NCBI RefSeq assembly: GCF_003002815.1
Contig: NZ_PVTF01000004.1
Location: 434,001-498,000 of the forward strand
From: Umezawaea tangerina
GTDB taxonomy: Bacteria; Actinomycetota; Actinomycetes; Mycobacteriales; Pseudonocardiaceae
DNA: 64,000 nucleotides
Direction: 5' to 3'
Made by a program: the position numbers and the translations under genes. The notes under the pieces were generated by a model, which saw only the letters and a list, made by a program, of their open reading frames with translations, was not told the origin of the DNA and did no database searches. This document shows positions 1 through 64,000 of the stretch, one piece after another (positions within the stretch are counted from its first letter, which is position 1; every line of letters begins with the position of its first letter).

Positions 1-89
1 TCGCGCCGGTGACGATCGCGGTGTGGACCATGGCGCGGATCGTGCCCCACGGCCGTGCCGGGCGCACCCGAATTGCCTACCGTGGGCGT

Positions 90-497
90 GTGCGCAGCGA
101 AGAGATCGAGATCAGCACCGGGTCCGACGAGGTCGTGCACGACCTCACCTCGGCGGTCGAGAGGTTCCTGGAGGACGTCGAGGGCGACGGCCTGCTCCAC
201 GTGTGGGTGCCGCACGCGACCGCCGGGCTGGCCATCCTGGAGACCGGCGCGGGCAGCGACGACGACCTGCTGACGGCGCTGCGGAAGCTGCTGCCCGCCG
301 ACGACCGCTGGCGGCACCGGCACGGCAGCCGCGGCCACGGCCGCGACCACGTGCTGCCCGCGCTGGTGCCGCCGTACGCGACGGTCCCGGTGCTGGGCGG
401 CGTGCCGGTGCTCGGCACCTGGCAGTCGATCTGCCTGGTCGACACCAACATCGACAACCCCGTCCGCCGGGTTCGGTTCAGCTTCCTCGCCGGGTAG
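90..497 (+). CDS. YjbQ/UPF0047 family protein
   Basis: Small single-domain protein of the YjbQ (UPF0047) family, some members of which have weak thiamine-phosphate synthase activity. Family hallmarks visible are the HATAGLAI stretch, an acidic GSDDDLL segment, a His-rich RHRHGSRGHGRDH loop likely to bind metal, and the near-terminal GTWQSICLVD strand. From the GTG at 90 the protein has 135 residues, the usual family size. In-frame starts upstream at 9 and 30 would add a tail of up to 27 residues with no family resemblance, so I prefer GTG 90. The physiological substrate is unknown. Confidence 0.85.
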   Translation: MRSEEIEISTGSDEVVHDLTSAVERFLEDVEGDGLLHVWVPHATAGLAILETGAGSDDDLLTALRKLLPADDRWRHRHGSRGHGRDHVLPALVPPYATVPVLGGVPVLGTWQSICLVDTNIDNPVRRVRFSFLAG

Positions 498-574
498 CCC
501 ACCGCTGGCCTGCCGGCCCCGTGCGTCCGCGGACGGGTCCGTTTCCGCCGGTGCGGCAGGGTACGGTGCGACGC

Positions 575-1471
575 GTGACGCACCCAGGGGACGGGCAAGG
601 CGGTTGGGGAGGTCAGCAGGGTGGCTGGGGGCAGCCGAGCTACCCCCAGACCGGCGGCTTCCCCCAGCAACAGCAGCAGGCGCAGTACGGCGGCCTCGGC
701 GTGTACTCCGGCGGCCCGCCCCAGCGGCCGAACCGCGGCCCGTGGCTGGTCGTCGGCATCATCGTCGCGGTGCTCGTGCTGGTCGGCGGCGGTCTGACCG
801 TGTTCCTGCTCAACCGCGACCCCGACAAGGGCGCCGCGCCCGCCACGTCCTCCGCGCCGACCACCACGTCGTCCGAGGAGACCACCAAGTCGTCCGCCCC
901 GCCCGCCGCGAGCTGCGAGGCGCACGCCGCGAAGTGGACCTGCGTCGCGGTGAAGTCCGTCGGCTTCGGCTACGACGTGCCCGACACGTGGAAGCCCGCG
1001 ACCCCGACCAGCGTCGGCGTCGTCGAGGGCCTGCCGGACGTGAAGCTGATCGGTCTCGCCACCTACGGCGACTACAAGTGCGGCGGCAAGGGCTACAACC
1101 GCGGCAACACCGGCGCGGCGCTGCTGCCGAAGGGCGACGCGGGCGCGACGGCGAAGGACATCGCCACCAAGCTGAGCACGCAGTACTACAAGTCCGCGCC
1201 CACCTCCAACGCCGTCGTCGGCGAGCCCAAGGAGATCACCCTCCCCAAGACGACCGTGAAGGGGATGCTCGTCGACTCGGTGATCACCACCAGCGGCAAC
1301 AACTGCCTGGCCACCAAGGGTTCCATCCGGGTCCTGGTGCTGCAGAGCACCGACAACCTGCACGTGTTCATGGCCAACGGCGACCTCGAGGGCGGCGCCA
1401 CCGACGCCCCGGCCGCCGTCAGCGAGGCCGACCTCCAGGCCATGGTCGACTCCGTCAAACCGCTGAGCTAG
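575..1471 (+). CDS. Single-pass membrane protein with Gly/Gln-rich N-terminus and Ser/Thr stalk
   Basis: A 298-residue protein. The first 50 or so residues are rich in Gly, Gln and Pro. One hydrophobic helix follows at about 53-75 (LVVGIIVAVLVLVGGGLTVF), then a Ser/Thr/Ala linker of about 25 residues, then an extracellular domain of about 200 residues with four Cys that could form disulfides. This layout (cytosolic low-complexity tail, one helix, stalk, folded domain outside) is common among actinobacterial surface proteins of unknown function. The start is the GTG at 575, because the frame upstream of it is an antisense-like reading of yjbQ. The HAD gene follows after 8 bp, so co-transcription is likely. 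No enzyme motif was recognised. Confidence 0.85.
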   Translation: MTHPGDGQGGWGGQQGGWGQPSYPQTGGFPQQQQQAQYGGLGVYSGGPPQRPNRGPWLVVGIIVAVLVLVGGGLTVFLLNRDPDKGAAPATSSAPTTTSSEETTKSSAPPAASCEAHAAKWTCVAVKSVGFGYDVPDTWKPATPTSVGVVEGLPDVKLIGLATYGDYKCGGKGYNRGNTGAALLPKGDAGATAKDIATKLSTQYYKSAPTSNAVVGEPKEITLPKTTVKGMLVDSVITTSGNNCLATKGSIRVLVLQSTDNLHVFMANGDLEGGATDAPAAVSEADLQAMVDSVKPLS

Positions 1472-1479
1472 GAGTGGCC

Positions 1480-2172
1480 GTGAAGACGCTGGTGCTGTGG
1501 GACATCGACCAGACCCTCATGGAGGCCCGCGGCCTGGGCCACAGCTGGTACCGCACGGCCCTGCAAGCGGCGGCGGGCACCGAGCTGCGGCACGTCCCCA
1601 GCTTCCCCGGCCGCACCGAGATGGCCATCTCCCACGAGCTGCTGGTGCTGCACGACATCGAGCCCACCCCCGAGCAGATCGCCGCCCTGCACCGCGAGCT
1701 CATCGCCGTCGCCGACCGCGAACACCCCCTCCTCCTCGAACACGGCCGCGCCCTCGCCGGCGCCCCCGAAGCCCTCGCCGCGCTCGCCGCCCGTGACGAC
1801 GTCGTCCAGAGCGTCGTCACCGGCAACCTCGCCGAGATCGCCAGGTACAAGCTCGCCGCCTACGGCCTCGACCCCCACGTCGACCTCGACATCGGCGGCT
1901 ACGGCTCCCTCTCCCCCGACCGCCCCGCCCTCGTCATCGACGCCATCCGCCGCGCCACCACCAAACACGGCCACCCGTTCCCCGCGGACTCCGTGGTCGT
2001 CCTCGGCGACACCCCGCACGACATCACCGCGGCCACCCACCACGGCGCCACCGCGATCGGCGTCGCCACCGGCCGCAGCACCGTGGCCGACCTCCAAGCC
2101 GCCGGCGCCCACACCGTCCTCCCCGACCTCACCGACACCGCCGCCGTCCTCGCGGCCGTGCTGCGGACCTGA
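1480..2172 (+). CDS. HAD-superfamily hydrolase (phosphoglycolate phosphatase-like)
   Basis: Haloacid dehalogenase-type phosphatase of 230 residues. Motif I is DIDQT near residue 8 (nucleophile Asp and acid/base Asp). Motif II is the T of SVVTGN near residue 110. A conserved Lys lies in RYKLAAYGL, and motif IV is the acidic GDTPHDI near residue 172. A helical cap domain sits between motifs I and II, as in phosphoglycolate phosphatases. An AGGAG at 1470-1474 is 5 nt from the GTG at 1480, which favours that start over the GTG at 1474. The gene lies 8 bp behind the anchored protein. The exact phosphate ester substrate cannot be read from sequence. Confidence 0.88.
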   Translation: MKTLVLWDIDQTLMEARGLGHSWYRTALQAAAGTELRHVPSFPGRTEMAISHELLVLHDIEPTPEQIAALHRELIAVADREHPLLLEHGRALAGAPEALAALAARDDVVQSVVTGNLAEIARYKLAAYGLDPHVDLDIGGYGSLSPDRPALVIDAIRRATTKHGHPFPADSVVVLGDTPHDITAATHHGATAIGVATGRSTVADLQAAGAHTVLPDLTDTAAVLAAVLRT

Positions 2173-2177
2173 TCGCG

Positions 2178-2855
2178 TCAGGCGACTCCGACGGCGCAAG
2201 TTCTCGTTGAACCCCTCAGCCTCGTCGTCTCGAACTCCACGGTGTACCTCGCGTACGACCGGGCCTCGTCGGCCGTCATCGACTTCAGCACGATGACCGA
2301 CGTTCCCGTGCACGGGGACCACCCAGGTCCGGTCCCTCCACCCCCATTCGGCGAAGGTGACGACCACCGGCATGTGGACCGTCGCCTCGTGCGCGAGGCT
2401 GAACCCCGCCCCCTCGGGGAAGGCCAAGCCGGGATGGTCCCCCTCAACCGCGCTCAGGTCGCCCCTGAGATCGATGTTCCCCGTGTTCGTGAGCGCGATG
2501 GTCGTGTTGTGCTGTCCGGGAGTGGAGAACCGGGGCTCGGGACGGACCAGGTCGACCTCCAGAGCAGCCCACGTCCGCACGATGACGACCTTGGGCTCAC
2601 TCGCCCACCAGCTGCGTTCCTCGGCTTCGGCCTCGGCGTTCGTGGCGAGCACTTTGAGTTGGTGATGACCGGCCATGGGCTCCGTCGGCCCGCATGACAC
2701 GGTCAGCGAGACCTTCCGCTCCTGCCCTGGTGCGAGCGGCACGCCGGCGACCTCGTCCGCGCCGGACCGGTGACGACACCGGCTTGCACCACGTGGCGCC
2801 CATCGCCGGACATGATGTTGGTGACGTGCGGCCTGGACTCTGGTTCCTCGGGCAC
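2178..2855 (-). pseudogene. Frameshifted remnant of an Ig-like/VQAG-motif protein
   Basis: Coding sequence survives on the minus strand in three successive frames. From GTG 2855 one frame reads a start with the actinomycete motif HVVQAGVVTG. Near 2765 the frame shifts by one base to a long stretch resembling beta-sandwich (Ig-like) domains of large actinobacterial proteins, for example VPLAPGQERKVSLTVSCG and IALTNTGNIDL. Near 2295 a second one-base shift is needed to continue to SVIVLKSMTADEARSY and a stop at 2178. Two shifts plus an abrupt jump from the VQAG motif to the Ig-like part indicate a decayed, internally deleted gene. The same VQAG-type N-terminus opens the intact NB-ARC regulator at 26423-28504. 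Sequencing error is the alternative explanation. Confidence 0.65.
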
Positions 2856-2874
2856 GACGCCACCGCACGCGAAA

Positions 2875-2902
2875 GGGGTCCCGCTCACCCGAGCGGGACC
2901 CC
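2875..2902 (-). terminator. Hairpin terminator of proS
   Basis: Perfect 12-bp stem (GGGGTCCCGCTC paired with GAGCGGGACCCC) with a 4-nt loop, starting 18 bp beyond the proS stop. On the minus strand it is followed by a short TTTC, so it is probably a factor-independent terminator with a weak U-tract, as is common in actinomycetes. Confidence 0.75.
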
Positions 2903-2919
2903 TTGGCGCACAACGGCGA

Positions 2920-4671
2920 CTACCCCCGGACCAACCCCACCAGGTGCTCCACCACGGCGTCCACGGCCACGTCGGTGCGGTCGCCCGACCGGCGGTCCTT
3001 GACCTCCACCTGGCCGTCGGCCAGGCCGCGGCCGACGACGAGGATGGTCGGGACGCCGATCAGTTCGGCGTCCTTGAACTTCACGCCGGGGCTGACCTTG
3101 GGGCGGTCGTCGAGCAGGACGGAGAGGCCGGCGGCGTGGAGTTCGCCTGCCAGCTTCTCGCCGCCGGCGAGCAGGGCCTCGTCCTTGCCCGCCACGACGA
3201 GGTGGATGTCGGCGGGGGCGACGTTGCGGGGCCAGATGATGCCCTTCTCGTCGTGGCTCTGCTCGGCGATGGCGGCCACGAGCCGGGAGACGCCGATGCC
3301 GTAGGAGCCCATGGTGATCCGGATCGGCTTGCTGTCCGGGCCGAGGGCGTCCAGCGAGAACGCGTCGGCGTACTTGCGGCCGAGCTGGAAGATGTGGCCG
3401 ATCTCGATGCCGCGCGCGGCGACGAGCACGCCGTGGCCGTCGGGCGACGGGTCGCCCTCGCGCACCTCGGCCACGTCGATCACGCCGTCGGGCGTGAAGT
3501 CCCGGCCCGCCACGAGGTCCACGACGTGGTGGTCGGCCTTGTCCGCGCCGGTGACCCACGCCGTGCCGCGCACGACGCGCGGGTCGACCAGGAACCGGAC
3601 GCCGTTGGCCAGCAGCGCGCCCGGTCCGATGTAGCCCTTGACGAGGAAGCCGTTGCGGGCGAAGTCGGCGTCGTCGAGCAGCGTCACCTCGGCGGGCTCG
3701 AACGCGGCCTCGAGGCGCTTGAAGTCGACCTCGCGGTCGCCGGGCAGGCCGATGGCGAGCAGGGTCCAGTCCTTCTCGCCCGGCTTGCGGGTCTTGACGA
3801 GCACGTTCTTCAACGTGTCCGCGGCCGTGAACGTGCGGCCGAGACCGGCGCCGTTGAGGTGGTCGACCAGCGTCTGGATGGTCGGCGTCGCGGGCGTGTG
3901 GTGCACCTGGGACTCGGGCTTGTCCTCGGTGGACTGCTCGGGCGGCGCGGGGGTCGTGACGGCCTCGACGTTGGCGGCGTAGCCGGACTCCGTGCTGCGC
4001 ACGAACGTGTCCTCGCCGGTCGGCGCGACGGCGAGGAACTCCTCGGACGCCGAGCCGCCCATCGCGCCGGACGTGGCCGACACGATGACGTACTCCATGC
4101 CGAGGCGTTCGAAGATGCGGATGTAGGCGTCGCGGTGCGCCTGGTAGGACTCCGACAGGCCCTCGTCGCTGAGGTCGAAGGAGTACGAGTCCTTCATCAG
4201 GAACTCGCGGCCGCGCAGGATGCCCGCGCGGGGGCGCGCCTCGTCCCGGTACTTCGTCTGGATCTGGTAGAGCGTGACCGGGTAGTCCTTGTACGAGTTG
4301 TACTCGCCCTTCACGGTGAGCGCGAACAGCTCCTCGTGCGTCGGGCCGAGCATGTAGTCGGCGCCCTTGCGGTCCTTGAGGCGGAACACGTTGGGGCCGT
4401 ACTCGGTCCACCGGCCGGTGGCCTCGTAGGGCTCCCTGGGCAGCAGCGCGGGGAACTGGATCTCCTGGGCGCCGAAGGCGTCCATCTCCTCGCGCACGAC
4501 CTGCTCGATGTTGCGCAGCACGCGCAGACCCAGCGGCAGCCAGGTGTACCCGCCCGGTGCGACGCGGCGGACGTAGCCGGCGCGGACCAGCAGCTTGTGG
4601 CTGGGTACTTCGGCGTCGGCCGGATCCTCGCGCAAGGTGCGCAGGAACAGCGACGACATCCTGGTGATCAC
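2920..4671 (-). CDS. proS: Prolyl-tRNA synthetase (bacterial type, with editing domain)
   Basis: Cytosolic class II aminoacyl-tRNA synthetase that charges tRNA(Pro). It is 583 residues long, the bacterial ProS size with an inserted YbaK-like editing domain. Visible landmarks are the N-terminal catalytic segment with [14 protein letters not shown] and GPTHEE (motif 2 region), the [20 protein letters not shown] stretch, an INS editing domain at about 225-390 (with [15 protein letters not shown] and LVDPRVVRG), class II motif 3 in [11 protein letters not shown] near 445, and an anticodon-binding domain at the C-terminus ([20 protein letters not shown]). The ATG at 4671 begins [15 protein letters not shown], matching the usual start. 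It is transcribed leftward as a single gene with its own hairpin terminator. Confidence 0.97.
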
Positions 4672-4849
4672 GATGGGTACTCCTCGTGGGAACGGTGTCC
4701 GAACAGCGTAGTGAAGGAGGTCACCGCAGATCCAACGGGTAACGCCCCGTCGCGCCCCCGGAAAGGACCTGATCGTTCCCCACCGCGTTTGCGCAGCTCA
4801 GAACACTTATCCACGAAAACTGTCGGTACCCGTCCCTACCCTGCCGACC

Positions 4850-5200
4850 ATGACCCTCACCATCGGCATGATCACGATCGACAGCAGCGACCCGCACAAG
4901 CTCGCCGACTTCTGGACCGGTGCCCTCGGCACGTCGGTGCAGCACGACTGGGGCGAGTACGTCGTCCTGGCGCCCTCCGCAGAGGGGGCGGTGCAGGTCG
5001 GGTTGCAGCGGGTCGAGTCGGTCACACCGGGCAAGAACAGGGTGCACTTCGACATGCAGGTGCCGGACCGCGCCGCCGAGGTCTCCAGACTCGTGGAGCT
5101 GGGCGCCTCGGAGATCGGCGAGCACACCGTGCCGGGGCTGACGTGGACGGTGCTGGCCGACCCGGAGGGCAACCAGTTCTGCGTCGGCCAACCCGGCTGA
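4850..5200 (+). CDS. VOC (glyoxalase/bleomycin-resistance fold) family protein
   Basis: A 116-residue single VOC module. The N-terminal half has the beta-alpha-beta unit ITIDSSDPHKLADFWTGALG. The C-terminal half carries HFDMQVPD and ends in LADPEGNQFCV, the conserved DPxGNxF signature of the Glyoxalase_6-like subgroup. Members bind a divalent metal through His/Glu and act as dimers in isomerase, dioxygenase or drug-binding roles; the substrate here is unknown. It is transcribed divergently from proS and convergent with the SnoaL-like gene, with a shared hairpin between them. Confidence 0.85.
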   Translation: MTLTIGMITIDSSDPHKLADFWTGALGTSVQHDWGEYVVLAPSAEGAVQVGLQRVESVTPGKNRVHFDMQVPDRAAEVSRLVELGASEIGEHTVPGLTWTVLADPEGNQFCVGQPG

Positions 5201-5206
5201 GACCAG

Positions 5207-5242
5207 GCCGGTCGGGACGAGGTGGTGCTCGTCCCGACCGGC
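5207..5242. terminator. Bidirectional hairpin between VOC and SnoaL genes
   Basis: Perfect 15-bp stem (GCCGGTCGGGACGAG with its complement) and a 6-nt loop. It lies 6 bp after the VOC stop and 16 bp before the stop of the convergent SnoaL-like gene, so it can end transcription from both sides. Confidence 0.8.
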
Positions 5243-5258
5243 ACGGCCTCCAGCGGCC

Positions 5259-6014
5259 TCAGAAGAGGCCGTTGTCGTGCGGGAGGGCGCTCGGGACGGG
5301 GGCGATGACGTCCCAGTGCTCGACGATCTTGCCGTCGGCCACGCGGAACAGGTCCCAGTACGCGACCGGGTCGCCGAACTCGCCCTCGGACTGGAGCAGC
5401 ACCAGGTCGCCCTCGGCGACGACCCGGTGGACGGTCTTGTAGACCAGGTTCTTGCCCTGCTCGGCCCAGGTCGCCGCGGCGGCGCCGAAGCCCGCGAGGC
5501 CGTCGGCCGCCTCGGGGTTGTGCTGGTCGTAGCGCTCGGTCGAGATGTAGTCCGTGAGCACCGAGTAGTCGGCGTCGACCAGCACCCGCTGGGCGAACTC
5601 GGTGACGAGGGCGCGGTTCCGCTCGGTCTTGTCCAGGTCGGCCGGCGCGCCGGGGCCGTCGGTCTGGGTGCGGCCGCTGGCGGTGCGCGCCACGACCGGG
5701 GTCAGCCCGTCCCAGTGCTCGGCCAGCTTGCCGTCCTCGACGCGGAAGAGGTCGAAGGCGACCAGCGGCGTCGGGCCGAAGCCGTGGTAGGTGCCGTGCA
5801 GGGCGACGAGGTCGCCGTCCGCGATGACGCGTGCGCCCTCGTAGCGGAAGTCCGCGGGCAGGGAGGCGACGAGGCCGCGCAGGGCGTCCGGGCCGTCGGC
5901 CGCCAGTGAGCTGTGCTGCCGGTAGGTGGGCGAGACCCAGCGGTCTACGGCGGAGGGGTCGCGGTCGCCGAACAGCTCGCCCGCGGCTTGGCCGACCAGG
6001 TTCTTGTTGTCCAT
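5259..6014 (-). CDS. Tandem SnoaL-like (NTF2-fold) protein
   Basis: A 251-residue protein made of two homologous SnoaL-like halves. Each half ends in a matching strand: VAFDLFRVEDGKLAEHWDGL in the first, YWDLFRVADGKIVEHWDVI in the second. Each also carries a Y-x-QH-type segment (TYRQHSSLAADG, RYDQHNPEAADG). This fold covers polyketide cyclases, hydratases and many proteins of unknown substrate. The ATG at 6014 gives a start directly on domain one. It is divergent from the AraC regulator at 6099, and the 84-bp spacer between them makes regulation by that protein likely. No purine-rich ribosome site is visible. Confidence 0.85.
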   Translation of the reverse strand: MDNKNLVGQAAGELFGDRDPSAVDRWVSPTYRQHSSLAADGPDALRGLVASLPADFRYEGARVIADGDLVALHGTYHGFGPTPLVAFDLFRVEDGKLAEHWDGLTPVVARTASGRTQTDGPGAPADLDKTERNRALVTEFAQRVLVDADYSVLTDYISTERYDQHNPEAADGLAGFGAAAATWAEQGKNLVYKTVHRVVAEGDLVLLQSEGEFGDPVAYWDLFRVADGKIVEHWDVIAPVPSALPHDNGLF

Positions 6015-6098
6015 GGGAGGAAGTCCGTTTCGTGAGGAGGAACGAGGACAACGATCGACCGAACCGGCCTCGACCACGAGGTAGGATCCGGCAGCACC

Positions 6099-6953
6099 AT
6101 GGTGAAAAGTGGACAAGTCAGCGAGTTCGGCTTCAGCAACCCCGACCGGCGGCACCTCGGCGTCGAAGTGGTGGACTTCGGCCGGATGACCAGAAGGCTG
6201 CCTGCGAGGACGCTGTCCAGCGTGCACCGGACGGACTTCCACCAGGTCTTCCTGATCACCGGCGGCAGCGGCGAGATGATGGTCGATTTCGTCGACCACC
6301 CCTGCGTCGCGGGCACGCTGCTGCACGTTGCCCCCGGCCGCGTCCTGCGCCTCCCGCCGCCGGGGCTGGAGGCGACCGTGGTGCTGTTCACCGCCACCTT
6401 CCCGCCCCGGCTGGACCGGGCGGGGTCCCTGCTCGCCTCGTTCGGCCCGGTCGGCTGGACGGTCCCGCCCGACGAACGGCGGACCGTGGTCGCCGCCGCG
6501 GCGGAGCTGCACGCCGAGTACCGCCGGGCGGTCCAACGGCCGCGGGCCATCACCGTCGACCTCCTGCGGCACCTGCTGGGAGCCCTGCTGCTCCGCGTCG
6601 CCCGGCTGGCCCCGGAGGACGAGGAGCAGCGGCACGACGCGTTCCACCGCTTCCGGCACGAGCTGGAGCGGTCGTTCGCCACGACCCGCAACGCTGCGGA
6701 CTACGCCGCCCGAGTCGGCTACTCACCGCGCACCCTGAACCGGGTCTGCCTCCAGGCGACCGGCCGGACCGCCAAGGCGCTGGTCGACGCCAGGGTCGCG
6801 CTGGAGGCCAAGCGCCTGCTGGCCGACACCGACCTGTCCGTCGCGGCGGTCGGGGCCCGGCTGGGCTTCACCGAGCCGACGAACTTCGGCAAGTTCTTCA
6901 CCCGCGAGACCGGTGCCACGCCCGGCGCGTTCCGGGCGCGGGAACGCACCTGA
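6099..6953 (+). CDS. AraC-family transcriptional regulator
   Basis: A 284-residue regulator. The N-terminal cupin-like sensor half (about 1-160) contains FHQVFLITGGSGEMMVDFVDH. The C-terminal AraC DNA-binding domain has two helix-turn-helix units, the first around ATTRNAADYAARVGYSPRTL and the second around DLSVAAVGARLGFTEPTNFG, followed by the usual KFFTRETGATPGAFR ending. The divergent arrangement with the SnoaL-like gene suggests it controls that gene, perhaps with itself. The effector is unknown. Confidence 0.9.
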   Translation: MVKSGQVSEFGFSNPDRRHLGVEVVDFGRMTRRLPARTLSSVHRTDFHQVFLITGGSGEMMVDFVDHPCVAGTLLHVAPGRVLRLPPPGLEATVVLFTATFPPRLDRAGSLLASFGPVGWTVPPDERRTVVAAAAELHAEYRRAVQRPRAITVDLLRHLLGALLLRVARLAPEDEEQRHDAFHRFRHELERSFATTRNAADYAARVGYSPRTLNRVCLQATGRTAKALVDARVALEAKRLLADTDLSVAAVGARLGFTEPTNFGKFFTRETGATPGAFRARERT

Positions 6954-6977
6954 CCCGCGCTGCCCTACCCTCATCGG

Positions 6978-7715
6978 GTGCTCGTGCTGCTGCCCCCGTC
7001 GGAGACCAAGGCCATCGGTGGGACGGGCGCGCCGCTCGACCACGCGGCCCTCTCCTGTCCCGAGCTGAACCCCGTCCGCGACAAGATCGCGTCGGCCCTG
7101 GTCGAGCTGGCGGACGACCTCCCGGCCAGTCTCGCCGCGCTGGACCTGTCCGAGCGCCAAGCCGACGAGGTCTCGCGGAACGCGGAGCTGTGGCGGTCGC
7201 CGACGCTGCCCGCGCTGGCCCGGTACACCGGTGTCCTCTACGACTCCCTCGACCTGCCGAGCATGAAGAAGGGCGAACGGGAGCGCGCCTTCCGGCGGTT
7301 GGCGGTCGCCTCGGCGTTGTTCGGCGTGGTCCGCGGTGGCGACCCCATCCCGGCCTACCGCCTCTCCGGCGGTTCCGTCCTTCCCTCGATCGGGTCGCTC
7401 ACGGCGTTGTGGCGCCCCGCTCTCGAACCCGTCCTGCGCGAGGTCGACGAGTTCGTGGTGGACCTGCGGTCCGGGGCCTACGCGAACCTGGCGAGGATTC
7501 CCGACGCCGTGGTCGTGCGGGTGGTGAGCGAGGACGCGCGGGGGGTGCGGAAAGCGGTGAGCCACTTCAACAAGGCGCACAAGGGACTGCTGGCGCGGGC
7601 GTTGAGCACCTCGCGGGCCGAGCCCTCGGACGTCCGCGGGTTGATCAGGGTCGCGAAGGCGGCGGGGCTGCGGGTGGAGAAGACCGGCGAGCGGGGCGTG
7701 GACCTGTTCGCGTAA
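6978..7715 (+). CDS. yaaA: YaaA/DUF328 peroxide-stress protein
   Basis: A 245-residue member of the YaaA (DUF328/UPF0246) family. In Escherichia coli the OxyR-regulated YaaA limits free iron and protects DNA from oxidative damage. Recognised features are the N-terminal LLPPSETKAIGGTG, which is a family signature, the YTGVLYDSLD segment, the FRRLAVASALFGVVRGGDPIPAYRL core, and VRVVSEDARGVRKAVSHFNKAHKG near the C-terminus. The start is the GTG at 6978, which puts the signature at residue 4 as in homologues. It lies 24 bp behind the AraC gene on the same strand. Confidence 0.9.
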   Translation: MLVLLPPSETKAIGGTGAPLDHAALSCPELNPVRDKIASALVELADDLPASLAALDLSERQADEVSRNAELWRSPTLPALARYTGVLYDSLDLPSMKKGERERAFRRLAVASALFGVVRGGDPIPAYRLSGGSVLPSIGSLTALWRPALEPVLREVDEFVVDLRSGAYANLARIPDAVVVRVVSEDARGVRKAVSHFNKAHKGLLARALSTSRAEPSDVRGLIRVAKAAGLRVEKTGERGVDLFA

Positions 7716-7794
7716 TTCGGTTGCGCGCCGGAAACGCGCTTTGGGAAGCTCACCCGCAACGGCGGAACTGCCGGTGGACCGGAGGAGGTGCCAG

Positions 7795-7851
7795 GTGAAG
7801 ACGACTGTCCGAGACGTGGCGTCGGCCCGTCCACCCGCCCCGCCCGGCTGA
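7795..7851 (+). CDS. Possible 18-codon leader peptide ending in a polyproline motif
   Basis: A strong ribosome site (GGAGGAGG at 7781-7788) sits 6 nt before a GTG that opens an 18-codon frame, VKTTVRDVASARPPAPPG, stopping at 7851. The RIO kinase start lies 43 nt further on. The Pro-Pro-Ala-Pro-Pro end is a type of sequence that slows ribosomes unless EF-P assists, so this could be a regulatory upstream peptide. It is equally possible that the ribosome site is fortuitous. No homologue is known to me. Confidence 0.4.
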   Translation: MKTTVRDVASARPPAPPG

Positions 7852-7894
7852 GCCCTGGGTGGGGTGCCCCGGCACATCCAAGGAGACCCCACCA

Positions 7895-8839
7895 GTGCGC
7901 GAGCACGACTACGAATCCGCCTACGACGACATCCCCGACACGATGCGTCGCGGCAGGCGCAAGAAGCGGACGGACGACCGCGACCGCAGCGGACGGCTGA
8001 CCGAGGAGGAGCGCGCGAACCTCGCCCGAGTCCGCGAGGACGCGCTCAGCGACGCCGACAAACCCGAGGACGGGGACCGTTGGTCCACGTGGGACGGCGC
8101 CGACCACGGCCCGACCCCGCGCCCCGACTGGGTGATCACGGAGCTGAGCGCGACCGACCTGGAGCTCGGCGTCCTCAAGACCGGCAAGGAAGCCGACGTG
8201 CACCTGGTGGAACGCCGGGGCAGCGGCGGCAGCTGCCTGATGGCCGCCAAGCGCTACCGCAGCGCGGACCACCGGATGTTCCACCGGGACGCGGGCTACC
8301 TCGAGGGCCGTCGGATGCGGCGGTCCCGCGAGATGCGGGCGATGGGCAACCGCAGCTCGTTCGGCCGCAACCTGATCTCCGAGCAGTGGGCCGTCGCCGA
8401 GTTCGGCGCGCTGAGCAGGCTGTGGCAGCTCGGCGCCCCGGTGCCCTACCCCGTGCAGCGCAGCGGCACCGAACTGCTCCTGGAGTTCATCGGGGACGAC
8501 GACGGCACGGCCGCGCCGCGGCTGGCGCAGTGCCGCCCGGAGCCGGACGAACTGGTCGATCTGTGGCGACAACTCGTCACCGCGCTCACCCTGCTCGCCA
8601 AGGAGGGCGTCGCGCACGGCGACCTGTCGGCCTACAACCTCATGGTCCACGACGGCGTGCTGGTCATGATCGACCTGCCCCAGGTCGTCGACCTGGTCGC
8701 GAACCCGAAGGCGGAGCAGATCCTGGAACGGGACGTGCGCAACGTGTCGGAGTGGTTCGGGTCCAGGGGACTGCCGCCCGAGGTGGTCGACGCGCGCGAG
8801 CTCATGATCGTCCTCGTCGACGCCGCAGGACTGAATTAG
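7895..8839 (+). CDS. RIO-type serine/threonine protein kinase
   Basis: Bacterial RIO1-like kinase of 314 residues. After a charged N-terminal tail of about 80 residues, the kinase fold shows ELGVLKTGKEADVHLVE (flexible loop with nucleotide-binding residues), AAKRYR with the ATP-anchoring Lys, the catalytic loop HGDLSAYN at 241-248 (catalytic Asp 243), and the metal-binding IDLPQ at 259-263, where archaeal and eukaryotic RIO1 more often has IDFPQ. The GTG at 7895 has AGGAG at 7881-7885. Archaeal and eukaryotic RIO1 act in small-subunit ribosome maturation; the bacterial role is not established. A hairpin follows the gene. Confidence 0.88.
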   Translation: MREHDYESAYDDIPDTMRRGRRKKRTDDRDRSGRLTEEERANLARVREDALSDADKPEDGDRWSTWDGADHGPTPRPDWVITELSATDLELGVLKTGKEADVHLVERRGSGGSCLMAAKRYRSADHRMFHRDAGYLEGRRMRRSREMRAMGNRSSFGRNLISEQWAVAEFGALSRLWQLGAPVPYPVQRSGTELLLEFIGDDDGTAAPRLAQCRPEPDELVDLWRQLVTALTLLAKEGVAHGDLSAYNLMVHDGVLVMIDLPQVVDLVANPKAEQILERDVRNVSEWFGSRGLPPEVVDARELMIVLVDAAGLN

Positions 8840-8847
8840 CGCTGGTG

Positions 8848-8879
8848 GGGGGCTCGGGACCGCGAATTCCCGAGCCCCC
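8848..8879 (+). terminator. Hairpin terminator of the RIO kinase gene
   Basis: Perfect 12-bp stem (GGGGGCTCGGGA with its complement) and an 8-nt loop, 8 bp after the RIO stop codon. Confidence 0.8.
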
Positions 8880-8883
8880 TATG

Positions 8884-9110
8884 AGCAAGAACACGGGCTC
8901 TGGGGCCCCTACCCGCGTCGCGCCCTTCCGATGATCAGCTAGAGTGGTCCTTGCACCGCACAAATGCCTGCACACTCACGTGCTCGCGGACCACCTCGGG
9001 TCGGTCATCGGTGCTCCTAACAACCATCGGCGCGATACACGCGTCGGGCTCGTCCTTGCGATCGGCGCCGCGACCCGCTGCACAACTGCGGAGCATCCCC
9101 GAGACGTGCC
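8884..9110 (+). other. Long untranslated leader of the DEAD-box helicase gene
   Basis: About 230 bases without a credible coding frame separate the RIO terminator from the helicase start. A TAGAGT at 8940-8945 could be a -10 box, though I see no convincing -35. If it is used, the mRNA would carry a leader of about 160 nt. RNA helicase genes often have long self-controlled or cold-responsive leaders, but no known riboswitch class was recognised here. Confidence 0.35.
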
Positions 9111-10679
9111 ATGTCCCGGAGGTTTGTTTTGCCACCCACGTCCCAGGGCCGTTCCGAGCGTCCGTCGTTCCGCAAGCCGCGGCCGCGTCGCTCTGGCCAG
9201 GGCAATGGCCGTCCCCAGTTCGCTGAGAACGGTCCTTCCACTGTCGCCGAGCACATCGAGAGCACCGTGCCGGAAGGCCCGCTGCCCACGTTCGCCGAGC
9301 TCGGCCTCTCCGACGAGCTGCTCCGCGCGCTGACCGCTGCGGGCATCGAGTCCCCGTTCCCGATCCAGGCCGCCACGCTCCCCGACGCCCTCGCGGGCCG
9401 GGACGTGCTCGGTCGCGGCCAGACGGGCTCCGGCAAGACGCTGGCGTTCGGTCTGGCGCTGCTGTCCCGCCTCGCGGGCCAGCGGGCCAAGCCGCTCATG
9501 CCGCGCGCACTGATCCTGGTGCCCACCCGTGAGCTCGCGATGCAGGTCGAGGAAGCCCTCTCCCCGTACGCCCGGTCGCTGGGCCTGTCGGCCCGCGTGG
9601 TCGTCGGCGGCACGTCGTTCCCGCGTCAGATCGACGCGCTGCGCCGTGGTGTCGACCTCCTGATCGCGACGCCGGGCCGCCTGTCGGACCACGTCCGCCA
9701 GGGCACCTGCGACCTGTCCGACGTGCGCTTCACCGCGTTGGACGAGGCCGACCAGATGGCCGACATGGGCTTCATGCCCCAGGTCCGCGCCATCCTCGAC
9801 CTGACCCCGCAGGACGGCCAGCGCATGCTGTTCTCCGCGACGCTCGACGGCGACGTGGACAAGCTGGTCCGCCAGTACCTGCACAACCCGGTGACCCACT
9901 CGGTCGCGCCGCCCACCGGCAGCGTGATCACCATGGAGCACCACCTGCTGCTCGTGTCGGCCGATGACAAGCAGAACGTCATCACCGAGGTGGCGGCCCG
10001 CGAGGGGCGCACGATCATGTTCGTGCGCACCAAGCACCACGTGGACCGCTTGGCGAAGAAGCTCCGCTCGGTCGGCGTGCACGCGGGTGCGTTGCACGGC
10101 GGCAAGGCGCAGAGCGCCCGCACCAGGGTCCTCGGCGAGTTCCGCGACGGCACCACGCCGGTGCTGATCGCGACCGACGTCGCCGCCCGCGGCATCCACG
10201 TCGACGACGTGAGCCTCGTGGTCCACGTCGACCCGCCCGCCGACTCGAAGGACTACCTGCACCGCGCCGGTCGCACGGCGCGCGCGGGGCAGTCCGGTGT
10301 GGTCGTCACGATGGTCACGCACGACCAGCGCCGCGCCGTGCAGGGCCTCACCGCCCGCGCGGGCATCCGTCCGGAGAGCACCAAGGTGTCCCCCGGCAAC
10401 GAGGACCTGATCCGCATCACGGGCGCCCGCGTGCCCAGCGGTGAGCCGGTCATCGAGCCCGTGATCCCCGAGCGCGGCAACCGCCGCGGCGGCCCGCGTC
10501 GTGGAGGCCCCTTCGGCTCCGGTGGCGGTCGCACCTCGGAGTTCCGCGGCGGCAGCCGTGGTCGCAGTGACCGCGGGTCCAGTGGCGGTCGCAGCGAAGG
10601 CGGCTACCGCGGTGGCGCCACCGCGGGTGCGGGTGCCGGCAGCGGTGGCGGTCGTCCTCGCCCGGCCCGCTCGTACTAA
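9111..10679 (+). CDS. DEAD-box RNA helicase with Arg/Gly-rich tail
   Basis: ATP-dependent RNA helicase of about 520 residues. Domain 1 shows the Q motif (FPIQAATL), motif I GQTGSGKT, Ia PTRELA, Ib TPGR, motif II DEAD and motif III SAT. Domain 2 shows motif IV (IMFVRTK), V (VLIATDVAARGIHV) and VI (HRAGRTARAG). The last 75 residues are a disordered Gly/Arg/Ser RGG-like tail that binds RNA non-specifically. It probably acts in rRNA folding or mRNA turnover. The start is uncertain: ATG 9111 has no ribosome site, while TTG 9129 has GGAGG at 9118-9122 with 6-nt spacing. A very stable hairpin follows the gene. Confidence 0.95.
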   Translation: MSRRFVLPPTSQGRSERPSFRKPRPRRSGQGNGRPQFAENGPSTVAEHIESTVPEGPLPTFAELGLSDELLRALTAAGIESPFPIQAATLPDALAGRDVLGRGQTGSGKTLAFGLALLSRLAGQRAKPLMPRALILVPTRELAMQVEEALSPYARSLGLSARVVVGGTSFPRQIDALRRGVDLLIATPGRLSDHVRQGTCDLSDVRFTALDEADQMADMGFMPQVRAILDLTPQDGQRMLFSATLDGDVDKLVRQYLHNPVTHSVAPPTGSVITMEHHLLLVSADDKQNVITEVAAREGRTIMFVRTKHHVDRLAKKLRSVGVHAGALHGGKAQSARTRVLGEFRDGTTPVLIATDVAARGIHVDDVSLVVHVDPPADSKDYLHRAGRTARAGQSGVVVTMVTHDQRRAVQGLTARAGIRPESTKVSPGNEDLIRITGARVPSGEPVIEPVIPERGNRRGGPRRGGPFGSGGGRTSEFRGGSRGRSDRGSSGGRSEGGYRGGATAGAGAGSGGGRPRPARSY

Positions 10680-10690
10680 GTAGCCAACAA

Positions 10691-10730
10691 CGCGGAAGGC
10701 CCCCTTGGTCCGCCAAGGGGGCCTTCCGCG
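10691..10730. terminator. Bidirectional hairpin between helicase and cysG-type genes
   Basis: Perfect 18-bp stem (CGCGGAAGGCCCCCTTGG with its complement) and a 4-nt loop. It lies between the convergent helicase stop (10679) and methyltransferase stop (10734), so it serves both genes. Confidence 0.88.
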
Positions 10731-10733
10731 TCC

Positions 10734-11942
10734 TCACAGGTCCTTGGCCAGCCCCGCGACAGTGCCGACCACGATGATCGCGGGTGGGCGGATCGACTCG
10801 CTCACGATGTCGTCGGCGACCTTGTCCAGAGTGGAGCGGACGACCCGCTGGGTCCGCGTGGTCCCCTCCTGGATCACCGAGACCGGTGTGTCGTGGGGCC
10901 GCCCACCGGCCATCAGGGCGTCCGCAAACGCTCGCGACCTCTCCACGCCCATCAGGATCACCAGCGTCCCGCGCAGCCGCGCCAACGCCCCCCAGTCCAC
11001 CAGGGACCGTTCGTCGTCCGGCGCGACGTGGCCGGACACCACGACGACCTCGTGCGCCACGCCCCGGTGGGTCACCGGGATGTCCACCATGGCGGGCACC
11101 CCGAACGCGCTGGAGATGCCCGGCACCACGGTCACCGGCACGCCGGCCTCGGCGCACGCCAGCAGCTCCTCGAAGCCGCGGCCGAACACGTACGGGTCGC
11201 CGCCCTTGAGGCGCACCACGAACTTGCCCGCCTTGGCGTTCTCGACCAGCGTGCTGTTGATGAAGTCCTGCGACGCCGCCCGCCCGTACGGGATCTTGGA
11301 CGCGTCCACGACCTCCACCGTGGACGACAGCTCGTCCAGCAGCTCGCGCGGTGCCAGCCGGTCCGCGACCACGACGTCGGCGCGCGCCAGCAGCCTGCGC
11401 CCGCGCACGGTGATCAGGTCCGGGTCGCCGGGGCCGCCGCCGACCAGCGCCACGCCCGCGGGCTGCTCGTGGTGGTCGACGACGGTCGCGTCGCGCAGCG
11501 CCGACAGCAGGCCGTCGCGCACCCGTGCCGACCGCCGGTGCTCCCCGCCTGCCAACACGCCCACCAGCAGCCCGTCGTGGCCGCCGACGGCGGGTGTCAC
11601 GGCCGTGCCCAGCGCGGCGACGTCGGCCCGCACGCAGAAGACCCGGCGTTGCTCGGCGTCGGCCGCGATCCGCTCGTTCACCTCGGCGACCGACGTGCAC
11701 GCCAGGACGTACCAGGCCCCGTCCAGGTCGCCTTCGGCGTAGCCGCGCGCGTGCCACGTCACCTCACCGCTGTCGACCATGCCCTCCACCGCGGGGGTGA
11801 CCTCGGGTGAGATCAGGTCGACGACGGCCCCCGCCGCCACCAGGCGCGGCAGCCGCCGCTGCGCGACCGTGCCGCCACCGACCACGACGACCCGCCTGCC
11901 GCCCAGGTCGAGGCCCACCAGGTAGTGCTGTTCACCTTGCAT
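10734..11942 (-). CDS. cobA: CysG-type uroporphyrinogen-III C-methyltransferase fused to precorrin-2 dehydrogenase domain
   Basis: Bifunctional enzyme of 402 residues making precorrin-2, the branch point of siroheme and cobalamin. The N-terminal domain (about 1-150) has a Rossmann NAD-binding motif VVVVGGGTVAQRRLP typical of the CysG dehydrogenase/ferrochelatase half. The C-terminal SAM-dependent methyltransferase (about 160-402) has VALVGGGPGDPDLITVRG, VVADRLAP, RLKGGDPYVFGRG and VPGISSAFGVPA, all signatures of uroporphyrinogen methyltransferase. E. coli CysG is about 457 residues, so the linker region is shorter here. It lies upstream in pathway terms of the cobalamin operon at 16.8-24.2 kb, but it is a separate leftward gene. 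Confidence 0.93.
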   Translation of the reverse strand: MQGEQHYLVGLDLGGRRVVVVGGGTVAQRRLPRLVAAGAVVDLISPEVTPAVEGMVDSGEVTWHARGYAEGDLDGAWYVLACTSVAEVNERIAADAEQRRVFCVRADVAALGTAVTPAVGGHDGLLVGVLAGGEHRRSARVRDGLLSALRDATVVDHHEQPAGVALVGGGPGDPDLITVRGRRLLARADVVVADRLAPRELLDELSSTVEVVDASKIPYGRAASQDFINSTLVENAKAGKFVVRLKGGDPYVFGRGFEELLACAEAGVPVTVVPGISSAFGVPAMVDIPVTHRGVAHEVVVVSGHVAPDDERSLVDWGALARLRGTLVILMGVERSRAFADALMAGGRPHDTPVSVIQEGTTRTQRVVRSTLDKVADDIVSESIRPPAIIVVGTVAGLAKDL

Positions 11943-11988
11943 GGGTCACAGCATCCCCACGCGGACGCCCCCGGCCAACTCGGGAGTT

Positions 11989-12702
11989 TCACATGTCGAG
12001 CAGTTCGAAGCCCGCGGCGAGCCGACCGCCGAACCGACGCCCCGTCTCCTCCGCCGCCCGGCGCAGGAAGGGCTCCGGATTCGCCATGTCACCGCTCAAA
12101 GCGGCCAGGTAGGCGGCGTGTTCGCGCAACGAGGCCACCGACCGGTCGAAGTGCTCTGTGATGTCCACCGCATGCGTCGCCAGCGGCGACCCGGACACCG
12201 CGACGTGCCGCACACCACCCCACGGTTCGAGCCCCAGGTCGCGGAAGACCCACCGGTTCGCCGCGTCGCGCACGGCGTCGATCGCGGCGGTCCCCACGAC
12301 CCGGTGGTCGGCCATGTTGAGGAACCCGCCGTGGTAGGTCTCGTGGTGGTTGCCGGTGATCACCAGGTCGGGTCGGTGCCTGCGGATGGCGGCCGCGATG
12401 TCCCGCCGCAGCGGGAGACCGTAGGTCATCATCCCGTCCGGGTGGTCCAGGAACTCGACCTCGGACACGCCCACCACCGCCGCGCTCGCCACCTGCTCCC
12501 GCTCGCGCACCGGGCCCGCCTCCTCGGGCGGCATCGTGTCGATGCCCGCCTCGCCCCGGCAGGCGAGCAGGTACCGGACGGTCTTGCCCTGGTCGGTCCA
12601 CCGGGCGATGGCGCCCGAGGCGCCGTACTCCAGGTCGTCGGGGTGCGCCACGACGGCCAGGGCGCTCTGCCAGTCCTCCGGCATCGGAGTGAGGTCATCC
12701 AT
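11989..12702 (-). CDS. PIG-L family N-acetylglucosaminyl deacetylase-like zinc hydrolase
   Basis: A 237-residue LmbE/PIG-L deacetylase. Zinc-binding signature AHPDD lies near residue 19 (His, Asp, Asp), a further conserved TGNHHETYHGGFLNMADH region at about 115-132 supplies the third ligand His, and MPPEEAGPVREREQ is the usual helix. Relatives include MshB of mycothiol synthesis and antibiotic-related deacetylases. The closest type here appears to be the short soluble actinobacterial group rather than MshB itself (about 300 residues). It shares a divergent promoter region with the XRE regulator at 12800. Confidence 0.88.
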   Translation of the reverse strand: MDDLTPMPEDWQSALAVVAHPDDLEYGASGAIARWTDQGKTVRYLLACRGEAGIDTMPPEEAGPVREREQVASAAVVGVSEVEFLDHPDGMMTYGLPLRRDIAAAIRRHRPDLVITGNHHETYHGGFLNMADHRVVGTAAIDAVRDAANRWVFRDLGLEPWGGVRHVAVSGSPLATHAVDITEHFDRSVASLREHAAYLAALSGDMANPEPFLRRAAEETGRRFGGRLAAGFELLDM

Positions 12703-12799
12703 TCGCGCAGTCTATTTCCCAACGGTCAAGAAATGCACGGGATAATACTTTGCGGTGAACAACCGAGGCATTCCGGATGTCCGACGGTACATTAAACAC

Positions 12800-13708
12800 A
12801 TGAGGGATGACCGCGACTCCGACGTAGTGCGGACCAGTGTGCACAGCCGGACCTTCGGCGAGGAATTGGCGCGGGTGCGGGAACACGCGCACTTCCGCGG
12901 CAAGGAGCTCGGCGAGGTGCTCGACTGGTCGCCCTCGCGGATCTCGCACGTCGAACACGGGTCGAGGGGCACGAGCGAGGCCGACCTGGCCTACTACCTG
13001 GGCATGTGCGGCGCCGACCCTCACACCACCGCCCGGATCATGGACCTGCACAAGCAGATCGACAACGAATACCTCATCCACAACCACGAACCCGGCCTAC
13101 CCGACGAGGTCCGGACATTGATACGCCACGAATCGGTCGCGACGGGCATCCACCACTACGAATCGATGATCCTCCCAGGAATACTGCAAACCCCTGACTA
13201 CGCCCGAGCGATCATCGGCTCAGCGATCGGGGTGCCAGCAGGTGGAGTGGAGGCGCGAGTCCAGGCTCGGATGGATCGTCAATCGATGCTTCACCGGGCC
13301 GAGGCACCCACCTGTGTGTTCTACATCCATGAGGCAGCGCTGCGGAACGGGGCGGGCGGCGGGCGGGTGATGGAGGACCAGATGATGCACTTGGTGCTCC
13401 TGTCCAACTGGCGCAAGATCACCATCCGGGTGGTGCCGCTCGGAACACCGGGCGCCACCTGGCTCCGAGGCCAGTTCATGATCATGGACTACGCCCGATA
13501 CCGGTCGGTGGTTTACGTCGAGCAGGAGGTCTCCAGCCTGTTCCTGGATGAGCCGACACCGGTCGCGACTTACCGCCTGATGGCTGAACGTCTCGATGAG
13601 GTCGCGCTGAATGAGGAAGAATCGCGGTCGTTGCTCGCCGACTTGGGGAGCGAGTACTACGAACCGCGAGGTGCCGATGACCGACCAGGAAACCTCGACC
13701 TGGCATAA
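12800..13708 (+). CDS. XRE-family regulator with DUF5753 domain
   Basis: Helix-turn-helix regulator of 302 residues. The N-terminal HTH covers LARVREHAHFRGKELGEVLD and WSPSRISHVEHG. The rest is a DUF5753 effector-like domain with YESMILPGILQTPDYARAII and RMDRQSMLHRAEAP. Such proteins are paired with small DUF397 proteins throughout Streptomyces and Pseudonocardiales (BldB/WhiJ-type systems). A TACATT box at 12788-12793 ends 6 nt before ATG 12800, which fits a leaderless transcript starting at that ATG. The in-frame GTG at 12755 is the alternative start. The DUF397 gene overlaps its 3' end by 32 bp. Confidence 0.9.
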   Translation: MRDDRDSDVVRTSVHSRTFGEELARVREHAHFRGKELGEVLDWSPSRISHVEHGSRGTSEADLAYYLGMCGADPHTTARIMDLHKQIDNEYLIHNHEPGLPDEVRTLIRHESVATGIHHYESMILPGILQTPDYARAIIGSAIGVPAGGVEARVQARMDRQSMLHRAEAPTCVFYIHEAALRNGAGGGRVMEDQMMHLVLLSNWRKITIRVVPLGTPGATWLRGQFMIMDYARYRSVVYVEQEVSSLFLDEPTPVATYRLMAERLDEVALNEEESRSLLADLGSEYYEPRGADDRPGNLDLA

Positions 13709-13910
13709 GAGCAGCTACAGCGGCGGAAACGGCAACTGCGTTGAGATCACCTGGCGCACTAGCAGCTACAGCGGCGGCAATGGGGGCTGCGTCGCTGTCG
13801 CGTGGCCTGGAGCGAGGGTGGCTGTGCGGGACTCGAAGAACGCCACCGGACCGGCGTTGGACTTCCCGCCGGTCCAGTGGCGCGCGTTCTGCGCTCTTCT
13901 CGCTGCCTAG
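13677..13910 (+). CDS. DUF397 protein with internally duplicated motif
   Basis: A 77-residue DUF397 protein, the usual partner of XRE/DUF5753 regulators and thought to antagonise or modulate them. It overlaps its partner gene by 32 bp, implying translational coupling. The usual W-x-KSSYSGGNG-x-CVE motif occurs twice in succession (TWHKSSYSGGNGNCVEI, then TWRTSSYSGGNGGCVAV), followed by the normal VAVRDSKN and the final PVQWRAFCALL. Typical members have the motif once. Confidence 0.88.
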   Translation: MTDQETSTWHKSSYSGGNGNCVEITWRTSSYSGGNGGCVAVAWPGARVAVRDSKNATGPALDFPPVQWRAFCALLAA

Positions 13911-13939
13911 CTTCCCAACTGCTTAGGCTGCCTAGCTGT

Positions 13940-14221
13940 CTAGCTGCCTTCGACGATGGTCACGTTGGTCGCCAGGGCTCGGCAGGAGACGCCGAGGGTG
14001 CCGTAGCCACCGGAGATGCGGATCCACATGCTCTTGACCGAGGAGCCGTCAGCGCAGTCGACGACGATGCGGAAGGTGCCGGTGCCGTGGCACCAGCCGT
14101 TGCCGACGTTGCGCTCGACCTTGGTACCGCAGTCGTGCAGTCCACTCGGCGCGGCCACCGCGACGGCGGGTGCGGAAGCGGCGGCGATACCGATCAGCAG
14201 TGCTATCAGTCGTTTGCCCAT
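13940..14221 (-). CDS. Small secreted protein of unknown function
   Basis: A 93-residue protein from ATG 14221 with a Sec signal peptide: GKRLIALLIGIAAASAPAVAVAAP, with likely cleavage after VAA near residue 24. The mature part of about 70 residues has four Cys (HDCG, NGWCHG, VDCADG, VSCRAL), which could form two disulfides. No family was recognised. It lies downstream of the trypsin-like gene on the same strand, separated from it by a hairpin. A start further upstream, at 14266, would place charged residues before the signal sequence and overlap that hairpin. Confidence 0.7.
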   Translation of the reverse strand: MGKRLIALLIGIAAASAPAVAVAAPSGLHDCGTKVERNVGNGWCHGTGTFRIVVDCADGSSVKSMWIRISGGYGTLGVSCRALATNVTIVEGS

Positions 14222-14245
14222 GCCCTCGATCCGAACACGGGCGGG

Positions 14246-14278
14246 GCCCACGACCGGGCCATCCACCCGGTCGTGGGC
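14246..14278 (-). terminator. Hairpin terminator of the first trypsin-like gene
   Basis: Perfect 13-bp stem (GCCCACGACCGGG with its complement) and a 7-nt loop, 18 bp beyond the protease stop on the minus strand. Confidence 0.75.
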
Positions 14279-14296
14279 GTGCCACCACCTACGCGG

Positions 14297-15082
14297 TCAG
14301 ACGCCGATCTGCTCGATGAGCAGGTCGTAGTAGGAGGCCACCCTGGAGTACACGCCGGGGTAACCCGCCAGTGCGCAGCCGCGACCCCACGAAGTCGCGC
14401 CGATGAGCTTGCCACCGGCGACGATGGGTCCGCCGGAGTCGCCCTGGCAGGTGTCGACCCCGCCCTCGGGGAAGCCCGCGCACACCATGGAGAGGCTGCT
14501 GTACTGCGGGTACGCGGTCTGGCAGGTCTCGTCCGAGGTGAGCGGGACGGTGGCCTTGAGCAGGTAGCGCGACGCCGAACCACCCGATGAGGTGGTCCCC
14601 CAACCCAGGACGGTGGTGCTGGTGCCCGCCGTGTACAGGTCGGTGTCGGCGGGCGTGGCCAGCGGCAGGTAGGTGGAGTTGATGGACTGGTCGAGGGTCA
14701 GCACGGCGACGTCGGAGCCCGCCGTGGCGGTGCGGTAGTCCGGGTGCACCCAGATGGCCGTCACGCCCGCGACGATGCCCGCGGTGCTCTGCTTGTCCTC
14801 GCGCCCCCAGACGACCCGCGTGCTGGCGGGTGTGCGACCGGAGACGCAGTGCGCGGCGGTGACGACCTTGTCGCCCTTGACGAGGCTGCCGCCGCAGAAC
14901 TGGGAACCGCTGGTGCTCGACAGGAACACGGTCCACGGGTACTGGCTGATCGTGGCGCGGGAGCCGCCCACGACGAACGGGGTGACGTCGGCGGACGAGG
15001 GGACGCTGGTCAACAGGCCGACGACGGCCGCGATGGCGGCGACGACGGTGAACTTCACCAGGCGATGCAGGGTGTTCGCCAC
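14297..15082 (-). CDS. Secreted trypsin-like serine protease (S1)
   Basis: A 261-residue chymotrypsin-fold protease. Signal peptide spans about residues 1-33, followed by a short propeptide and the activation site FVVGG (mature Val-Val-Gly-Gly terminus). Catalytic triad: His in VTAAHCVSG, Asp in GSDVAVLTL, Ser in CQGDSGGP. The trypsin-specificity Asp lies six residues before Ser (GVDTCQGDSGGP). GTG 15082 has GAAGGA immediately upstream, which beats the ATG starts 45-60 bp further up. Two paralogues occur in this window, at 31426-32175 and 33647-34492. Confidence 0.95.
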   Translation of the reverse strand: MANTLHRLVKFTVVAAIAAVVGLLTSVPSSADVTPFVVGGSRATISQYPWTVFLSSTSGSQFCGGSLVKGDKVVTAAHCVSGRTPASTRVVWGREDKQSTAGIVAGVTAIWVHPDYRTATAGSDVAVLTLDQSINSTYLPLATPADTDLYTAGTSTTVLGWGTTSSGGSASRYLLKATVPLTSDETCQTAYPQYSSLSMVCAGFPEGGVDTCQGDSGGPIVAGGKLIGATSWGRGCALAGYPGVYSRVASYYDLLIEQIGV

Positions 15083-15196
15083 TGGAGTCCTTCCTTCGGG
15101 TAAGGGCGGCACCCAAGGGATATCGATCATGGCGAACACCCGGCAACCCCTACGCGGATTACGACTCCGGTTTCACAGTTGACCAGGGTCCGGGGT

Positions 15197-16591
15197 CTAG
15201 AGGATGCCGCGGGCCACGAATGCGGCCTTGACCTTGTCCGCGGTCCTGTTGCCGCACAACGCCTTCGCGGTCGCCACGGTGGTCTCGGCCGCCTGGGCGA
15301 ACGTGGTGTCCGGGGTGTAGGAGAACTGCGCCTCCAGCACGATGCGCGCGGACTCGTCGCGGCCGACGGCCTTGTAGACGTCGAACAGCGCGCGGGACCA
15401 GATCTGGCCGTCGAAGTGCACCTCGCCCTCGCGGTCGGCGACCTTGAGGTCGGTGTCCGTGCGGCGCAGGCAGTGCGGGGTGTCGTCGGTGTAGGCGGTG
15501 GCGTCCCAGTCGCCGATGCAGGCGATCGGGGTGGTCGCGGAGTCCTTCTGCAGCGGCACGGACATGATCATCGCCCACCAGTCGCCGAACGCCTCGCCGA
15601 TCGAGCCGCCGTCCAGGCTCTGGCCGAAGTTCGGCACCTGCGCGTCCTGGATGGCGTGGCCCAGCTCGTGCCAGATGATCTCGGCGTCCTCGGCGTCGTC
15701 CACGCCGCCGGTGCCGAAGGTGATCTGGTCGGTCGACGGGTCGTAGTAGGAGTTGTCGTCCTCGAAGCCGATGGTGGTGACGTCCTGGGCCTCGTTGTTG
15801 ACGTCCTTGAACCCGAGGCGCTGGATGTAGCGCTGCGCGTCGGTGATGCCGCTGTAGGCCATGACCTGCTCGAAGCGGTCGTCGGCGCGGGTGTACTCGA
15901 ACTTGCGGTTCTTCTGGAACGCCAGCTGCTCGGTGGGGCCGACGAGCTTCGCGTACTTGCCCGACAGGTAGCCCGAGGTGTCCAGATCGGACAGCCGGAC
16001 CTTCTTGTACGCCTTCGCCGGGACGGCCGCGTCGGCGTCGTCCTGGTCGGTCAGCGCCTCGTTCTGCAGGCTGGCCACGGGGTTCGGCGCGAAGACCTTG
16101 CCGGTGCCCTCGGCGCGCTTGACGATGTCCTCGGTCTTGATGACCTCACCGGACGCGGCGTCCACGATGGTCCGCACCGAACCGCGGTCGGTGCGCGACA
16201 CGACCGCGTAGACCAGCTTCGACTGCGGGCCGGGCAGCACGGACAGCTCGGTGGCGGCGCGGTCGCCCGCCACCTGCTGGTCCACCGTCGCGTCGGCGCG
16301 CTCGGTCGCGACCGACGGCGTCGTCGAGGCCAGCCCCGACACCGGGATCCGCCCGTCCTGCACGGTCGCGCGCTTCGTCCGCTTGTCCACGTGCTTCGCG
16401 TAGTACCCGCCGAGCACCGGCTTGCCCTCGAACGTCTGCGCGTACCAGTAGTGGGTCGCCAGCAGCGAGTCCCGCGTGGCCACCAGCTGGAGGTCGGCGG
16501 GCTCCGGTGGGGAGGCCTGGGCAACCACTCCGCCGGACAGGGACACCGCGCTCGCACAGCAAGCCACGGCGACAAGGCGACGCAGACGCAT
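15197..16591 (-). CDS. Secreted zinc metallopeptidase (fungalysin/thermolysin-like gluzincin)
   Basis: A 464-residue secreted zymogen. The signal peptide covers about 1-28 from ATG 16591. A propeptide of roughly 170 residues contains FEGKPVLGGYYAKHVD and SKLVYAVVSRT, resembling FTP/PepSY propeptides. The catalytic part has HELGH with the downstream glutamate in GSIGEAFGDWWA, the zinc signature of M36/M4 gluzincins. The ending KALCGNRTADKVKAAFVARGIL matches the C-terminal helices of the fungalysin-like group. It likely digests extracellular protein together with the neighbouring trypsin-like enzyme. About 250 bp upstream (16592-16839) hold no recognisable gene. Confidence 0.9.
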   Translation of the reverse strand: MRLRRLVAVACCASAVSLSGGVVAQASPPEPADLQLVATRDSLLATHYWYAQTFEGKPVLGGYYAKHVDKRTKRATVQDGRIPVSGLASTTPSVATERADATVDQQVAGDRAATELSVLPGPQSKLVYAVVSRTDRGSVRTIVDAASGEVIKTEDIVKRAEGTGKVFAPNPVASLQNEALTDQDDADAAVPAKAYKKVRLSDLDTSGYLSGKYAKLVGPTEQLAFQKNRKFEYTRADDRFEQVMAYSGITDAQRYIQRLGFKDVNNEAQDVTTIGFEDDNSYYDPSTDQITFGTGGVDDAEDAEIIWHELGHAIQDAQVPNFGQSLDGGSIGEAFGDWWAMIMSVPLQKDSATTPIACIGDWDATAYTDDTPHCLRRTDTDLKVADREGEVHFDGQIWSRALFDVYKAVGRDESARIVLEAQFSYTPDTTFAQAAETTVATAKALCGNRTADKVKAAFVARGIL

Positions 16592-16839
16592 GGGGAGTTC
16601 TCCAGATCGCAAGGCCCCGGAACGGATCGGGACGTCTGCGCAGGGACGCTAGTCCGCCGATCCGGTGGGAAAACCACCCGAAGGTAGGAAAAACCGCGTC
16701 AGCCCACTCACTGGGACACAAACTCTGTGGCCCATCCACAGGGTCGGGTCCCACGATCCAGTGCGGTGACCAAGAACCCTTGCCGGGGAATTCCGTCGTC
16801 CAGGACCGGAAATGCCCGTCGCGGATCGCGGTCGCCGCC

Positions 16840-18108
16840 CTAGGGCGCCGTGGCCACGCCGGGGACGACGACGGTCTCGACGCGGACGCCCGACGTCGGC
16901 GCGTCCGGGCCGACGCCCGCGCCGATCCAGGCGACGGCCAGCCCGGAGGCGGCCAGCTCGACGGCGCCGTGGGTGTGGATGCCGGTGCCGGGGCGCAGCA
17001 GGTGCCGCACCTGGCCGACGCACTCCGCCGTCCCCACCACGAAGGCGGCGCGGCGCAGCTCGGCCTCCGCGCGCGGTGTGCGCTGGTCGGCGGCACCGGG
17101 ACCGAGGCCGATCACGGCGAGCCTGCCGCGCGGCAGCACGCGGGCGGCGGCGACGGTCACGTTGTCGCCCTTGACCTTCTCCGCCGCCAGCTCCACCGGG
17201 GCGCCCGCCGCGAGGTCCACCGCGCCGCACAGCGCGGCCGCCTCGGCGACGCTGGGCGTGCCGACGGTCGCGGCGACGTCGTCGCTCGGGTTGGGCACGT
17301 CGACGTCGGCCAGCACCTCGGCGGAGAACGTCAGCAGCGGGGCCGTGGTGTTGTCGTTCCAGAAGCCCCAGTCCTCCAGGGCGTCCAGGATGCCCTGTTC
17401 GCCCGCTTTGCGGTCCGCCGTCGCGAACGCCCGCACCGCGCGGAGGTCCAGCCCGGCACGGGCCTCCAGTTCGGACAAGGCGGACGCGACGGCCGTCGTG
17501 GACACGCCGGTGCCCGAGCCGACGCCGACCACCAGGGTCCGGGGCACGAGCCGCAGCTCGTTGTCCGGTCGCACGCCCTTGGGGACGCGGTCGTCGATCA
17601 CGATCGTCCAGTCCGCCTCGCCGTGCGAGAGCACCGTGTCCGGCAGCGCGGGCAGCGGGAACCCCAGCGGGTTCACCAGCAGCACCGGCTCGCCCGCGGA
17701 CAGCGCGGCGGCGCACCCGGCGAGGTCGCCGTCCGGGGTCGCGTCGAGCAGTTCGACCAGCTCGTCCAGCGGCCCGTCCTCCTCGGCGGTGCCGAGGACC
17801 GGCGTGCGTTCCAGGACGTCCGCGACGCGTTCGGCGAGCGCGTCCGCGCCACCGGCCAGCGAGATCGCGAACCCCTGGTCGACGCACACCACGCCGGGGT
17901 CGGACCGCTTGTCCCGCAACAGGGGCGCGATGAGCCGCACGGCGGTCTCGGCGCCCACGAAGAACACCGCGGACCCGAGGCTCGGCCACAGCCGGTGCAG
18001 CGCGGGGCGCACCGGACCGTCCGGGATCACCGTGTCCGGGCCCAGGAACGGGGCCAGCTCGGTGGCGGCGCGACGGCCCGCCTCGGTCGTCGCGAACAGG
18101 CCGATCAC
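16840..18108 (-). CDS. CbiG-like protein fused to a C-terminally truncated CobJ domain
   Basis: A 422-residue protein of the cobalamin operon. Residues about 1-310 are CbiG-like: FVGAETAVRLIAPLLRDKRS in the N-terminal part and LVVGVGSGTGVSTTAVASAL plus EKVKGDNVTVAAARVLPRG in the C-terminal part. The usual GHxGGAN stretch is reduced to ISLAGGADALAE. A CobJ-type (precorrin-3B C17-methyltransferase) start follows, RLAVIGLGPGAADQRTPRAE, but the protein stops after VVVPGVATAP, about 95 residues into a domain that is normally near 250. No CobJ sequence continues downstream in any frame. The SAM-binding loop is present and the C-terminal half is missing. Its GTG overlaps the cobL stop by 4 bp (GTGA). 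Confidence 0.85.
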   Translation of the reverse strand: MIGLFATTEAGRRAATELAPFLGPDTVIPDGPVRPALHRLWPSLGSAVFFVGAETAVRLIAPLLRDKRSDPGVVCVDQGFAISLAGGADALAERVADVLERTPVLGTAEEDGPLDELVELLDATPDGDLAGCAAALSAGEPVLLVNPLGFPLPALPDTVLSHGEADWTIVIDDRVPKGVRPDNELRLVPRTLVVGVGSGTGVSTTAVASALSELEARAGLDLRAVRAFATADRKAGEQGILDALEDWGFWNDNTTAPLLTFSAEVLADVDVPNPSDDVAATVGTPSVAEAAALCGAVDLAAGAPVELAAEKVKGDNVTVAAARVLPRGRLAVIGLGPGAADQRTPRAEAELRRAAFVVGTAECVGQVRHLLRPGTGIHTHGAVELAASGLAVAWIGAGVGPDAPTSGVRVETVVVPGVATAP

Positions 18109-18965
18109 GTTCTGCTCCCCCAAAGGACGGTCACGGGGTCGGTCGCGGTGAGCGCACCGCCGACCAACCGGGCCGAGGACAGCAGGCTGCCCTCGACGGC
18201 GTACCCGGCGTCGCGCAGCGCGTCCCGCGCGGGCACGACCCGGTCCAGCTCCGGCACCGCCACGACCACGCGCGGGGCACCGGCCTTGGCGCAGGCGGCG
18301 ACCACGACAGCGCCGCCACCGCCGACGAACACCGCGTCCGGCCTCGGCAGGTCGCCCAGCACGTCGGCCAGCTCGGACTCCTCGACCCGCACGTCCACGC
18401 CGTGCGCGGAGGCGTTCGCGATGATCCGCACGCACTGCACCGGGTCGCGGTCCACCGCGACCACGGCGGCGCCCAGCCGGGCGCACTCGACCCCGACCGC
18501 GCCGGGTCCGGCGGCGATGTCCCACACCAGCACGCCGGGTCGCGGCGCGAGGCGGGCCAGCACGAGCGCGCGCACCTCGGCGTTCGCGACCATGCCGTCG
18601 CCCCGGTGCGCGAACCTGTCGTCGGGCAGCGCCCAGCCGTCGACGCCGGGGGTGAACTCGTTGTCCGCCAAGCAGATCACGTCCGCCGACCGCCACGGCC
18701 GGACCACCGCGTCCGCCGGGTCCACAGTGGACAGCTGCTCGGCGGGGCCGCCCAGGTCCTCGGCGACGACGAGCGTGCGCCGCCACCCCGCGAGGCCGCG
18801 GGCCAGCTCGGCCACCGGCGCGTCGCGCACCAGCACCGACGAGCGGGCGCGGCACACGTTCAGCGCGGCCACCGGGTCCTTCGCCGCGTCCACGACGACG
18901 ACCTGGTCCCAGGAGCGGCCCGCGATCGTGGCGAACCGGTGCAGCGACGTGAGATCGGCGGTCAT
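18105..18965 (-). CDS. cobL: Precorrin-6Y methyltransferase CobL lacking the N-terminal half of CbiE
   Basis: A 286-residue protein; CobL is normally about 400. The C-terminal CbiT domain (about 115-286) is complete and has the class I SAM motif VWDIAAGPGAVGVE and the ANAEVRAL lead-in; it decarboxylates and methylates C15. The first 110 residues align with only the second half of a CbiE methyltransferase (SLHRFATIAGRSW, EDLGGPAE). The GxGPG-type SAM loop that should open CbiE is absent, and nothing resembling it lies between this start and cobM 4 bp away. C5 methylation by this protein alone is therefore doubtful. It sits between cobM and cbiG-cobJ in a tightly packed operon. Confidence 0.85.
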   Translation of the reverse strand: MTADLTSLHRFATIAGRSWDQVVVVDAAKDPVAALNVCRARSSVLVRDAPVAELARGLAGWRRTLVVAEDLGGPAEQLSTVDPADAVVRPWRSADVICLADNEFTPGVDGWALPDDRFAHRGDGMVANAEVRALVLARLAPRPGVLVWDIAAGPGAVGVECARLGAAVVAVDRDPVQCVRIIANASAHGVDVRVEESELADVLGDLPRPDAVFVGGGGAVVVAACAKAGAPRVVVAVPELDRVVPARDALRDAGYAVEGSLLSSARLVGGALTATDPVTVLWGSRT

Positions 18966-18969
18966 GGGC

Positions 18970-20106
18970 TCAGTGTGCGCGCTTCGTCTTCTTGGTCCGC
19001 GGCAAGGCGGCCTTGCGCGGCGTCGTGCTGGCCCGGACGGTCCTGCTCGGCGTCGCGGCGGCGACCGCGCGCGGCTTCGGGTCCACGACCGGTCCCTCGA
19101 CCGGGTCCTCCGGCGACTCCGGCGCGTCGGCCGCCTCCGCCGGGCCCTCGCCCGCGTCCACGGTCACGATCCGCGGCCTGCGCGCGCTCTCCTGCCAGTC
19201 GTGCACGGCCGACCAGGCGGCGGCCGAGGTCTCCGACTCCGGCGCGGGCTCCACGGCCACGTCGGTGATCGCGGGCGCCACGTCGGCGCGCGCGCCGATC
19301 CGGCCCTGCCGACCGGCCCGCACGGACCACTTCGACGGCCGGGCCTTGCGCACGGGCTCGTCGGACGCCTCGACCGGCGCGTCGGACTTGCGGAACCCGG
19401 CGCCGCGCGCCCGGCTGCTCGGCTTGAGCACCTTGCCGACGAGGAACGTGGTGGTGCGGTAGAGCTTGTGCTCCTTCACCGCCGCCTCCAGCTCGGCCAG
19501 GGTGGTGTGCACGATCGTCTCATCGGGCCAGGAGACCTTGTACGCCACCACGATCGGCGTCTCCTCGGCGTACCCGCCCGCACGCAGCTTCTCGACCAGC
19601 TGGCCGGTGCGCGCGGCGGACAGGGAGATCGCCATCGTGGTGCCGTGGCCCGCGAACTCCTGGAGGTGCTCGCTGCCCTCGGGACCGGTGAGGATCAACG
19701 ACTGCGCGACCTCGGACGTGGTCAGCTCGCGGCCGATCGCCGCGGCGGCCGCGGAGAACTGGGACACGCCGGGCACGACCTCCAGGTCGAGGCCGAGCCG
19801 CGCGCACGTGTCGTGCTGGTCCTGCACCTCGCCCCACAGCGAAGGGTCGCCCGCGTGCAGCCGCACGACCTTGAGCCTGCTGGCCGCGGCGCGGCGGTAG
19901 ACCTCGATCACCTCTTCGTGTGACACACGGGAGAAGTCGACCAGGTCGGCCTCCGGGCGGGCGTGCTCGCGGACGCACTCGGCGTCGACCACGCTCGGCG
20001 CCCACACGACGACATCCGCCTCCGCGATGCGCTTGGCGCCCCGCAGGGTGATGAGATCGGCGGCGCCGGGACCGGCGCCCACGAAGGAAACCCGACCAGA
20101 CATCAC
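18970..20106 (-). CDS. cobM: Precorrin-4 C11-methyltransferase CobM with long basic C-terminal tail
   Basis: SAM-dependent tetrapyrrole methyltransferase that methylates C11 of precorrin-4. The enzyme core (about 1-250) shows VSFVGAGPGAADLITLRG, the VVWAPSVV strand, RLHAGDPSLWGE, VVPGVSQFSAAAAAIGRELT and VAYKVSWPDETIV. Ordinary CobM ends near 250-265 residues. Here about 125 more residues follow, rich in Ala, Pro, Glu and Arg, ending in a Lys/Arg cluster (PRKAALPRTKKTKRAH), with no fold I recognise. It starts at GTG 20106 or the adjacent ATG 20103, with GGGGAG upstream. The 99-bp gap from cobB is the widest in the operon and could hold an internal promoter. Confidence 0.93.
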   Translation of the reverse strand: MMSGRVSFVGAGPGAADLITLRGAKRIAEADVVVWAPSVVDAECVREHARPEADLVDFSRVSHEEVIEVYRRAAASRLKVVRLHAGDPSLWGEVQDQHDTCARLGLDLEVVPGVSQFSAAAAAIGRELTTSEVAQSLILTGPEGSEHLQEFAGHGTTMAISLSAARTGQLVEKLRAGGYAEETPIVVAYKVSWPDETIVHTTLAELEAAVKEHKLYRTTTFLVGKVLKPSSRARGAGFRKSDAPVEASDEPVRKARPSKWSVRAGRQGRIGARADVAPAITDVAVEPAPESETSAAAWSAVHDWQESARRPRIVTVDAGEGPAEAADAPESPEDPVEGPVVDPKPRAVAAATPSRTVRASTTPRKAALPRTKKTKRAH

Positions 20107-20205
20107 GGTTGCTCCCCAAGAGGAATCAGATACAGCGGACAGCGTTCTTGATCGACACAGCGTGCGCGAAGAGGAGAGCCGACCGTACCGTCCGGTGGCG
20201 TTCCA

Positions 20206-21579
20206 CTATCGAGTGGCCTCGTAGGTGACCTCGGCCGTTGCGCACGCCCGCACGAACCTGGCCACGGACTCCGGGATCGCGGCGGGGTGCGTGTGCAGGT
20301 ACGAGGCGTGCACACCGCCGAGGACGAACCCCTCGGCCACGGGCCTGCGGTCGGTCCCGCGCCAGTGCCACGCGGGCTGCGCGCCCTGCGCCGGGGTGAG
20401 GACCGTGCGGTGGAACTCGTGCCCGGTGACCCGTTCGCCCGCGCGCGCCAGCACCGAGTCCACCGGCGCCACGGCGTCGCGGTAGCCGAGGGTGAGCCGG
20501 GGCGACATCGAGCCGTCCGCGTCCAGCACGCCGCACATCGGCACGCCGTCGAGGCTGCGCGCCAGGTACAGCAGCCCGCCGCACTCGGCGTGGACCGGGG
20601 CGCCGGAACGGGCCAGCTCCGCGATGGCGGCGCGCAGCGGGGCGTTCCGCGACAGGGCGTCGGCGTGCTGCTCGGGGAACCCGCCGGGCAGCACCAGCCC
20701 CGACGTGCCCTCGGGCAGCGCCTCGTCCCGCAGCGGGTCCACGACGGCCACGTCCGCGCCCGCCGCGCGCAGCAGCTCGACGTGCTCGGCGTAGCCGAAG
20801 GTGAACGCGGCCCCGCCCGCGACGGCGACGACCGGCTCGCCGGGCACCTCCGCGACCTCCGCGGTCGCGTCCCAGGCGGGCACGGCCATCGCGGGCGCGA
20901 TGGCGGCCAGCCTGCGCACGGCGTCCAGGTCGACGTGCTTGGCGACGGCGTCGGCGATCGCGTCGACCGCCGCCAGCGCCTCCGGGCCGTGCTCGACGGC
21001 CGTGACCAGGCCGAGGTGCCGCGACGGCAGCGAGAACGCCGGGTCGCGCGGCAGCACGCCCATGACCTCCAGGCCGACCTCCGCGCACGCGCTGCGCAGC
21101 ACCTGCTCGTGCCGCTCGGAGCCGACCTGGTTGAGGACCACGCCGCCGATCCGGACCGTCGGGTCGTAGCCGCGGAAGCCGTGCAGCAGGGCGGCGAGGC
21201 TGCGGCTCTGGCCGCGCGCGTCGACCACGAACAGCACCGGCGCGGCCAGCAGCTTCGCGACGTGCGCGGTCGAGCCGAGGCCCTCGGTGTCGATGCGCCC
21301 GTCGAACAGGCCCATCACGCCCTCGACCACGGCGATGTCCGTGCCGCGCGAGCCGTGCACGAACAGGCTCGCGACCTTCTGCTCCCCCACCATCACGGGG
21401 TCGAGGTTGCGGCCGGGCAGGCCCGTGGCGATGCCGTGGTAGCCGGGGTCGATGTAGTCCGGGCCGACCTTGAACGGCGCCACGCGGTCACCCGCGCGGC
21501 GCAGTGCGGCCATCAGCCCGGTCGCCACGGTGGTCTTGCCGCTCCCGGACGCGGGAGCGGCCACCACCAGCCGATTCAC
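20206..21579 (-). CDS. cobB: Cobyrinic acid a,c-diamide synthase
   Basis: A 457-residue glutamine-dependent amidase that amidates the a and c side chains of the corrin ring. The N-terminal ATPase domain has P-loop VVAAPASGSGKTTVATGL and FKVGPDYIDPGYH, plus VVEGVMGLFDG. The C-terminal class I glutaminase-like domain has the nucleophile Cys in HAECGGLLYLARSL and the late His in ASYLHTHPAAIP. Its GTG start overlaps the cobO stop by 4 bp. Length and motifs are complete. Confidence 0.96.
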   Translation of the reverse strand: MNRLVVAAPASGSGKTTVATGLMAALRRAGDRVAPFKVGPDYIDPGYHGIATGLPGRNLDPVMVGEQKVASLFVHGSRGTDIAVVEGVMGLFDGRIDTEGLGSTAHVAKLLAAPVLFVVDARGQSRSLAALLHGFRGYDPTVRIGGVVLNQVGSERHEQVLRSACAEVGLEVMGVLPRDPAFSLPSRHLGLVTAVEHGPEALAAVDAIADAVAKHVDLDAVRRLAAIAPAMAVPAWDATAEVAEVPGEPVVAVAGGAAFTFGYAEHVELLRAAGADVAVVDPLRDEALPEGTSGLVLPGGFPEQHADALSRNAPLRAAIAELARSGAPVHAECGGLLYLARSLDGVPMCGVLDADGSMSPRLTLGYRDAVAPVDSVLARAGERVTGHEFHRTVLTPAQGAQPAWHWRGTDRRPVAEGFVLGGVHASYLHTHPAAIPESVARFVRACATAEVTYEATR

Positions 21580-22190
21580 CACTCGATCCCCTTCTGGCCC
21601 TTCTGCCCGTCGTCCATGGGGTGCTTCACCTTGGACATCTCCACCACCAGGTCGGCGGCTTCCAGCAGCGCGGGCGGCGCGTACCTGCCGGTGATCACGA
21701 CGTGCTGGTGGCCGGGCCGGTCCTTCAGCGTGGCCACCACCTCGTCGACGTCGACCCAGCCCCAGTGCATCGGGTAGGTGAACTCGTCCAGAACGTACAG
21801 GCCGTGCCGCCCGTCCGCGATCCGCCGGGAGATCTCGTGCCAGCCCTCCAGCGCGGCCGTGGCGTGGTCCTGCTCCGTGCCCTGCTTGCGGGTCCAGGAC
21901 CAGCCCTCGCCCATCTTGTGCCACTCGACCGGCCCGCCCGCGCCGGTCTCGTCGTGCACCCTGCCCAGCGCCTTGAACGCCTCCTCCTCGCCGACCTTCC
22001 ACTTCGCCGACTTCACGAACTGGAACACGCCGATCGACCAGCCCTGGTTCCAGCCGCGCAGCGCGAGGCCGAACGCCGAGGTGGACTTCCCCTTCATCTC
22101 ACCGGTGTGCACCATCAGCAGCGGCCGGTTGCGGCGCTGGCGCGTGGTCAGGCCGTCGTTCGGGACGGACGTCGGTTGTCCTTGTGGCAC
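21576..22190 (-). CDS. cobO: Cob(I)alamin adenosyltransferase, CobO type
   Basis: A 204-residue CobA/CobO-family adenosyltransferase that adds the adenosyl ligand to the cobalt corrinoid. The P-loop appears as HTGEMKGKSTSAFG, where the common form is GxGKGKST, so two residues differ before the GKST. Other hallmarks are QGWSIGVFQFVKSAKWKVGE, YVLDEFTYPMHWGWVDVDEV and the C-terminal HVVITGRYAPPALLEAADLVVEM with HPMDDGQKGQKGIEW. The gene is 10 bp behind the chelatase and overlaps cobB, so it is an internal member of the riboswitch-led operon. Confidence 0.95.
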   Translation of the reverse strand: MPQGQPTSVPNDGLTTRQRRNRPLLMVHTGEMKGKSTSAFGLALRGWNQGWSIGVFQFVKSAKWKVGEEEAFKALGRVHDETGAGGPVEWHKMGEGWSWTRKQGTEQDHATAALEGWHEISRRIADGRHGLYVLDEFTYPMHWGWVDVDEVVATLKDRPGHQHVVITGRYAPPALLEAADLVVEMSKVKHPMDDGQKGQKGIEW

Positions 22191-22199
22191 CGGGATCTC

Positions 22200-24170
22200 C
22201 TAGGCGGCGCGGGCCGCGCGGACGACACCCGCGACCTGGTCGGCGGACAGTTCCTCAAGGCGCAGGCAGGCGCCGTCCAGCGCGACGGCGACCCGGGCCG
22301 CCAAGCCGAGCCGGACCGGGCCGTGCTCGCAGTCCACCACCACCGAGGCGGTGCCGTCCGAGGCCAGCAGACCGGCGGCGCGCAGGGCGTCCCGCATCGG
22401 GTCGCCGCCCGCGCCGGTCGACGTGGCGCGGCCGTCGGTGAGCAGGACCAGCAGCGGACGGCGGCGGGGGTCGCGCAGCCGTTCGACCTCCAGCAGCCTG
22501 CGGGCCTTGAGCAGGCCGTCCGCCAACGGCGTGCGGCCACCCGTGCGGAGTCCGCGCAGCCGGGCCGCGGCGGCGTCCACGGAACTCGTCGGCGGGAGTG
22601 CGACGTCCGCCGTCGAGCCGCGGAACGTGATCACGCCGACCTTGTCGCGGCGCTGGTAGGCGTCGCGGAGCAGGGAGACCACGGCGCCGCTGACGGCGGA
22701 CATCCGCTGCCGGGCGGCCATCGAGCCGGACGCGTCGACGACGAAGAGGACGAGGTTGCCCTCCTTGCCCTCGCGCACCGACAGGCGCAGGTCGCCCGCG
22801 CGCAGCACGAGTCCGGGACCGCTGCGGCCGCGGGAGCCCTGGTGCGGCGCGGCGGCGGAGAGCGTGCCGACCAGGTGCAGCCCCGCACCGTCCACAGTGG
22901 ACGAACGGACCACCTGGCCGGTGCGCGCGCGGGCACGGGACCGCTTGCCGGGCGCGCCTTCGCCGACGCCGGGCACCTGGAGCAGCCGGGCGCGGAACGC
23001 CGGTGCGGGCGCGGCGGGCGGGCGTTCCCGCGAACCGCCCTGTTCGGGTTTCTGCCGCGGGGACTCGGCGTTCCCCTGGCTCTCCGGGGACTGGCCGCCG
23101 CCGTCGTCGGGACCGTCGGGCTCCGGCGGCCCGTCCGGACCGTCCGGCTCCTCGTCGGCGTGCTCGGCGGCCTGCCGCATGGCGTCGGCGAGCTGCTCCT
23201 CCTCCAGGCCCGGCTCGTCGAACGGGTCGCGGCGCTTGCGGTGCGGCAGCGCGAGCCGCACGGCGGCCTCCACGTCGGCCTCCTCGACCACGTCCGCGCC
23301 GCGCCAGGCGGCGTGCGCCACGGCCGTGCGGGCGACGACGAGGTCGGCGCGCATGCCGTCGACCTCGAAGGCCGCGCAGACACCCGCGATGCGGCGCAGC
23401 TCGGCGTCCGGCAGCGCCACCGTCGGCAGCGCGGCGCGCGCGGTCACGATCCGGTCGGCCAGCTCGACGTCGGCGGCCTCCCAGCGGGCCGCGAAGCCCT
23501 CGGGGTCGGCCTCGTAGGCGAGCCTGCGGCGGATGACCTCGGTGCGGGTGGCCACGTCGCGCGAGGCGCGCACGGCGACCGTGAGGCCGAACCGGTCCAG
23601 CAGCTGCGGGCGCAGCTCGCCCTCCTCCGGGTTCATCGTCCCGACCAGCAGGAACGACGCCGCGTGCGAGACCGACACGCCCTCGCGCTCGACGTGCGCG
23701 CGGCCCATCGCGGCCGCGTCCAGCAGCAGGTCGACCAGGTGGTCGTGCAGCAGGTTGACCTCGTCGACGTAGAGCACGCCCCGGTGCGCGGCGGCCAGCA
23801 GGCCGGGCTGGTAGGCGCGGACGCCCTCGGTCAGGGCGCGCTCCAGGTCCAGCGAGCCGACCAGGCGGTCCTCGGTGGCGCCGACGGGCAGCTCCACCAG
23901 CCTGGCGGCCCGGCGTTCGGAGGCGCCGCCCACGTGCGGGCCGTCGGGGCACCCGGTGTCGACGAGCGGGTCGCAGCCGAACCGGCAGCCCGGTACGACG
24001 GCCAGCTCCGGCAGCAGGGCGGCGAGCGCGCGCACGACCGTCGACTTCGCGGTGCCCTTCTCACCCCTGACCAGCACACCGCCGATGCCGGGGTGCACCG
24101 CGTTCAACAGCAGGGCCAGTCGCAGGTCGTCGTGACCGACGACGGCGGAAAAGGGGAAGCGCGAGGTCAT
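22200..24170 (-). CDS. Magnesium/cobalt-chelatase-type AAA+ and VWA fusion (ChlI-ChlD)
   Basis: A 656-residue fusion of the two small chelatase subunits. The AAA+ part (about 1-330) has Walker [11 protein letters not shown], Walker [12 protein letters not shown] and the sensor [21 protein letters not shown] Pro/Glu/Asp-rich linker (about 345-420) follows, then a von Willebrand A domain with the MIDAS motif DASGSM and TDGRATS. In actinobacterial cobalamin clusters this protein is thought to power cobalt insertion by CobN; no cobN is seen here. It is the first gene of the operon and sits 40 bp or so behind the cobalamin riboswitch. ATG 24170 gives the normal N-terminus [16 protein letters not shown]. 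Confidence 0.93.
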
Positions 24171-24209
24171 GCGGGGAGGTCCTTCCTCGGGTGTCCACGC
24201 CCGTGTCCG

Positions 24210-24325
24210 GTAGAAGTGACTCGGGGGTCGAGTTCCTGACTCCCGGATCTCTCCTACCCGGTCACAGTGGCGGGACCGCGCCGGATTCCCACCGGCTTCC
24301 TCGCACACCCCTACAGCTTCCGCAT
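24210..24325 (-). promoter_or_regulatory. Cobalamin riboswitch (B12 element)
   Basis: On the minus strand the conserved core reads AGGAAGCCGGTGGGAATCC, then GCGGTCCCGCCACTGTGA, matching the B12-box consensus (GGGAAnnnGGTGnnAnTCC and CCCGCnACTGT). The downstream GGGAGTCAGGAACTC matches the CAGGA box. These are the diagnostic segments of an adenosylcobalamin riboswitch. It lies immediately before the chelatase-cobO-cobB-cobM-cobL-cbiG operon, so high cobalamin should shut the operon off. Exact ends are approximate because the outer P1 helix could not be placed with certainty. Confidence 0.93.
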
Positions 24326-24474
24326 CGTCGCATCCCGTGCCGCGCCCACCAACCCCTCGGCGAGTCTGATCACATCCGCGCGAGGTGGACGATCGGCCGC
24401 GGCGACGTGGGCGAGGAGTGTCGTGGCACCGGACGCCGTGCCGGACGTGGAGCCGGTCCGGGCCGCCCGGAGCG

Positions 24475-24712
24475 GTGAGGTCGCGGCCGTTCGAGGTGCG
24501 GGACGACCTGCCGGAGATCACCGCGCCGACGCTGGTCGTGGTGGGCGCGCACGACTCCATCCGCGGCCCGCGGTGGGCGGAGATGCTGGTCACGGGCATC
24601 CCGCACGCCCGTGCGCTGGTGCTCACCGACAGCGGGCACTTCGGCCACCTCGAACAGCCCGCGGAGTTCGCGTCCGCGGTCGTCGACCTGGTGACGAAGG
24701 CGGCGCACCAGT
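24475..24712 (+). pseudogene. C-terminal remnant of an alpha/beta hydrolase
   Basis: From GTG 24475 the frame reads the second half of an alpha/beta hydrolase: the acid-bearing strand [16 protein letters not shown] and the His strand [20 protein letters not shown]. The part that would carry the nucleophile elbow is absent, and upstream lies the riboswitch region. No proper stop ends it: the frame runs on antisense into the tetR gene. It is most likely a truncated leftover. Confidence 0.6.
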
Positions 24713-24752
24713 CCGGGGCGCTGTTCGGGGCCCGTCGCACGGGCCCGACTTC

Positions 24753-25346
24753 CTACCCGGGCGCGGGAACCGGCTCCCCCGCGTCCCGCCGGGCGGTGAC
24801 CAGGTCCTCGGCCAGCCCCAGCACCCCGGCCCGCACCCGTTCCACCGGCATCCCGCGCTCGTGCACGAGGTAGTGGATGTGCGCGGCGCGCAAGTTCACC
24901 AGCAGCGACTCGGCCCGGATCTCGGCGTCGCAGCCGGGGACGAGGCGTTCGACCAACCCGATCAGGGCGGCGCGGACCGGTTCCATGCCGCCGACGCAGG
25001 CGTGCGCCCTCGACACCTGCTCGAACGCCCGCACCAGCGGCAACGTCCCCAGGACGTGGTCGAAGAGGCCTTCCGCGAACAAGCGCACCCGGTCGGCCGC
25101 GCTCCTGCTCTCGTCGGCCAGCACGACGGCCGCGCCCTCGCGCCAGCCCTCGCCCGCCCGCAGCGCCAGCGCCTCAATCAGCCCCTCGCGATCCCCGAAC
25201 CGGCGGAACACCGTGCCCTTGCCGACACCCGCGGCCACCGCCACGTCGTCCATGCAGACCGCTTCGATCCCGCGCTCGTCGATCAGGCGCTTCGCGGCGA
25301 CCAGGATCGCCTCGCGGTTGCGCACCGCGTCCGCCCGCTCGGCCAT
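24753..25346 (-). CDS. TetR-family repressor
   Basis: A 197-residue TetR protein. The HTH region is at about 10-55: REAILVAAKRLIDERG, VAAGVGKGTVFRRFGDREG. The C-terminal ligand/dimer domain is helical and ends AEDLVTARRDAGE. It is divergent from the quinone-oxidoreductase gene. The spacer contains a perfect 19-bp palindrome and a second half-similar site (25374-25425), so this protein probably represses both genes. ATG 25346 follows GGTGGG. Confidence 0.92.
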   Translation of the reverse strand: MAERADAVRNREAILVAAKRLIDERGIEAVCMDDVAVAAGVGKGTVFRRFGDREGLIEALALRAGEGWREGAAVVLADESRSAADRVRLFAEGLFDHVLGTLPLVRAFEQVSRAHACVGGMEPVRAALIGLVERLVPGCDAEIRAESLLVNLRAAHIHYLVHERGMPVERVRAGVLGLAEDLVTARRDAGEPVPAPG

Positions 25347-25363
25347 CCCGCCCACCTTCGCCC

Positions 25364-25425
25364 TTGACAGAACCGGACTCGTGGTCCGTATCGTAGCCCA
25401 CACAGAAGCGGACCGACGGTCCGCT
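25364..25425 (+). promoter_or_regulatory. Promoter and TetR operators upstream of the quinone reductase gene
   Basis: TTGACA at 25364-25369 is a consensus -35; GTATCG or TATCGT near 25388-25394 gives an 18-19 nt spacing to a plausible -10. An inverted repeat CGGAC-N5-GTCCG (25374-25388) sits between them. Further downstream lies the perfect palindrome AGCGGACCGACGGTCCGCT (25407-25425). The shared GGAC/GTCC half-sites suggest one repressor binding both, most likely the TetR protein encoded next door. Confidence 0.75.
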
Positions 25426-25442
25426 ACAGGACGGGAGTTCCC

Positions 25443-26408
25443 ATGCGTGCGGTGCGCGTCCACGAGTTCGGCGGTCCCGAGGTGCTCCGGGTCGACGACG
25501 TCCCCGACCCGGTCGCGGGACCCGGTGAGGTGCTGGTCGAGGTGACCGCGGTCGGCCTCAACTACGGCGAGACGCTTCAGCGCTCACGGGCCTCCGCGAA
25601 GCTCTACGACTGGTACCCCGAGCCCCCGCTCCCCGTCATCCCCGGCCTGGAGGTCACGGGCGTCGTCCGCTCCGTCGGTCCCGACGTGTCCGGCGACCTC
25701 ATCGGCTCGGAGGTCATCGGCTTCGCCACCTCCGGCGCCTACGCCGAGCTCGCCGTCCTCCCCGCCGCGGGCGCCATCCCCCTGCCCACCGGCCTCGGCT
25801 CCCGCGAGGCCCTCGCCCTCTTCGTCCAGGGCGTCACCGCCGTGGGCCTGATGAACGCCGCCCGCGTCACGGCGGGCGAGCGCGTGCTGGTCGAGGCCGC
25901 CGCGGGAGGGGTCGGCAGCCTCCTCGTCCAGCTCGTCACGCGGGCCGGGGCCACCGCCGTGGCCCTGGCCCGCGGCGACGCCAAGCTCGCCATCGCCAAG
26001 GACCTCGGTGCCGCCGAGGCCGTCGACTACGGCGAACTCTCCTGGGCGTCACGGGTGTCCCCGGTCGACGTGGTCCTGTCCTCCGTCGGCGGCACGACCA
26101 GCGAGGCCGCTTTCGGGCTGCTGCGCGACGGCGTCGGGCGGATGGTGATCTACGGCACCGCCTCCGGCGCATATCCGGAGATCCCGGTGAAGGAGCTGGT
26201 GCGGAAGGGGGTCGCGCTCAGCGGCCTGAGCAACCTCGCGAGCGACCCGGTGCACATGCGGCAACTGCTCGACGAGGCCTTCGCGCTCGGCGCGTCCGGC
26301 GAGCTCCGCCCCGTGCTCGGCGAGTCCTGGCCGTTGGGCGAGGCCGCGTCGGCGCACCGGGCGTTGGAGGAGCGGACGACGACCGGCAAGCAGTTCCTCG
26401 TTCCCTGA
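25443..26408 (+). CDS. NADPH:quinone oxidoreductase (zinc-independent MDR family)
   Basis: A 321-residue medium-chain dehydrogenase/reductase of the quinone-reductase branch. The N-terminal GroES-like domain has MRAVRVHEFGGPEVLRVDDV and VGLNYGE in place of the zinc Cys. The Rossmann domain has VLVEAAAGGVGSLLVQLV for NADPH binding and LGAAEAVDYGEL. The end KGVALSGLSNLASDP followed by RALEERTTTGKQFLVP is typical. It probably reduces quinones or enals under control of the divergent TetR, perhaps in response to an electrophile. No RGXXL or zinc motifs were seen. Confidence 0.93.
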   Translation: MRAVRVHEFGGPEVLRVDDVPDPVAGPGEVLVEVTAVGLNYGETLQRSRASAKLYDWYPEPPLPVIPGLEVTGVVRSVGPDVSGDLIGSEVIGFATSGAYAELAVLPAAGAIPLPTGLGSREALALFVQGVTAVGLMNAARVTAGERVLVEAAAGGVGSLLVQLVTRAGATAVALARGDAKLAIAKDLGAAEAVDYGELSWASRVSPVDVVLSSVGGTTSEAAFGLLRDGVGRMVIYGTASGAYPEIPVKELVRKGVALSGLSNLASDPVHMRQLLDEAFALGASGELRPVLGESWPLGEAASAHRALEERTTTGKQFLVP

Positions 26409-26422
26409 ACTCAGCCCCGGAG

Positions 26423-28504
26423 TCACACCACCGGCACGTGGTCCGGAGGCCGGTCGTCGACGCAGGTGTCGAGTCGACGCCGCACGCGGTCGACGCAGGT
26501 GTCGCGCCCTTGTTCCCGGTACAGCTCCAGGGCTTCCCGCCACACCTCGCGCGCCTGCTCGTGCTGACCGAGTGCGAGGTGCGGTCCGCCGAGCCGATCG
26601 AGGGTGTCCGCCGCGTAGTAGGTGTTGCCGAGCTCGCGACGCAGCGCGAGCGCGCGGCGGTAGTACCCGATGGCCTCGGTGTGGTGACCGCTGTGGTGCT
26701 CGATGTACCCCAGGCTGTCGAGCGCGTCCGCCTCGCCTTCGAGGTTGTGGTGGGCGCGCTGCAGGGAAACAGCGTCCTGGCAGTGGTCACGGGCTGTGCC
26801 GTGCCGGCCGAGGCGAGCGGCGTGCCAGCCCACCCAGTTGAGGGCGTTGGCCTCCCAGACCGAGCCGGAACCGCGGAAGTGGTCGAGGGCGCGGCGGGCG
26901 TGTTCCCAAGCCAGCCGGTCGGAACCGCGTCGGCCCCACAACCAGGCGAGCGCGTTGCGGGTGTGGGCTTGCTGGTCGGGGTCGTGGTGGTGTTCGGCGA
27001 GGCTGAGAGCTTGGTCCAGGTGCGCCGTGGCGGCGTCCAGGTCGCCGAGGTCGACGTGGGCGAGGCCGAGGAAGCGGTGGGCACGGGCACGGAGATCCAG
27101 GTCGGACACCTGTGTGGAGGCCTCCCACATGGTGAGCCGGTCGTGCCGGTGCCCCCGTCGGACGAGGAAGGTGTACGCGCCCCAGGCCAGGTGCCAGGCG
27201 GTGCGGTGCCTGGCGAGGGTCGTCGCGGTGTGCTGGGCGGCGAGCAGGCAGGCGTGCTCGGCGTCGAACCAGGCCAACGCCGCCTCGGCGTCGGGAAGTG
27301 GCTGGGCGCGAACTCCTCCGGCGGGCGGGTCGAGCGGCGGTGGGTCCCGATGGGGTTCCAGGAGCCGTCGAGCCGCGTGGGCGGTGTGCGTGTAGAAGTC
27401 GAGAACCCGGTGCAGCGCCTCCTCCCGCGCACCGTCGGCGACGCTGATCGCGTAGGCGCGGACCAGGTCGTGCATGGCGTACCGGCCGTTGGCGGCGCGG
27501 TTGACCAGTGAGGCCCCGACCAGGGCGCGCAGCACCGCGTGCGCCTCCCGCTCCGACAGCCCGGCAAGACTGGCCGCGGCAGCCGGACCGATGTCGGGCC
27601 CTGGGGCGACGGCCAGCATGGCGAACATCTCGCGCTGCCGGTCGGTGAGGTGACGCAGGGACCACGACAACACGGTCGGCAGGCTGGCCGTGGGGTCCTC
27701 GGAGTCCAGGGCGTCCACCCCGAGGGTGCGCAGTTCCGACAGGGGCGACCGGGGGTCGGCGGCGACCAGACCCAGTGCCAGGGGAAGTCCTCCGCACCAC
27801 CGGACCAGCTCGGCGACCACCTGCCCGTCGACGGGGCCGAGGGCTGTGCTCAGCAAGGTGTGGGACTCGGAGTCCGTGAGCACGTCCAGGCGGACCCGGC
27901 GGGCGCCGTGGCGGGCGATCAACCCCGGCAGGTGGTTGCGGCTGGTCACCAGCACGGCGCTCCGATGCCCTCCGGGCAGCAGCGGGGTGATCTGGTCGGT
28001 GGTGGCGGCGTTGTCCAGCACCACGAGCATCCGCTTGTCCGCGACCAGGCTCCGGAACAGCGCGGATCGCCGGTCCAGGTCCACGGGGTGGTGGTCGCGG
28101 TCCACCCCGAGCGCGTCGAGGAAACCACCGAGCACGTCGATCGGGTGCGCCGGTCGTCCGGTGGGGCTGAAGCCGTGCAGGTCCGCGAACAGCTGCCCGT
28201 CGGGGAACCGGTGGAGGTTGCGGTGGGCCCAGGTCAGGGCCAGCCAGGTCTTGCCGACACCGCCGGTGCCGCCGATCGCGCCGATCACCGGCAGGGCGTC
28301 GAGGTCCGCCAAGTGGTGGGCGCGGCCGACGAACCCGTGCGGCGCCGAGGGCAGTTGTCGGGGAACCGGCCTGCGGAACGGGACGGAGTGGTCGTGGAGC
28401 TCGACAACGCCGACCGCGCCCGCCTGCACCATCCCGCCGGACACCGCGCTCGAGGTCACCGCGTTGCCGACAACCGGTTCCCCCTGCCCGCCTTCGACCG
28501 CCAT
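26423..28504 (-). CDS. NB-ARC ATPase with TPR domain (AfsR/SARP-like regulator without DNA-binding domain)
   Basis: A 693-residue STAND-class protein. A short N-terminal segment carries SGGMVQAGAVGVVEL, the VQAG motif often seen before the NB-ARC module in actinomycetes. The NB-ARC domain (about 55-320) has P-loop IGGTGGVGKTWLALTWAH, Walker B KRMLVVLDNAA, VLVTSRNHLPGL and the GLPLALGLVA signature. A winged-helix-like stretch follows, and the C-terminal 300 residues contain TPR repeats (for example AHVDLGDLDAATAHLDQAL and LGYIEHHSGHHTEAIGYYRR). No BTAD or HTH domain is present, so its output is unclear. The stop lies 14 bp from the convergent quinone reductase stop. Confidence 0.9.
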   Translation of the reverse strand: MAVEGGQGEPVVGNAVTSSAVSGGMVQAGAVGVVELHDHSVPFRRPVPRQLPSAPHGFVGRAHHLADLDALPVIGAIGGTGGVGKTWLALTWAHRNLHRFPDGQLFADLHGFSPTGRPAHPIDVLGGFLDALGVDRDHHPVDLDRRSALFRSLVADKRMLVVLDNAATTDQITPLLPGGHRSAVLVTSRNHLPGLIARHGARRVRLDVLTDSESHTLLSTALGPVDGQVVAELVRWCGGLPLALGLVAADPRSPLSELRTLGVDALDSEDPTASLPTVLSWSLRHLTDRQREMFAMLAVAPGPDIGPAAAASLAGLSEREAHAVLRALVGASLVNRAANGRYAMHDLVRAYAISVADGAREEALHRVLDFYTHTAHAARRLLEPHRDPPPLDPPAGGVRAQPLPDAEAALAWFDAEHACLLAAQHTATTLARHRTAWHLAWGAYTFLVRRGHRHDRLTMWEASTQVSDLDLRARAHRFLGLAHVDLGDLDAATAHLDQALSLAEHHHDPDQQAHTRNALAWLWGRRGSDRLAWEHARRALDHFRGSGSVWEANALNWVGWHAARLGRHGTARDHCQDAVSLQRAHHNLEGEADALDSLGYIEHHSGHHTEAIGYYRRALALRRELGNTYYAADTLDRLGGPHLALGQHEQAREVWREALELYREQGRDTCVDRVRRRLDTCVDDRPPDHVPVV

Positions 28505-28602
28505 CGCCCTCCCCACCCCGCGGAACACCCCGACGCTACGAGCAGGCGGCACCGAGAGCTCCGGGAACCACCCGCACGAGCGACGCGCTCCAGCCCTTCG
28601 GC

Positions 28603-29769
28603 CTACACCACCGGCACGCTCAGCGGTGCCCGGAACGACAGCAGGTTCAGCATCGGTGGTGGTTCGACCGATGCCAGGCGGAGGGCGGGGAAGCGGCGGG
28701 CCACCGTGCGCAGGACCACCTCGCCCTCCAGCCGGGCCAGTCCGGCGCCGAGGCAGAAGTGCCTGCCGTAGCCGAACGCGAGGTGCTTGCGGGCGTCGGG
28801 ACGGCCGGGGCAGAAGGACTCCGGGTCCGCGAACACCTCGGGGTCGGTGCCGGTGAGCATGAGCAGCAGCGGGGCGCCCGCGGGGAGGCGGACGCCGGAC
28901 AGCTCCACGGGACGGCTGGTGAGGCGGCGCCAGGTGGTGACCGGGGGTTCGCGGCGCAGCACCTCCTCGACGCAGGCGGCGGCCAGGCCGGGCTCGTCGA
29001 GGGAGAGGCGGTGCCAGACGTCCGGGTGGCGCAGCACGCGGTCGAGCAGGGTGCTCAGGAGCTGGGTGGTCGTCTCCTGGCCCGCGATCAGCAGGAAGTA
29101 GCAGAGCCCGGCGGCCTCGCGGACGGGAGTGCCGCGGGCGACCAGCGCGCCGAACAGGTCGTCGCCCGCGGGGGACGCGGCGCGCAGGCGGGTGGTGAGC
29201 CAGCGGTGGAACTCGCCCGCGGACGCGGCCAGCTCGTGTTGGCGGTCGACGGAGGGGTTGCCCCAGAACAGCTCCAGGGACGCGGTGCTCCACGCCTTCA
29301 ACGCGGGCACGTCCACGTCCCGGATGCCGAGCACCTCCATCAGCACCACGCACGGCAGGTCGCGGGCGAGCGAGGCGTGCAGGTCGACGGGGCCGTCGAC
29401 CAGGCGTTCCGCGCACAGGTCGGCGATCCGGTCCGCGAACGACGCCACCCGCGCCGGGGTCAGGAAGCCCGCGACGAGCCGGCGGAGGGCGGTGTGGGTG
29501 GGGGTGCCGTTGTTGGCGAGCGTCGGCGGGAGGGAGAACCCGGCGCGCGCCAGCACCCGCAGCACCGGGCGCGGGACGGGGGTGATGGCGGTCAGCGCGT
29601 TGTCCGGGTGGAACGCCTCCGGGTCGGCGAGCACGGCGCGGACGTCGGCGTGCCTGCTGACCAGCCACAACCCGGTGGCCGGGTCGTGGTGCACGGGGCT
29701 CTCCGCGCGCAGTCCGCGCAGGTCGGGGGGCTGGTCGGCGTCGAACAGGTCGAGCTGGGTGGTCCGCAC
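28603..29769 (-). CDS. Cytochrome P450
   Basis: A 388-residue soluble bacterial P450. The I-helix oxygen-activation motif is AGQETTTQ at about 230, the ExxR motif is EEVLRR at about 268, and the heme loop is FGYGRHFCLGAGLAR with ligand Cys near 339. It needs a ferredoxin and reductase from elsewhere; none is encoded nearby. The GTG at 29769 leaves a 36-bp spacer to the divergent 8-amino-7-oxononanoate synthase, so the two promoters must overlap. The NB-ARC gene follows 98 bp downstream on the same strand. Substrate unknown. Confidence 0.95.
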   Translation of the reverse strand: MRTTQLDLFDADQPPDLRGLRAESPVHHDPATGLWLVSRHADVRAVLADPEAFHPDNALTAITPVPRPVLRVLARAGFSLPPTLANNGTPTHTALRRLVAGFLTPARVASFADRIADLCAERLVDGPVDLHASLARDLPCVVLMEVLGIRDVDVPALKAWSTASLELFWGNPSVDRQHELAASAGEFHRWLTTRLRAASPAGDDLFGALVARGTPVREAAGLCYFLLIAGQETTTQLLSTLLDRVLRHPDVWHRLSLDEPGLAAACVEEVLRREPPVTTWRRLTSRPVELSGVRLPAGAPLLLMLTGTDPEVFADPESFCPGRPDARKHLAFGYGRHFCLGAGLARLEGEVVLRTVARRFPALRLASVEPPPMLNLLSFRAPLSVPVV

Positions 29770-29805
29770 GGGTGGACCGTATCCGGCCGGTGGGAGACTG
29801 CCGCG

Positions 29806-30984
29806 GTGAGCGTGAGCACAGGTGACTCGGTGTTCGACTGGATCGACACCCGCGCGGAGGCCCGCGCCAAGGCCGGACTGACCCGCAGGCTGAGGCCGCG
29901 GCCGGCGACGTCGACGGACCTCGACCTCGCCAGCAACGACTACCTCGGGCTCGCGCGGGACAAGCGGGTGACCGGGGCGGCAGCGGCGGCGGCGATGCGC
30001 TGGGGCGCGGGGTCGACCGGGTCTCGGCTGGTGACCGGCAGCACCGAGCTGCACACCGAGCTGGAGTACGAGCTCGCGAACTTCTGCGGCGCGCAGTCCG
30101 CGCTGGTGTTCTCCTCCGGGTTCGCGGCGAACCTCGGCGCGCTCACGGCGCTGTCCGGGCCGGGCACCGCGATCGTGGCCGACCAGTACATCCACGCCTC
30201 CCTGATCGACGGCTGCAGGCTGTCGAAGGCGGACGTGGTCGTCGCGGGCCACACCGACGTGCCGCAGGTGAAGAACGCCCTCGCGACGCGCGGCAAGCGG
30301 CGGGCGCTGGTCGTGACGGACTCGGTGTTCTCCGTGGACGGCGACCTGGCGCCGCTGACCGAGCTGGCGGCGGTGTGCCGCGAGCACGACTCCGCGCTGG
30401 TCGTGGACGACGCGCACGGCCTCGGCGTGCTCGGCGACGGCGGTCGCGGCGCGGTGCACGCGGCGGGTCTGGCGAAGTCGCCGGACGTCGTCACCACGAT
30501 CACGCTGTCGAAGTCGCTCGGCGCGCAGGGCGGCGCGGTGCTCGGACCGAGCCGGGTCATCCGGCACCTCGTCGAGACCGCGCGCAGCTTCATCTTCGAC
30601 ACCGGCCTGGCGCCCGGCAGCGTGGCGGCGGCGCTGACCGCGCTGAAGGTGCTGCGCGAGGAGCCCGACCGCCCCGGCCGGGCGCTGGCGGCGGCCGTCG
30701 AGCTGTCCGAACGCCTGCGCGCGGCGGGTTTCCGGGCCAGCACGCCGACCGCGGCGGTCGTGTCCGTGCAGGCGCCGTCGCCGGAGTCCGCGTTCGCGTG
30801 GGCCGAGGCGTGCCGCACCAGCGGTGTGGTCGTCGGCTGCTTCCGGCCGCCGTCGGTGCCCGACGGCATCTCCCGGCTGCGGCTGACCGCGCGCGCCGAC
30901 CTGTCCGAGGCGGACATCGACCGCGCGGTCCGCGTGATCACCGAGACCGGCGCATCCGCAGGTGCGGTATCCCGTCCTCGATGA
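29806..30984 (+). CDS. bioF: 8-amino-7-oxononanoate synthase (alpha-oxoamine synthase)
   Basis: A PLP-dependent fold type I enzyme of 392 residues that condenses an acyl thioester with an amino acid; BioF uses pimeloyl-CoA/ACP and alanine for biotin. Landmarks are DLASNDYLGLA, GAGSTGSRLVTGS, FSSGFAANLGAL, VTDSVFSVDGDLAPL, DDAHGLGVLG and the PLP Lys in ITLSKSLGAQGG. GTG 29806 has GGGAG at 29792-29796. No other biotin genes are visible, so the related KBL or secondary-metabolite oxoamine synthases remain possible. The 3' end overlaps the convergent GNAT gene by 47 bp. Confidence 0.88.
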   Translation: MSVSTGDSVFDWIDTRAEARAKAGLTRRLRPRPATSTDLDLASNDYLGLARDKRVTGAAAAAAMRWGAGSTGSRLVTGSTELHTELEYELANFCGAQSALVFSSGFAANLGALTALSGPGTAIVADQYIHASLIDGCRLSKADVVVAGHTDVPQVKNALATRGKRRALVVTDSVFSVDGDLAPLTELAAVCREHDSALVVDDAHGLGVLGDGGRGAVHAAGLAKSPDVVTTITLSKSLGAQGGAVLGPSRVIRHLVETARSFIFDTGLAPGSVAAALTALKVLREEPDRPGRALAAAVELSERLRAAGFRASTPTAAVVSVQAPSPESAFAWAEACRTSGVVVGCFRPPSVPDGISRLRLTARADLSEADIDRAVRVITETGASAGAVSRPR

Positions 30985-31396
30985 ACTCGGCGCCCTCGGC
31001 GACGAAGCCGAACGAGCCGTAGAAGTCGGCGACGTAGGTCTGCGCGTCGAGCACGCAGTCGGTCTTGCCGACCTCCGACAGCGCGGCCTCGACGAGCCTG
31101 CGGCTGTACCCGCGGCCGCGGGCGGCGCGGGCCGTGACGACCCGGCCGATCCGGAACGCGCCGTCGGGCTCCTCCAGCAGCCGGAGGTAGGCGAGCGGCG
31201 CGGGGTCGCCGTCCACCTCCAGCCACAGGTGCCGGGTGCCGGGTTCGAGGTCGCGGCCGTCCAGGTCCGGGTAGAGGCAGGACTGCTCGATCACGAACAC
31301 CTCGCTGCGCAACCGCAGCAGCGCGTACAACTGCGCGGTGGTCAGGTCTGCCGACCACTGCCTGCGCAGCGTGGCGGGGAACGGTGATGTGCGCAC
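30938..31396 (-). CDS. ElaA-type GNAT acetyltransferase
   Basis: A 152-residue GNAT protein of the ElaA subgroup, shown by LYALLRLRSEVFVIEQSCLY, the acetyl-CoA loop RGRGYSRRLVEAAL and the terminal FYGSFGFVAEG-x-FIEDGIPH. The start is GTG 31396. Its last 47 bp overlap the end of the convergent bioF gene, and both reading frames appear genuine. The acceptor substrate is unknown. Confidence 0.9.
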   Translation of the reverse strand: MRTSPFPATLRRQWSADLTTAQLYALLRLRSEVFVIEQSCLYPDLDGRDLEPGTRHLWLEVDGDPAPLAYLRLLEEPDGAFRIGRVVTARAARGRGYSRRLVEAALSEVGKTDCVLDAQTYVADFYGSFGFVAEGAEFIEDGIPHLRMRRSR

Positions 31397-31425
31397 ACCA
31401 GCCTGGATATCACAGCGGACCGGTC

Positions 31426-32175
31426 CTACAGGCGTGACCGGTAGCTCGCCAGCCTCGTGTAGACGCCCGGCTCACCCGGACGCGCGCAGCCCTTGCCGTA
31501 GGAGACCACGCCGACGAGCCTGCCGCGCACGACCATCGGCCCGCCCGAGTCGCCCTCGCACGCGTCCCGGCCGCCCTCCGGGTACCCGGCGCAGACCATC
31601 GCGTCGGGGCGGAACCCCGTGACGGCGCGGGCGCAGTCGGCGTCCGCCTCGACCGGGACGCGCACCTGGCGCAGCGTCGGCGACGGGTTCGCGCCCTCCG
31701 CCGTGCGCCCCCAGCCGAGCACCGTCGCCTCGACACCCGGCGCGTAGCTCGCGGTGTCGTCGGCGTCGACGAGCGGGACGGTCCGCAGCGGCAGCGGCTC
31801 GGCCAGCGTGAGCACCGCCACGTCGTCGCCCTTGGACACGTCCTTGAAGTCCGGGTGCTTCCAGATGCCCGCGACCCTGGCACCGGGGCGCGCGGTGCGC
31901 AGGTCGCCCGTGCCCGCGACGACGCGGATCCCGTCCGGGGTGCGGTCGCGGCCGGTGATCGCCAGCCGTTCGGCCATGCAGTGCGCCGCCGTGACCACCT
32001 TGTCCGGCGCGACGAGCGCGCCACCGCAGAACAGCTGGCCGTTCGCGTCGGTGAGGGCGACCGCCCACGGGGTGGCGGGCGCCTCGGTGCCGCCGACGAT
32101 CGCGTGCGCCGGGGCGGCGGAGGCGATGACGGCCGCGATGGCGGCGACTAACGACGCGGTGGTCCTGGTCCGCAC
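31426..32175 (-). CDS. Secreted trypsin-like serine protease (S1)
   Basis: A 249-residue S1 protease, second of three paralogues in this window. Sec signal peptide at about 1-25 (AAIAAVIASAAPAHA), then directly IVGGTEAP as the mature N-terminus, with no propeptide spacer. Triad: VTAAHCMAE, GDDVAVLTL, CEGDSGGP; the specificity Asp precedes in GRDACEGDSGGP. GTG 32175 has AAGGAG about 7 nt upstream. It is divergent from the LysE exporter gene. Confidence 0.95.
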   Translation of the reverse strand: MRTRTTASLVAAIAAVIASAAPAHAIVGGTEAPATPWAVALTDANGQLFCGGALVAPDKVVTAAHCMAERLAITGRDRTPDGIRVVAGTGDLRTARPGARVAGIWKHPDFKDVSKGDDVAVLTLAEPLPLRTVPLVDADDTASYAPGVEATVLGWGRTAEGANPSPTLRQVRVPVEADADCARAVTGFRPDAMVCAGYPEGGRDACEGDSGGPMVVRGRLVGVVSYGKGCARPGEPGVYTRLASYRSRL

Positions 32176-32344
32176 GGAGCACTCCTTCTACGGCAGGTGG
32201 ACGAACGGCTACTCACCGTAGCGGGCCCGCGTTTTCTCCGGCACACCCCCGTGGTCGACAGTCGAATCCACCGCCTATCGGGAACAGAACGTGAAATCTT
32301 CCTGTTAGTGTCCTCTGGAGCCGAAGAATCATCGGCATATTGCG

Positions 32345-32361
32345 CAGATCACAACGATCTG
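32345..32361 (+). promoter_or_regulatory. Inverted repeat upstream of lysE-like gene
   Basis: CAGATC-N5-GATCTG, with perfect 6-bp arms, 11 bp before the AGGAGG ribosome site of the LysE-type gene. It could be an operator or part of the leader. The 210-bp spacer between the protease and LysE genes (32176-32385) is locally less GC-rich than its surroundings and holds no other gene. Confidence 0.4.
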
Positions 32362-32385
32362 TCCGGCAACCTAGGAGGGTTACGC

Positions 32386-32997
32386 ATGTTCCTCGACTTC
32401 GGTCAGATCCCGGCCTTCCTGATCGCCTGCGTGGTCGTGATCCTCACGCCGGGTGTCGACGCCTTCCTGCTGCTGCGCACCTCGATGCGCTCGGGCACGC
32501 GGGCGGGCCTGTGGGCGCTGGGCGGCATCCACGCGGCCAGCTTCGTCCAGGTCGGCGTGGTCATCTCCGGCCTCGGCGTCGTCCTGGCCCGCTACCCCGC
32601 GGTGCTCGTCGCGCTGCGCTGGGTCGGCGCGGCCTACCTGCTGTGGCTGGCGCTGTCGATCGCGCGCGGGCTGCTGCGCCGCACCAAGGCCGACGAGCCG
32701 CTGGAGGCCGTGGCCGACCGGCCGTTCCGCCGCGGCTTCCTGACCAACATCACCAACCCGAAGATGCTGCTGTTCTCGCTCGCGTTCCTGCCGCAGTTCA
32801 TCGGTGCGGGCCAACCCACCGCCCAGCTCGCGATGCTCGCCGCGCTCTTCCTCGGCCTCGCGGCGCTCTGGGAGCTGCTCATCGTCATCGCCGCCGGCCG
32901 CGTCGCGGGCGGACTCCACCGCCCCGGCGTGACGACCGCGCTGGACGCGGTGTGCGCCGCGGTGTTCCTGACCATGTCCGTCGGACTGGTCCTCTAG
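32386..32997 (+). CDS. LysE/RhtB-family amino-acid exporter
   Basis: A 203-residue membrane protein with six predicted helices, the LysE/RhtB size. Signature stretches are the N-terminal FLIACVVVILTPGVDAFLLL, followed by GLWALGGIHAASFVQVGVV and GFLTNITNPKMLLFSLAFLPQF, the last being highly characteristic. It exports amino acids or homoserine-lactone-like molecules; the substrate cannot be told. ATG 32386 has AGGAGGG at 32373-32379, which decides the start over the longer open frame upstream. A hairpin closes the transcript. Confidence 0.93.
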   Translation: MFLDFGQIPAFLIACVVVILTPGVDAFLLLRTSMRSGTRAGLWALGGIHAASFVQVGVVISGLGVVLARYPAVLVALRWVGAAYLLWLALSIARGLLRRTKADEPLEAVADRPFRRGFLTNITNPKMLLFSLAFLPQFIGAGQPTAQLAMLAALFLGLAALWELLIVIAAGRVAGGLHRPGVTTALDAVCAAVFLTMSVGLVL

Positions 32998-33014
32998 CCA
33001 CCCGCTCGCGCAAC

Positions 33015-33041
33015 GGCCAGGACGCCCCGCGCGTCCTGGCC
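33015..33041 (+). terminator. Hairpin terminator of lysE-like gene
   Basis: Perfect 11-bp stem (GGCCAGGACGC with its complement) and a 5-nt loop, 17 bp after the stop. The next gene starts 4 bp beyond the stem, so some read-through into it is possible. Confidence 0.7.
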
Positions 33042-33045
33042 TTCC

Positions 33046-33561
33046 GTGCGGACTCCACTCGGGCAGACCGGCGCCGGGCGCGTCCCCTGGGGCCTGGTGG
33101 CGGCGGTCGTGCTGTTCGGCGGCGGGCTGGTGTTCGCCTCCGTCGCCATCGGCCACCGGCTCGACGACTGGGACGGGACCTACACCACCAGCGGGACGTA
33201 CGACACCCACCGGGCCCTCCACGACACCAGCAGGCACCTCGACCAGCTGCTGTTCCGCGGGGCCGTGACCACCGCGGTCCTGCTGGCGCTGACCTCGCCC
33301 TTCCTGGTGCTCCGGCGGCGCTGGGCCGCCGTCGTCACGACGTGCCTTGCGGTCGCGTCCGTGCCGATGGCGTTCGTGTCCGGAGCCCTCGAACCCGGCT
33401 CCCCCGGCGGTCGGGAGCCCTACTCCGACTCCGACTGGGCGAGCTTCTGCTCACTGGCCGCGGCGCCGACCACCGTGGTCGGCGCCGTCGGCGCACTGGT
33501 CGTCCTGGTCCTCCACGCGCGCCGAGACCGGCCCGCGCCGAGACAGGTCGACCGGGCGTAG
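33046..33561 (+). CDS. Small integral membrane protein of unknown function
   Basis: A 171-residue protein with four likely helices: GLVAAVVLFGGGLVFASVAI near the N-terminus, AVTTAVLLALTSPFLVL, AAVVTTCLAVASVPMAFV and TTVVGAVGALVVLVLHA. Between helices 1 and 2 is a polar outside loop with DDWDGTYTTSGTYDTH. The start is GTG 33046. Codon use is normal for the window. No family recognised. Confidence 0.75.
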   Translation: MRTPLGQTGAGRVPWGLVAAVVLFGGGLVFASVAIGHRLDDWDGTYTTSGTYDTHRALHDTSRHLDQLLFRGAVTTAVLLALTSPFLVLRRRWAAVVTTCLAVASVPMAFVSGALEPGSPGGREPYSDSDWASFCSLAAAPTTVVGAVGALVVLVLHARRDRPAPRQVDRA

Positions 33562-33571
33562 GCCACCGGGT

Positions 33572-33599
33572 CCGGCCGGGAGTGGTGCTCCCCGGCCGG
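33572..33599. terminator. Hairpin between convergent membrane-protein and protease genes
   Basis: CCGGCCGGG at 33572-33580 pairs with CCCGGCCGG at 33591-33599 around a 10-nt loop. It lies 10 bp past the membrane-protein stop and 47 bp before the stop of the convergent protease gene. Confidence 0.6.
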
Positions 33600-33646
33600 G
33601 CCCGGTGGTCGCGACTCGGGCAGGGCGACCGCGGAAGCCCCCGCGA

Positions 33647-34492
33647 CTACCCCTCCGGCTGCGGCTCGGGCTCGGGCGAGGGCTGCGGCTGGGGCTGGGG
33701 CTGAGGTGCCGCGGGGGCCGTGGTCGTCAGGCCCAGCTGTTCGGCCAGCTCGTCCTCGAAGGCCGCCACCCGCGCGTACACGCCGGGCTTCCCGGCGCGG
33801 GCGCACCCCTCACCCCAGGAGGTCACGCCGATCAGCTTGCCGCCCGACACCAGCGGCCCGCCGGAGTCGCCCTGGCAGGTGTCCACACCGCCCGCGGCGA
33901 ACCCCGCGCACACCATCTGGGTCTCGTCGTACTGCGGGTAGGCGTCCTGGCAGGCGCTGTCGGTCGACAGCGGCACGGTCGCGCCGAGCAGGTACCGGGA
34001 CGTGGCGCCCTGCTCGCTGACCCGGCCCCACCCGTAGACGTAGGCCGACGTCCCGGCCGCGTACAGCGGCGCGTCGGCGGCACCGGCCAGCGGCAGCGTC
34101 GGGTACGGGAGCTCCTTGCGGAGGGTCAGCACGGCGACGTCGTCACCGCGGTCGGCGGACACGTAGTCGGGGTGCACCCAGACGTCGGTGACCGCGCTGA
34201 CCACCCCGGCCTTGCTCTGCTTGTCCTCACGCCCGGCGACCACGCGGAACGCGCTCGCGGAGCGGCCGACCGCGCAGTGCGACGCCGTGACCACCTTGGT
34301 CGGGGCGACCAGGGTGCCGCCGCAGAACTGGAACCCGTTCGCGTCGGTCAGGTACACCACCCACGGGTGGGCGGTGATGGAGACGCGGTCGCCGCCGACG
34401 ATCCGTTCGTCGGCGCCGGCCGGTGCCGCGCAGCTCAGCAGTGCCGCCAGTGCCGCAACGAGCGCCACGAGCCGTCGTTCGGTATCCCCCAC
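33647..34492 (-). CDS. Secreted trypsin-like serine protease with Pro-rich C-terminal tail
   Basis: A 281-residue S1 protease, third paralogue in the window. Signal peptide at about 1-27, short activation site DERIVGGDRV, triad in VTASHCAVG, GDDVAVLTL and CQGDSGGP. Residues beyond about 255 form a tail TTTAPAAPQPQPQPQP followed by a PEPE-type run, absent in the other two copies. Such tails often act as flexible spacers or cell-wall-spanning segments. GTG 34492 has GAGGAGG upstream. The closest local paralogue is the copy at 14297, which shares GREDKQS and the DxYPQY segment. Confidence 0.95.
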   Translation of the reverse strand: MGDTERRLVALVAALAALLSCAAPAGADERIVGGDRVSITAHPWVVYLTDANGFQFCGGTLVAPTKVVTASHCAVGRSASAFRVVAGREDKQSKAGVVSAVTDVWVHPDYVSADRGDDVAVLTLRKELPYPTLPLAGAADAPLYAAGTSAYVYGWGRVSEQGATSRYLLGATVPLSTDSACQDAYPQYDETQMVCAGFAAGGVDTCQGDSGGPLVSGGKLIGVTSWGEGCARAGKPGVYARVAAFEDELAEQLGLTTTAPAAPQPQPQPQPSPEPEPQPEG

Positions 34493-34570
34493 GGGGCCTC
34501 CTCGGTGAGTCCGGTTGTCCCGAGGAGGTTAGCCAAGACGTACGACACAACTGGGCCGTTCGGCCCAACA

Positions 34571-35596
34571 TCAGTTGTTCGGGGAGTTCCCGAACTTGCT
34601 CCAGACCTTGCCCGCCGTGCCCGCGAGGACCTCGCCGAACTCGTTGAACACCTTCATCAGCGGGTCCTCGGACGTGCTCATCGTGTCCTTGTACGACTTC
34701 GCCGCGGACTTGATGTCGTCGGTGAACGAGCTGGTCGGCCGGTCGTCCTCGCGGCGGGCGTACTCGCCGGTGAGGATCGCGCGGTACTCCTCCGAGGCCG
34801 CCCACTTCTGCAGCTCGGCGGCGCGCACCACGGCCAGCGGGTGGGTCAGCGGCCACGTCTTGACGAGCTTGAGGACGCTGTCGCGGATGTCCTCGACCTG
34901 CTCGTACTCCTTGGCCTGCTTCAGGAACTCGGCGGTGTCGATCTGCGAGCCGTCCATGCCGCCCGCCATCGCCACGTGCACCCGCAGCGCGGCCGCCGGG
35001 TCCTGCACGCACAGCAGCCCGGCGCGGTCGCAGGACAGCTCGGTCTTGCGGTACCACTCGAACAGGGCCGCGATGACCGCGCGGATCGCCCAGTACCCGG
35101 CGGGCATCCAGCCGAGGCTGTACTGGAGCTGCATCAGGCGCTGCAGGATCGTCTGGTAGAGCGCGTGGCCGGACAGGACGTGGCCCATCTCGTGCCCGAT
35201 CGCGAACCGCAGGCCCTCGGTGTCCAGCAGCTCGATGAGGCCCGTGGTGATCACGATGAACGGCTTGTCGATGCCCAGCGTCGACGCGTTGGGCACCGGG
35301 TTGCGCTGCACGAAGACCTCGGGCACCGGGTCGATGTCCAAAGTGGCCGCCGTGTCCAGCCGGATCCGGTCCAGGTTCGGGTACTGCTTGGGGCCGACCC
35401 GGATCGACGAGGCGAGGTACACCAGCCGCTCGCCGCGCTCGGTGAACGCCCCGGCCACCGCCTGGAGGACCGGGCCGATGCCCGGAACCGCCCGGAGCAG
35501 CGCCAACGCGCCCCGGTCGGCGGGGTGTTCGTACGCGCGCGGGCTGATCCCGGCGAAGCGCACCCTGGCCGTCGAACGTTCGATCTCCTCGGTCAT
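34571..35596 (-). CDS. M48-type (Ste24/HtpX-like) metallopeptidase
   Basis: A 341-residue zinc metallopeptidase. The zinc signature HEMGH lies near residue 140 within LRFAIGHEMGHVLSGHALY, and the downstream glutamate ligand is probably in YRKTELSCDRAGLL, the typical M48 ExxxD element. A hydrophobic stretch between them (about 150-190) may associate with the membrane, but no clear signal peptide or full set of HtpX helices is seen. The C-terminus is charged and probably soluble. It is divergent from the alpha/beta hydrolase at 35667. Confidence 0.9.
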   Translation of the reverse strand: MTEEIERSTARVRFAGISPRAYEHPADRGALALLRAVPGIGPVLQAVAGAFTERGERLVYLASSIRVGPKQYPNLDRIRLDTAATLDIDPVPEVFVQRNPVPNASTLGIDKPFIVITTGLIELLDTEGLRFAIGHEMGHVLSGHALYQTILQRLMQLQYSLGWMPAGYWAIRAVIAALFEWYRKTELSCDRAGLLCVQDPAAALRVHVAMAGGMDGSQIDTAEFLKQAKEYEQVEDIRDSVLKLVKTWPLTHPLAVVRAAELQKWAASEEYRAILTGEYARREDDRPTSSFTDDIKSAAKSYKDTMSTSEDPLMKVFNEFGEVLAGTAGKVWSKFGNSPNN

Positions 35597-35666
35597 TCAA
35601 CCGAGGTTAGCCAGATCCGGGCCTTCGGGGTGCCGAAACCGGACAATCACCGTGCAGACTGTGCCG

Positions 35667-36599
35667 ATGACCGCTGACGTGCTCGGTGCCGACTTCGAGA
35701 CCCGGACCCTCGCCACGGGCGAAGCCACCGCCACCCTGGTGCGCCACCGCGCGCGCGAAGCCACGCGGGGGGCGATCCTCTACGTGCACGGCTGGGCCGA
35801 CTACTTCTTCCAGCGCCACGTCGCCGAGCACTACGCGGCGCTCGGCTTCGACTTCTACGCCGTCGACCTGCGCGCGTACGGCCGGTCGTGGCGGCAGGGC
35901 CAGACGCCGAACTTCGTCACCGACCTGGCCGACCACCTCGCCGACGTGGACGGGGCCGTGCGCGCCGTCCGCGAGGACGACGGCCACTCGGAGCTGGTCC
36001 TGATGGGACACTCCACCGGCGGCCTGATCGCCGCCCTGTGGGCGCACGAGCGGCGCGCGGACGGCCTGGTGGACGCCTTGGTGCTCAACAGCCCGTGGTT
36101 CGACCTGGCCGAGCCGTGGATCATGCAGACGGTCGGCACGGCCGTGGTGCGCGGCCTCGGCCGGGTGTCGCCGAAGCTCGTGGTCAAGCCGGGCCTGGGA
36201 CCGGTCTACGGCCAGAGCATCCACCGCGACCACCACGGCGAGTGGGACTTCGACCTCACGTGGAAGCCGCTGGAGGCGTTCCCGGTGTACGCCGGGTGGC
36301 TGCGGGCGATCCGGATCGGACACTCGAGGCTCCAGGGTGGACTGGACGTGCGGGTGCCCTCGCTCGTGCTGCGGTCCAGCGCCAGCCACCTGCACGCGAA
36401 GGCGTGGACGGAGCAGGCGATGGTCGCCGACGCGGTGCTGGACGTGGCGCACATCGAGAGGTTCGCGCCCAAGCTCGGCGGGGAGGTCACGTCGCTGGTG
36501 GTCCAGGACGGGCTGCACGACCTGTTCCTGTCGCGCGAGGACGTGCGGAAGCGGGCGTTCGAGGTGGTCGACGAGTTCCTGGACGGCCGGGTCAGGTGA
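35667..36599 (+). CDS. Alpha/beta hydrolase (monoacylglycerol-lipase-like)
   Basis: A 310-residue serine hydrolase of the Hydrolase_4 type. LYVHGWADYFFQRH is the oxyanion region, DLRAYGRS is the following loop, the nucleophile elbow is GHSTGG near residue 114, and the catalytic His is in VQDGLHDLFLS near the end. ATG 35667 gives a start at the expected distance. It is convergent with the beta-lactamase-fold gene, with only 12 bp between stops. It probably cleaves lipid esters; the natural substrate is unknown. Confidence 0.9.
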   Translation: MTADVLGADFETRTLATGEATATLVRHRAREATRGAILYVHGWADYFFQRHVAEHYAALGFDFYAVDLRAYGRSWRQGQTPNFVTDLADHLADVDGAVRAVREDDGHSELVLMGHSTGGLIAALWAHERRADGLVDALVLNSPWFDLAEPWIMQTVGTAVVRGLGRVSPKLVVKPGLGPVYGQSIHRDHHGEWDFDLTWKPLEAFPVYAGWLRAIRIGHSRLQGGLDVRVPSLVLRSSASHLHAKAWTEQAMVADAVLDVAHIERFAPKLGGEVTSLVVQDGLHDLFLSREDVRKRAFEVVDEFLDGRVR

Positions 36600-36611
36600 G
36601 CCCGCGGGCGC

Positions 36612-37448
36612 TCAGCGCAGTCGCTGCACCGCCAGCCGGGCCGCCGTGCCGATGACCGCGTCGGCGGCCGGCAGCGTGAGGGCGGTGCCCGCGCTGCGGG
36701 TGAACACGGCGATCGCGTAGCGGCCGCCGTCGGGGTACTCGACCACGCCGATCTCGTTGCGCACGGTCGGCAGCGTGCCGGTCTTGCCCGCGACGCGGAC
36801 GTCGTCGAACGGGAACCCGGACGCCAGCCGGTGCGGCCACACCTGCATGCCCATGATGCGGCGCAGCGGCGCCGCGTCGGGGTCGAGCCAGACGGCGCTG
36901 AGCAACGTGGTCATGTCACGGGGTGTGCCGCGGTTGGTCCGGCGCGGGTCGAGGGCGCGAAGTCGGGACAGCACAACGGGATCGGCGAGCTTGGGCGCCA
37001 GGTCACCGGGCCCCGCGTCCTCGGCGAGGGTCCGGAACACCTCACGCGCCCGGTGCACGACCAGGGTGTTCGACAGGCCCAGCGCGGCCATCGTGCGGTT
37101 CACCGCGTCCAGCCCGACCACGTCGACCAGCGCGTCCGCGGCGGCGTTGTCGGAGACCGTGATCGCCAGGTAGGCCAGGTCCCGCAACGACATCGTCACC
37201 GGGTCGAGCATGCCGCCGACACCGGTCGGGCCCGCGCTGCGGTGGTCGGGGCGCAGCAGCGCGGTGGCGGTCATGTCGACCTCGCGGAACGCGGTGTGCA
37301 CCAGCGGCACCTTGAAGACGCTGGCCAGCACGACGGCCTCGTCGGCCCCGACGGCCACCTGCCGGTCCGGGTGGTCGATGTCGACGGCGTGCAGCCACCC
37401 CGTGACCCCGGCGTCGGCGAAGGCGGACCTGATCCGCGCGGCGCTCAC
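36612..37448 (-). CDS. Class A beta-lactamase-fold serine hydrolase
   Basis: A 278-residue protein with the three penicillin-recognising motifs in order: SVFK (SxxK, with the catalytic Ser and Lys), SDN (TVSDNAAADAL) and KTGT (VAGKTGTLPTVRNE). No signal peptide or lipobox precedes the domain, which is unusual for a true periplasmic lactamase, so a cytosolic esterase-like role or export by another route is possible. Its GTG start overlaps the LysR stop by 4 bp, so it forms a two-gene operon behind that regulator. Confidence 0.88.
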   Translation of the reverse strand: MSAARIRSAFADAGVTGWLHAVDIDHPDRQVAVGADEAVVLASVFKVPLVHTAFREVDMTATALLRPDHRSAGPTGVGGMLDPVTMSLRDLAYLAITVSDNAAADALVDVVGLDAVNRTMAALGLSNTLVVHRAREVFRTLAEDAGPGDLAPKLADPVVLSRLRALDPRRTNRGTPRDMTTLLSAVWLDPDAAPLRRIMGMQVWPHRLASGFPFDDVRVAGKTGTLPTVRNEIGVVEYPDGGRYAIAVFTRSAGTALTLPAADAVIGTAARLAVQRLR

Positions 37449-38389
37449 GCCAGGTACTCCGCCGCCGGGCGCGGGAAGCGCGGCAGCGTGCCCTCGGCGG
37501 GGCTCATCCCCTTGGCGCGCAGCACTTCCTCCACGGCGTCCGCGAACGCGCGGGTCGCCGGTGTCTGCCGTCCGCGCGGCCACGCCGAGGACGTGCGCCA
37601 GGCCAGCGGACGGCCGCGCAGCGGGCGCCACACGGCGTCGCCGGGCGGGTCGACGCCGTCGTGCAGGGCCACGCAGCCGCCCGCCAGCACCAGCCCGAGG
37701 GCGAAGTCCGGGTTGGCCGCCTGGTGGACCTCGGTGGGCGCGTACCCGTGGCGGGCGCAGGTGGTGAGCACCTCGTCGTGCAGCGCGGGGGCGGTGGCGC
37801 GCGGGAACAGCACCAGCGCGAGGCCGTCGAGGTCGCCGAGCCGGACCGCGTCGTGGCCGGTCAGCGGGCTGTCCGCGGGCAGCAGCACGCCGAGAGGGCT
37901 GGTCAGCACCGGTCCGAGGCCCAGCCACGAGGTGTCGAACGGGTGCCGCAGCACGCCGACGTCCAGGCCGCGGTCGGCCAGGGCGCGGAGCTGTTCGGCC
38001 GTGCCGATCTCGCGGAGCTTCAGCTCCACCCCGCAGCCGCGGGCGCGGAACGCCGTCACCAGCGCGGCCACCGCCTTGCCGCCGAGGTCCGGTGGGACGC
38101 CCGCGCGCAACGTGCCCGCCTCGCCGCGGCGCAACCGCGCGGCCAGCGCGTGCAGCCGGTCGGCGCCCGCCAGCACCTCGCGCGCCTGGGTGAGCAGCAG
38201 CCTGCCGCCGTCGGTGAGCGCGACCTGGCGGCCGGAGCGGTCGAACAGCTCGACGCCGAGCTCCCGTTCCAGCCGTTGGATGCTCTGCGACAGCGGCGGC
38301 TGGGAGATGTGCAGCCGGGCCGCGGCCCGCCCGAAGTGCAGCTCCTCGGCGACCACGAGGAAGTTCCCCAGGTGCCGGAGGAGGTCCAT
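37445..38389 (-). CDS. LysR-family transcriptional regulator
   Basis: A 314-residue LysR regulator. The winged HTH at the N-terminus includes HFGRAAARLHISQPPLSQSI and QRLERELGVELFDR. The effector-binding domain follows with VPPDLGGKAVAALVTAF. It is co-transcribed with the downstream beta-lactamase-fold gene and divergent from the MBL gene. A perfect palindrome (38400-38417) lies 11 bp before its ATG. The order resembles ampR-ampC logic, except that the lactamase-like gene is downstream in the same operon rather than divergent. Confidence 0.92.
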   Translation of the reverse strand: MDLLRHLGNFLVVAEELHFGRAAARLHISQPPLSQSIQRLERELGVELFDRSGRQVALTDGGRLLLTQAREVLAGADRLHALAARLRRGEAGTLRAGVPPDLGGKAVAALVTAFRARGCGVELKLREIGTAEQLRALADRGLDVGVLRHPFDTSWLGLGPVLTSPLGVLLPADSPLTGHDAVRLGDLDGLALVLFPRATAPALHDEVLTTCARHGYAPTEVHQAANPDFALGLVLAGGCVALHDGVDPPGDAVWRPLRGRPLAWRTSSAWPRGRQTPATRAFADAVEEVLRAKGMSPAEGTLPRFPRPAAEYLA

Positions 38390-38399
38390 GACCAGCGAT

Positions 38400-38417
38400 G
38401 ATAGTCGATCGACTATC
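38400..38417. promoter_or_regulatory. Palindromic LysR-type operator
   Basis: Perfect 18-bp palindrome GATAGTCGATCGACTATC between the LysR start (38389) and the MBL start (38476). Its form (T-N11-A within dyad symmetry) fits LysR recognition. It is well placed to control both divergent units. Confidence 0.75.
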
Positions 38418-38475
38418 GCTGCGGCGACGATATCCGTCTTGGACACGCGGTGCGCGCGGCTGCTGTCCTTGGTCC

Positions 38476-39426
38476 ATGTGCACCGGATGCGGGGGCGTCA
38501 GCAGGCGCCGGATGTTGATCGGGACGGCGGCGGCGGCGATCGCGGGCAGCGCGCTCGGCAGCGCGCGGGCGATGGCCGTGGGGAACTCGGGGGTGAGCCT
38601 GCGCTGGCTGGGCGTGGCGGGGTGGGAGCTGGTGTTCGACGGGCGGCGGATCGTGGTCGACCCGTACCTGAGCAGGCTGCCGGTGCTGGACGCGAACGGC
38701 GGCATCATCACCGACTACCGGCTGGACGTGCGGACCGAGCTGGTCGACCGGTACCTGGAGCGGCGACCGGAACTGCTGCTGGCGACGCACGGCCACTACG
38801 ACCACCTGCTGGAGATCCCCTACCTGATGCGGAGGTTCGGCGGGGAGCCGCGCGTGATCGGCACCGAGACGCACGCGCACCTGCTTGCGGCACAAGGGGT
38901 TCCGACCGACCGGATCATCATCGCGCAGGGCGGTGAGCACCTGGACTTCCACGGGTTCACCGTCCAGGTGGTCCGGAGCCTGCACAGCCAGTTCGGCTCC
39001 TACGGCTACTTCGCGCCCGGCACGCTGACCGCGGCACCGCCGCGCCCGGAGACCATCAGCGACCTGCTCGAAGGCGGCACGCTGGGCTACCTGGTCACGA
39101 TCGCCGACCGCTACTCGGTCCTCTTCCTGTCCGGCACCGCCAACTTCGTCGAACGCGAGGTGGAGGGCCTGCGCCCGGACGCGCTCGTGCTCGGCATGAG
39201 CGGGCACGCCAACGTCTTCGACTACACCGCCCGCGCGCTGCGGGCGACCAGGCCGAAGCTGCTGGTCCCCAGCCACCACGACGACATGGTGACCCAGCTC
39301 GACGACCCGGCCCTGCCCGAGAAGGGGTTCCCCGCGGCGGCGCGGGAGCTGGCCGACACCGCGAAGCGGGTGGGACTGGCCGCGACCGTGCTGGATCCGG
39401 CCGTCCTGCGCTGGTACGACCTCTAG
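38476..39426 (+). CDS. Tat-exported metallo-beta-lactamase-fold hydrolase
   Basis: A 316-residue protein. The N-terminus has a twin-arginine signal: SRRRMLIG followed by the hydrophobic TAAAAIAGSALGSARAMA, with cleavage probably after ARAMA near residue 36. The MBL fold shows THGHYDHL (HxHxDH zinc motif), further ligands in VVRSLHSQFG and GMSGHANV, and the late His in VPSHHDDM. The family (UlaG/beta-lactamase-2 type) hydrolyses esters, phosphodiesters or lactones; the substrate is unknown. It is divergent from the LysR-lactamase operon across a shared palindrome. Its stop overlaps the end of the convergent membrane gene by 4 bp. Confidence 0.9.
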   Translation: MCTGCGGVSRRRMLIGTAAAAIAGSALGSARAMAVGNSGVSLRWLGVAGWELVFDGRRIVVDPYLSRLPVLDANGGIITDYRLDVRTELVDRYLERRPELLLATHGHYDHLLEIPYLMRRFGGEPRVIGTETHAHLLAAQGVPTDRIIIAQGGEHLDFHGFTVQVVRSLHSQFGSYGYFAPGTLTAAPPRPETISDLLEGGTLGYLVTIADRYSVLFLSGTANFVEREVEGLRPDALVLGMSGHANVFDYTARALRATRPKLLVPSHHDDMVTQLDDPALPEKGFPAAARELADTAKRVGLAATVLDPAVLRWYDL

Positions 39427-39797
39427 CCCTTCTCCGGCCGCGGCAGCAGGAGGTGCACGGCGAAGCCCGCGAGCGTCGCCAGCACCGCCTGGTAGGCGAT
39501 GGACAGCTCGCACTGGGAGGCGATGAAGAACACCGGGTCGAGGTCGGTGGTGATGAGGCCCGCCATGGTGGCCAGGCCGGTGACGTGCCAGCCGAAGAAG
39601 CCCGCGCTCCACACGACCAGCGGCCAGCGACCGCGGTCGGGGCGGCGCAGCAGCAGGTAGGCCGAGAACGCCGCCGCCGCGTTGAAGATCACCGCGGTGG
39701 CCCCCAGCTCCGGCGCGGCGGCGGTCGGCAGGGTGGTCAGGGTCTGCGCCACGGCCAGGGAGATGACCAGCCAGGCACCGAGTCGCGTCTTGTCCAC
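39423..39797 (-). CDS. Small membrane protein of unknown function
   Basis: A 124-residue protein with four hydrophobic helices: GAWLVISLAVAQTLTTL, ATAVIFNAAAAFSAYLLL, WPLVVWSAGFFGWHVTGLA and AYQAVLATLAGFAVHLLL. Short charged loops lie between. It lies 6 bp behind the TetR gene on the same strand, so it is probably co-transcribed with it. No family recognised. Confidence 0.8.
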   Translation of the reverse strand: MDKTRLGAWLVISLAVAQTLTTLPTAAAPELGATAVIFNAAAAFSAYLLLRRPDRGRWPLVVWSAGFFGWHVTGLATMAGLITTDLDPVFFIASQCELSIAYQAVLATLAGFAVHLLLPRPEKG

Positions 39798-39803
39798 GCC
39801 GCA

Positions 39804-40424
39804 CTAGATCACGCCCGCGCGGGCCGCGGCCAATGCGGCGAGGGCGCAGCGCCGGGCCGTGGCGGTGTCGACCGGTTCGCGGGTGATGAAGATCCGGTAG
39901 AACAGCGGGCCGCAGGCGGCGCGGACCACCTCGACCGGGTCGACGGCCCGCGGCAGCTCACCCCGGTCGACCCCGCGGACGACGAGCTCGGCCGCCGCGT
40001 GCTGGCGGGCGGCGTAGAAGGCGCTCATCGCCTCGGCCGCGAGCGGCGACTGGAACGCGGCGGCGACCAGCGCGGACGGGATGGCGCGCTCGTGGGCCTC
40101 GCCGAACGTGCGCGCGATCTCCGTCGTGACGGCGACCAGGTCGCCCTCCACCGTGCCGGTGTCCGGCGCCCGCCACCCGTCCGCGGTGGTGCGGTGCAGC
40201 GCGTCGACCAGGATCACGTCGACGCTCCCCCAGCGCCGGTACACGGTGGTCTTGTGCACGCCCGCGCGGTTGGCGACGTTGTCGACGGTCAGGCGCGGGT
40301 AGCCGACCTCGGCCAGCTCCTCGTACACGGCGGTCAGGACGGCGTCGCGGACGCGGGCGGAGCGGCCGCCGGGGCGAGCGTTCAAGGGCGGATCCAGTTG
40401 CGTCGGGGGACCGGACGTGCCCAC
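39804..40424 (-). CDS. TetR-family repressor
   Basis: A 206-residue TetR protein with an HTH in DAVLTAVYEELAEVGYPRLT and NRAGVHKTTVYRRWGS, and a C-terminal TetR_C-like helical domain (RAACGPLFYRIFITREPVD). It is divergent from the esterase-acetyltransferase operon. A near-perfect 22-bp palindrome lies 2 bp upstream of its GTG. Repression of both sides, relieved by an unknown ligand, is the likely scheme. Confidence 0.92.
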   Translation of the reverse strand: MGTSGPPTQLDPPLNARPGGRSARVRDAVLTAVYEELAEVGYPRLTVDNVANRAGVHKTTVYRRWGSVDVILVDALHRTTADGWRAPDTGTVEGDLVAVTTEIARTFGEAHERAIPSALVAAAFQSPLAAEAMSAFYAARQHAAAELVVRGVDRGELPRAVDPVEVVRAACGPLFYRIFITREPVDTATARRCALAALAAARAGVI

Positions 40425-40426
40425 AA

Positions 40427-40448
40427 TAACGCAACTCGAGTTGCATTA
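40427..40448. promoter_or_regulatory. TetR operator palindrome
   Basis: A perfect 14-bp core GCAACTCGAGTTGC (40431-40444) is extended by matching TAA/TTA ends, giving a 22-bp dyad with one mismatched pair. It fills the spacer between the TetR start (40424) and the esterase start (40460). Confidence 0.82.
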
Positions 40449-40459
40449 GGGGGATCCGG

Positions 40460-41713
40460 GTGTCGGATCGCATCGCGCAGTTCACCGCCGAGGCGGAGCA
40501 GGACCCGACGGCCGCCGTCGAACGGCTGCGGGCCGACCTGGTCGCGTCCGGCGGGCCGCTGGTCCAGCGGCTGACCGAGGCCACCGTGCGGGTGACGTTC
40601 GTGTGGATCGGGCCCGAGCGGCAGGTGTCCGTGCGGGCGCAGGTGTTCGAGGACGCCAACGCGCTGTCGCACCCGATGCGCCAGGTGCCGGGCACGCCCG
40701 TGTGGCACCTCGACGCGGTCGTGGCGTCCGACGTGGTCACGACCTACCAGTTCCTGGTCGACGACCCGTTCGCCGACGCCGACCACACCGACCTCGCGGA
40801 GCTGGGGCGGCTGATGGTGCGGGCGCGGGCCAGGACGTTCGCCGACCCGGTCAACCCGCACGCGCTGTTCCCGCAGCTGGCCGTCGTCGCGGGCGAGTCG
40901 ACGGCGGACCGGCGGCACTGGGACTCCGAGCTCCGGCTGCCCGACGCCGAGGCCGTCGACTGGTTCGACGCCGAGCCCGCCGACCGCGGCACGCTCACCG
41001 CGCACGACCTGCACGGGCGGACGATCACCGTGTACACGCCGCCGGGCTACCGGGAGGACCGGGCGCACCCGCTGGTCGTGCTGCTCGACGGCGAGTGCTG
41101 GCCGCTGGTCGCCCGGCTCGACACGGCGCTGGACAACCTGATGGGCCGCGAGATCGAGCCCGCCGTGGTCGCGATGGTGCACAACAAGGGCGGGATGGCG
41201 GGGCGGATGGCCGACCTGTCCTGCGAACCGGCCTTCGCCACCTACCTGGCCGAGGACGTTCTCGTGTTCGTGCGGGCGCGGTACTCGGTGAGCGACGACA
41301 CCAGCCGGGTCGTGTTGGCGGGCAACAGCCTCGGCGGACTGGCCGCCGCGCACACCGCGCTGGAACGGCCCGACGCGTTCGGCGCCGTCCTGTCCTGCTC
41401 CGGGTCGCACTGGTGGGGCTACCGGCCCGACGAATCGGGCTGGGGCAAGGACTCCGAGCCGGAATGGCTCACCCGCCAGTACGCCAGGGCACCGCTGCTG
41501 CCGCTGCGGTTCTGGGTCGACGTGGGGTCGCTGGAGACCGGGTCGAGCCCGCTCTCCCCCGGCGTCGACCAGCGCGCCGCCAACCGCCACCTGCGCACCG
41601 TGCTGCGCGCCAGGGGCTACCCCGTCACCTACCACGAGGCGGCGGGCGGGCACGACTTCGCCACGTTCCGCCGCAGCGTCGTCAAAGGGCTCCGCGCCCT
41701 GCTCCCCGCCTGA
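40460..41713 (+). CDS. Enterochelin-esterase-like serine hydrolase
   Basis: A 417-residue Fes/IroD-like esterase. The N-terminal Ig-like domain (about 1-170) contains VRVTFVWIGPERQ and TYQFLVDDPFAD. The catalytic alpha/beta domain has VYTPPGYRED, VVLLDGECWP, the nucleophile in AGNSLGGLAAAH and the His in AAGGHDFATFRR. Family members open siderophore trilactones or other esters. Here it sits with a Vat-type acetyltransferase under a TetR repressor rather than with siderophore genes, so a role in breaking down an ester antibiotic is a fair guess but not shown. Confidence 0.9.
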   Translation: MSDRIAQFTAEAEQDPTAAVERLRADLVASGGPLVQRLTEATVRVTFVWIGPERQVSVRAQVFEDANALSHPMRQVPGTPVWHLDAVVASDVVTTYQFLVDDPFADADHTDLAELGRLMVRARARTFADPVNPHALFPQLAVVAGESTADRRHWDSELRLPDAEAVDWFDAEPADRGTLTAHDLHGRTITVYTPPGYREDRAHPLVVLLDGECWPLVARLDTALDNLMGREIEPAVVAMVHNKGGMAGRMADLSCEPAFATYLAEDVLVFVRARYSVSDDTSRVVLAGNSLGGLAAAHTALERPDAFGAVLSCSGSHWWGYRPDESGWGKDSEPEWLTRQYARAPLLPLRFWVDVGSLETGSSPLSPGVDQRAANRHLRTVLRARGYPVTYHEAAGGHDFATFRRSVVKGLRALLPA

Positions 41714-41724
41714 GAGGACCGGCC

Positions 41725-42375
41725 GTGCCCGACCCCAACGAGCTCCACCCGCTCCCCGACCACCCGCGGGTGGTCCTGCTCAAACCCCTGGTCAACTCGC
41801 CGAACATCGAGATCGGCGACTTCACCTACTACGACGACCCGGACCACGCGACGCACTTCGAACGCCGCAACGTCCTCTACTCCTACGGCGACGAGAAGCT
41901 CGTCATCGGCCGGTACTGCGCACTCGCGGCGGGCACGACGTTCATCATGGCCGGCGCCAACCACCTGACCACCGGCGTGTCCACGTTCCCGTTCACGATC
42001 TTCGGCGGCGACTGGGCGGAGAGCACCGTCGACCTGCTGATGAACATCCCCACCAAGGGCGACACGGTGGTGGGCAACGACGTCTGGTTCGGCTACCGCA
42101 CCACGATCATGCCCGGCGTCCGCATCGGCGACGGCGCCATCATCGCCAGCGGCGCCGTCGTGGTCGCCGACGTGCCGCCGTACACGATCGTCGGCGGCAA
42201 CCCGGCCAAACCGGTGAAGCAGCGGTACGCCGACGACGAGATCGACCTGCTGCTGCGCGCCGCGTGGTGGGACTGGCCGGTCGACGTGGTCACCGCGCAC
42301 GTCCGCACGATCATGTCGGGGACACCGGCCGACGTGGCGGACATCGCGCGGCGGGAAGGGCTCATGACGGGGTGA
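41725..42375 (+). CDS. Vat/CatB-type left-handed beta-helix acetyltransferase
   Basis: A 216-residue xenobiotic acetyltransferase. Signature segments are IEIGDFTYYDDP, the catalytic-His loop GANHLTTGVSTFPF, GNDVWFGYRTTIMPGVRIGDGAIIASGAVV (hexapeptide coil) and YTIVGGNPAK. Vat enzymes inactivate streptogramin A, while CatB-type enzymes act on chloramphenicol. A sequence this similar can also act on an unknown alcohol. GTG 41725 has GAGAGGA upstream and lies 11 bp behind the esterase, giving a two-gene operon. The 3' end overlaps the convergent Thr-rich gene by 14 bp. Confidence 0.92.
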   Translation: MPDPNELHPLPDHPRVVLLKPLVNSPNIEIGDFTYYDDPDHATHFERRNVLYSYGDEKLVIGRYCALAAGTTFIMAGANHLTTGVSTFPFTIFGGDWAESTVDLLMNIPTKGDTVVGNDVWFGYRTTIMPGVRIGDGAIIASGAVVVADVPPYTIVGGNPAKPVKQRYADDEIDLLLRAAWWDWPVDVVTAHVRTIMSGTPADVADIARREGLMTG

Positions 42376-43189
42376 TGGTCCAGTCGCCGCTGGAGGTCAC
42401 CTGGATGAAAGCGGGGCCCGCCAGGGGAACGGTGCCCTCGTAGCCGCCGATGGTGTTGACGGGGAGGTCCATGCGGGTCGACTTCGTGGACGCGACGTGG
42501 ACGGCGAAGTTCCCGTCACCGGTGTTGGTGATCCTCGCCTTGGCGGACTTGGACATCAGGAAGACGACCGCGTCACCGGAACCGGACACCGGGCCGTCGG
42601 CGAGGGTCGCGAGGTCGAGGCCGCCGACGGTCAGCGTCCAGGCGCCCACGGCGGTGACGGTGAGGGTGGTGGTGCGGCTGTTGTCGCGGATGTCGATCCA
42701 CCGCAGACCGCTGTAGGAGCCGATCTCGTTGACCAGCAGGGATTCGAAGCCGTCGGACTTGAGGACGGTGTTGCCGGTGCAGGCGGGGCACTCGAACTTG
42801 ACGATCTTGAAGCCGGAGGGGCGGTCGAGGGTGATGACGTCGTCGCCTTGTCCGGTGTAGACGGTGGGTGGTGGGGTTGTTGTCGTGGGGGGCGCGGTAG
42901 TCGTTCTGGTGGTTGTCGCGGCGGTTGTCGTTCTGGTGGTTGTCGTTCTGGTGGTTGTCGTTCTGGTGATGGTGGTTTGTGCTCGGGCCAGTTCGGCTTG
43001 GGTGGTGGGGGGTGAGGTGGCTGCTGAGGGGGTTTCCTTGCCTGCGTTGGCGAGGGTGCTGATGAGGATCAGGGTGAGGGCGGCTCCGAGGATCCAGGGC
43101 CACTTCTTGGGTTTGGGGCGGGGTGGTGGGGCCCACTGGGGGTGGTTGTACGGGGTGGGTTCGGGAGGGTCCGCGGGTGGTTGCGCCAT
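42362..43189 (-). CDS. Membrane-anchored protein with Thr-rich repeat stalk
   Basis: A 275-residue protein. A Pro-rich cytosolic start of about 30 residues leads to one helix (WPWILGAALTLILISTLANA). A stalk of about 50 residues follows, built from RTTTT-type units (RTTTTRTTTTRTTTAATTT), then a beta-rich extracellular domain of about 165 residues with a CPAC motif. The stalk is encoded by near-identical short DNA units around 42890-42980, which can change number by slippage. ATG 43189 is preceded by GAAGGTGA. Likely a surface protein; function unknown. Confidence 0.82.
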   Translation of the reverse strand: MAQPPADPPEPTPYNHPQWAPPPRPKPKKWPWILGAALTLILISTLANAGKETPSAATSPPTTQAELARAQTTITRTTTTRTTTTRTTTAATTTRTTTAPPTTTTPPPTVYTGQGDDVITLDRPSGFKIVKFECPACTGNTVLKSDGFESLLVNEIGSYSGLRWIDIRDNSRTTTLTVTAVGAWTLTVGGLDLATLADGPVSGSGDAVVFLMSKSAKARITNTGDGNFAVHVASTKSTRMDLPVNTIGGYEGTVPLAGPAFIQVTSSGDWTITPS

Positions 43190-43366
43190 GGGGGTCACCT
43201 TCGGGCTCGCTTGGTGGTCACCCGGTTCGTCGAGGCGCTGGTACGGGGTGTTATCCCACGTGGTTTGGCATCACTCGAACGGGGTCTCAAGTGGGGCTCG
43301 AGTGGGTGGGTGGGGCCCAGGTATGTGATGTGAGGGTCTGGGGGTTCACCCCGGCTCGCTGAGTGT

Positions 43367-43429
43367 TCTATGCCCACCACCGCTTGTCAAGACGGTAGGG
43401 CTGTCTTGACAAGCGGTGGTGGGCATAGA
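43367..43429. repeat. Perfect 27-bp inverted repeat with 9-nt loop
   Basis: The arm at 43367-43393 is exactly complementary to 43403-43429, including the inner CTTGTCAAGAC/GTCTTGACAAG. It lies in the non-coding block between the methyltransferase gene (leftward, stop at 43714) and the start of the Thr-rich gene (43189). It may be a strong terminator, or the ends of a tiny palindromic mobile element. A second copy elsewhere in the genome would favour the latter. Confidence 0.85.
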
Positions 43430-43439
43430 GATGGCTTCT

Positions 43440-43680
43440 CGTCGGGGTGCGTGGGGGAGGTGTGGGTGGGGAGGGCATCAGGCTGCGCCTGACAGGGCAT
43501 CCTCGCTGCGCGTCGGACAGAGCATCCTTGCTGCGCGGCGGACAAGGCCCCAGGCGCTCCGCGCCGGATGCGCGCTGGCGGGCTTCGCCCGTCGGGGTGG
43601 GGTGGCGGGCTGCGCCCGGCGGGGGATTCTCGGCTGCGCCGTCGGGAGGGAAGGCATCCTCGCTGCGCGTCGGACTAAGC
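43440..43680. repeat. Cluster of short palindromes and partial direct repeats
   Basis: About 240 bases with no credible gene. The unit CATCCTCGCTGCGCGTCGGA occurs at about 43498 and 43655, with a variant 25 bp after the first at about 43523. Palindromes CGGGCTTCGCCCG (43579-43591) and CGGGCTGCGCCCG (43606-43618) and several GGCTGCGCC-type dyads are interspersed. The whole stretch would fold into multiple hairpins. It resembles the REP-like intergenic palindrome clusters of bacterial chromosomes. Confidence 0.7.
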
Positions 43681-43692
43681 GGGGGGGGGGGG
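43681..43692 (+). repeat. G12 homopolymer tract
   Basis: Twelve consecutive G residues followed by TGGGGTGGG, 21 bp beyond the stop of the leftward methyltransferase gene. It is prone to slippage and could form a G-quadruplex. Its true length in the genome is uncertain. Confidence 0.8.
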
Positions 43693-43713
43693 TGGGGTGG
43701 GTGTTCGGTTGGG

Positions 43714-44511
43714 TCAGGGTTTGCGGCCTACGCCCACGTAGGCGGTGATGTAGGCGTCGTCGGAGTCGGGGTGCCATTCGGGGAGGAGGACTACGCCTGG
43801 GGGGATGAGGGTGAAGCCGGTGAAGAAGCGGGTGATGTCGTGCTTGGTGCGGAGCACAAGTTGGGCGTCTGTGCGTTGGTAGACGGCTTGGACGCGTTCG
43901 CCGTTGGTGACGCTGTCCTGCGGGATGCCTTCCAGGCTGCCGTGGCTGATGGCGAGGTAGCTGCCTGAGGCCAGGGCGTCGCGGTAGCGGGTTACGGCGG
44001 CGTGGGGGTCGTCTGAGTCGGGGACGAAGTGGAGGGCGGCGGCCAGTAGGACGGCGATGGGGCGGGAGAAGTCGAGGAGGGCGTTGATGGCGGGGGAGGT
44101 CAGGACCGCGTCGGTGTCGCGGAGGTCGGCCTGGACGGCGATGGCGAGCGGGTTGTTGGCCAGCAGGGCGATGCTGTGGGCGACGGCGACGGGTTCGACG
44201 TCGACGTAGGCGACGCGGGCCGAGGGGATGGTGGTCTGGGCGATCTCGTGGACGTTGCCGACCGTCGGGATGCCGGAGCCCAGGTCCAGGAACTGGTCGA
44301 TGCCCTGGTCGCAGAGGAAGCGGACGGCGCGGCGGAGGAAGGAGCGGTTGGCGCGGGCGGCGCCCGCCATGCCGGGGTAGATCTTCTCGATGACCTTGGC
44401 GGCTTCGCGGTCGGCGGCGAAGTTGTGCGAACCACCTAAGAAGTAGTCGTACATCCTGGCGACGCTCGGCCTGCTCAGGTCGACCGACGACGGCACCCAC
44501 GAGTCCACCAC
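43714..44511 (-). CDS. SAM-dependent methyltransferase (DUF574/SAV2177-like)
   Basis: A 265-residue member of the large DUF574 (Methyltransf_19) family of actinomycetes. It opens with SVARMYDYFLGGSHNFAADREAA, a family hallmark. The SAM motif is FLDLGSGIPTVGNVH, with VAYVDVEPVAVAH as the acidic strand. The C-terminal part carries RFFTGFTLIPPGVVLLPEWHPD. No substrate is known for most members. I chose GTG 44511, with GGGGGA upstream; a longer frame to 44568 lacks family similarity. Confidence 0.9.
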   Translation of the reverse strand: MVDSWVPSSVDLSRPSVARMYDYFLGGSHNFAADREAAKVIEKIYPGMAGAARANRSFLRRAVRFLCDQGIDQFLDLGSGIPTVGNVHEIAQTTIPSARVAYVDVEPVAVAHSIALLANNPLAIAVQADLRDTDAVLTSPAINALLDFSRPIAVLLAAALHFVPDSDDPHAAVTRYRDALASGSYLAISHGSLEGIPQDSVTNGERVQAVYQRTDAQLVLRTKHDITRFFTGFTLIPPGVVLLPEWHPDSDDAYITAYVGVGRKP

Positions 44512-44580
44512 GTTATCCCCCAACCCACAGCGACGGACCTCCGATCCAACCGCTCCGCGTCGCGGCATGTCCAGGTGCGG

Positions 44581-45360
44581 TCAGGTGAGGACGACGCAGC
44601 CCCGCCGTTCCAGGTCGAGCAGCCACACCGGCATCTTCAACCGCTTGTTCCAGCGCAGGTCGAGCTTCTCCAGGGCGGGCAGCTTCTCGATCGCGTCCGG
44701 CAGCGCCGTCAGCTCGTTGTTGCGCAGGTCGAGGACGCGCAGCGCGACCAGGTCGCCGATCTCGGCGGGCAGGGCCGTGAGCCGGTTGTCGCGCAGACCG
44801 AGCTCGCGCAGGTCGTCGAGGCGGCCGATGGACGACGGCACCTCGGTGAGGTGGTTGCCGCGCAGGTGCAGCTCGCGCAGGCGGGACAGGTCGCCGACGG
44901 AGTCCGGCAGCGCGGTGAGCTGGTTGCCGTAGAGCCGCAGCTCGCGCAGGCCCGCCATGCCGCCGATCGAGTCGGGCAGCACCGTCAGCAGGTTGTCGGT
45001 GACGCTGAGGTAGCGCAGCTTGACCAGCCCGCCCAGCGACTCGGGCACGGCCGTGAGCCGGTTGTCGCTCAGGTAGAGGTACCGGTCGAGCGAGGTCAGG
45101 TCGCCGAGGGAATCCGGGAGCGACGTCAGGGCGTTGTGCCCGAGGTCGAGGGTGTGCAGCGTGGTGAGCCTGCTGATCTTCGGCGACACCTCGCCGATGC
45201 GGTTCGCGGCGACGTTGAGCATGCGGAGCTCGCCGAGCTCCCAGAGGGAGTCGGGCAACGACGTGAGGTCGTTGTCGTAGGCGCTCAGCTCCCACAGGTC
45301 CGGCGCGAGGTCGGCGGGGAGCGCGGTCAGCCGCAGGCTGTCCAGGTCGAGGCTCTGCAT
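44581..45360 (-). CDS. Leucine-rich-repeat protein
   Basis: A 259-residue protein made almost entirely of about ten leucine-rich repeats of roughly 23 residues, with consensus LxxLxLxxNxLTxLPDSIGxL (for example LRELRLYGNQLTALPDSVGDL). No signal peptide, membrane helix or catalytic domain is visible, so it is probably a cytosolic protein-binding solenoid. It is divergent from lon; the spacer holds the apparent HspR operator. Confidence 0.92.
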   Translation of the reverse strand: MQSLDLDSLRLTALPADLAPDLWELSAYDNDLTSLPDSLWELGELRMLNVAANRIGEVSPKISRLTTLHTLDLGHNALTSLPDSLGDLTSLDRYLYLSDNRLTAVPESLGGLVKLRYLSVTDNLLTVLPDSIGGMAGLRELRLYGNQLTALPDSVGDLSRLRELHLRGNHLTEVPSSIGRLDDLRELGLRDNRLTALPAEIGDLVALRVLDLRNNELTALPDAIEKLPALEKLDLRWNKRLKMPVWLLDLERRGCVVLT

Positions 45361-45425
45361 CGGGCAACTCTAAGCCCGCTCGCTCAGAGCGAACACCATC
45401 GGGAAACAAACCCCCGCTCTACTTG

Positions 45426-45446
45426 GTTGAGCCAGTCAGACTCAAC
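45426..45446. promoter_or_regulatory. HAIR-like HspR operator upstream of lon
   Basis: GTTGAGC-N7-ACTCAAC matches the HspR-associated inverted repeat CTTGAGT-N7-ACTCAAG at 11 of 14 defined positions, including both TTGAG and CTCAA cores. It ends 16 bp before the lon ATG and overlaps the region between LRR and lon starts. HspR is known to repress heat-shock genes, including lon in Streptomyces. Confidence 0.82.
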
Positions 45447-45462
45447 TTTGGAGGGTGAACTG

Positions 45463-47841
<2,379 letters not shown>

Positions 47842-47880
47842 CGTCCACGGCGTGATCCGCGCGGCGTGATCTGTCCGAAC

Positions 47881-47915
47881 GGAAGGGCCCCGCTCGACAA
47901 GAGCGGGGCCCTTCC
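47881..47915 (+). terminator. Hairpin terminator of lon
   Basis: Perfect 15-bp stem (GGAAGGGCCCCGCTC with its complement) and a 5-nt loop, 39 bp after the lon stop. Confidence 0.85.
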
Positions 47916-48020
47916 GCATGTCCGGATCCTCGGCGGCGTGCGTGGGGAGCCGGGGAACTGCGCGGTCCGGGTGGCGGCACTACGCTCGAACCACCCCAAG
48001 ATCACCAGTGGAGGATCCCG

Positions 48021-48551
48021 ATGAGCCTTGAGCGACCCGTCGCGCCCGACCCGTACTCGCTGCTGCCGGTGGTGCCCTCGTTCAGCGTGACGTCGACCGA
48101 CGTGCGCGAGGGCGAGGCGCTGGACCAGGCGCAGGTGTTCGCGGGTGGGAACACCTCGCCGCAGTTGAGCTGGTTCGGGTTCCCGGACGGGACGAAGAGC
48201 TTCGTGGTGACGTGCTTCGACCCGGACGCGCCGACGCCGTCGGGGTTCTGGCACTGGGTGGCGGTGAACCTGCCCGCGTCGGTGACGGAGCTGGCGGCGG
48301 GGGCGGGTGAGAAGGACGAGACGTTGCCGGGGGACGCGTTCCACGTGCGGTCGGACTACGGGACGCGGGCGTTCGGCGGGGCGGCGCCGCCGGAGGGGGA
48401 CCCGGCGCACCGGTACTACTTCGTGGTGCACGCGGTGGACGTGGAGAAGCTGGACGTGGACGGCGACGCGTCGCCCGCGGTGGTGAGCTTCAACCTGGCG
48501 TTCCACACGCTCGCGCGGGCGGTCATTACGCCGGTCTTTCAGCAGACCTGA
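48021..48551 (+). CDS. YbhB/YbcL (PEBP-like) protein
   Basis: A 176-residue phosphatidylethanolamine-binding-protein-fold protein of the bacterial YbhB/YbcL group. Signature segments are [38 protein letters not shown] and the terminal [17 protein letters not shown]. These form the conserved anion-binding pocket. The cellular role is unknown, although eukaryotic relatives inhibit kinases or proteases. No signal peptide. The ATG 48021 has GGAGG upstream. Mycothione reductase follows 69 bp later. Confidence 0.92.
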
Positions 48552-48620
48552 GCGGGAATCGCACGGCCGTCCTGCCCGTTTGAGAGAGTAGGCGCATCTC
48601 CTACCAGGCAGGACGGCATC

Positions 48621-49994
48621 GTGCGGCACTTCGACCTCGTCATCATCGGCAGCGGCTCCGGGAACTCGATCCCCGACGAGCGCTTCGCCGACCAGCGGAT
48701 CGCGATCGTCGAGAAGGGCGTGTTCGGCGGGACGTGCCTCAACGTCGGCTGCATCCCGACGAAGATGTTCGTGCACACCGCGGACGTCGCCTCGACGCCG
48801 AAGAACGCCGCGAGGTTCGGCGTGGACGAGCACTTGGACGGCGTGCGCTGGGCGGACGTGCGGGACCGGATCTTCGGGCGGATCGACCCGATCTCGGCGG
48901 GCGGGCTGCGCTGGCGGGCCGAGGACAACGAGAACGTGACCGTGTACCAGGGGCTCGCGAAGTTCGTCGGGCCGAAGACGCTGGACACCGGCACGGGTGA
49001 GGTCATCACCGCGGACCGGTTCGCGATCGGCGCGGGCAGCAGGCCGGTCATCCCGGACGTGGTCGACCTCGACACCGTCGACTACCACACCAGCGACACC
49101 GTGATGCGGCTCGACGAGCTGCCCGCGAGCATGGTCATCCTGGGCAGCGGGTTCGTCGCGAACGAGTTCGCGCACGTGTTCTCCTCGTTCGGCGTCAAGG
49201 TCACCCTGATCGCCCGCTCGGACCTGTTGCTGCGCCACGAGGACCGCGAGATCGCGGAGCGGTTCACCTCCATCGCCTCGGCGAAGTGGGACGTCCGGCT
49301 CAAGCGCAAGACCGTGCGCGCCGAGCGCACCGACACCGGTGTGCGGCTGCACCTGGAGGGCCCGGACGGCGCCGAGGTCGTGGAGGCCGCCACGCTGCTG
49401 GTCGCCGTCGGCCGCACCCCCAACACCGACCTGCTCGACCTCGCGCGGACCGGTGTGACCACGCACCCGGACGGCCGGATCGTGGTGGACGAGCACCAGA
49501 AGACCGTGGTGGACGGCATCTACGCGTTCGGCGACATCAGCTCCGAGCACCAGCTCAAGCACGTCGCCAACCACGAGAGCAAGGTCGTGCAGCACAACCT
49601 GCTGCACCCCGACGAGCCCAGGTCCTCCGACCACCGGTACGTGCCGTCGGCGGTGTTCTCCTCGCCGCAGATCGCCTCCGTCGGCCTCACCGAGGAGCAG
49701 GCCGTCGAGCGGGGCGTGCGGTACGTGAAGGGCACCCAGGCCTACGCGTCCATCGCCTACGGCTGGGCCATGGAGGACGAGACCGGCTTCGCCAAGGTCC
49801 TCGCCGACCCGGCGACCGGGCAGCTGCTGGGCGCCCACATCATCGGCCCGCAGGCCCCCACCGTCATCCAGCCCCTCATCCAGGCCATGAGCTTCGGCCT
49901 CGACGCCCGCACCATGGCCAAGGGCCAGTACTGGATCCACCCGGCCATGCCGGAGCTCGTCGAGAACGCCCTGCTCAACCTGCCGTTGGACTGA
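48621..49994 (+). CDS. mtr: Mycothione reductase
   Basis: A 457-residue FAD-dependent pyridine nucleotide-disulfide oxidoreductase that reduces oxidised mycothiol (mycothione) with NADPH. FAD motif DLVIIGSGSGNS, redox-active disulfide GGTCLNVGCIPTK, NAD(P) motif VILGSGFVANEFAHVF, and C-terminal His-Glu pair in YWIHPAMPELVENAL. Mtr-specific features are the GSGSGNSIPDERF start and the RWAEDNENVTVYQG-type region. Mycothiol is restricted to Actinobacteria, so this supports the taxonomic call. The start is GTG 48621. A hairpin lies directly downstream. Confidence 0.94.
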   Translation: MRHFDLVIIGSGSGNSIPDERFADQRIAIVEKGVFGGTCLNVGCIPTKMFVHTADVASTPKNAARFGVDEHLDGVRWADVRDRIFGRIDPISAGGLRWRAEDNENVTVYQGLAKFVGPKTLDTGTGEVITADRFAIGAGSRPVIPDVVDLDTVDYHTSDTVMRLDELPASMVILGSGFVANEFAHVFSSFGVKVTLIARSDLLLRHEDREIAERFTSIASAKWDVRLKRKTVRAERTDTGVRLHLEGPDGAEVVEAATLLVAVGRTPNTDLLDLARTGVTTHPDGRIVVDEHQKTVVDGIYAFGDISSEHQLKHVANHESKVVQHNLLHPDEPRSSDHRYVPSAVFSSPQIASVGLTEEQAVERGVRYVKGTQAYASIAYGWAMEDETGFAKVLADPATGQLLGAHIIGPQAPTVIQPLIQAMSFGLDARTMAKGQYWIHPAMPELVENALLNLPLD

Positions 49995-50000
49995 CCGCCG

Positions 50001-50033
50001 GTGTGACGGGGGCGGCGCACGCCCCCGTCACAC
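50001..50033. terminator. Bidirectional hairpin overlapping the MFS stop codon
   Basis: Perfect 13-bp stem (GTGTGACGGGGGC with its complement) and a 7-nt loop between the convergent mtr and MFS genes. The right arm contains the MFS stop codon. Confidence 0.8.
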
Positions 50034-51296
50034 GAAGCGGTTCCTGCCCGCCACCGAACCCAGTGCGGTGAGCAGCAGGACGAGGCCGGCGAGGCCGATC
50101 ATCGACGCCGTCCACGAGCCCGTGGACTCGCGGAGCAACCCGAAGGCGAACGGGCCCGCGGCAGCGATGAGGTAGCCGATGCTCTGGGTCATGGCGGACA
50201 GCCGCGCGGTGTCCGAAGTGGACACCGTGCGCAGCGAGACCATGACCAGTGCCAAGGGGAACATGCCGCCCATGCCCAGGCCGACCAGGAGCACCCACAG
50301 CGCGGGGGCGGAGCCCGGTGCGAACGCCAGGCCGAGCACGCCGGACAGCGAGAGCGCGCCGAGCACGAGGACCATGCCGACCTGGGACTTCCAGCGGGCG
50401 GCCAGCGGCGGCACGACGAGGCTGACCGGGACGCCGAGGACGACGGTGATGGCGAGCAGGAAGCCCGCGGTGGTGCGGTCCACGTCGGCGTCGCCGAGGA
50501 TCGCGGGCAGCCAGCCCATGATCGTGTAGGCGAGCAGCGCCTGGAGCCCGAAGAACACCGTCATCACCCACGCCAGCGGGCTGTGCAGCAACGACCGGCC
50601 CGCGGGCGTGCGCGCCACGCGGCCCGTCACGCCCTTGCGCGCCCCGGCCAGCCACAGCACGAGCGCGGCCGCCGACAGCAGCGCCCACGCGCCGACCGCG
50701 CCCCGCCACGAGCCCAGCAGCGCCTCCAGCGGTGGTGTCAGCGCGGCCCCGAGTCCGGCCCCGGCGGCCATCGCGGCCGTGTAGATGCCGGTGATCAGCC
50801 CGATCCGGGTGGGGAACGAGTCCTTGACCACGACCGGGATCAGGACGTTGCAGACGGCGATGCCCGCGCACGCGACGAACGTGCCGCCGAGGACCACGAA
50901 CGGGCCGTCGACGACCCGCAGGAGCAGTCCGAGGGTCAGCAGCGCGAGCGCGGAGGCGACCGCGCGCTTGAGGCCGAACCGCCGGCCGACCCACGGGGCG
51001 GCGAACGCGGCGGCGCCGAAGCACAGGACCGGGACGGCGGTCAGGAGGCTGGTCCAGCCCGCGGACACACCGAGCCCGGCCCGGACGTCACCGAGCACCG
51101 AAGCGAGACTGGTTACAGCGGGTCGTAGGTTTGCCGCCGAAAGAGTGACACCGGCTGCCAACAGGAGGCCGCCGGTTACCGCCAGTTGCCGGTGTCGTCC
51201 TACGGGTTCAACCACTCCTAGTGCTTGAACCGTCGCGCAATCACCACGATCGGTGGCAGTGTTGTCACTCGACGGTATCGGCTTCGGAATCGTCAC
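50028..51296 (-). CDS. MFS transporter, CynX/NimT family
   Basis: A 422-residue, 12-helix major-facilitator protein of the CynX/NimT group (cyanate or nitroimidazole transporters). It opens with AAGVTLSAANLRPAVTSL, typical of the group; the motif-A-like loop is PWVGRRFGLKRAVASA, and GIYTAAMAAGAGLGAALTPP and FALVMVSLRT-like segments follow. Its substrate is unknown. It is divergent from a FadR-type GntR regulator, an arrangement seen often for this transporter family. The start is GTG 51296. Confidence 0.9.
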   Translation of the reverse strand: MTIPKPIPSSDNTATDRGDCATVQALGVVEPVGRHRQLAVTGGLLLAAGVTLSAANLRPAVTSLASVLGDVRAGLGVSAGWTSLLTAVPVLCFGAAAFAAPWVGRRFGLKRAVASALALLTLGLLLRVVDGPFVVLGGTFVACAGIAVCNVLIPVVVKDSFPTRIGLITGIYTAAMAAGAGLGAALTPPLEALLGSWRGAVGAWALLSAAALVLWLAGARKGVTGRVARTPAGRSLLHSPLAWVMTVFFGLQALLAYTIMGWLPAILGDADVDRTTAGFLLAITVVLGVPVSLVVPPLAARWKSQVGMVLVLGALSLSGVLGLAFAPGSAPALWVLLVGLGMGGMFPLALVMVSLRTVSTSDTARLSAMTQSIGYLIAAAGPFAFGLLRESTGSWTASMIGLAGLVLLLTALGSVAGRNRFV

Positions 51297-51343
51297 TCGA
51301 CTACTGTCTCAGACGTGGGATGTTCGGATGAAAGGACTTTGCT

Positions 51344-52012
51344 GTGCCATTGGCCACTACCCGGCGGGCGGGCCTCGTCGATCAGGTGATCGACCAGATG
51401 AGGGGTGCGATCAGCGGCGGTGAATGGCCGGTGGGCCGCCGCATCCCGCCGGAACCCGAACTCGTCGCGGCACTCGGGGTGGGGCGCAACACGGTCCGCG
51501 AGGCCGTCCGCGCGCTGTCCCACGCCGGACTGCTGGAGGTGCGGCAGGGCGACGGCACGTTCGTCCGCGCCACGAGCGAGATATCCGGCGCGGTCCGCAG
51601 GCTCTGCGGCAACGAGCTCCGCGAAGTGCTCCAGGTGCGCCGCACGCTCGAGGTCGAGGGCGCCCGGCTGGCCGCGACCCACCGCACCGACGACGACCTG
51701 CGCAGGCTGACCACGCTGCTGGCCGAGCGCGACGCCGCCATGGCGGCCAAGGACTGGGAGCGGATGATCGAGCACGACGCCGCCTTCCACGGGCTCCTCG
51801 TGCAAGCGTCGCACAACACGCTGCTGTCCGAGCTGTACCGCGGTCTCAACGAGACCGTGCGGGCGAGCATCACCGCGACCGTCGACGAGGACCTGGACAA
51901 CCAGGTGTCGCACACCGGCCTGCTCGACGCCGTGCGCGACCGCGACCCGGTGCGCGCCGCGGCCGAGGCAAGCGGTTTCCTGGAGGACATCCTGCAGCGG
52001 ACGGCCGAGTGA
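51344..52012 (+). CDS. GntR-family regulator, FadR/FCD subgroup
   Basis: A 222-residue regulator. The winged HTH is at about 10-75 (VGRRIPPEPELVAALGVGRNTVREAVRALSHAGLLEVRQ, in which VGRNTVREAVRAL is the recognition helix region). The FCD effector domain (about 95-220) has metal-binding positions in EHDAAFHGLLVQASHN and HTGLLDAVRDRD. It is divergent from the MFS gene. Ten-base repeats GTCACTCGAC at 51264 and 51292 in the spacer could be its binding sites. The epoxide hydrolase gene begins 39 bp downstream and may share its control. Confidence 0.92.
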   Translation: MPLATTRRAGLVDQVIDQMRGAISGGEWPVGRRIPPEPELVAALGVGRNTVREAVRALSHAGLLEVRQGDGTFVRATSEISGAVRRLCGNELREVLQVRRTLEVEGARLAATHRTDDDLRRLTTLLAERDAAMAAKDWERMIEHDAAFHGLLVQASHNTLLSELYRGLNETVRASITATVDEDLDNQVSHTGLLDAVRDRDPVRAAAEASGFLEDILQRTAE

Positions 52013-52051
52013 GACCGCGGACCGGAGATGTCCGCTCCTAGGGTGGAGGTC

Positions 52052-53143
52052 ATGGAGCCCTACCGCATCGAGATCCCGCAGTCCCGGCTGGACGACCTCG
52101 CCGCCCGGCTCGCCAACACCCGTTGGCCCGCCGAACCCGAGGGCACCGGCTGGCGCGACGGCGTGCCCGTCGCGTACCTGAAGGACCTCGTCGAGCACTG
52201 GCGCACGCGCTACGACTGGCGGGCCTGGGAAGCGCGGCTCAACGAGTACCCCCAGTTCACGACCACCATCGACGGCGCGAACATCCACTTCCTGCACGTC
52301 CGCTCCGCCCGCGAGGACGCCCTGCCGCTGATCCTCACGCACGGGTGGCCGGGATCCGTCGTCGAGTTCCTGGACGTCGTCGAACCGCTGGCGCGGGACC
52401 ACCACCTGGTCATCCCGTCGATGCCGAACTACGGGTTCTCCGGGCCCACCGCGGACACCGGCTGGGACGTGCGGCGCATCGCGGGCGCGTGGGCCGAGCT
52501 GATGGCGCGCCTCGGCTACGACCGCTACGGCGCGCAGGGCGGCGACTGGGGGTCGCTCGTCTCGCGCGAACTGGGGATCATCGACGCCGGGCACGTGGTC
52601 GGCGTGCACCTGACCATGCTGCTCACGTTCCCGACCGGCGGCGTCGAGGGGCTGACCGAGGACGACCTCGAACGGCTGAGGGCGTTCAGGCACTTCGCCG
52701 ACGACGGGTCGGGCTACCAGCGCATCCAGGGCACCAGGCCGCAGACGCTCGGCTACGGCCTGACCGACTCGCCCGTCGGGCAGCTCGCGTGGATCGTGGA
52801 GAAGTTCAAGGAGTGGACCGACTCAGAGGACGTGCCGGAGGACGCCGTCGACCGCGACCTCCTGCTCACCAACGTGATGGTCTACTGGCTGACCGGCACC
52901 GCGGCGTCGTCCGCGCGGCTGTACAAGGAGTCCGCCGGGTCCGCGGGGAGGGTCGAGGCGTCGACGACCCCCACCGCGGTGGCCGTGTTCCCGAAGGAGG
53001 TCGTGCGGCCGGTGCGGTCGATCGCCGAGAGGACGAACCGGATCGTCCGGTGGACCGAGCTCGACCGCGGTGGCCACTTCGCCGCCATGGAACAGCCGGA
53101 GCTGCTGGTCGACGACGTCCGCGCCTTCTTCCGGAGCCTGTAG
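52052..53143 (+). CDS. Epoxide hydrolase (microsomal-type, EHN domain)
   Basis: A 363-residue alpha/beta-hydrolase epoxide hydrolase. The N-terminal EHN domain is shown by [20 protein letters not shown] and [20 protein letters not shown]. The catalytic domain has the oxyanion motif THGWPGS, the nucleophile Asp in [10 protein letters not shown], and the His in [14 protein letters not shown]. It opens epoxides to diols. ATG 52052 has a TAGGGT box at 52039-52044, 7 nt upstream, fitting a leaderless transcript; ATG 52028 is the alternative. Its stop abuts the next start with no gap, so the AlkZ-like gene is translationally coupled. Confidence 0.92.
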
Positions 53144-54211
53144 ATGCCGACCGCCAGAACGCTCAACCGCACCCTGCTGGCCAGGCAGCTGCTGCTGGAC
53201 CGGCACGACCTGCGGCCCGACCAGGCGATCGAGCACCTGGTCGGGCTGCAGGCGCAGGCCACCGCATCCCCCTACGTGGCCCTGTGGTCGCGTCTGACGG
53301 GCTTCACCGCCGATCGGGTGGGCACGATGCTGGAGGACCGCTCCGCGGTCCGCACGACGCTCATGCGCGGCACCCTGCACCTCGTCACGGCCCGCGACTG
53401 CGCACGGCTGCGTCCCGCCATGCAGCCGATGCTGGACCGCGTCGCCAGAACCAACTTCGGCCGCGACCTCACCGGCGTCGACCTGGCCGCCCTCGTCGAA
53501 GCCGCGCTCCCCCTGCTCACCGAACCCCGGACCACCGCCCAGCTCGGCGCCGCACTGGCACCCCGCTGGCCCGACCACCAGCCCCGCGTGCTCGGCGCCG
53601 TCCTCCCACTGCTGCTGCCCGTGGTCCAGATCCCACCCCGCGGCATCCTCGGCCGCGGCGGACCCGCCGCCAACGCGCTCGCGTCGACCTGGCTCGGCAC
53701 CGATATCCCGGCACCGGAACCCCCGGACTCCGCAATATTGCGGTATCTCGCGGCTTTCGGCCCCGCGACCGCCGCCGACATCTCGGCGTGGTCGCGACTG
53801 ACCGGCGTGAAATCCGTCATCACCCGAATGGACCTGAAGACCTACCGCGACGAAACGGGCCGAACCCTCCTCGACCACCCCGACGCCGACCTCACCGACC
53901 CGGAAACCCCCGCCCCGCCCCGATTCCTCCCCGAGTTCGACAACGTCCTGCTCTCCCACGCCGACCGCACCCGCATCATGGGCGACGAGGACCGCAAGCG
54001 CTGGAGCGGCGTCGCCAACGCCGTGTTCCCCGCCAGCTTCCTGCTCGACGGGTTCCTCAGCGGGACGTGGAAGGTCGACCGCGGCACGCTGGCGATCACG
54101 CCCTACCGCAAGGTGTCCACTGGGGACAGGCGGGCTCTAGAACGGGAAGGCTTGGCACTGCTGGACTTCCTCGCCCCCCAGCACGACCACGCCATCCACT
54201 TCACCACCTGA
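53144..54211 (+). CDS. HTH_42/AlkZ-like DNA glycosylase
   Basis: A 355-residue winged-helix protein of the HTH_42 (DUF1006) superfamily that includes AlkZ, a glycosylase unhooking azinomycin interstrand crosslinks. Near the N-terminus is LVGLQAQATASP, with Gln36-Ala37-Gln38 fitting the catalytic QxQ motif of the AlkZ-like subgroup. Further family segments are TLMRGTLHLVTARDCARLRP and the C-terminal VLLSHADRTRI with FLLDGFLSGTWKV. The start ATG directly follows the epoxide hydrolase stop. The substrate is likely a bulky alkylated or crosslinked base; this is inferred from family and motif. Confidence 0.85.
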   Translation: MPTARTLNRTLLARQLLLDRHDLRPDQAIEHLVGLQAQATASPYVALWSRLTGFTADRVGTMLEDRSAVRTTLMRGTLHLVTARDCARLRPAMQPMLDRVARTNFGRDLTGVDLAALVEAALPLLTEPRTTAQLGAALAPRWPDHQPRVLGAVLPLLLPVVQIPPRGILGRGGPAANALASTWLGTDIPAPEPPDSAILRYLAAFGPATAADISAWSRLTGVKSVITRMDLKTYRDETGRTLLDHPDADLTDPETPAPPRFLPEFDNVLLSHADRTRIMGDEDRKRWSGVANAVFPASFLLDGFLSGTWKVDRGTLAITPYRKVSTGDRRALEREGLALLDFLAPQHDHAIHFTT

Positions 54212-54258
54212 CCCTCACGCCGTGCTCCGCCGCTCCCAACACCCCCGCAACACCGCCA
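54212..54258. repeat. Direct repeat, left copy
   Basis: 47 bases identical to 55260-55306, beginning CCCTCACGCCGTGCTCCGCC. It lies right after the AlkZ-like stop. The sequence equals the 3' coding end of the LysR gene, so this copy appears to be a duplicate. Both copies go on with CGTCG after a one-base indel. Confidence 0.9.
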
Positions 54259-54291
54259 CGTCGATTGCCGGACTCGGGATGATGATGGGGT

Positions 54292-55253
54292 ATGAGAACT
54301 CCGGTAGTGACTCAGAATCCGTTGCCCAGGTGGACCACGGTCGCGGTCTTGACAACGCTACTTGCGTCGACGGCTGGCGCTGTGACCGCACTGTGGTGGG
54401 CGGGCACCAGCGGACTGGGCGGAAACGAGCTGATCACGGCACGGTTCGACGCGGTCCGCATCGGTCTGACCATCGGTGTGGGCGGCGGTGGACTGTTCGC
54501 CCTTGCGCTGTCGGTGCGCAGGCAGCGGTCGACCGAGATCAGCGTGGAGCAGAAGGGACTTGACCAGGACCTACAGGACCGCATGGCGGCAACGACGGAA
54601 AACGACGCCGCGTCACGGCGGATAACCGAGCTGTACAGCAAGTCCGTTGAACAACTCGGTTCCAACAAAGCACCGGTCCGGCTGGGCGGCCTGTACGCGT
54701 TGGAGCGCCTCGCTCAGGACAACCCCGCCAGCGGCAGACCATCGTCAACATCCTCTGCGCGTACCTGCGCATGCCGTACGCGGTCCCGAACGAGGCGAGT
54801 ACCGACAGCGAGCGCGAGACGAGGTCGCAAGAGCGCCAGGTCCGCTTGACCGCTCAGCGCATCATCGCCGACCACCTGCGTCCTCGGACCGACGCCGACA
54901 CGTTCTGGTCGGACATCGACCTGGACCTCAGTGGCGCCGCACTCATCGATCTAGACCTCAGTGGCGCCCATTGCCGCACGGTCACCTTCACCGGTGCGAC
55001 CTTCACCGGCATCACCCGGTTCGTAAAAGCGGACTTCAGCGGAACGGCGTCGTTCGATGAAACCGACTTCCGCGGAGCCGCGTTGTTCGACCAGGGGACT
55101 TTCGGGGTCATCACCTTCCTGCACGCACGCACCACCGCGCCCTTGTACTTCGAGGACGCCGAGTTCAAGGCAGGTGCGCCGGACATCCCAGGCAGGCAGG
55201 CGATCGTGACCAACGACCATGGCCGGGTGGTGGACGCTTCCGACCAACCCTGA
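54292..55253 (+). pseudogene. Frameshifted pentapeptide-repeat protein with membrane segment
   Basis: Frame one (54292-54849) encodes two hydrophobic helices (VAVLTTLLASTAGAVTALWW; IGLTIGVGGGGLFALAL), a coiled segment and LGGLYALERLAQDNPA. A one-base deletion near 54728 then breaks it. Frame two continues RQTIVNILCAYLRMPY, RLTAQRIIADHLRP, pentapeptide repeats (DLSGAALIDLDLSGA, FTGATFTGITRF) and a stop at 55253. Relatives are known as single intact proteins with NPA-QRQTIVNILCAYLR, so restoring one C fixes the frame. Less GC-rich codons than its neighbours and flanking 47-bp direct repeats mark it as an inserted segment. Confidence 0.8.
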
Positions 55254-55259
55254 CGCCAC

Positions 55260-55306
55260 CCCTCACGCCGTGCTCCGCCGCTCCCAACACCCCCGCAACA
55301 CCGCCA
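55260..55306. repeat. Direct repeat, right copy (LysR 3' end)
   Basis: 47 bases identical to 54212-54258. Here they encode the last residues of the LysR protein (ending RGCWERRSTA) on the minus strand, so this is the original copy. Confidence 0.9.
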
Positions 55307-56171
55307 ACGTCGCGGTGATCGCGGGACGTCGGCTGGCGCCGGTGCGCCAGACGGCGAAGACGCGGCGGGTCGGGGTGGGGTGCAGGGGGATGGCGCGGAC
55401 GGTGGGTGGGAGGGGGCCGCGGCCGAGGCGGGGGAGGAGGCCCACGCCGATGCCCTGGGAGAGCAGGGCGAGCTGGGTCTCGTACTCGGCGACGCGGTGG
55501 GCGAGGTCGGGTTCGATGTCGGCGCCGCGGAAGGTCTTCATGAGCCAGTCGTGGCAGATGGTGCCCTCGGGCTGGCAGATCCAGCGCTGGTCGGCCAGGT
55601 CCCGCGGGGTGAGGGACGCGCGGGTGGCCAGGGGGTGGGTGGCGGGGAGCAGGACGTCGGCGATGTCCTCGCCCAAAGCGCTGCGGGACAACGACTCCGG
55701 CACGACGAGCGGGGCGTTGTCCCAGTCGTGGGCGACGGCGAGGTCGAGCTCGCCGCGGGCCACGGCGTCGATGCCCTCCGGTGGGTCGATCTCGACCGAG
55801 CGGACGTCCAGGGCCGGGTGGTGGGCGGCGAGGTCGACCAGCGCCAGCGGGAGCAGGCCGCGGGCGGCGGTGGCGAACGCGCCGATGGACAGCGCCCCGA
55901 CGGCGGCGCCGCGCTGCTCCTCCAGCGTCACCTCGGCCTCCTCGACGAGCGCGAGCACCTGGGCGGCGGTGGCGGCGAGGCCGTAACCGGCGTCGGTCAG
56001 GGCGACCCCGCGGCCGCGGCGTTCGAGCAGCGCGGTGCGGGTCTCGCGTTCGAGCTTGGCGATCTGCTGCGACACCGCCGACGGCGTGTAGCCCAGCACC
56101 GACGCGGCGGCGCCGACCGACCCGTGCGTCGCGACGGCGTGCAGCGCGCGCAGCCTCCCGAGATCCAACAT
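55263..56171 (-). CDS. LysR-family transcriptional regulator
   Basis: A 302-residue LysR regulator with an N-terminal HTH (HGSVGAAASVLGYTPSAVSQ, followed by IAKLERETRTALLER) and an effector domain with LSIGAFATAARGLLPLAL and LSQGIGVGLLPRLG. It is divergent from the EamA transporter, over a 49-bp spacer with a TAGCAATGCTA dyad. It probably controls the transporter. Its last 44 bases lie inside a 47-bp direct repeat. Confidence 0.93.
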   Translation of the reverse strand: MLDLGRLRALHAVATHGSVGAAASVLGYTPSAVSQQIAKLERETRTALLERRGRGVALTDAGYGLAATAAQVLALVEEAEVTLEEQRGAAVGALSIGAFATAARGLLPLALVDLAAHHPALDVRSVEIDPPEGIDAVARGELDLAVAHDWDNAPLVVPESLSRSALGEDIADVLLPATHPLATRASLTPRDLADQRWICQPEGTICHDWLMKTFRGADIEPDLAHRVAEYETQLALLSQGIGVGLLPRLGRGPLPPTVRAIPLHPTPTRRVFAVWRTGASRRPAITATLAVLRGCWERRSTA

Positions 56172-56172
56172 G

Positions 56173-56183
56173 TAGCAATGCTA
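56173..56183. promoter_or_regulatory. Short dyad in the LysR-eamA spacer
   Basis: TAGCAATGCTA, a perfect 11-bp palindrome, 1 bp upstream of the LysR ATG. TGCTAAAC recurs at 56179-56186 and 56212-56219, giving two half-similar sites across the spacer. Confidence 0.5.
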
Positions 56184-56220
56184 AACCCAACCTTGAAGAA
56201 CACGTCGCTGGTGCTAAACA

Positions 56221-57120
56221 GTGGACGAACCCAGACTCAACGGCGTGAAACCACGGCACGCCGCTCTCGCGGTCCTCGTCGCGACCATCTGGGGCGTCAA
56301 CTTCGTCGCCATCGAGTTGGGGCTGCGCGACTTCCCCCCGCTGCTGTTCTCCGGTCTGCGGTTCCTCGCCGCGGCCGTGCCCGCGCTCTTCCTCGTCGGC
56401 CCGCCGCGGGTCGCGTGGCGGTGGGTGGTCGCGGTCGGGCTGGTCCTGGGCGTCGCGAAGTTCGGGTTCGTCTTCAGCGGCATGCACGCGGGGATGCCCG
56501 CCGGGCTGTCGTCGCTGGTCCTGCAGAGCCAGGCGGTCTTCACGGTCGTGTTCGCCGCGGTCCTGCTGCGCGAACGGCCGCGCCGGACCCAGCTCGTCGG
56601 CATCGGGGTGGCCTCGGCGGGCATCCTGGTGATCGCCCTCGACTACGGCGTCGGCAGCCCGCTCGGCGCGTTCCTGCTGGTCATCGCCGGTGCGGCGTGC
56701 TGGGGGCTGTCCAACGTCATCACCCGCCACGCGAAGCCGCCGGACGCGCTCAGCTTCATCGTGTGGGTCAGCGCGGTCGCGGTGCTGCCGCTGTTCGCGC
56801 TGTCGCTGCTCATCGAGGGCCCGAGCGCGGACCTGGCCGCGCTGCGGGGGTTCGACTGGTCCGGTGCCGCGGCGCTCGGCTTCGTCGCGTGGGTCTCGAC
56901 GCTGCTCGGCTTCGGCCTGTGGGGCTTCCTGCTGCGCGAGTACGACGCCAGCACGGTCGCGCCGTTCTCGCTGCTGGTCCCGGTGGCGGGCATGCTGTCC
57001 GCGTGGGTCTTCCTCGGCGAGGAGCTCACCGTGCTGCGCTGCACGGCCGGGCTGCTGGTCGTCGCGGGCATGGCGAGCACGGCGATCAAGCCGCGCGACC
57101 GGGTGCCGGTGCTCACCTGA
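56221..57120 (+). CDS. EamA/DMT-family transporter
   Basis: A 299-residue, ten-helix drug/metabolite transporter with two EamA repeats. Repeat one starts [23 protein letters not shown] and repeat two starts [21 protein letters not shown]. The terminal [25 protein letters not shown] is the usual repeat end. It is closest to amino-acid exporters of the RhaT/YdcZ-like or RarD-related type, but the substrate is unknown. GTG start; its 3' end overlaps cobQ by 8 bp, tail to tail. Confidence 0.93.
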
Positions 57121-58645
57121 GCGGCGGGGCACCCGGCGGCAGGAACGGCAGGCCGGACGGGGCTCCGTGCGCGAGCAGGCCGAGCAGGGCTTCGGTGTCC
57201 AGGTGGTCGGCGACGAGGTCGCCGAGCAGGTCGAGCTGGGCGGCGCGGGCGGCGGCGAAGTCGACGTCCGCGGCGGGCTCGAACCCGTCCCGGTCGGCGC
57301 GGGCCGCGGCCCAGCGCAGGAACGCCCGGCGGAACCCGTCGTTCTCCAGCAGGCCGTGCCAGTGCGTGCCCACGACCGACCCGGCGACCGCACCCTCCCC
57401 CGTGCCGTCCGACAGCACCACGAGGCCGTCCTGCCCGCCGTGCCGCACGACCCGGCCGTGGTGGATCTCGTAGCCGGTGACCGGCTCCCCCATGGCCGTG
57501 CCGACCGGGTGGCCCAACGTCTTGTCCGCCTCGAACCGCACGTCCACGTCCAGCAGCCCCAGGCCGTCCACCACGCCCGCGCGGGACTCGACGGCGTCCT
57601 CGACGCGGACGCCGAGCATCTGGAACCCGCCGCAGATCCCCAGCACCGGCAGGCCGCGCCGGGCGTGCGCGGTGATCGCGTCGGCCAGCCCGGTCTCCCG
57701 CAGCCACGCCAGGTCGTCGACGGTGGCCTTGGAACCGGGCAGCACCACCAGGTCCGCGTCGGCGACCCGCGACGGCTCGGTGACGAACCGGACCGACACG
57801 CCCGGCTCGCACGCCAGCGCCTCCACGTCCGTGGCGTTGGAGATCCTGGGCAGCCGGACGACCGCGACCCGCAGCCACTGCTCCCCGACCGGGGGCAGCG
57901 GCCTGCCGATCACGCCGTCCGCGGTGTAGGACAACGAGTCCTCGGCGTCGAGCCACAGCTCCTCGCGCCACGGCAGCACCCCGTACACCGGCCTGCCGGT
58001 GAGCGCCCGCAACTGGCGCAGGCCCGGTTCCAGCAGCGCGGGGTCGCCGCGGAACTTGTTGACCACGAACCCGGTCACCAGCGCCTGGTCGGCGGCGTCG
58101 AGCAGCGCGAGCGTGCCGAACAGGTGCGCGAACACGCCACCGCGGTCGATGTCGCCGACCACCAGCACCGGCAGGTCCGCCGCCCGCGCCAGGCCCATGT
58201 TCGCGATGTCGTTGACCCGCAGGTTGATCTCGGTCGGCGACCCGGCGCCCTCGCAGACCACGACCTCGTGGTCACCGCGCAGCGAGTCCAAAGTGGACAG
58301 CACCGTGCGGAACAGCTCCGCCTTGCGCTCGCGGTAGGACAGCGCCGACACCTCGCCGACCGCGCGACCCAGCACGACCACCTGCGACGTCCGGTCACCG
58401 CCCGGCTTGAGCAGGACCGGGTTGAACCGCACGCTCGGCTCCAGCCCGCACGCGGCGGCCTGCACGGCCTGCGCGCGGCCGATCTCGCCGCCGTCGAGCG
58501 TGACGACCGAGTTGTTCGACATGTTCTGCGCCTTGAACGGCGCCACCCGGACCCCGCGGCGCGCCAGCCAGCGGCAGATCCCCGCCACGAGCACGCTCTT
58601 GCCCGCGTCCGAGGTGGTCCCGGCCACCAGCAGCGCACCCGCCAC
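57113..58645 (-). CDS. cobQ: Cobyric acid synthase
   Basis: A 510-residue glutamine-dependent enzyme that amidates the b, d, e and g side chains of adenosylcobyrinic a,c-diamide. The N-terminal ATPase domain starts [20 protein letters not shown] and has [13 protein letters not shown] and [15 protein letters not shown]. The C-terminal GATase domain has Cys in [10 protein letters not shown] and His in [13 protein letters not shown] 58645 is preceded by GGGGGAG and gives the usual start. It lies outside the riboswitch operon (about 33 kb away), and no B12 element is visible next to it. Confidence 0.96.
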
Positions 58646-58691
58646 GACTGCTCTCCCCCCGATGTCGGTCCCGACTGACATCATTCCCCCC

Positions 58692-59390
58692 ATGGTCGAC
58701 GTTCCCGCCACCACGGTCCTGGTGCACAGCCCCTTCCTCGGACCCGCCACCCTGCGACCGCTCGCCGACGCGCTCTCCGCGCACGGCCACCCCGTGGTGC
58801 TGCTCGACCTGCGGGTGAGCGTGAACTCCGCGCCGGTGCACCAGCGGATGATCGGCGAGTTCGCCGACGCCGTGGACGACTCCGCCGTCGAGGGCGAGCT
58901 GGTGCTCGTCGGCCACAGCGGTGCCGGGCCGCTGCTGCCCGCGTTCGCCGACGCGCTGGAGACCGAGGTGGACGCGCTGGTCTACCTCGACGCCGACCTG
59001 CCGACGCCGGGCAAGAGCTGGCGGGAGACGTTCTCGCCGGAGCTGATGGCGCACATGCGGAAGATCTCCCGCGAGGACGTCATGCCCCGCTGGGACCGCT
59101 GGTTCCCGCCGGAGGTGCTGCCCGCCCTGATCCCGGACCCGGTGCAGCTCGCGGAGATCCTGGAGGAGGCCCCGGAGGTGCCGCTGGCGTTCCTGAAGGA
59201 ACAGCGACCGTCGGTGCCGTGGTCGGGCCCCTCGGCCTACCTCAGGCTCAGCGGCGAGTACACCGACGCGGCCGCCGCCGCACGTGCCGAGGGCTGGCCG
59301 GTCGACGAGCTGGAGCTGCACCACCTGGCGGCGGCGACCCACCCGGAGCAGGTCGCCGCGGCGCTGGTGGAGCTGCTCAGCAGACTGTGA
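58692..59390 (+). CDS. Small alpha/beta hydrolase
   Basis: A 232-residue alpha/beta-fold protein. [20 protein letters not shown] is the first strand with its loop; the nucleophile elbow is GHSGAG near residue 77; the Asp may be in [10 protein letters not shown]; and the terminal [12 protein letters not shown] carries the His. It is similar in size to uncharacterised actinobacterial esterase-like proteins. It is divergent from cobQ across 46 bp and overlaps the convergent map gene by 14 bp. Confidence 0.85.
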
Positions 59391-60234
59391 GGATCTCGGC
59401 GCCGTCGTCGGTGACCAGGATCGTGTGCTCGAACTGGGCGGTCCAGCTCTTGTCCTTGGTCGTGATCGTCCAGTCGTCGGCCCACGTGTCGTGCTCGATC
59501 CCGCCGAGGGTGATCATCGGCTCGATCGTGAACGTCATGCCGGTCTCGATCACGGTCGGGACGTGCGGCGCGTCGTAGTGCAGCACCACGAGCCCGCTGT
59601 GGAACGTCCGCCCGATGCCGTGGCCGGTGAAGTCGCGCACCACGCCGTAGCCGAACCGGTTGGCGTAGGCCTCGATGACCCGGCCCACCACGTTGAGCCG
59701 GCGTCCCGGCTTGACCGCCTTGATGGCCCGCATCGTCGCCTCGTGCGTGCGCTCGACCAGCAGCCGGTTCTCCTCGCTCACGTCACCGGCGAGGAACGTC
59801 GCGTTGGTGTCGCCGTGCACCCCGCCGATGTAGGCGGTCACGTCGATGTTCACGATGTCGCCGTCCTCGATCACCGTCGAGTCGGGGATGCCGTGGCAGA
59901 TGACCTCGTTGAGCGACGTGCAGCACGACTTCGGGAAACCCCGGTAGCCCAGCGTCGACGGGTAGGCACCGTTGTCGCACAGGAACTCGTGCGCCACCGC
60001 GTCGATCTCGTCGGTCGTCACACCGGGCGCCACGATCTTGCCCGCCTCCTGCAGCGCCTGCGCCCCGAGCCTGCCCGCGACGCGCATCGCCTCGATCACC
60101 TCGGGGGGCTGCACCCACGGGTCGTTCGTCTTCGTCGGGCCCGGCTTGCCCACGTACTCGGGGCGGGCTATCGACGAGGGCACGGGACGTCGGGGGGACA
60201 ACTGACCTGGCTTGAGCGCGGCACGAACGGGCAT
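59377..60234 (-). CDS. map: Methionine aminopeptidase, type I with N-terminal extension
   Basis: A 285-residue metalloaminopeptidase that removes initiator Met. The catalytic fold holds the five metal ligands: Asp in [13 protein letters not shown], Asp in VHGDTNATF, His in [11 protein letters not shown], Glu in [10 protein letters not shown] and Glu in [11 protein letters not shown]. An N-terminal extension of about 40 residues with PxxP-like [19 protein letters not shown] is the actinobacterial MetAP1c type (as in Mycobacterium MapB), thought to contact the ribosome. Confidence 0.96.
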
Positions 60235-60278
60235 GCGTTCACCCTACGGCGCTTTGCCGTACGCCTGTCACGTGGTCA

Positions 60279-60668
60279 CTACGCGGGAGCGGCCACCGGC
60301 AGGCCCGCGTCATGCGCCGCGGTCGCGAGTCGCCTGTCGTAGGTCACGAACGCTTCGAGATCACCGCGGAAGCGCATCGCCGACGTCAGGTGGATGGCGT
60401 CCAACGACTTCAGCTGGAACGGCAGGGCTCCAGCGGTGTCGAGCAGGTCGAACGTCATCGTCACGTTGTCCAGCTCGACCAGGATCATCGAGGCCAACCT
60501 GATCGCCGCGTCACCCTCGTGGCGAACCGCTCGGATCAATTCGACCCTGGCGAGCGAACTGGTCGCCCGCCCCGCGGTCGGGCGCTCGTCCATCCACGCG
60601 CGGAGCGCCTTGGTCTCGGGCTCCTCGCACACGAGTTTGACCAGTGCGGAGGTGTCGAAGTAGATCAC
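60279..60668 (-). CDS. vapC: VapC-type PIN-domain toxin
   Basis: A 129-residue PIN-domain ribonuclease. The first acidic residue is in MIYFDTSALVKLV (Asp5), a second acidic site in VELIRAV, the third Asp in LDAIHLTSAM near 90, and the fourth in FVTYDRRLA. The ATG overlaps the antitoxin stop by 4 bp, the classic coupled layout. VapC toxins cut tRNA or rRNA at specific sites. Confidence 0.93.
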   Translation of the reverse strand: MIYFDTSALVKLVCEEPETKALRAWMDERPTAGRATSSLARVELIRAVRHEGDAAIRLASMILVELDNVTMTFDLLDTAGALPFQLKSLDAIHLTSAMRFRGDLEAFVTYDRRLATAAHDAGLPVAAPA

Positions 60669-60937
60669 CAGCGCTCGTCCTCGCGCCTCTGGCGGAGCAC
60701 CTCGGACAACGGGGTACCCGTAGTGGCGGGAAGCGGTTCGGGCAGCGGCCCTCCACGCCCCCGGACCAGCTCGCCATCGGCGATCATGCGGTCCCTGGTG
60801 GTCGCCGTCTCGCTGGGTGGCCCTATCTCCGCCACGACCTTGCCGTGATCGGTGATCGCGATGCGCTCGCCGGCCTCCGCGCGGTGGACGTAGTCGGTGG
60901 CGTGGTGGCGCAGTTCCCTCAGGCCGATCCGCTCCAT
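60665..60937 (-). CDS. vapB: Phd/YefM-type antitoxin (VapB partner)
   Basis: A 90-residue antitoxin. The N-terminal Phd/YefM DNA-binding half is MERIGLRELRHHATDYVHRA followed by GERIAITDHGKVVAEIGP. The C-terminal tail of about 40 residues is flexible and binds the toxin (TGTPLSEVLRQRREDERW). ATG 60937 is favoured over the TTG at 60946. A palindrome lies just upstream, fitting autoregulation by the toxin-antitoxin complex. Confidence 0.9.
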   Translation of the reverse strand: MERIGLRELRHHATDYVHRAEAGERIAITDHGKVVAEIGPPSETATTRDRMIADGELVRGRGGPLPEPLPATTGTPLSEVLRQRREDERW

Positions 60938-60943
60938 GTTTAA

Positions 60944-60958
60944 CAATGTATCACATTG
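60944..60958. promoter_or_regulatory. VapB operator palindrome
   Basis: CAATGTATCACATTG, an inverted repeat with 6-bp arms and a 3-bp centre, 6 bp before the vapB ATG. The AT-rich TACATTGTTAAACATG run on the minus strand also provides a -10-like TACATT, so the operator overlaps the promoter. Confidence 0.7.
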
Positions 60959-60970
60959 ATGTTGGACCGT

Positions 60971-62776
60971 TCAGCCCAGTGCCCGCAGGAACTTCCCCGT
61001 CACCTCCACCGCCGGGATCGACGAGTTCGCGCCGAGCACCAGGGTGGCGAACGCCAGGTCGCCCTTGTAGCCGACGAACCAGCCGTGGGAGTTGACGCCG
61101 TCGCCGAACTGGGCCGTGCCGGTCTTGCCGCGCACGTCCGGGATGTCGGCGAGCAGCTGGGCGGTGCCGACCTCGACGACCTCGCGCATCATCTGCCGGA
61201 CCGGGTCGAGCACGGTCGGGGCGATGGTGGCGGAGCGGTGGTCGACCTTGGTCTCCTGGCCGCGCAGCAACGACGGCACGGGCTGGGTGCCGGTCGCGGC
61301 GGTGGCGGCCGCGACGGCCATGCCGAACGGGCTGGCGAGGACCTTGCCCTGGCCGAAGCCGTCCTCGGCGCGTTCCACGACGTCGGTCGCGGCGGGCACC
61401 GAGCCGGTGATGGTGGTGATGGCGGGGATGTCGAAGTCGACGCCGATGCCGAACTTGTCGGCGGTCTTGGTCAGCGCGTCGGCGGGCAGACCGGCGGCGA
61501 TCTCGGCGAACGTCGTGTTGCAGGAGAAGGCGAACGCGCTGTGCAGCGGGATCGTGCCCTTGTCGAAGTCGTGGTCGTTCGGCACGACGCGGCGGCCGTC
61601 GATCGTGGTCTTGCCGGGGCACGGCACCGGGGTGTCCGCCTGGACCTTGCCGTCCTCCAGCGCCGCGGTGGCCGTGATCATCTTGAACGTCGAGCCCGGC
61701 GGGAACTGGCCGGTCAGCGCGATGGCGCCCTGCGCGTCGGCGGGGCCGTTCTGCGCGACGGCCAGCACGTCACCGGTGGACGGCTGGATCGCGACCAGCA
61801 TGGTGGGCTGGGTGAGCGGTTCGACGGCGTCCTCGGCCGCGGTCTGCACGACCTTGCTGAGCACGCTGTTCACCGCCTCGGCGGGCTCGGACGGCTTCTC
61901 GAACAGGCCCTCCAGCTCGTCACCGGCGGAGTTCACGGTGTAGACCCGGAACCCCGACCGCCCGGCCACCTGCTCCTCGACCGCCTTGCGGATCGCGGGC
62001 AGCACCTGGGAGCCGAAGTTCTTCACCGGCGGCAGCAGGCTGGTCTGCGAGCTGAACCGCACACCGGGCAGCTCGTAGATCTTCGGCTTGACCGACTGGT
62101 AGTCCGCGTCGCGCAGCGCGGCCACCTGGTAGACCTGCCCCTCCGGCGTCTTGGCCACGCCGTCGGCGATGGCCTGCGGGGTCAGCGCCGCGTCGAACGG
62201 GGTCAGCGCCTCCCCCAGCGCCGTCGTGACGGCCGCCAGGTCGGGCACGTCCTTGCGGTCGACCAGGACCGACACGACCGCGTCCGGGGCGAGCAGCGGC
62301 GACCCGTCGCGGTCGAGCACGGGCGCCAGGTTCGGGGTCAGGTCGGCGACCGCGAGGCTCTGCTGGGCGGCCAGCTTCGGGTGCACCAGCGACGGCGCCC
62401 AGTGGACCTTCCAGTCGTCGTCGTCGCGACGCAGGTCGACCTTGCCCTGGTAGCCCCAGCGGTGGTTGTGCCCGAGGTCCCAGTCGTAGGTGACCGTCGC
62501 GTCCGCCGTGGTGCCCTCGCCCTTGGCGTTGCGGACCTGCTCGACCTTCACCGACACGGACTCCGGCTTCAGCGCCGCCCGCACCTTGTCCAGCACGTCC
62601 TTGGCCTGGCCGGGGTCGTCGGTCAGCGCGGCCGCGGCCTGCGTGTCCCCGCTCGACAGCCGGGCCAGGAAGTCGTCCGTGATCCGGTCGGGTCCCGGCC
62701 TCGACTGGAACAGGCCGCAACCGCTGATCACCAGCAGCGCGCTCATCACCACGGTCAACTCAGGGTTCACCCGCAC
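60971..62776 (-). CDS. Penicillin-binding lipoprotein (class B-like transpeptidase with NTF2-like domain)
   Basis: A 601-residue cell-wall transpeptidase. A lipoprotein signal ends VMSALLVISGC, with lipid attachment at the Cys. A MecA_N/NTF2-like domain follows (about 30-150), then a PBP dimerisation domain and the transpeptidase with PGSTFKM (SxxK), FSCNTTF (SxN) and RGKTGTAQF (KTG). The gene corresponds in layout to the mycobacterial penicillin-binding lipoprotein Rv2864c (from memory). GTG 62776 is preferred, GTG 62770 is possible. It lies behind a GNAT gene and before vapBC. Confidence 0.93.
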   Translation of the reverse strand: MRVNPELTVVMSALLVISGCGLFQSRPGPDRITDDFLARLSSGDTQAAAALTDDPGQAKDVLDKVRAALKPESVSVKVEQVRNAKGEGTTADATVTYDWDLGHNHRWGYQGKVDLRRDDDDWKVHWAPSLVHPKLAAQQSLAVADLTPNLAPVLDRDGSPLLAPDAVVSVLVDRKDVPDLAAVTTALGEALTPFDAALTPQAIADGVAKTPEGQVYQVAALRDADYQSVKPKIYELPGVRFSSQTSLLPPVKNFGSQVLPAIRKAVEEQVAGRSGFRVYTVNSAGDELEGLFEKPSEPAEAVNSVLSKVVQTAAEDAVEPLTQPTMLVAIQPSTGDVLAVAQNGPADAQGAIALTGQFPPGSTFKMITATAALEDGKVQADTPVPCPGKTTIDGRRVVPNDHDFDKGTIPLHSAFAFSCNTTFAEIAAGLPADALTKTADKFGIGVDFDIPAITTITGSVPAATDVVERAEDGFGQGKVLASPFGMAVAAATAATGTQPVPSLLRGQETKVDHRSATIAPTVLDPVRQMMREVVEVGTAQLLADIPDVRGKTGTAQFGDGVNSHGWFVGYKGDLAFATLVLGANSSIPAVEVTGKFLRALG

Positions 62777-62798
62777 GGCCGCAGTATGCCGCAAGGAG

Positions 62799-63653
62799 TC
62801 AGAACAGGACCGTGGCGTACTGGCCGACCTGGGTGAAACCGATCCGCCGGTAGGCGGCCCTGGCGACCTCGTTGTAGCCGTTCACGTAGAGGCTGGCAGT
62901 CCGCCCGAGGCCGCGCACCAACCGGTCCGCCACCGCCGCGGTCGCCGCCGTGCCGATGCCCGCGCCCCGCCGGTCCGGCCGCACCCACACGCCCTGGATC
63001 TGGCCGACCTTGCTGGACATGGCCCCGATCTCGGCCTTGAACACCACGTCACCGCCCTCGAACCGGGCGAACGCCCGGCCGCCCGCGATCAGCTCCGACA
63101 CCCGCGCCCGGTAGCTCGCGCCACCGTCCTCGGCGCACGGGTCGACGCCCACCTCCTCGATGAACATCGCGATCGCGGCGGGCAGGTACCGGTCCAGCTC
63201 CTCGGGGCGCACCGGCCGCACCAGCGGGTCCGGCTCCACGTCCGGTCCACGCCCCAGCGCCATCAGCGGCTGGTCGTCGCGCACCTCGCGGGCGGGGCCC
63301 CAGTCCGGCTGGAGCTCCTGCCACAGCCCGAGCACCTGCTCGGCGGGCCCGACCAGCGACGAGCACATCCGCCCCCGGCGGCGGGCCCGGTCGGCGAAGC
63401 TCCGCAGCGCCGTCGGGTTGCCGCGCAGCGGGATCAGGTTGGGACCGGCGAAGCACAGCCCGTCGACCCTCCCCCCGCGCAGGGCCCGGTGGTCGCACGC
63501 CCACACCTCGCCACCCAGCCGCCACGGGTCGAGCCCGGCGACCTCCACCCGTGCGGCGACCATGCAGGAAGCCACGGGATCGGCCTCCAGCAGCCCGAGC
63601 ACCTCGGGCAGGTCCCGTCCGTCGAGCAGCCGCGCTCCGGCCAACCTCAGCAC
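62799..63653 (-). CDS. GNAT acetyltransferase with N-terminal DUF4081 domain
   Basis: A 284-residue protein. The N-terminal half is DUF4081-like (DPVASCMVAARVEVAGLDP and GLCFAGPNLIPL). The C-terminal GNAT half has the acetyl-CoA loop VWVRPDRRGAGIGTAATAAV and the end YVNGYNEVARAAYRRIGFTQVG. Such genes sit next to ispG in many actinobacteria (Rv2867c in Mycobacterium, from memory). The acceptor is unknown. It is followed 22 bp later by the penicillin-binding lipoprotein start. Confidence 0.9.
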   Translation of the reverse strand: MLRLAGARLLDGRDLPEVLGLLEADPVASCMVAARVEVAGLDPWRLGGEVWACDHRALRGGRVDGLCFAGPNLIPLRGNPTALRSFADRARRRGRMCSSLVGPAEQVLGLWQELQPDWGPAREVRDDQPLMALGRGPDVEPDPLVRPVRPEELDRYLPAAIAMFIEEVGVDPCAEDGGASYRARVSELIAGGRAFARFEGGDVVFKAEIGAMSSKVGQIQGVWVRPDRRGAGIGTAATAAVADRLVRGLGRTASLYVNGYNEVARAAYRRIGFTQVGQYATVLF

Positions 63654-63744
63654 GTCCTAAGCCTGCCAGATGAACAGGGGAAAGCGCTCGCTCACCTTGG
63701 ACGACTTCGGTGGTGCGAGATCCGTTCGGGTTCGGCCGCGACGC

Positions 63745-63782
63745 GCGACGGCGGCCACCGGGTGCCCGGTGGCCGCCGTCGC
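63745..63782 (-). terminator. Hairpin terminator of ispG
   Basis: Perfect 18-bp stem (GCGACGGCGGCCACCGGG with its complement) around a 2-nt loop, 14 bp after the ispG stop on the minus strand. The remaining spacer (63654-63744) presumably holds the GNAT promoter. Confidence 0.85.
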
Positions 63783-63796
63783 GACGGGAACCCCGT

Positions 63797-64000
63797 TCAG
63801 CTGACCGACACGGCGGGCGCGACGCCCTCGACGGGCTCCATGTCCTCCGCCAGCCGCATGGCCTCCTCGATCAGCGTCTCCACGATCTGGTGCTCGGGCA
63901 CGGTCTTGATGACCTTGCCCTTCACGAAGATCTGGCCCTTGCCGTTGCCCGACGCGACCCCGAGGTCCGCCTCGCGGGCCTCGCCGGGGCCGTTCACGAC
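63797..64000 (-). CDS. ispG: 4-hydroxy-3-methylbut-2-en-1-yl diphosphate synthase, C-terminal end (partial)
   Basis: The last 67 or so residues of IspG/GcpE of the non-mevalonate isoprenoid pathway; the gene continues past the window edge. The frame carries [19 protein letters not shown] and [15 protein letters not shown], both strongly conserved IspG C-terminal segments. IspG is an iron-sulfur reductase; its Cys ligands lie partly upstream and cannot be seen here. Location beside the GNAT and PBP genes matches the mycobacterial order. Confidence 0.93.

Follow-up and report, generated by a model that had tools for sequence, protein, structure and literature searches.

Two genes that abut within a 64-kb window, the whole stretch of DNA analysed here, raise the question of whether an epoxide hydrolase and a DNA glycosylase act together as a defence against DNA-alkylating epoxides. 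The features of the locus were as follows.

50028..51296 (-): MFS transporter, CynX/NimT-like (PF07690, E 8e-21)
51302..51330 (+): conserved promoter/operator-like block 5' of gntR, recognised by conservation; putative operator
51344..52012 (+): GntR/FCD transcriptional regulator (PF00392 and PF07729)
52052..53143 (+): EHN-type epoxide hydrolase, EH (Pfam EHN and Abhydrolase_1)
53133..53136 (+): GGAG, possible RBS of the AlkZ-like gene within the 3' end of EH, read in the sequence
53144..54211 (+): AlkZ-like (PF06224) protein, probable DNA glycosylase (profile, alignment and fold model)
53249..53257 (+): QAQ codons (Gln36-Ala37-Gln38), catalytic motif by alignment with the QAQ of AlkZ 5uuj

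The sequence-only reading of this DNA had EH ending at 53143, the HTH_42 gene beginning on the next base and an MFS exporter with its GntR regulator upstream at 50028-52012. These coordinates hold. The EH stop codon TAG occupies 53141-53143 and the ATG of the AlkZ-like gene follows directly at 53144-53146; ORFs and Pfam place the MFS gene on the minus strand and the GntR gene on the plus strand as claimed. From its first ATG the EH ORF spans 52028-53143 (+), with homologues starting at the ATG at 52052, which is the better start. The GGAG lies 7 bases 5' of the AlkZ-like ATG, within the coding end of EH, and may couple translation of the AlkZ-like gene to that of EH. The spacing from gntR to EH is 39 nt and co-transcription of the two is plausible.

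EH matched both domains of the EHN type in Pfam, namely EHN (PF06441; E 1.7e-42, 144.4 bits against a threshold of 22.8) and Abhydrolase_1 (E 8.7e-11, 42.4 bits against 25.8). The nearest solved chains were the EHN-type enzymes 5f4z (E 6e-139) and 4i19 (E 9e-124). Each is named as an epoxide hydrolase and was matched over nearly the full length; neither is known to have a glycosylase partner. The putative catalytic set was complete, comprising W99, Asp165 (52544-52546), Tyr222, Tyr291, Glu316 and His342. With the HGWPG oxyanion motif these supply the Asp nucleophile, His, acid and two Tyr of the EHN family, with residue roles assigned by comparison with the microsomal and A. niger enzymes. At least six EHs were present in the window genome at E<=1e-60 (6 candidates scored), so many of them presumably have other jobs.

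The AlkZ-like protein matched PF06224, "DNA glycosylase AlkZ-like", with an E value of 3e-77 (260.9 bits against a gathering threshold of 25.9). Gln36 and Gln38 of its LVGLQAQA motif aligned with the QAQ of AlkZ chain 5uuj. Both were invariant in 38/38 aligned AlkZ-like sequences (42-85% identity to the window protein), an alignment (A2) picked from a set of 97 containing one sequence, L151, with His for the first Gln. The modelled protein had the AlkZ fold over its full length, with the three winged-helix and beta-domain architecture, at a structure-based identity to AlkZ of only 21%. The earlier assignment of Gln36 and Gln38 was therefore correct: they sit at the AlkZ catalytic position. The protein is a probable DNA glycosylase on the grounds of profile, motif and fold. 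Model block means were low at residues 271-300 (87, 72 and 78), which may hold the DNA-binding loop (beta11/12 region) needed for activity. L151 (G285:C505) is the AlkZ of a cassette like that of the window and carries HAQ, the second of the motif forms reported for AZL. A separate AlkZ-like group of another family, f21, has ten rows (L208-L211, L213-L218); in the eight that were read the motif was QGQ and not Q-aliphatic-Q.

The order MFS, divergent GntR, EH, AlkZ, termed type I here, was present in the three genomes sampled from the window's genus. EH and AlkZ lay within 5 kb of each other in at least 27 of 297 family genomes, a count resting on the top 150 rows for each gene, with weaker pairs missed. 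The two genes were on the same strand with EH first in 27/27. These genomes were three of g1, 23 of g8 and G147. A 24th g8 genome, G285, carried the pair with EH cut by a contig end; the 24 are those among the matches listed, where genomes without a match appear only in part. GntR lay upstream of the pair in all 15 g8 genomes whose loci were inspected, and MFS in the eight whose loci reach that far. W, D, Y, Y, D/E and H occupied the catalytic columns in 25/25 type I EH rows.

Named genomes were surveyed with GntR as the anchor; of the 129 loci confirmed in this way, the best 80 were used. Both genes were found in 21/80, of which 20 were labelled Lentzea and one Nocardia. One-sided cases were two Saccharothrix loci with EH only and Umezawaea with AlkZ only. 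Saccharothrix carnea held EH fragments only and one Lentzea EH was cut by a contig end. MFS and GntR stood without EH or AlkZ in 45/80 loci, including L143, which ends 142 nt after gntR so that absence is not visible there. GntR stood without MFS, EH or AlkZ in nine. The 14 named Saccharothrix loci comprised two with EH alone, the S. carnea remnant and 11 with neither gene, with two Saccharothrix luteola loci in the named count being one strain. In that strain, NEAU-S10, the locus occurs twice (L087 and L088), at equal gene positions on two scaffolds, a duplication or an assembly artefact. The S. carnea remnant lies between gntR and lysR (L102 6697-6966) and is evidence of loss.

Of the 21 paired named loci, 19 had 8-20 nt between EH and AlkZ. 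The other two gaps, of 1229 and 1361 nt, each held an IS605 OrfB/TnpB-type transposase ORF (L092 7877-8953 and L094 7875-9176). These transposase-split loci belong to Lentzea terrae and L. albidocapillata. Elsewhere in Lentzea short gaps were kept while AlkZ diverged to about 50% identity to the window protein. The flanks, PEBP-MTR and LysR-EamA-CobQ, were mostly common to the Lentzea, Saccharothrix, Umezawaea, Actinosynnema and Solihabitans loci, with the pair present or absent. Because loci with and without the pair share these flanks, the two genes appear to have been added between GntR and LysR and later lost in parts.

In a class sample of 246 genomes an adjacent pair was found in seven genomes besides the window's own, against a rough expectation of 0.03 that was calculated from the listed copy numbers assuming 6500 genes per genome; related genomes are not independent. 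A match was present in 81 genomes and 29 loci (one per genome) were checked for a flanking EH. It was upstream of AlkZ in six and downstream in one (G469), and G496 adds one from the tables. Across the family, class and named-locus surveys the pairing, first read from a single genome, is conserved well beyond it.

EH and AlkZ were also found divergent from a WYL regulator, an arrangement termed type II. It occurred in seven of the 22 f21 genomes sampled, which are the seven with the adjacent pair in the class sample, and in G147, a member of the window's own family. The WYL domain was confirmed by Pfam in L182, L184, L185, L187 and L222 and by similarity only in L183 and L188 (G505), the L188 match being in two pieces. 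The trio was found in three different neighbourhoods. Losses were again one-sided: AlkZ remained with WYL and EH missing in G450 and G355, while WYL and EH were kept with no adjacent AlkZ in G479 and G315. No EH or WYL was found within 1.5 kb of the f21 AlkZ in 9/12 g86 genomes. The first catalytic Tyr was replaced by Phe in 6/6 f21 type II EH rows, and given this change at the active site their chemistry may differ from that of type I.

Phylogenetic trees were constructed from deduplicated rows with at least 75% query coverage. In the AlkZ tree, which was built without reference AlkZ or YcaQ sequences, the type I rows and Umezawaea formed one group (97/78). In the EH tree, where L039 was the only EH-only Saccharothrix locus and the G505 EH was missing, non-cassette EHs fell among the type I EHs. 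Both backbones held weak branches. AU tests with the cassette rows held together gave p values of 0.378 for type I EHs and 0.255 for type I and II EHs. The value was 0.299 for type I and II AlkZ held together with unpaired orthologues. The trees and AU tests neither show nor reject one origin for the type I EHs, or one ancestral pair for types I and II.

Among the best 80 named loci, 71 had MFS and gntR in divergent orientation. GntR was 76-99% identical to nine counterparts (A1 alignment), its DNA-binding part being almost invariant. Upstream of gntR the sequence TACTGT (-10-like) was followed by ACGTGGGATGTTCGGATG, with core half-sites ACAT-N3-ATGT in the relatives. The block TACTAT..ACATAGGATGTTCGGATGAAAGGA was seen by eye between MFS and gntR in most of 26 upstream regions and was present also in species without EH or AlkZ. 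Amycolatopsis xylanica L113 had a degenerate version of it and the two Mycobacterium rows an altered one. The operator-like pattern had one site in the window at <=3 mismatches (0.01 in shuffles) and only one other site in the genome, with 2 mismatches. This block, its half-sites placed just after the -10-like element, may be the GntR operator. The wider non-coding block 51302-51336 was strongly conserved between the MFS and gntR starts in many Pseudonocardiaceae and recognisable in Mycobacterium.

Efflux had been suggested as a third layer of the defence. The suggestion draws on the intergenic region that gntR shares with an older MFS; against it, the transporter is no recognised drug pump. 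It scored 336 bits to TIGR00896 (CynX), below the family cut-off of 406, so it is only related to the CynX/NimT family. The gene at 48621-49994 encodes mycothione reductase, a frequent neighbour of the MFS/GntR pair. Mycothiol handles electrophiles, and that the older MFS/GntR locus served electrophile export is speculation.

The reading given about an even chance is that EH and AlkZ form an accessory, locally regulated detoxify-and-repair two-gene module. EH would open the epoxide group of a small DNA-alkylating agent that has not yet reached the DNA. The AlkZ-like glycosylase, which probably shares a transcript with EH and may be induced with it, would excise the alkylated base still formed, so that the two act jointly and base-excision repair starts. 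In type I the pair would have been added to the older MFS/GntR locus, probably under that regulator's operator, and in type II the same pair stands beside the WYL regulator. A functional link is favoured because the same ordered pair recurs under two unrelated regulators. Against it, the pair often splits into EH alone or AlkZ alone, and much of the family has MFS and GntR but not the pair. The two-layer defence first proposed, with EH detoxifying and AlkZ repairing, is partly supported: it gains from the conserved pairing and from the catalytic position of Gln36 and Gln38, and loses from the frequent dissociation and from the finding of no PKS/NRPS gene in the window. The module would be accessory, and its target agent more probably comes from neighbours in the environment or from metabolism than from this window, in which no PKS/NRPS gene was found.

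The main rival to the module is mere neighbourhood, which is possible and carries clearly less weight. EH and AlkZ would each have entered or persisted at permissive sites and been inherited together, EH acting on endogenous or xenobiotic epoxides and AlkZ on unrelated damage. Frequent splitting and the abundance of EHs in these genomes fit this, and type I is one syntenic locus, so its many genomes represent few events. It accounts poorly for an ordered same-strand pair under unrelated regulators in four neighbourhoods, type I included, where chance in the class sample gives about 0.03, or for the short gaps kept in Lentzea despite the divergence of AlkZ.

It is unlikely that the pair confers self-resistance against an epoxide genotoxin made by the host from a cluster elsewhere in its genome. 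No PKS/NRPS domain was found in 46/46 called proteins in a Pfam scan of the window, the extent of this search. The 46 ORFs were called by a codon-bias filter (six scanned first, 30 at E<=1e-8 and 10 at E<=1e-5) and were mostly of housekeeping families. The locus lies amid conserved genes (MTR, LysR, EamA, CobQ and MAP) common to species without the pair. A gene in or next to a cluster defines a cluster self-resistance glycosylase; with no PKS/NRPS domain among the 46 called window proteins and synteny with species lacking the pair, the AlkZ-like gene was not classed as one. On the side of self-resistance, the solved EH 4i19 comes from an enediyne producer and a SnoaL-like polyketide-cyclase domain protein is encoded 46 kb away (5259-6659). 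Streptomyces AZL genes are also enriched in biosynthetic clusters of alkylators (PMC9040887). An enterochelin-esterase-like protein is encoded at 40460-41713; this and the SnoaL-like protein alone make no cluster. The flank ORF 58407-59390, which we labelled ABH2, had no Pfam match.

Equally improbable is a role of the AlkZ-like protein outside repair, as a winged-helix regulator or a shield on DNA that controls or accompanies EH. Its modelled AlkZ-type winged-helix fold and the shielding of DNA also described for AlkZ (PMC9854587) would suit such a role; against it, both catalytic Gln are invariant in the 38 aligned sequences (L151 with His in the wider set) and each cassette already has its own regulator.

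Among known systems the closest are AlkZ of the azinomycin B producer and the AZL proteins HedH4, TxnU2/U4 and LldU1/U5. The window protein shares PF06224 and QxQ with these and the full-length fold of AlkZ. It differs in its low structure-based identity to AlkZ, in having no cluster seen around it and in having EH and a local regulator as partners. The YcaQ/AlkX (YQL) crosslink glycosylases have QxD and invariant neighbours (PMC13303869, PMC9040887), whereas the window protein has QxQ, a variable sequence and different neighbours. The characterised AZL enzymes named in PMC9040887 and PMC9854587 act on epoxide-bearing natural products of their hosts. AZL enzymes encoded in clusters are reported to be highly specific, each for its own natural product (PMC9040887, PMC13303869), so an effect of the pair on sensitivity to azinomycin or mitomycin cannot be taken for granted.

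Yatakemycin self-resistance has several levels, with efflux by YtkR6, cyclopropane hydrolysis by YtkR7 and a glycosylase, YtkR2 (PMC9854587 and PMC5684135). The logic of export, warhead hydrolysis and adduct excision is like that proposed for the window module. There, however, YtkR7 is GyrI-like and YtkR2 AlkD-like, the genes belong to a biosynthetic cluster and the damaged base is alkylated adenine, while the window pair is of other families and outside a cluster. Alpha/beta-fold and DinB-type hydrolases have already been noted as neighbours of Streptomyces cluster AZL genes (mBio 2022, PMC9040887). In the portion of that paper seen, these hydrolases are in clusters and are not named epoxide hydrolases, and no ordered two-gene module is described. 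Within the open-licence literature searched, no paper joined epoxide hydrolase with AlkZ, HTH_42 or "winged helix DNA-binding domain-containing".

Evolutionary rates were compared by pairwise Nei-Gojobori dN/dS only, without a codon model. Between the window genome and G002 the ratio was 0.71 for EH, 0.24 for AlkZ and 0.06-0.22 for nine other locus genes. Against G001 it was 0.36 for EH, 0.33 for AlkZ and 0.10-0.27 for eight other locus genes. The EH differences from G002 clustered at residues 187-225 (17/39 against 39/324), a region picked after seeing the alignment, which we take to lie near the substrate cap. For the wider region 187-300 the p values were 0.35 (G002) and 0.0075 (G001). The EH value of 0.71 could reflect relaxed constraint rather than adaptation and positive selection is not claimed.

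A more tentative extension, perhaps one chance in four, is that EH and AlkZ are a stand-alone, relocatable immunity module against the epoxide genotoxins of neighbours. It would have been captured separately by the GntR/MFS locus and the WYL cassette, with both enzymes evolving fast after their targets. It would be one case of AlkZ-type glycosylases coupled to interchangeable enzymes that remove electrophiles, comparable to the unit in which WYL is divergent from mycothiol-S-transferase, aldo-keto reductase and AlkZ. From an EH partner kept in fixed order and controlled by GntR or WYL, one would predict an epoxide substrate for AZL glycosylases outside clusters. The pair offers a direct route to that substrate through the derepressor of the regulator, the epoxide opened by EH and the adduct removed by the glycosylase. 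If so, non-producers would have a resistance module that combines destruction of a genotoxin with repair of the lesion it causes, and the pair could guide the search for epoxide genotoxins yet to be discovered.

The unit just mentioned is in the window genome (L149 7280-11101, G000:C2), where mycothiol-S-transferase (PF04978, E 1e-40), aldo/keto reductase and AlkZ form an apparent operon with WYL divergent. The aldo/keto reductase and AlkZ genes overlap in 3/3 genus genomes. The transferase was seen in the window genome only, with short flanks searched in the other two. The unit follows the same plan with other electrophile-handling enzymes and adds, from few loci, to the idea of coupled detoxification and repair. 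At the G469 locus (L186, f20) the genes for AlkZ, a short-chain dehydrogenase, EH (877 nt downstream of AlkZ) and a P450 all run the same way. This streptomycete-like link was regarded as a weak separate case and was not counted as an EH-AlkZ module. A third, more distant AlkZ-like gene of the window genome is at G000:C12 (L150).
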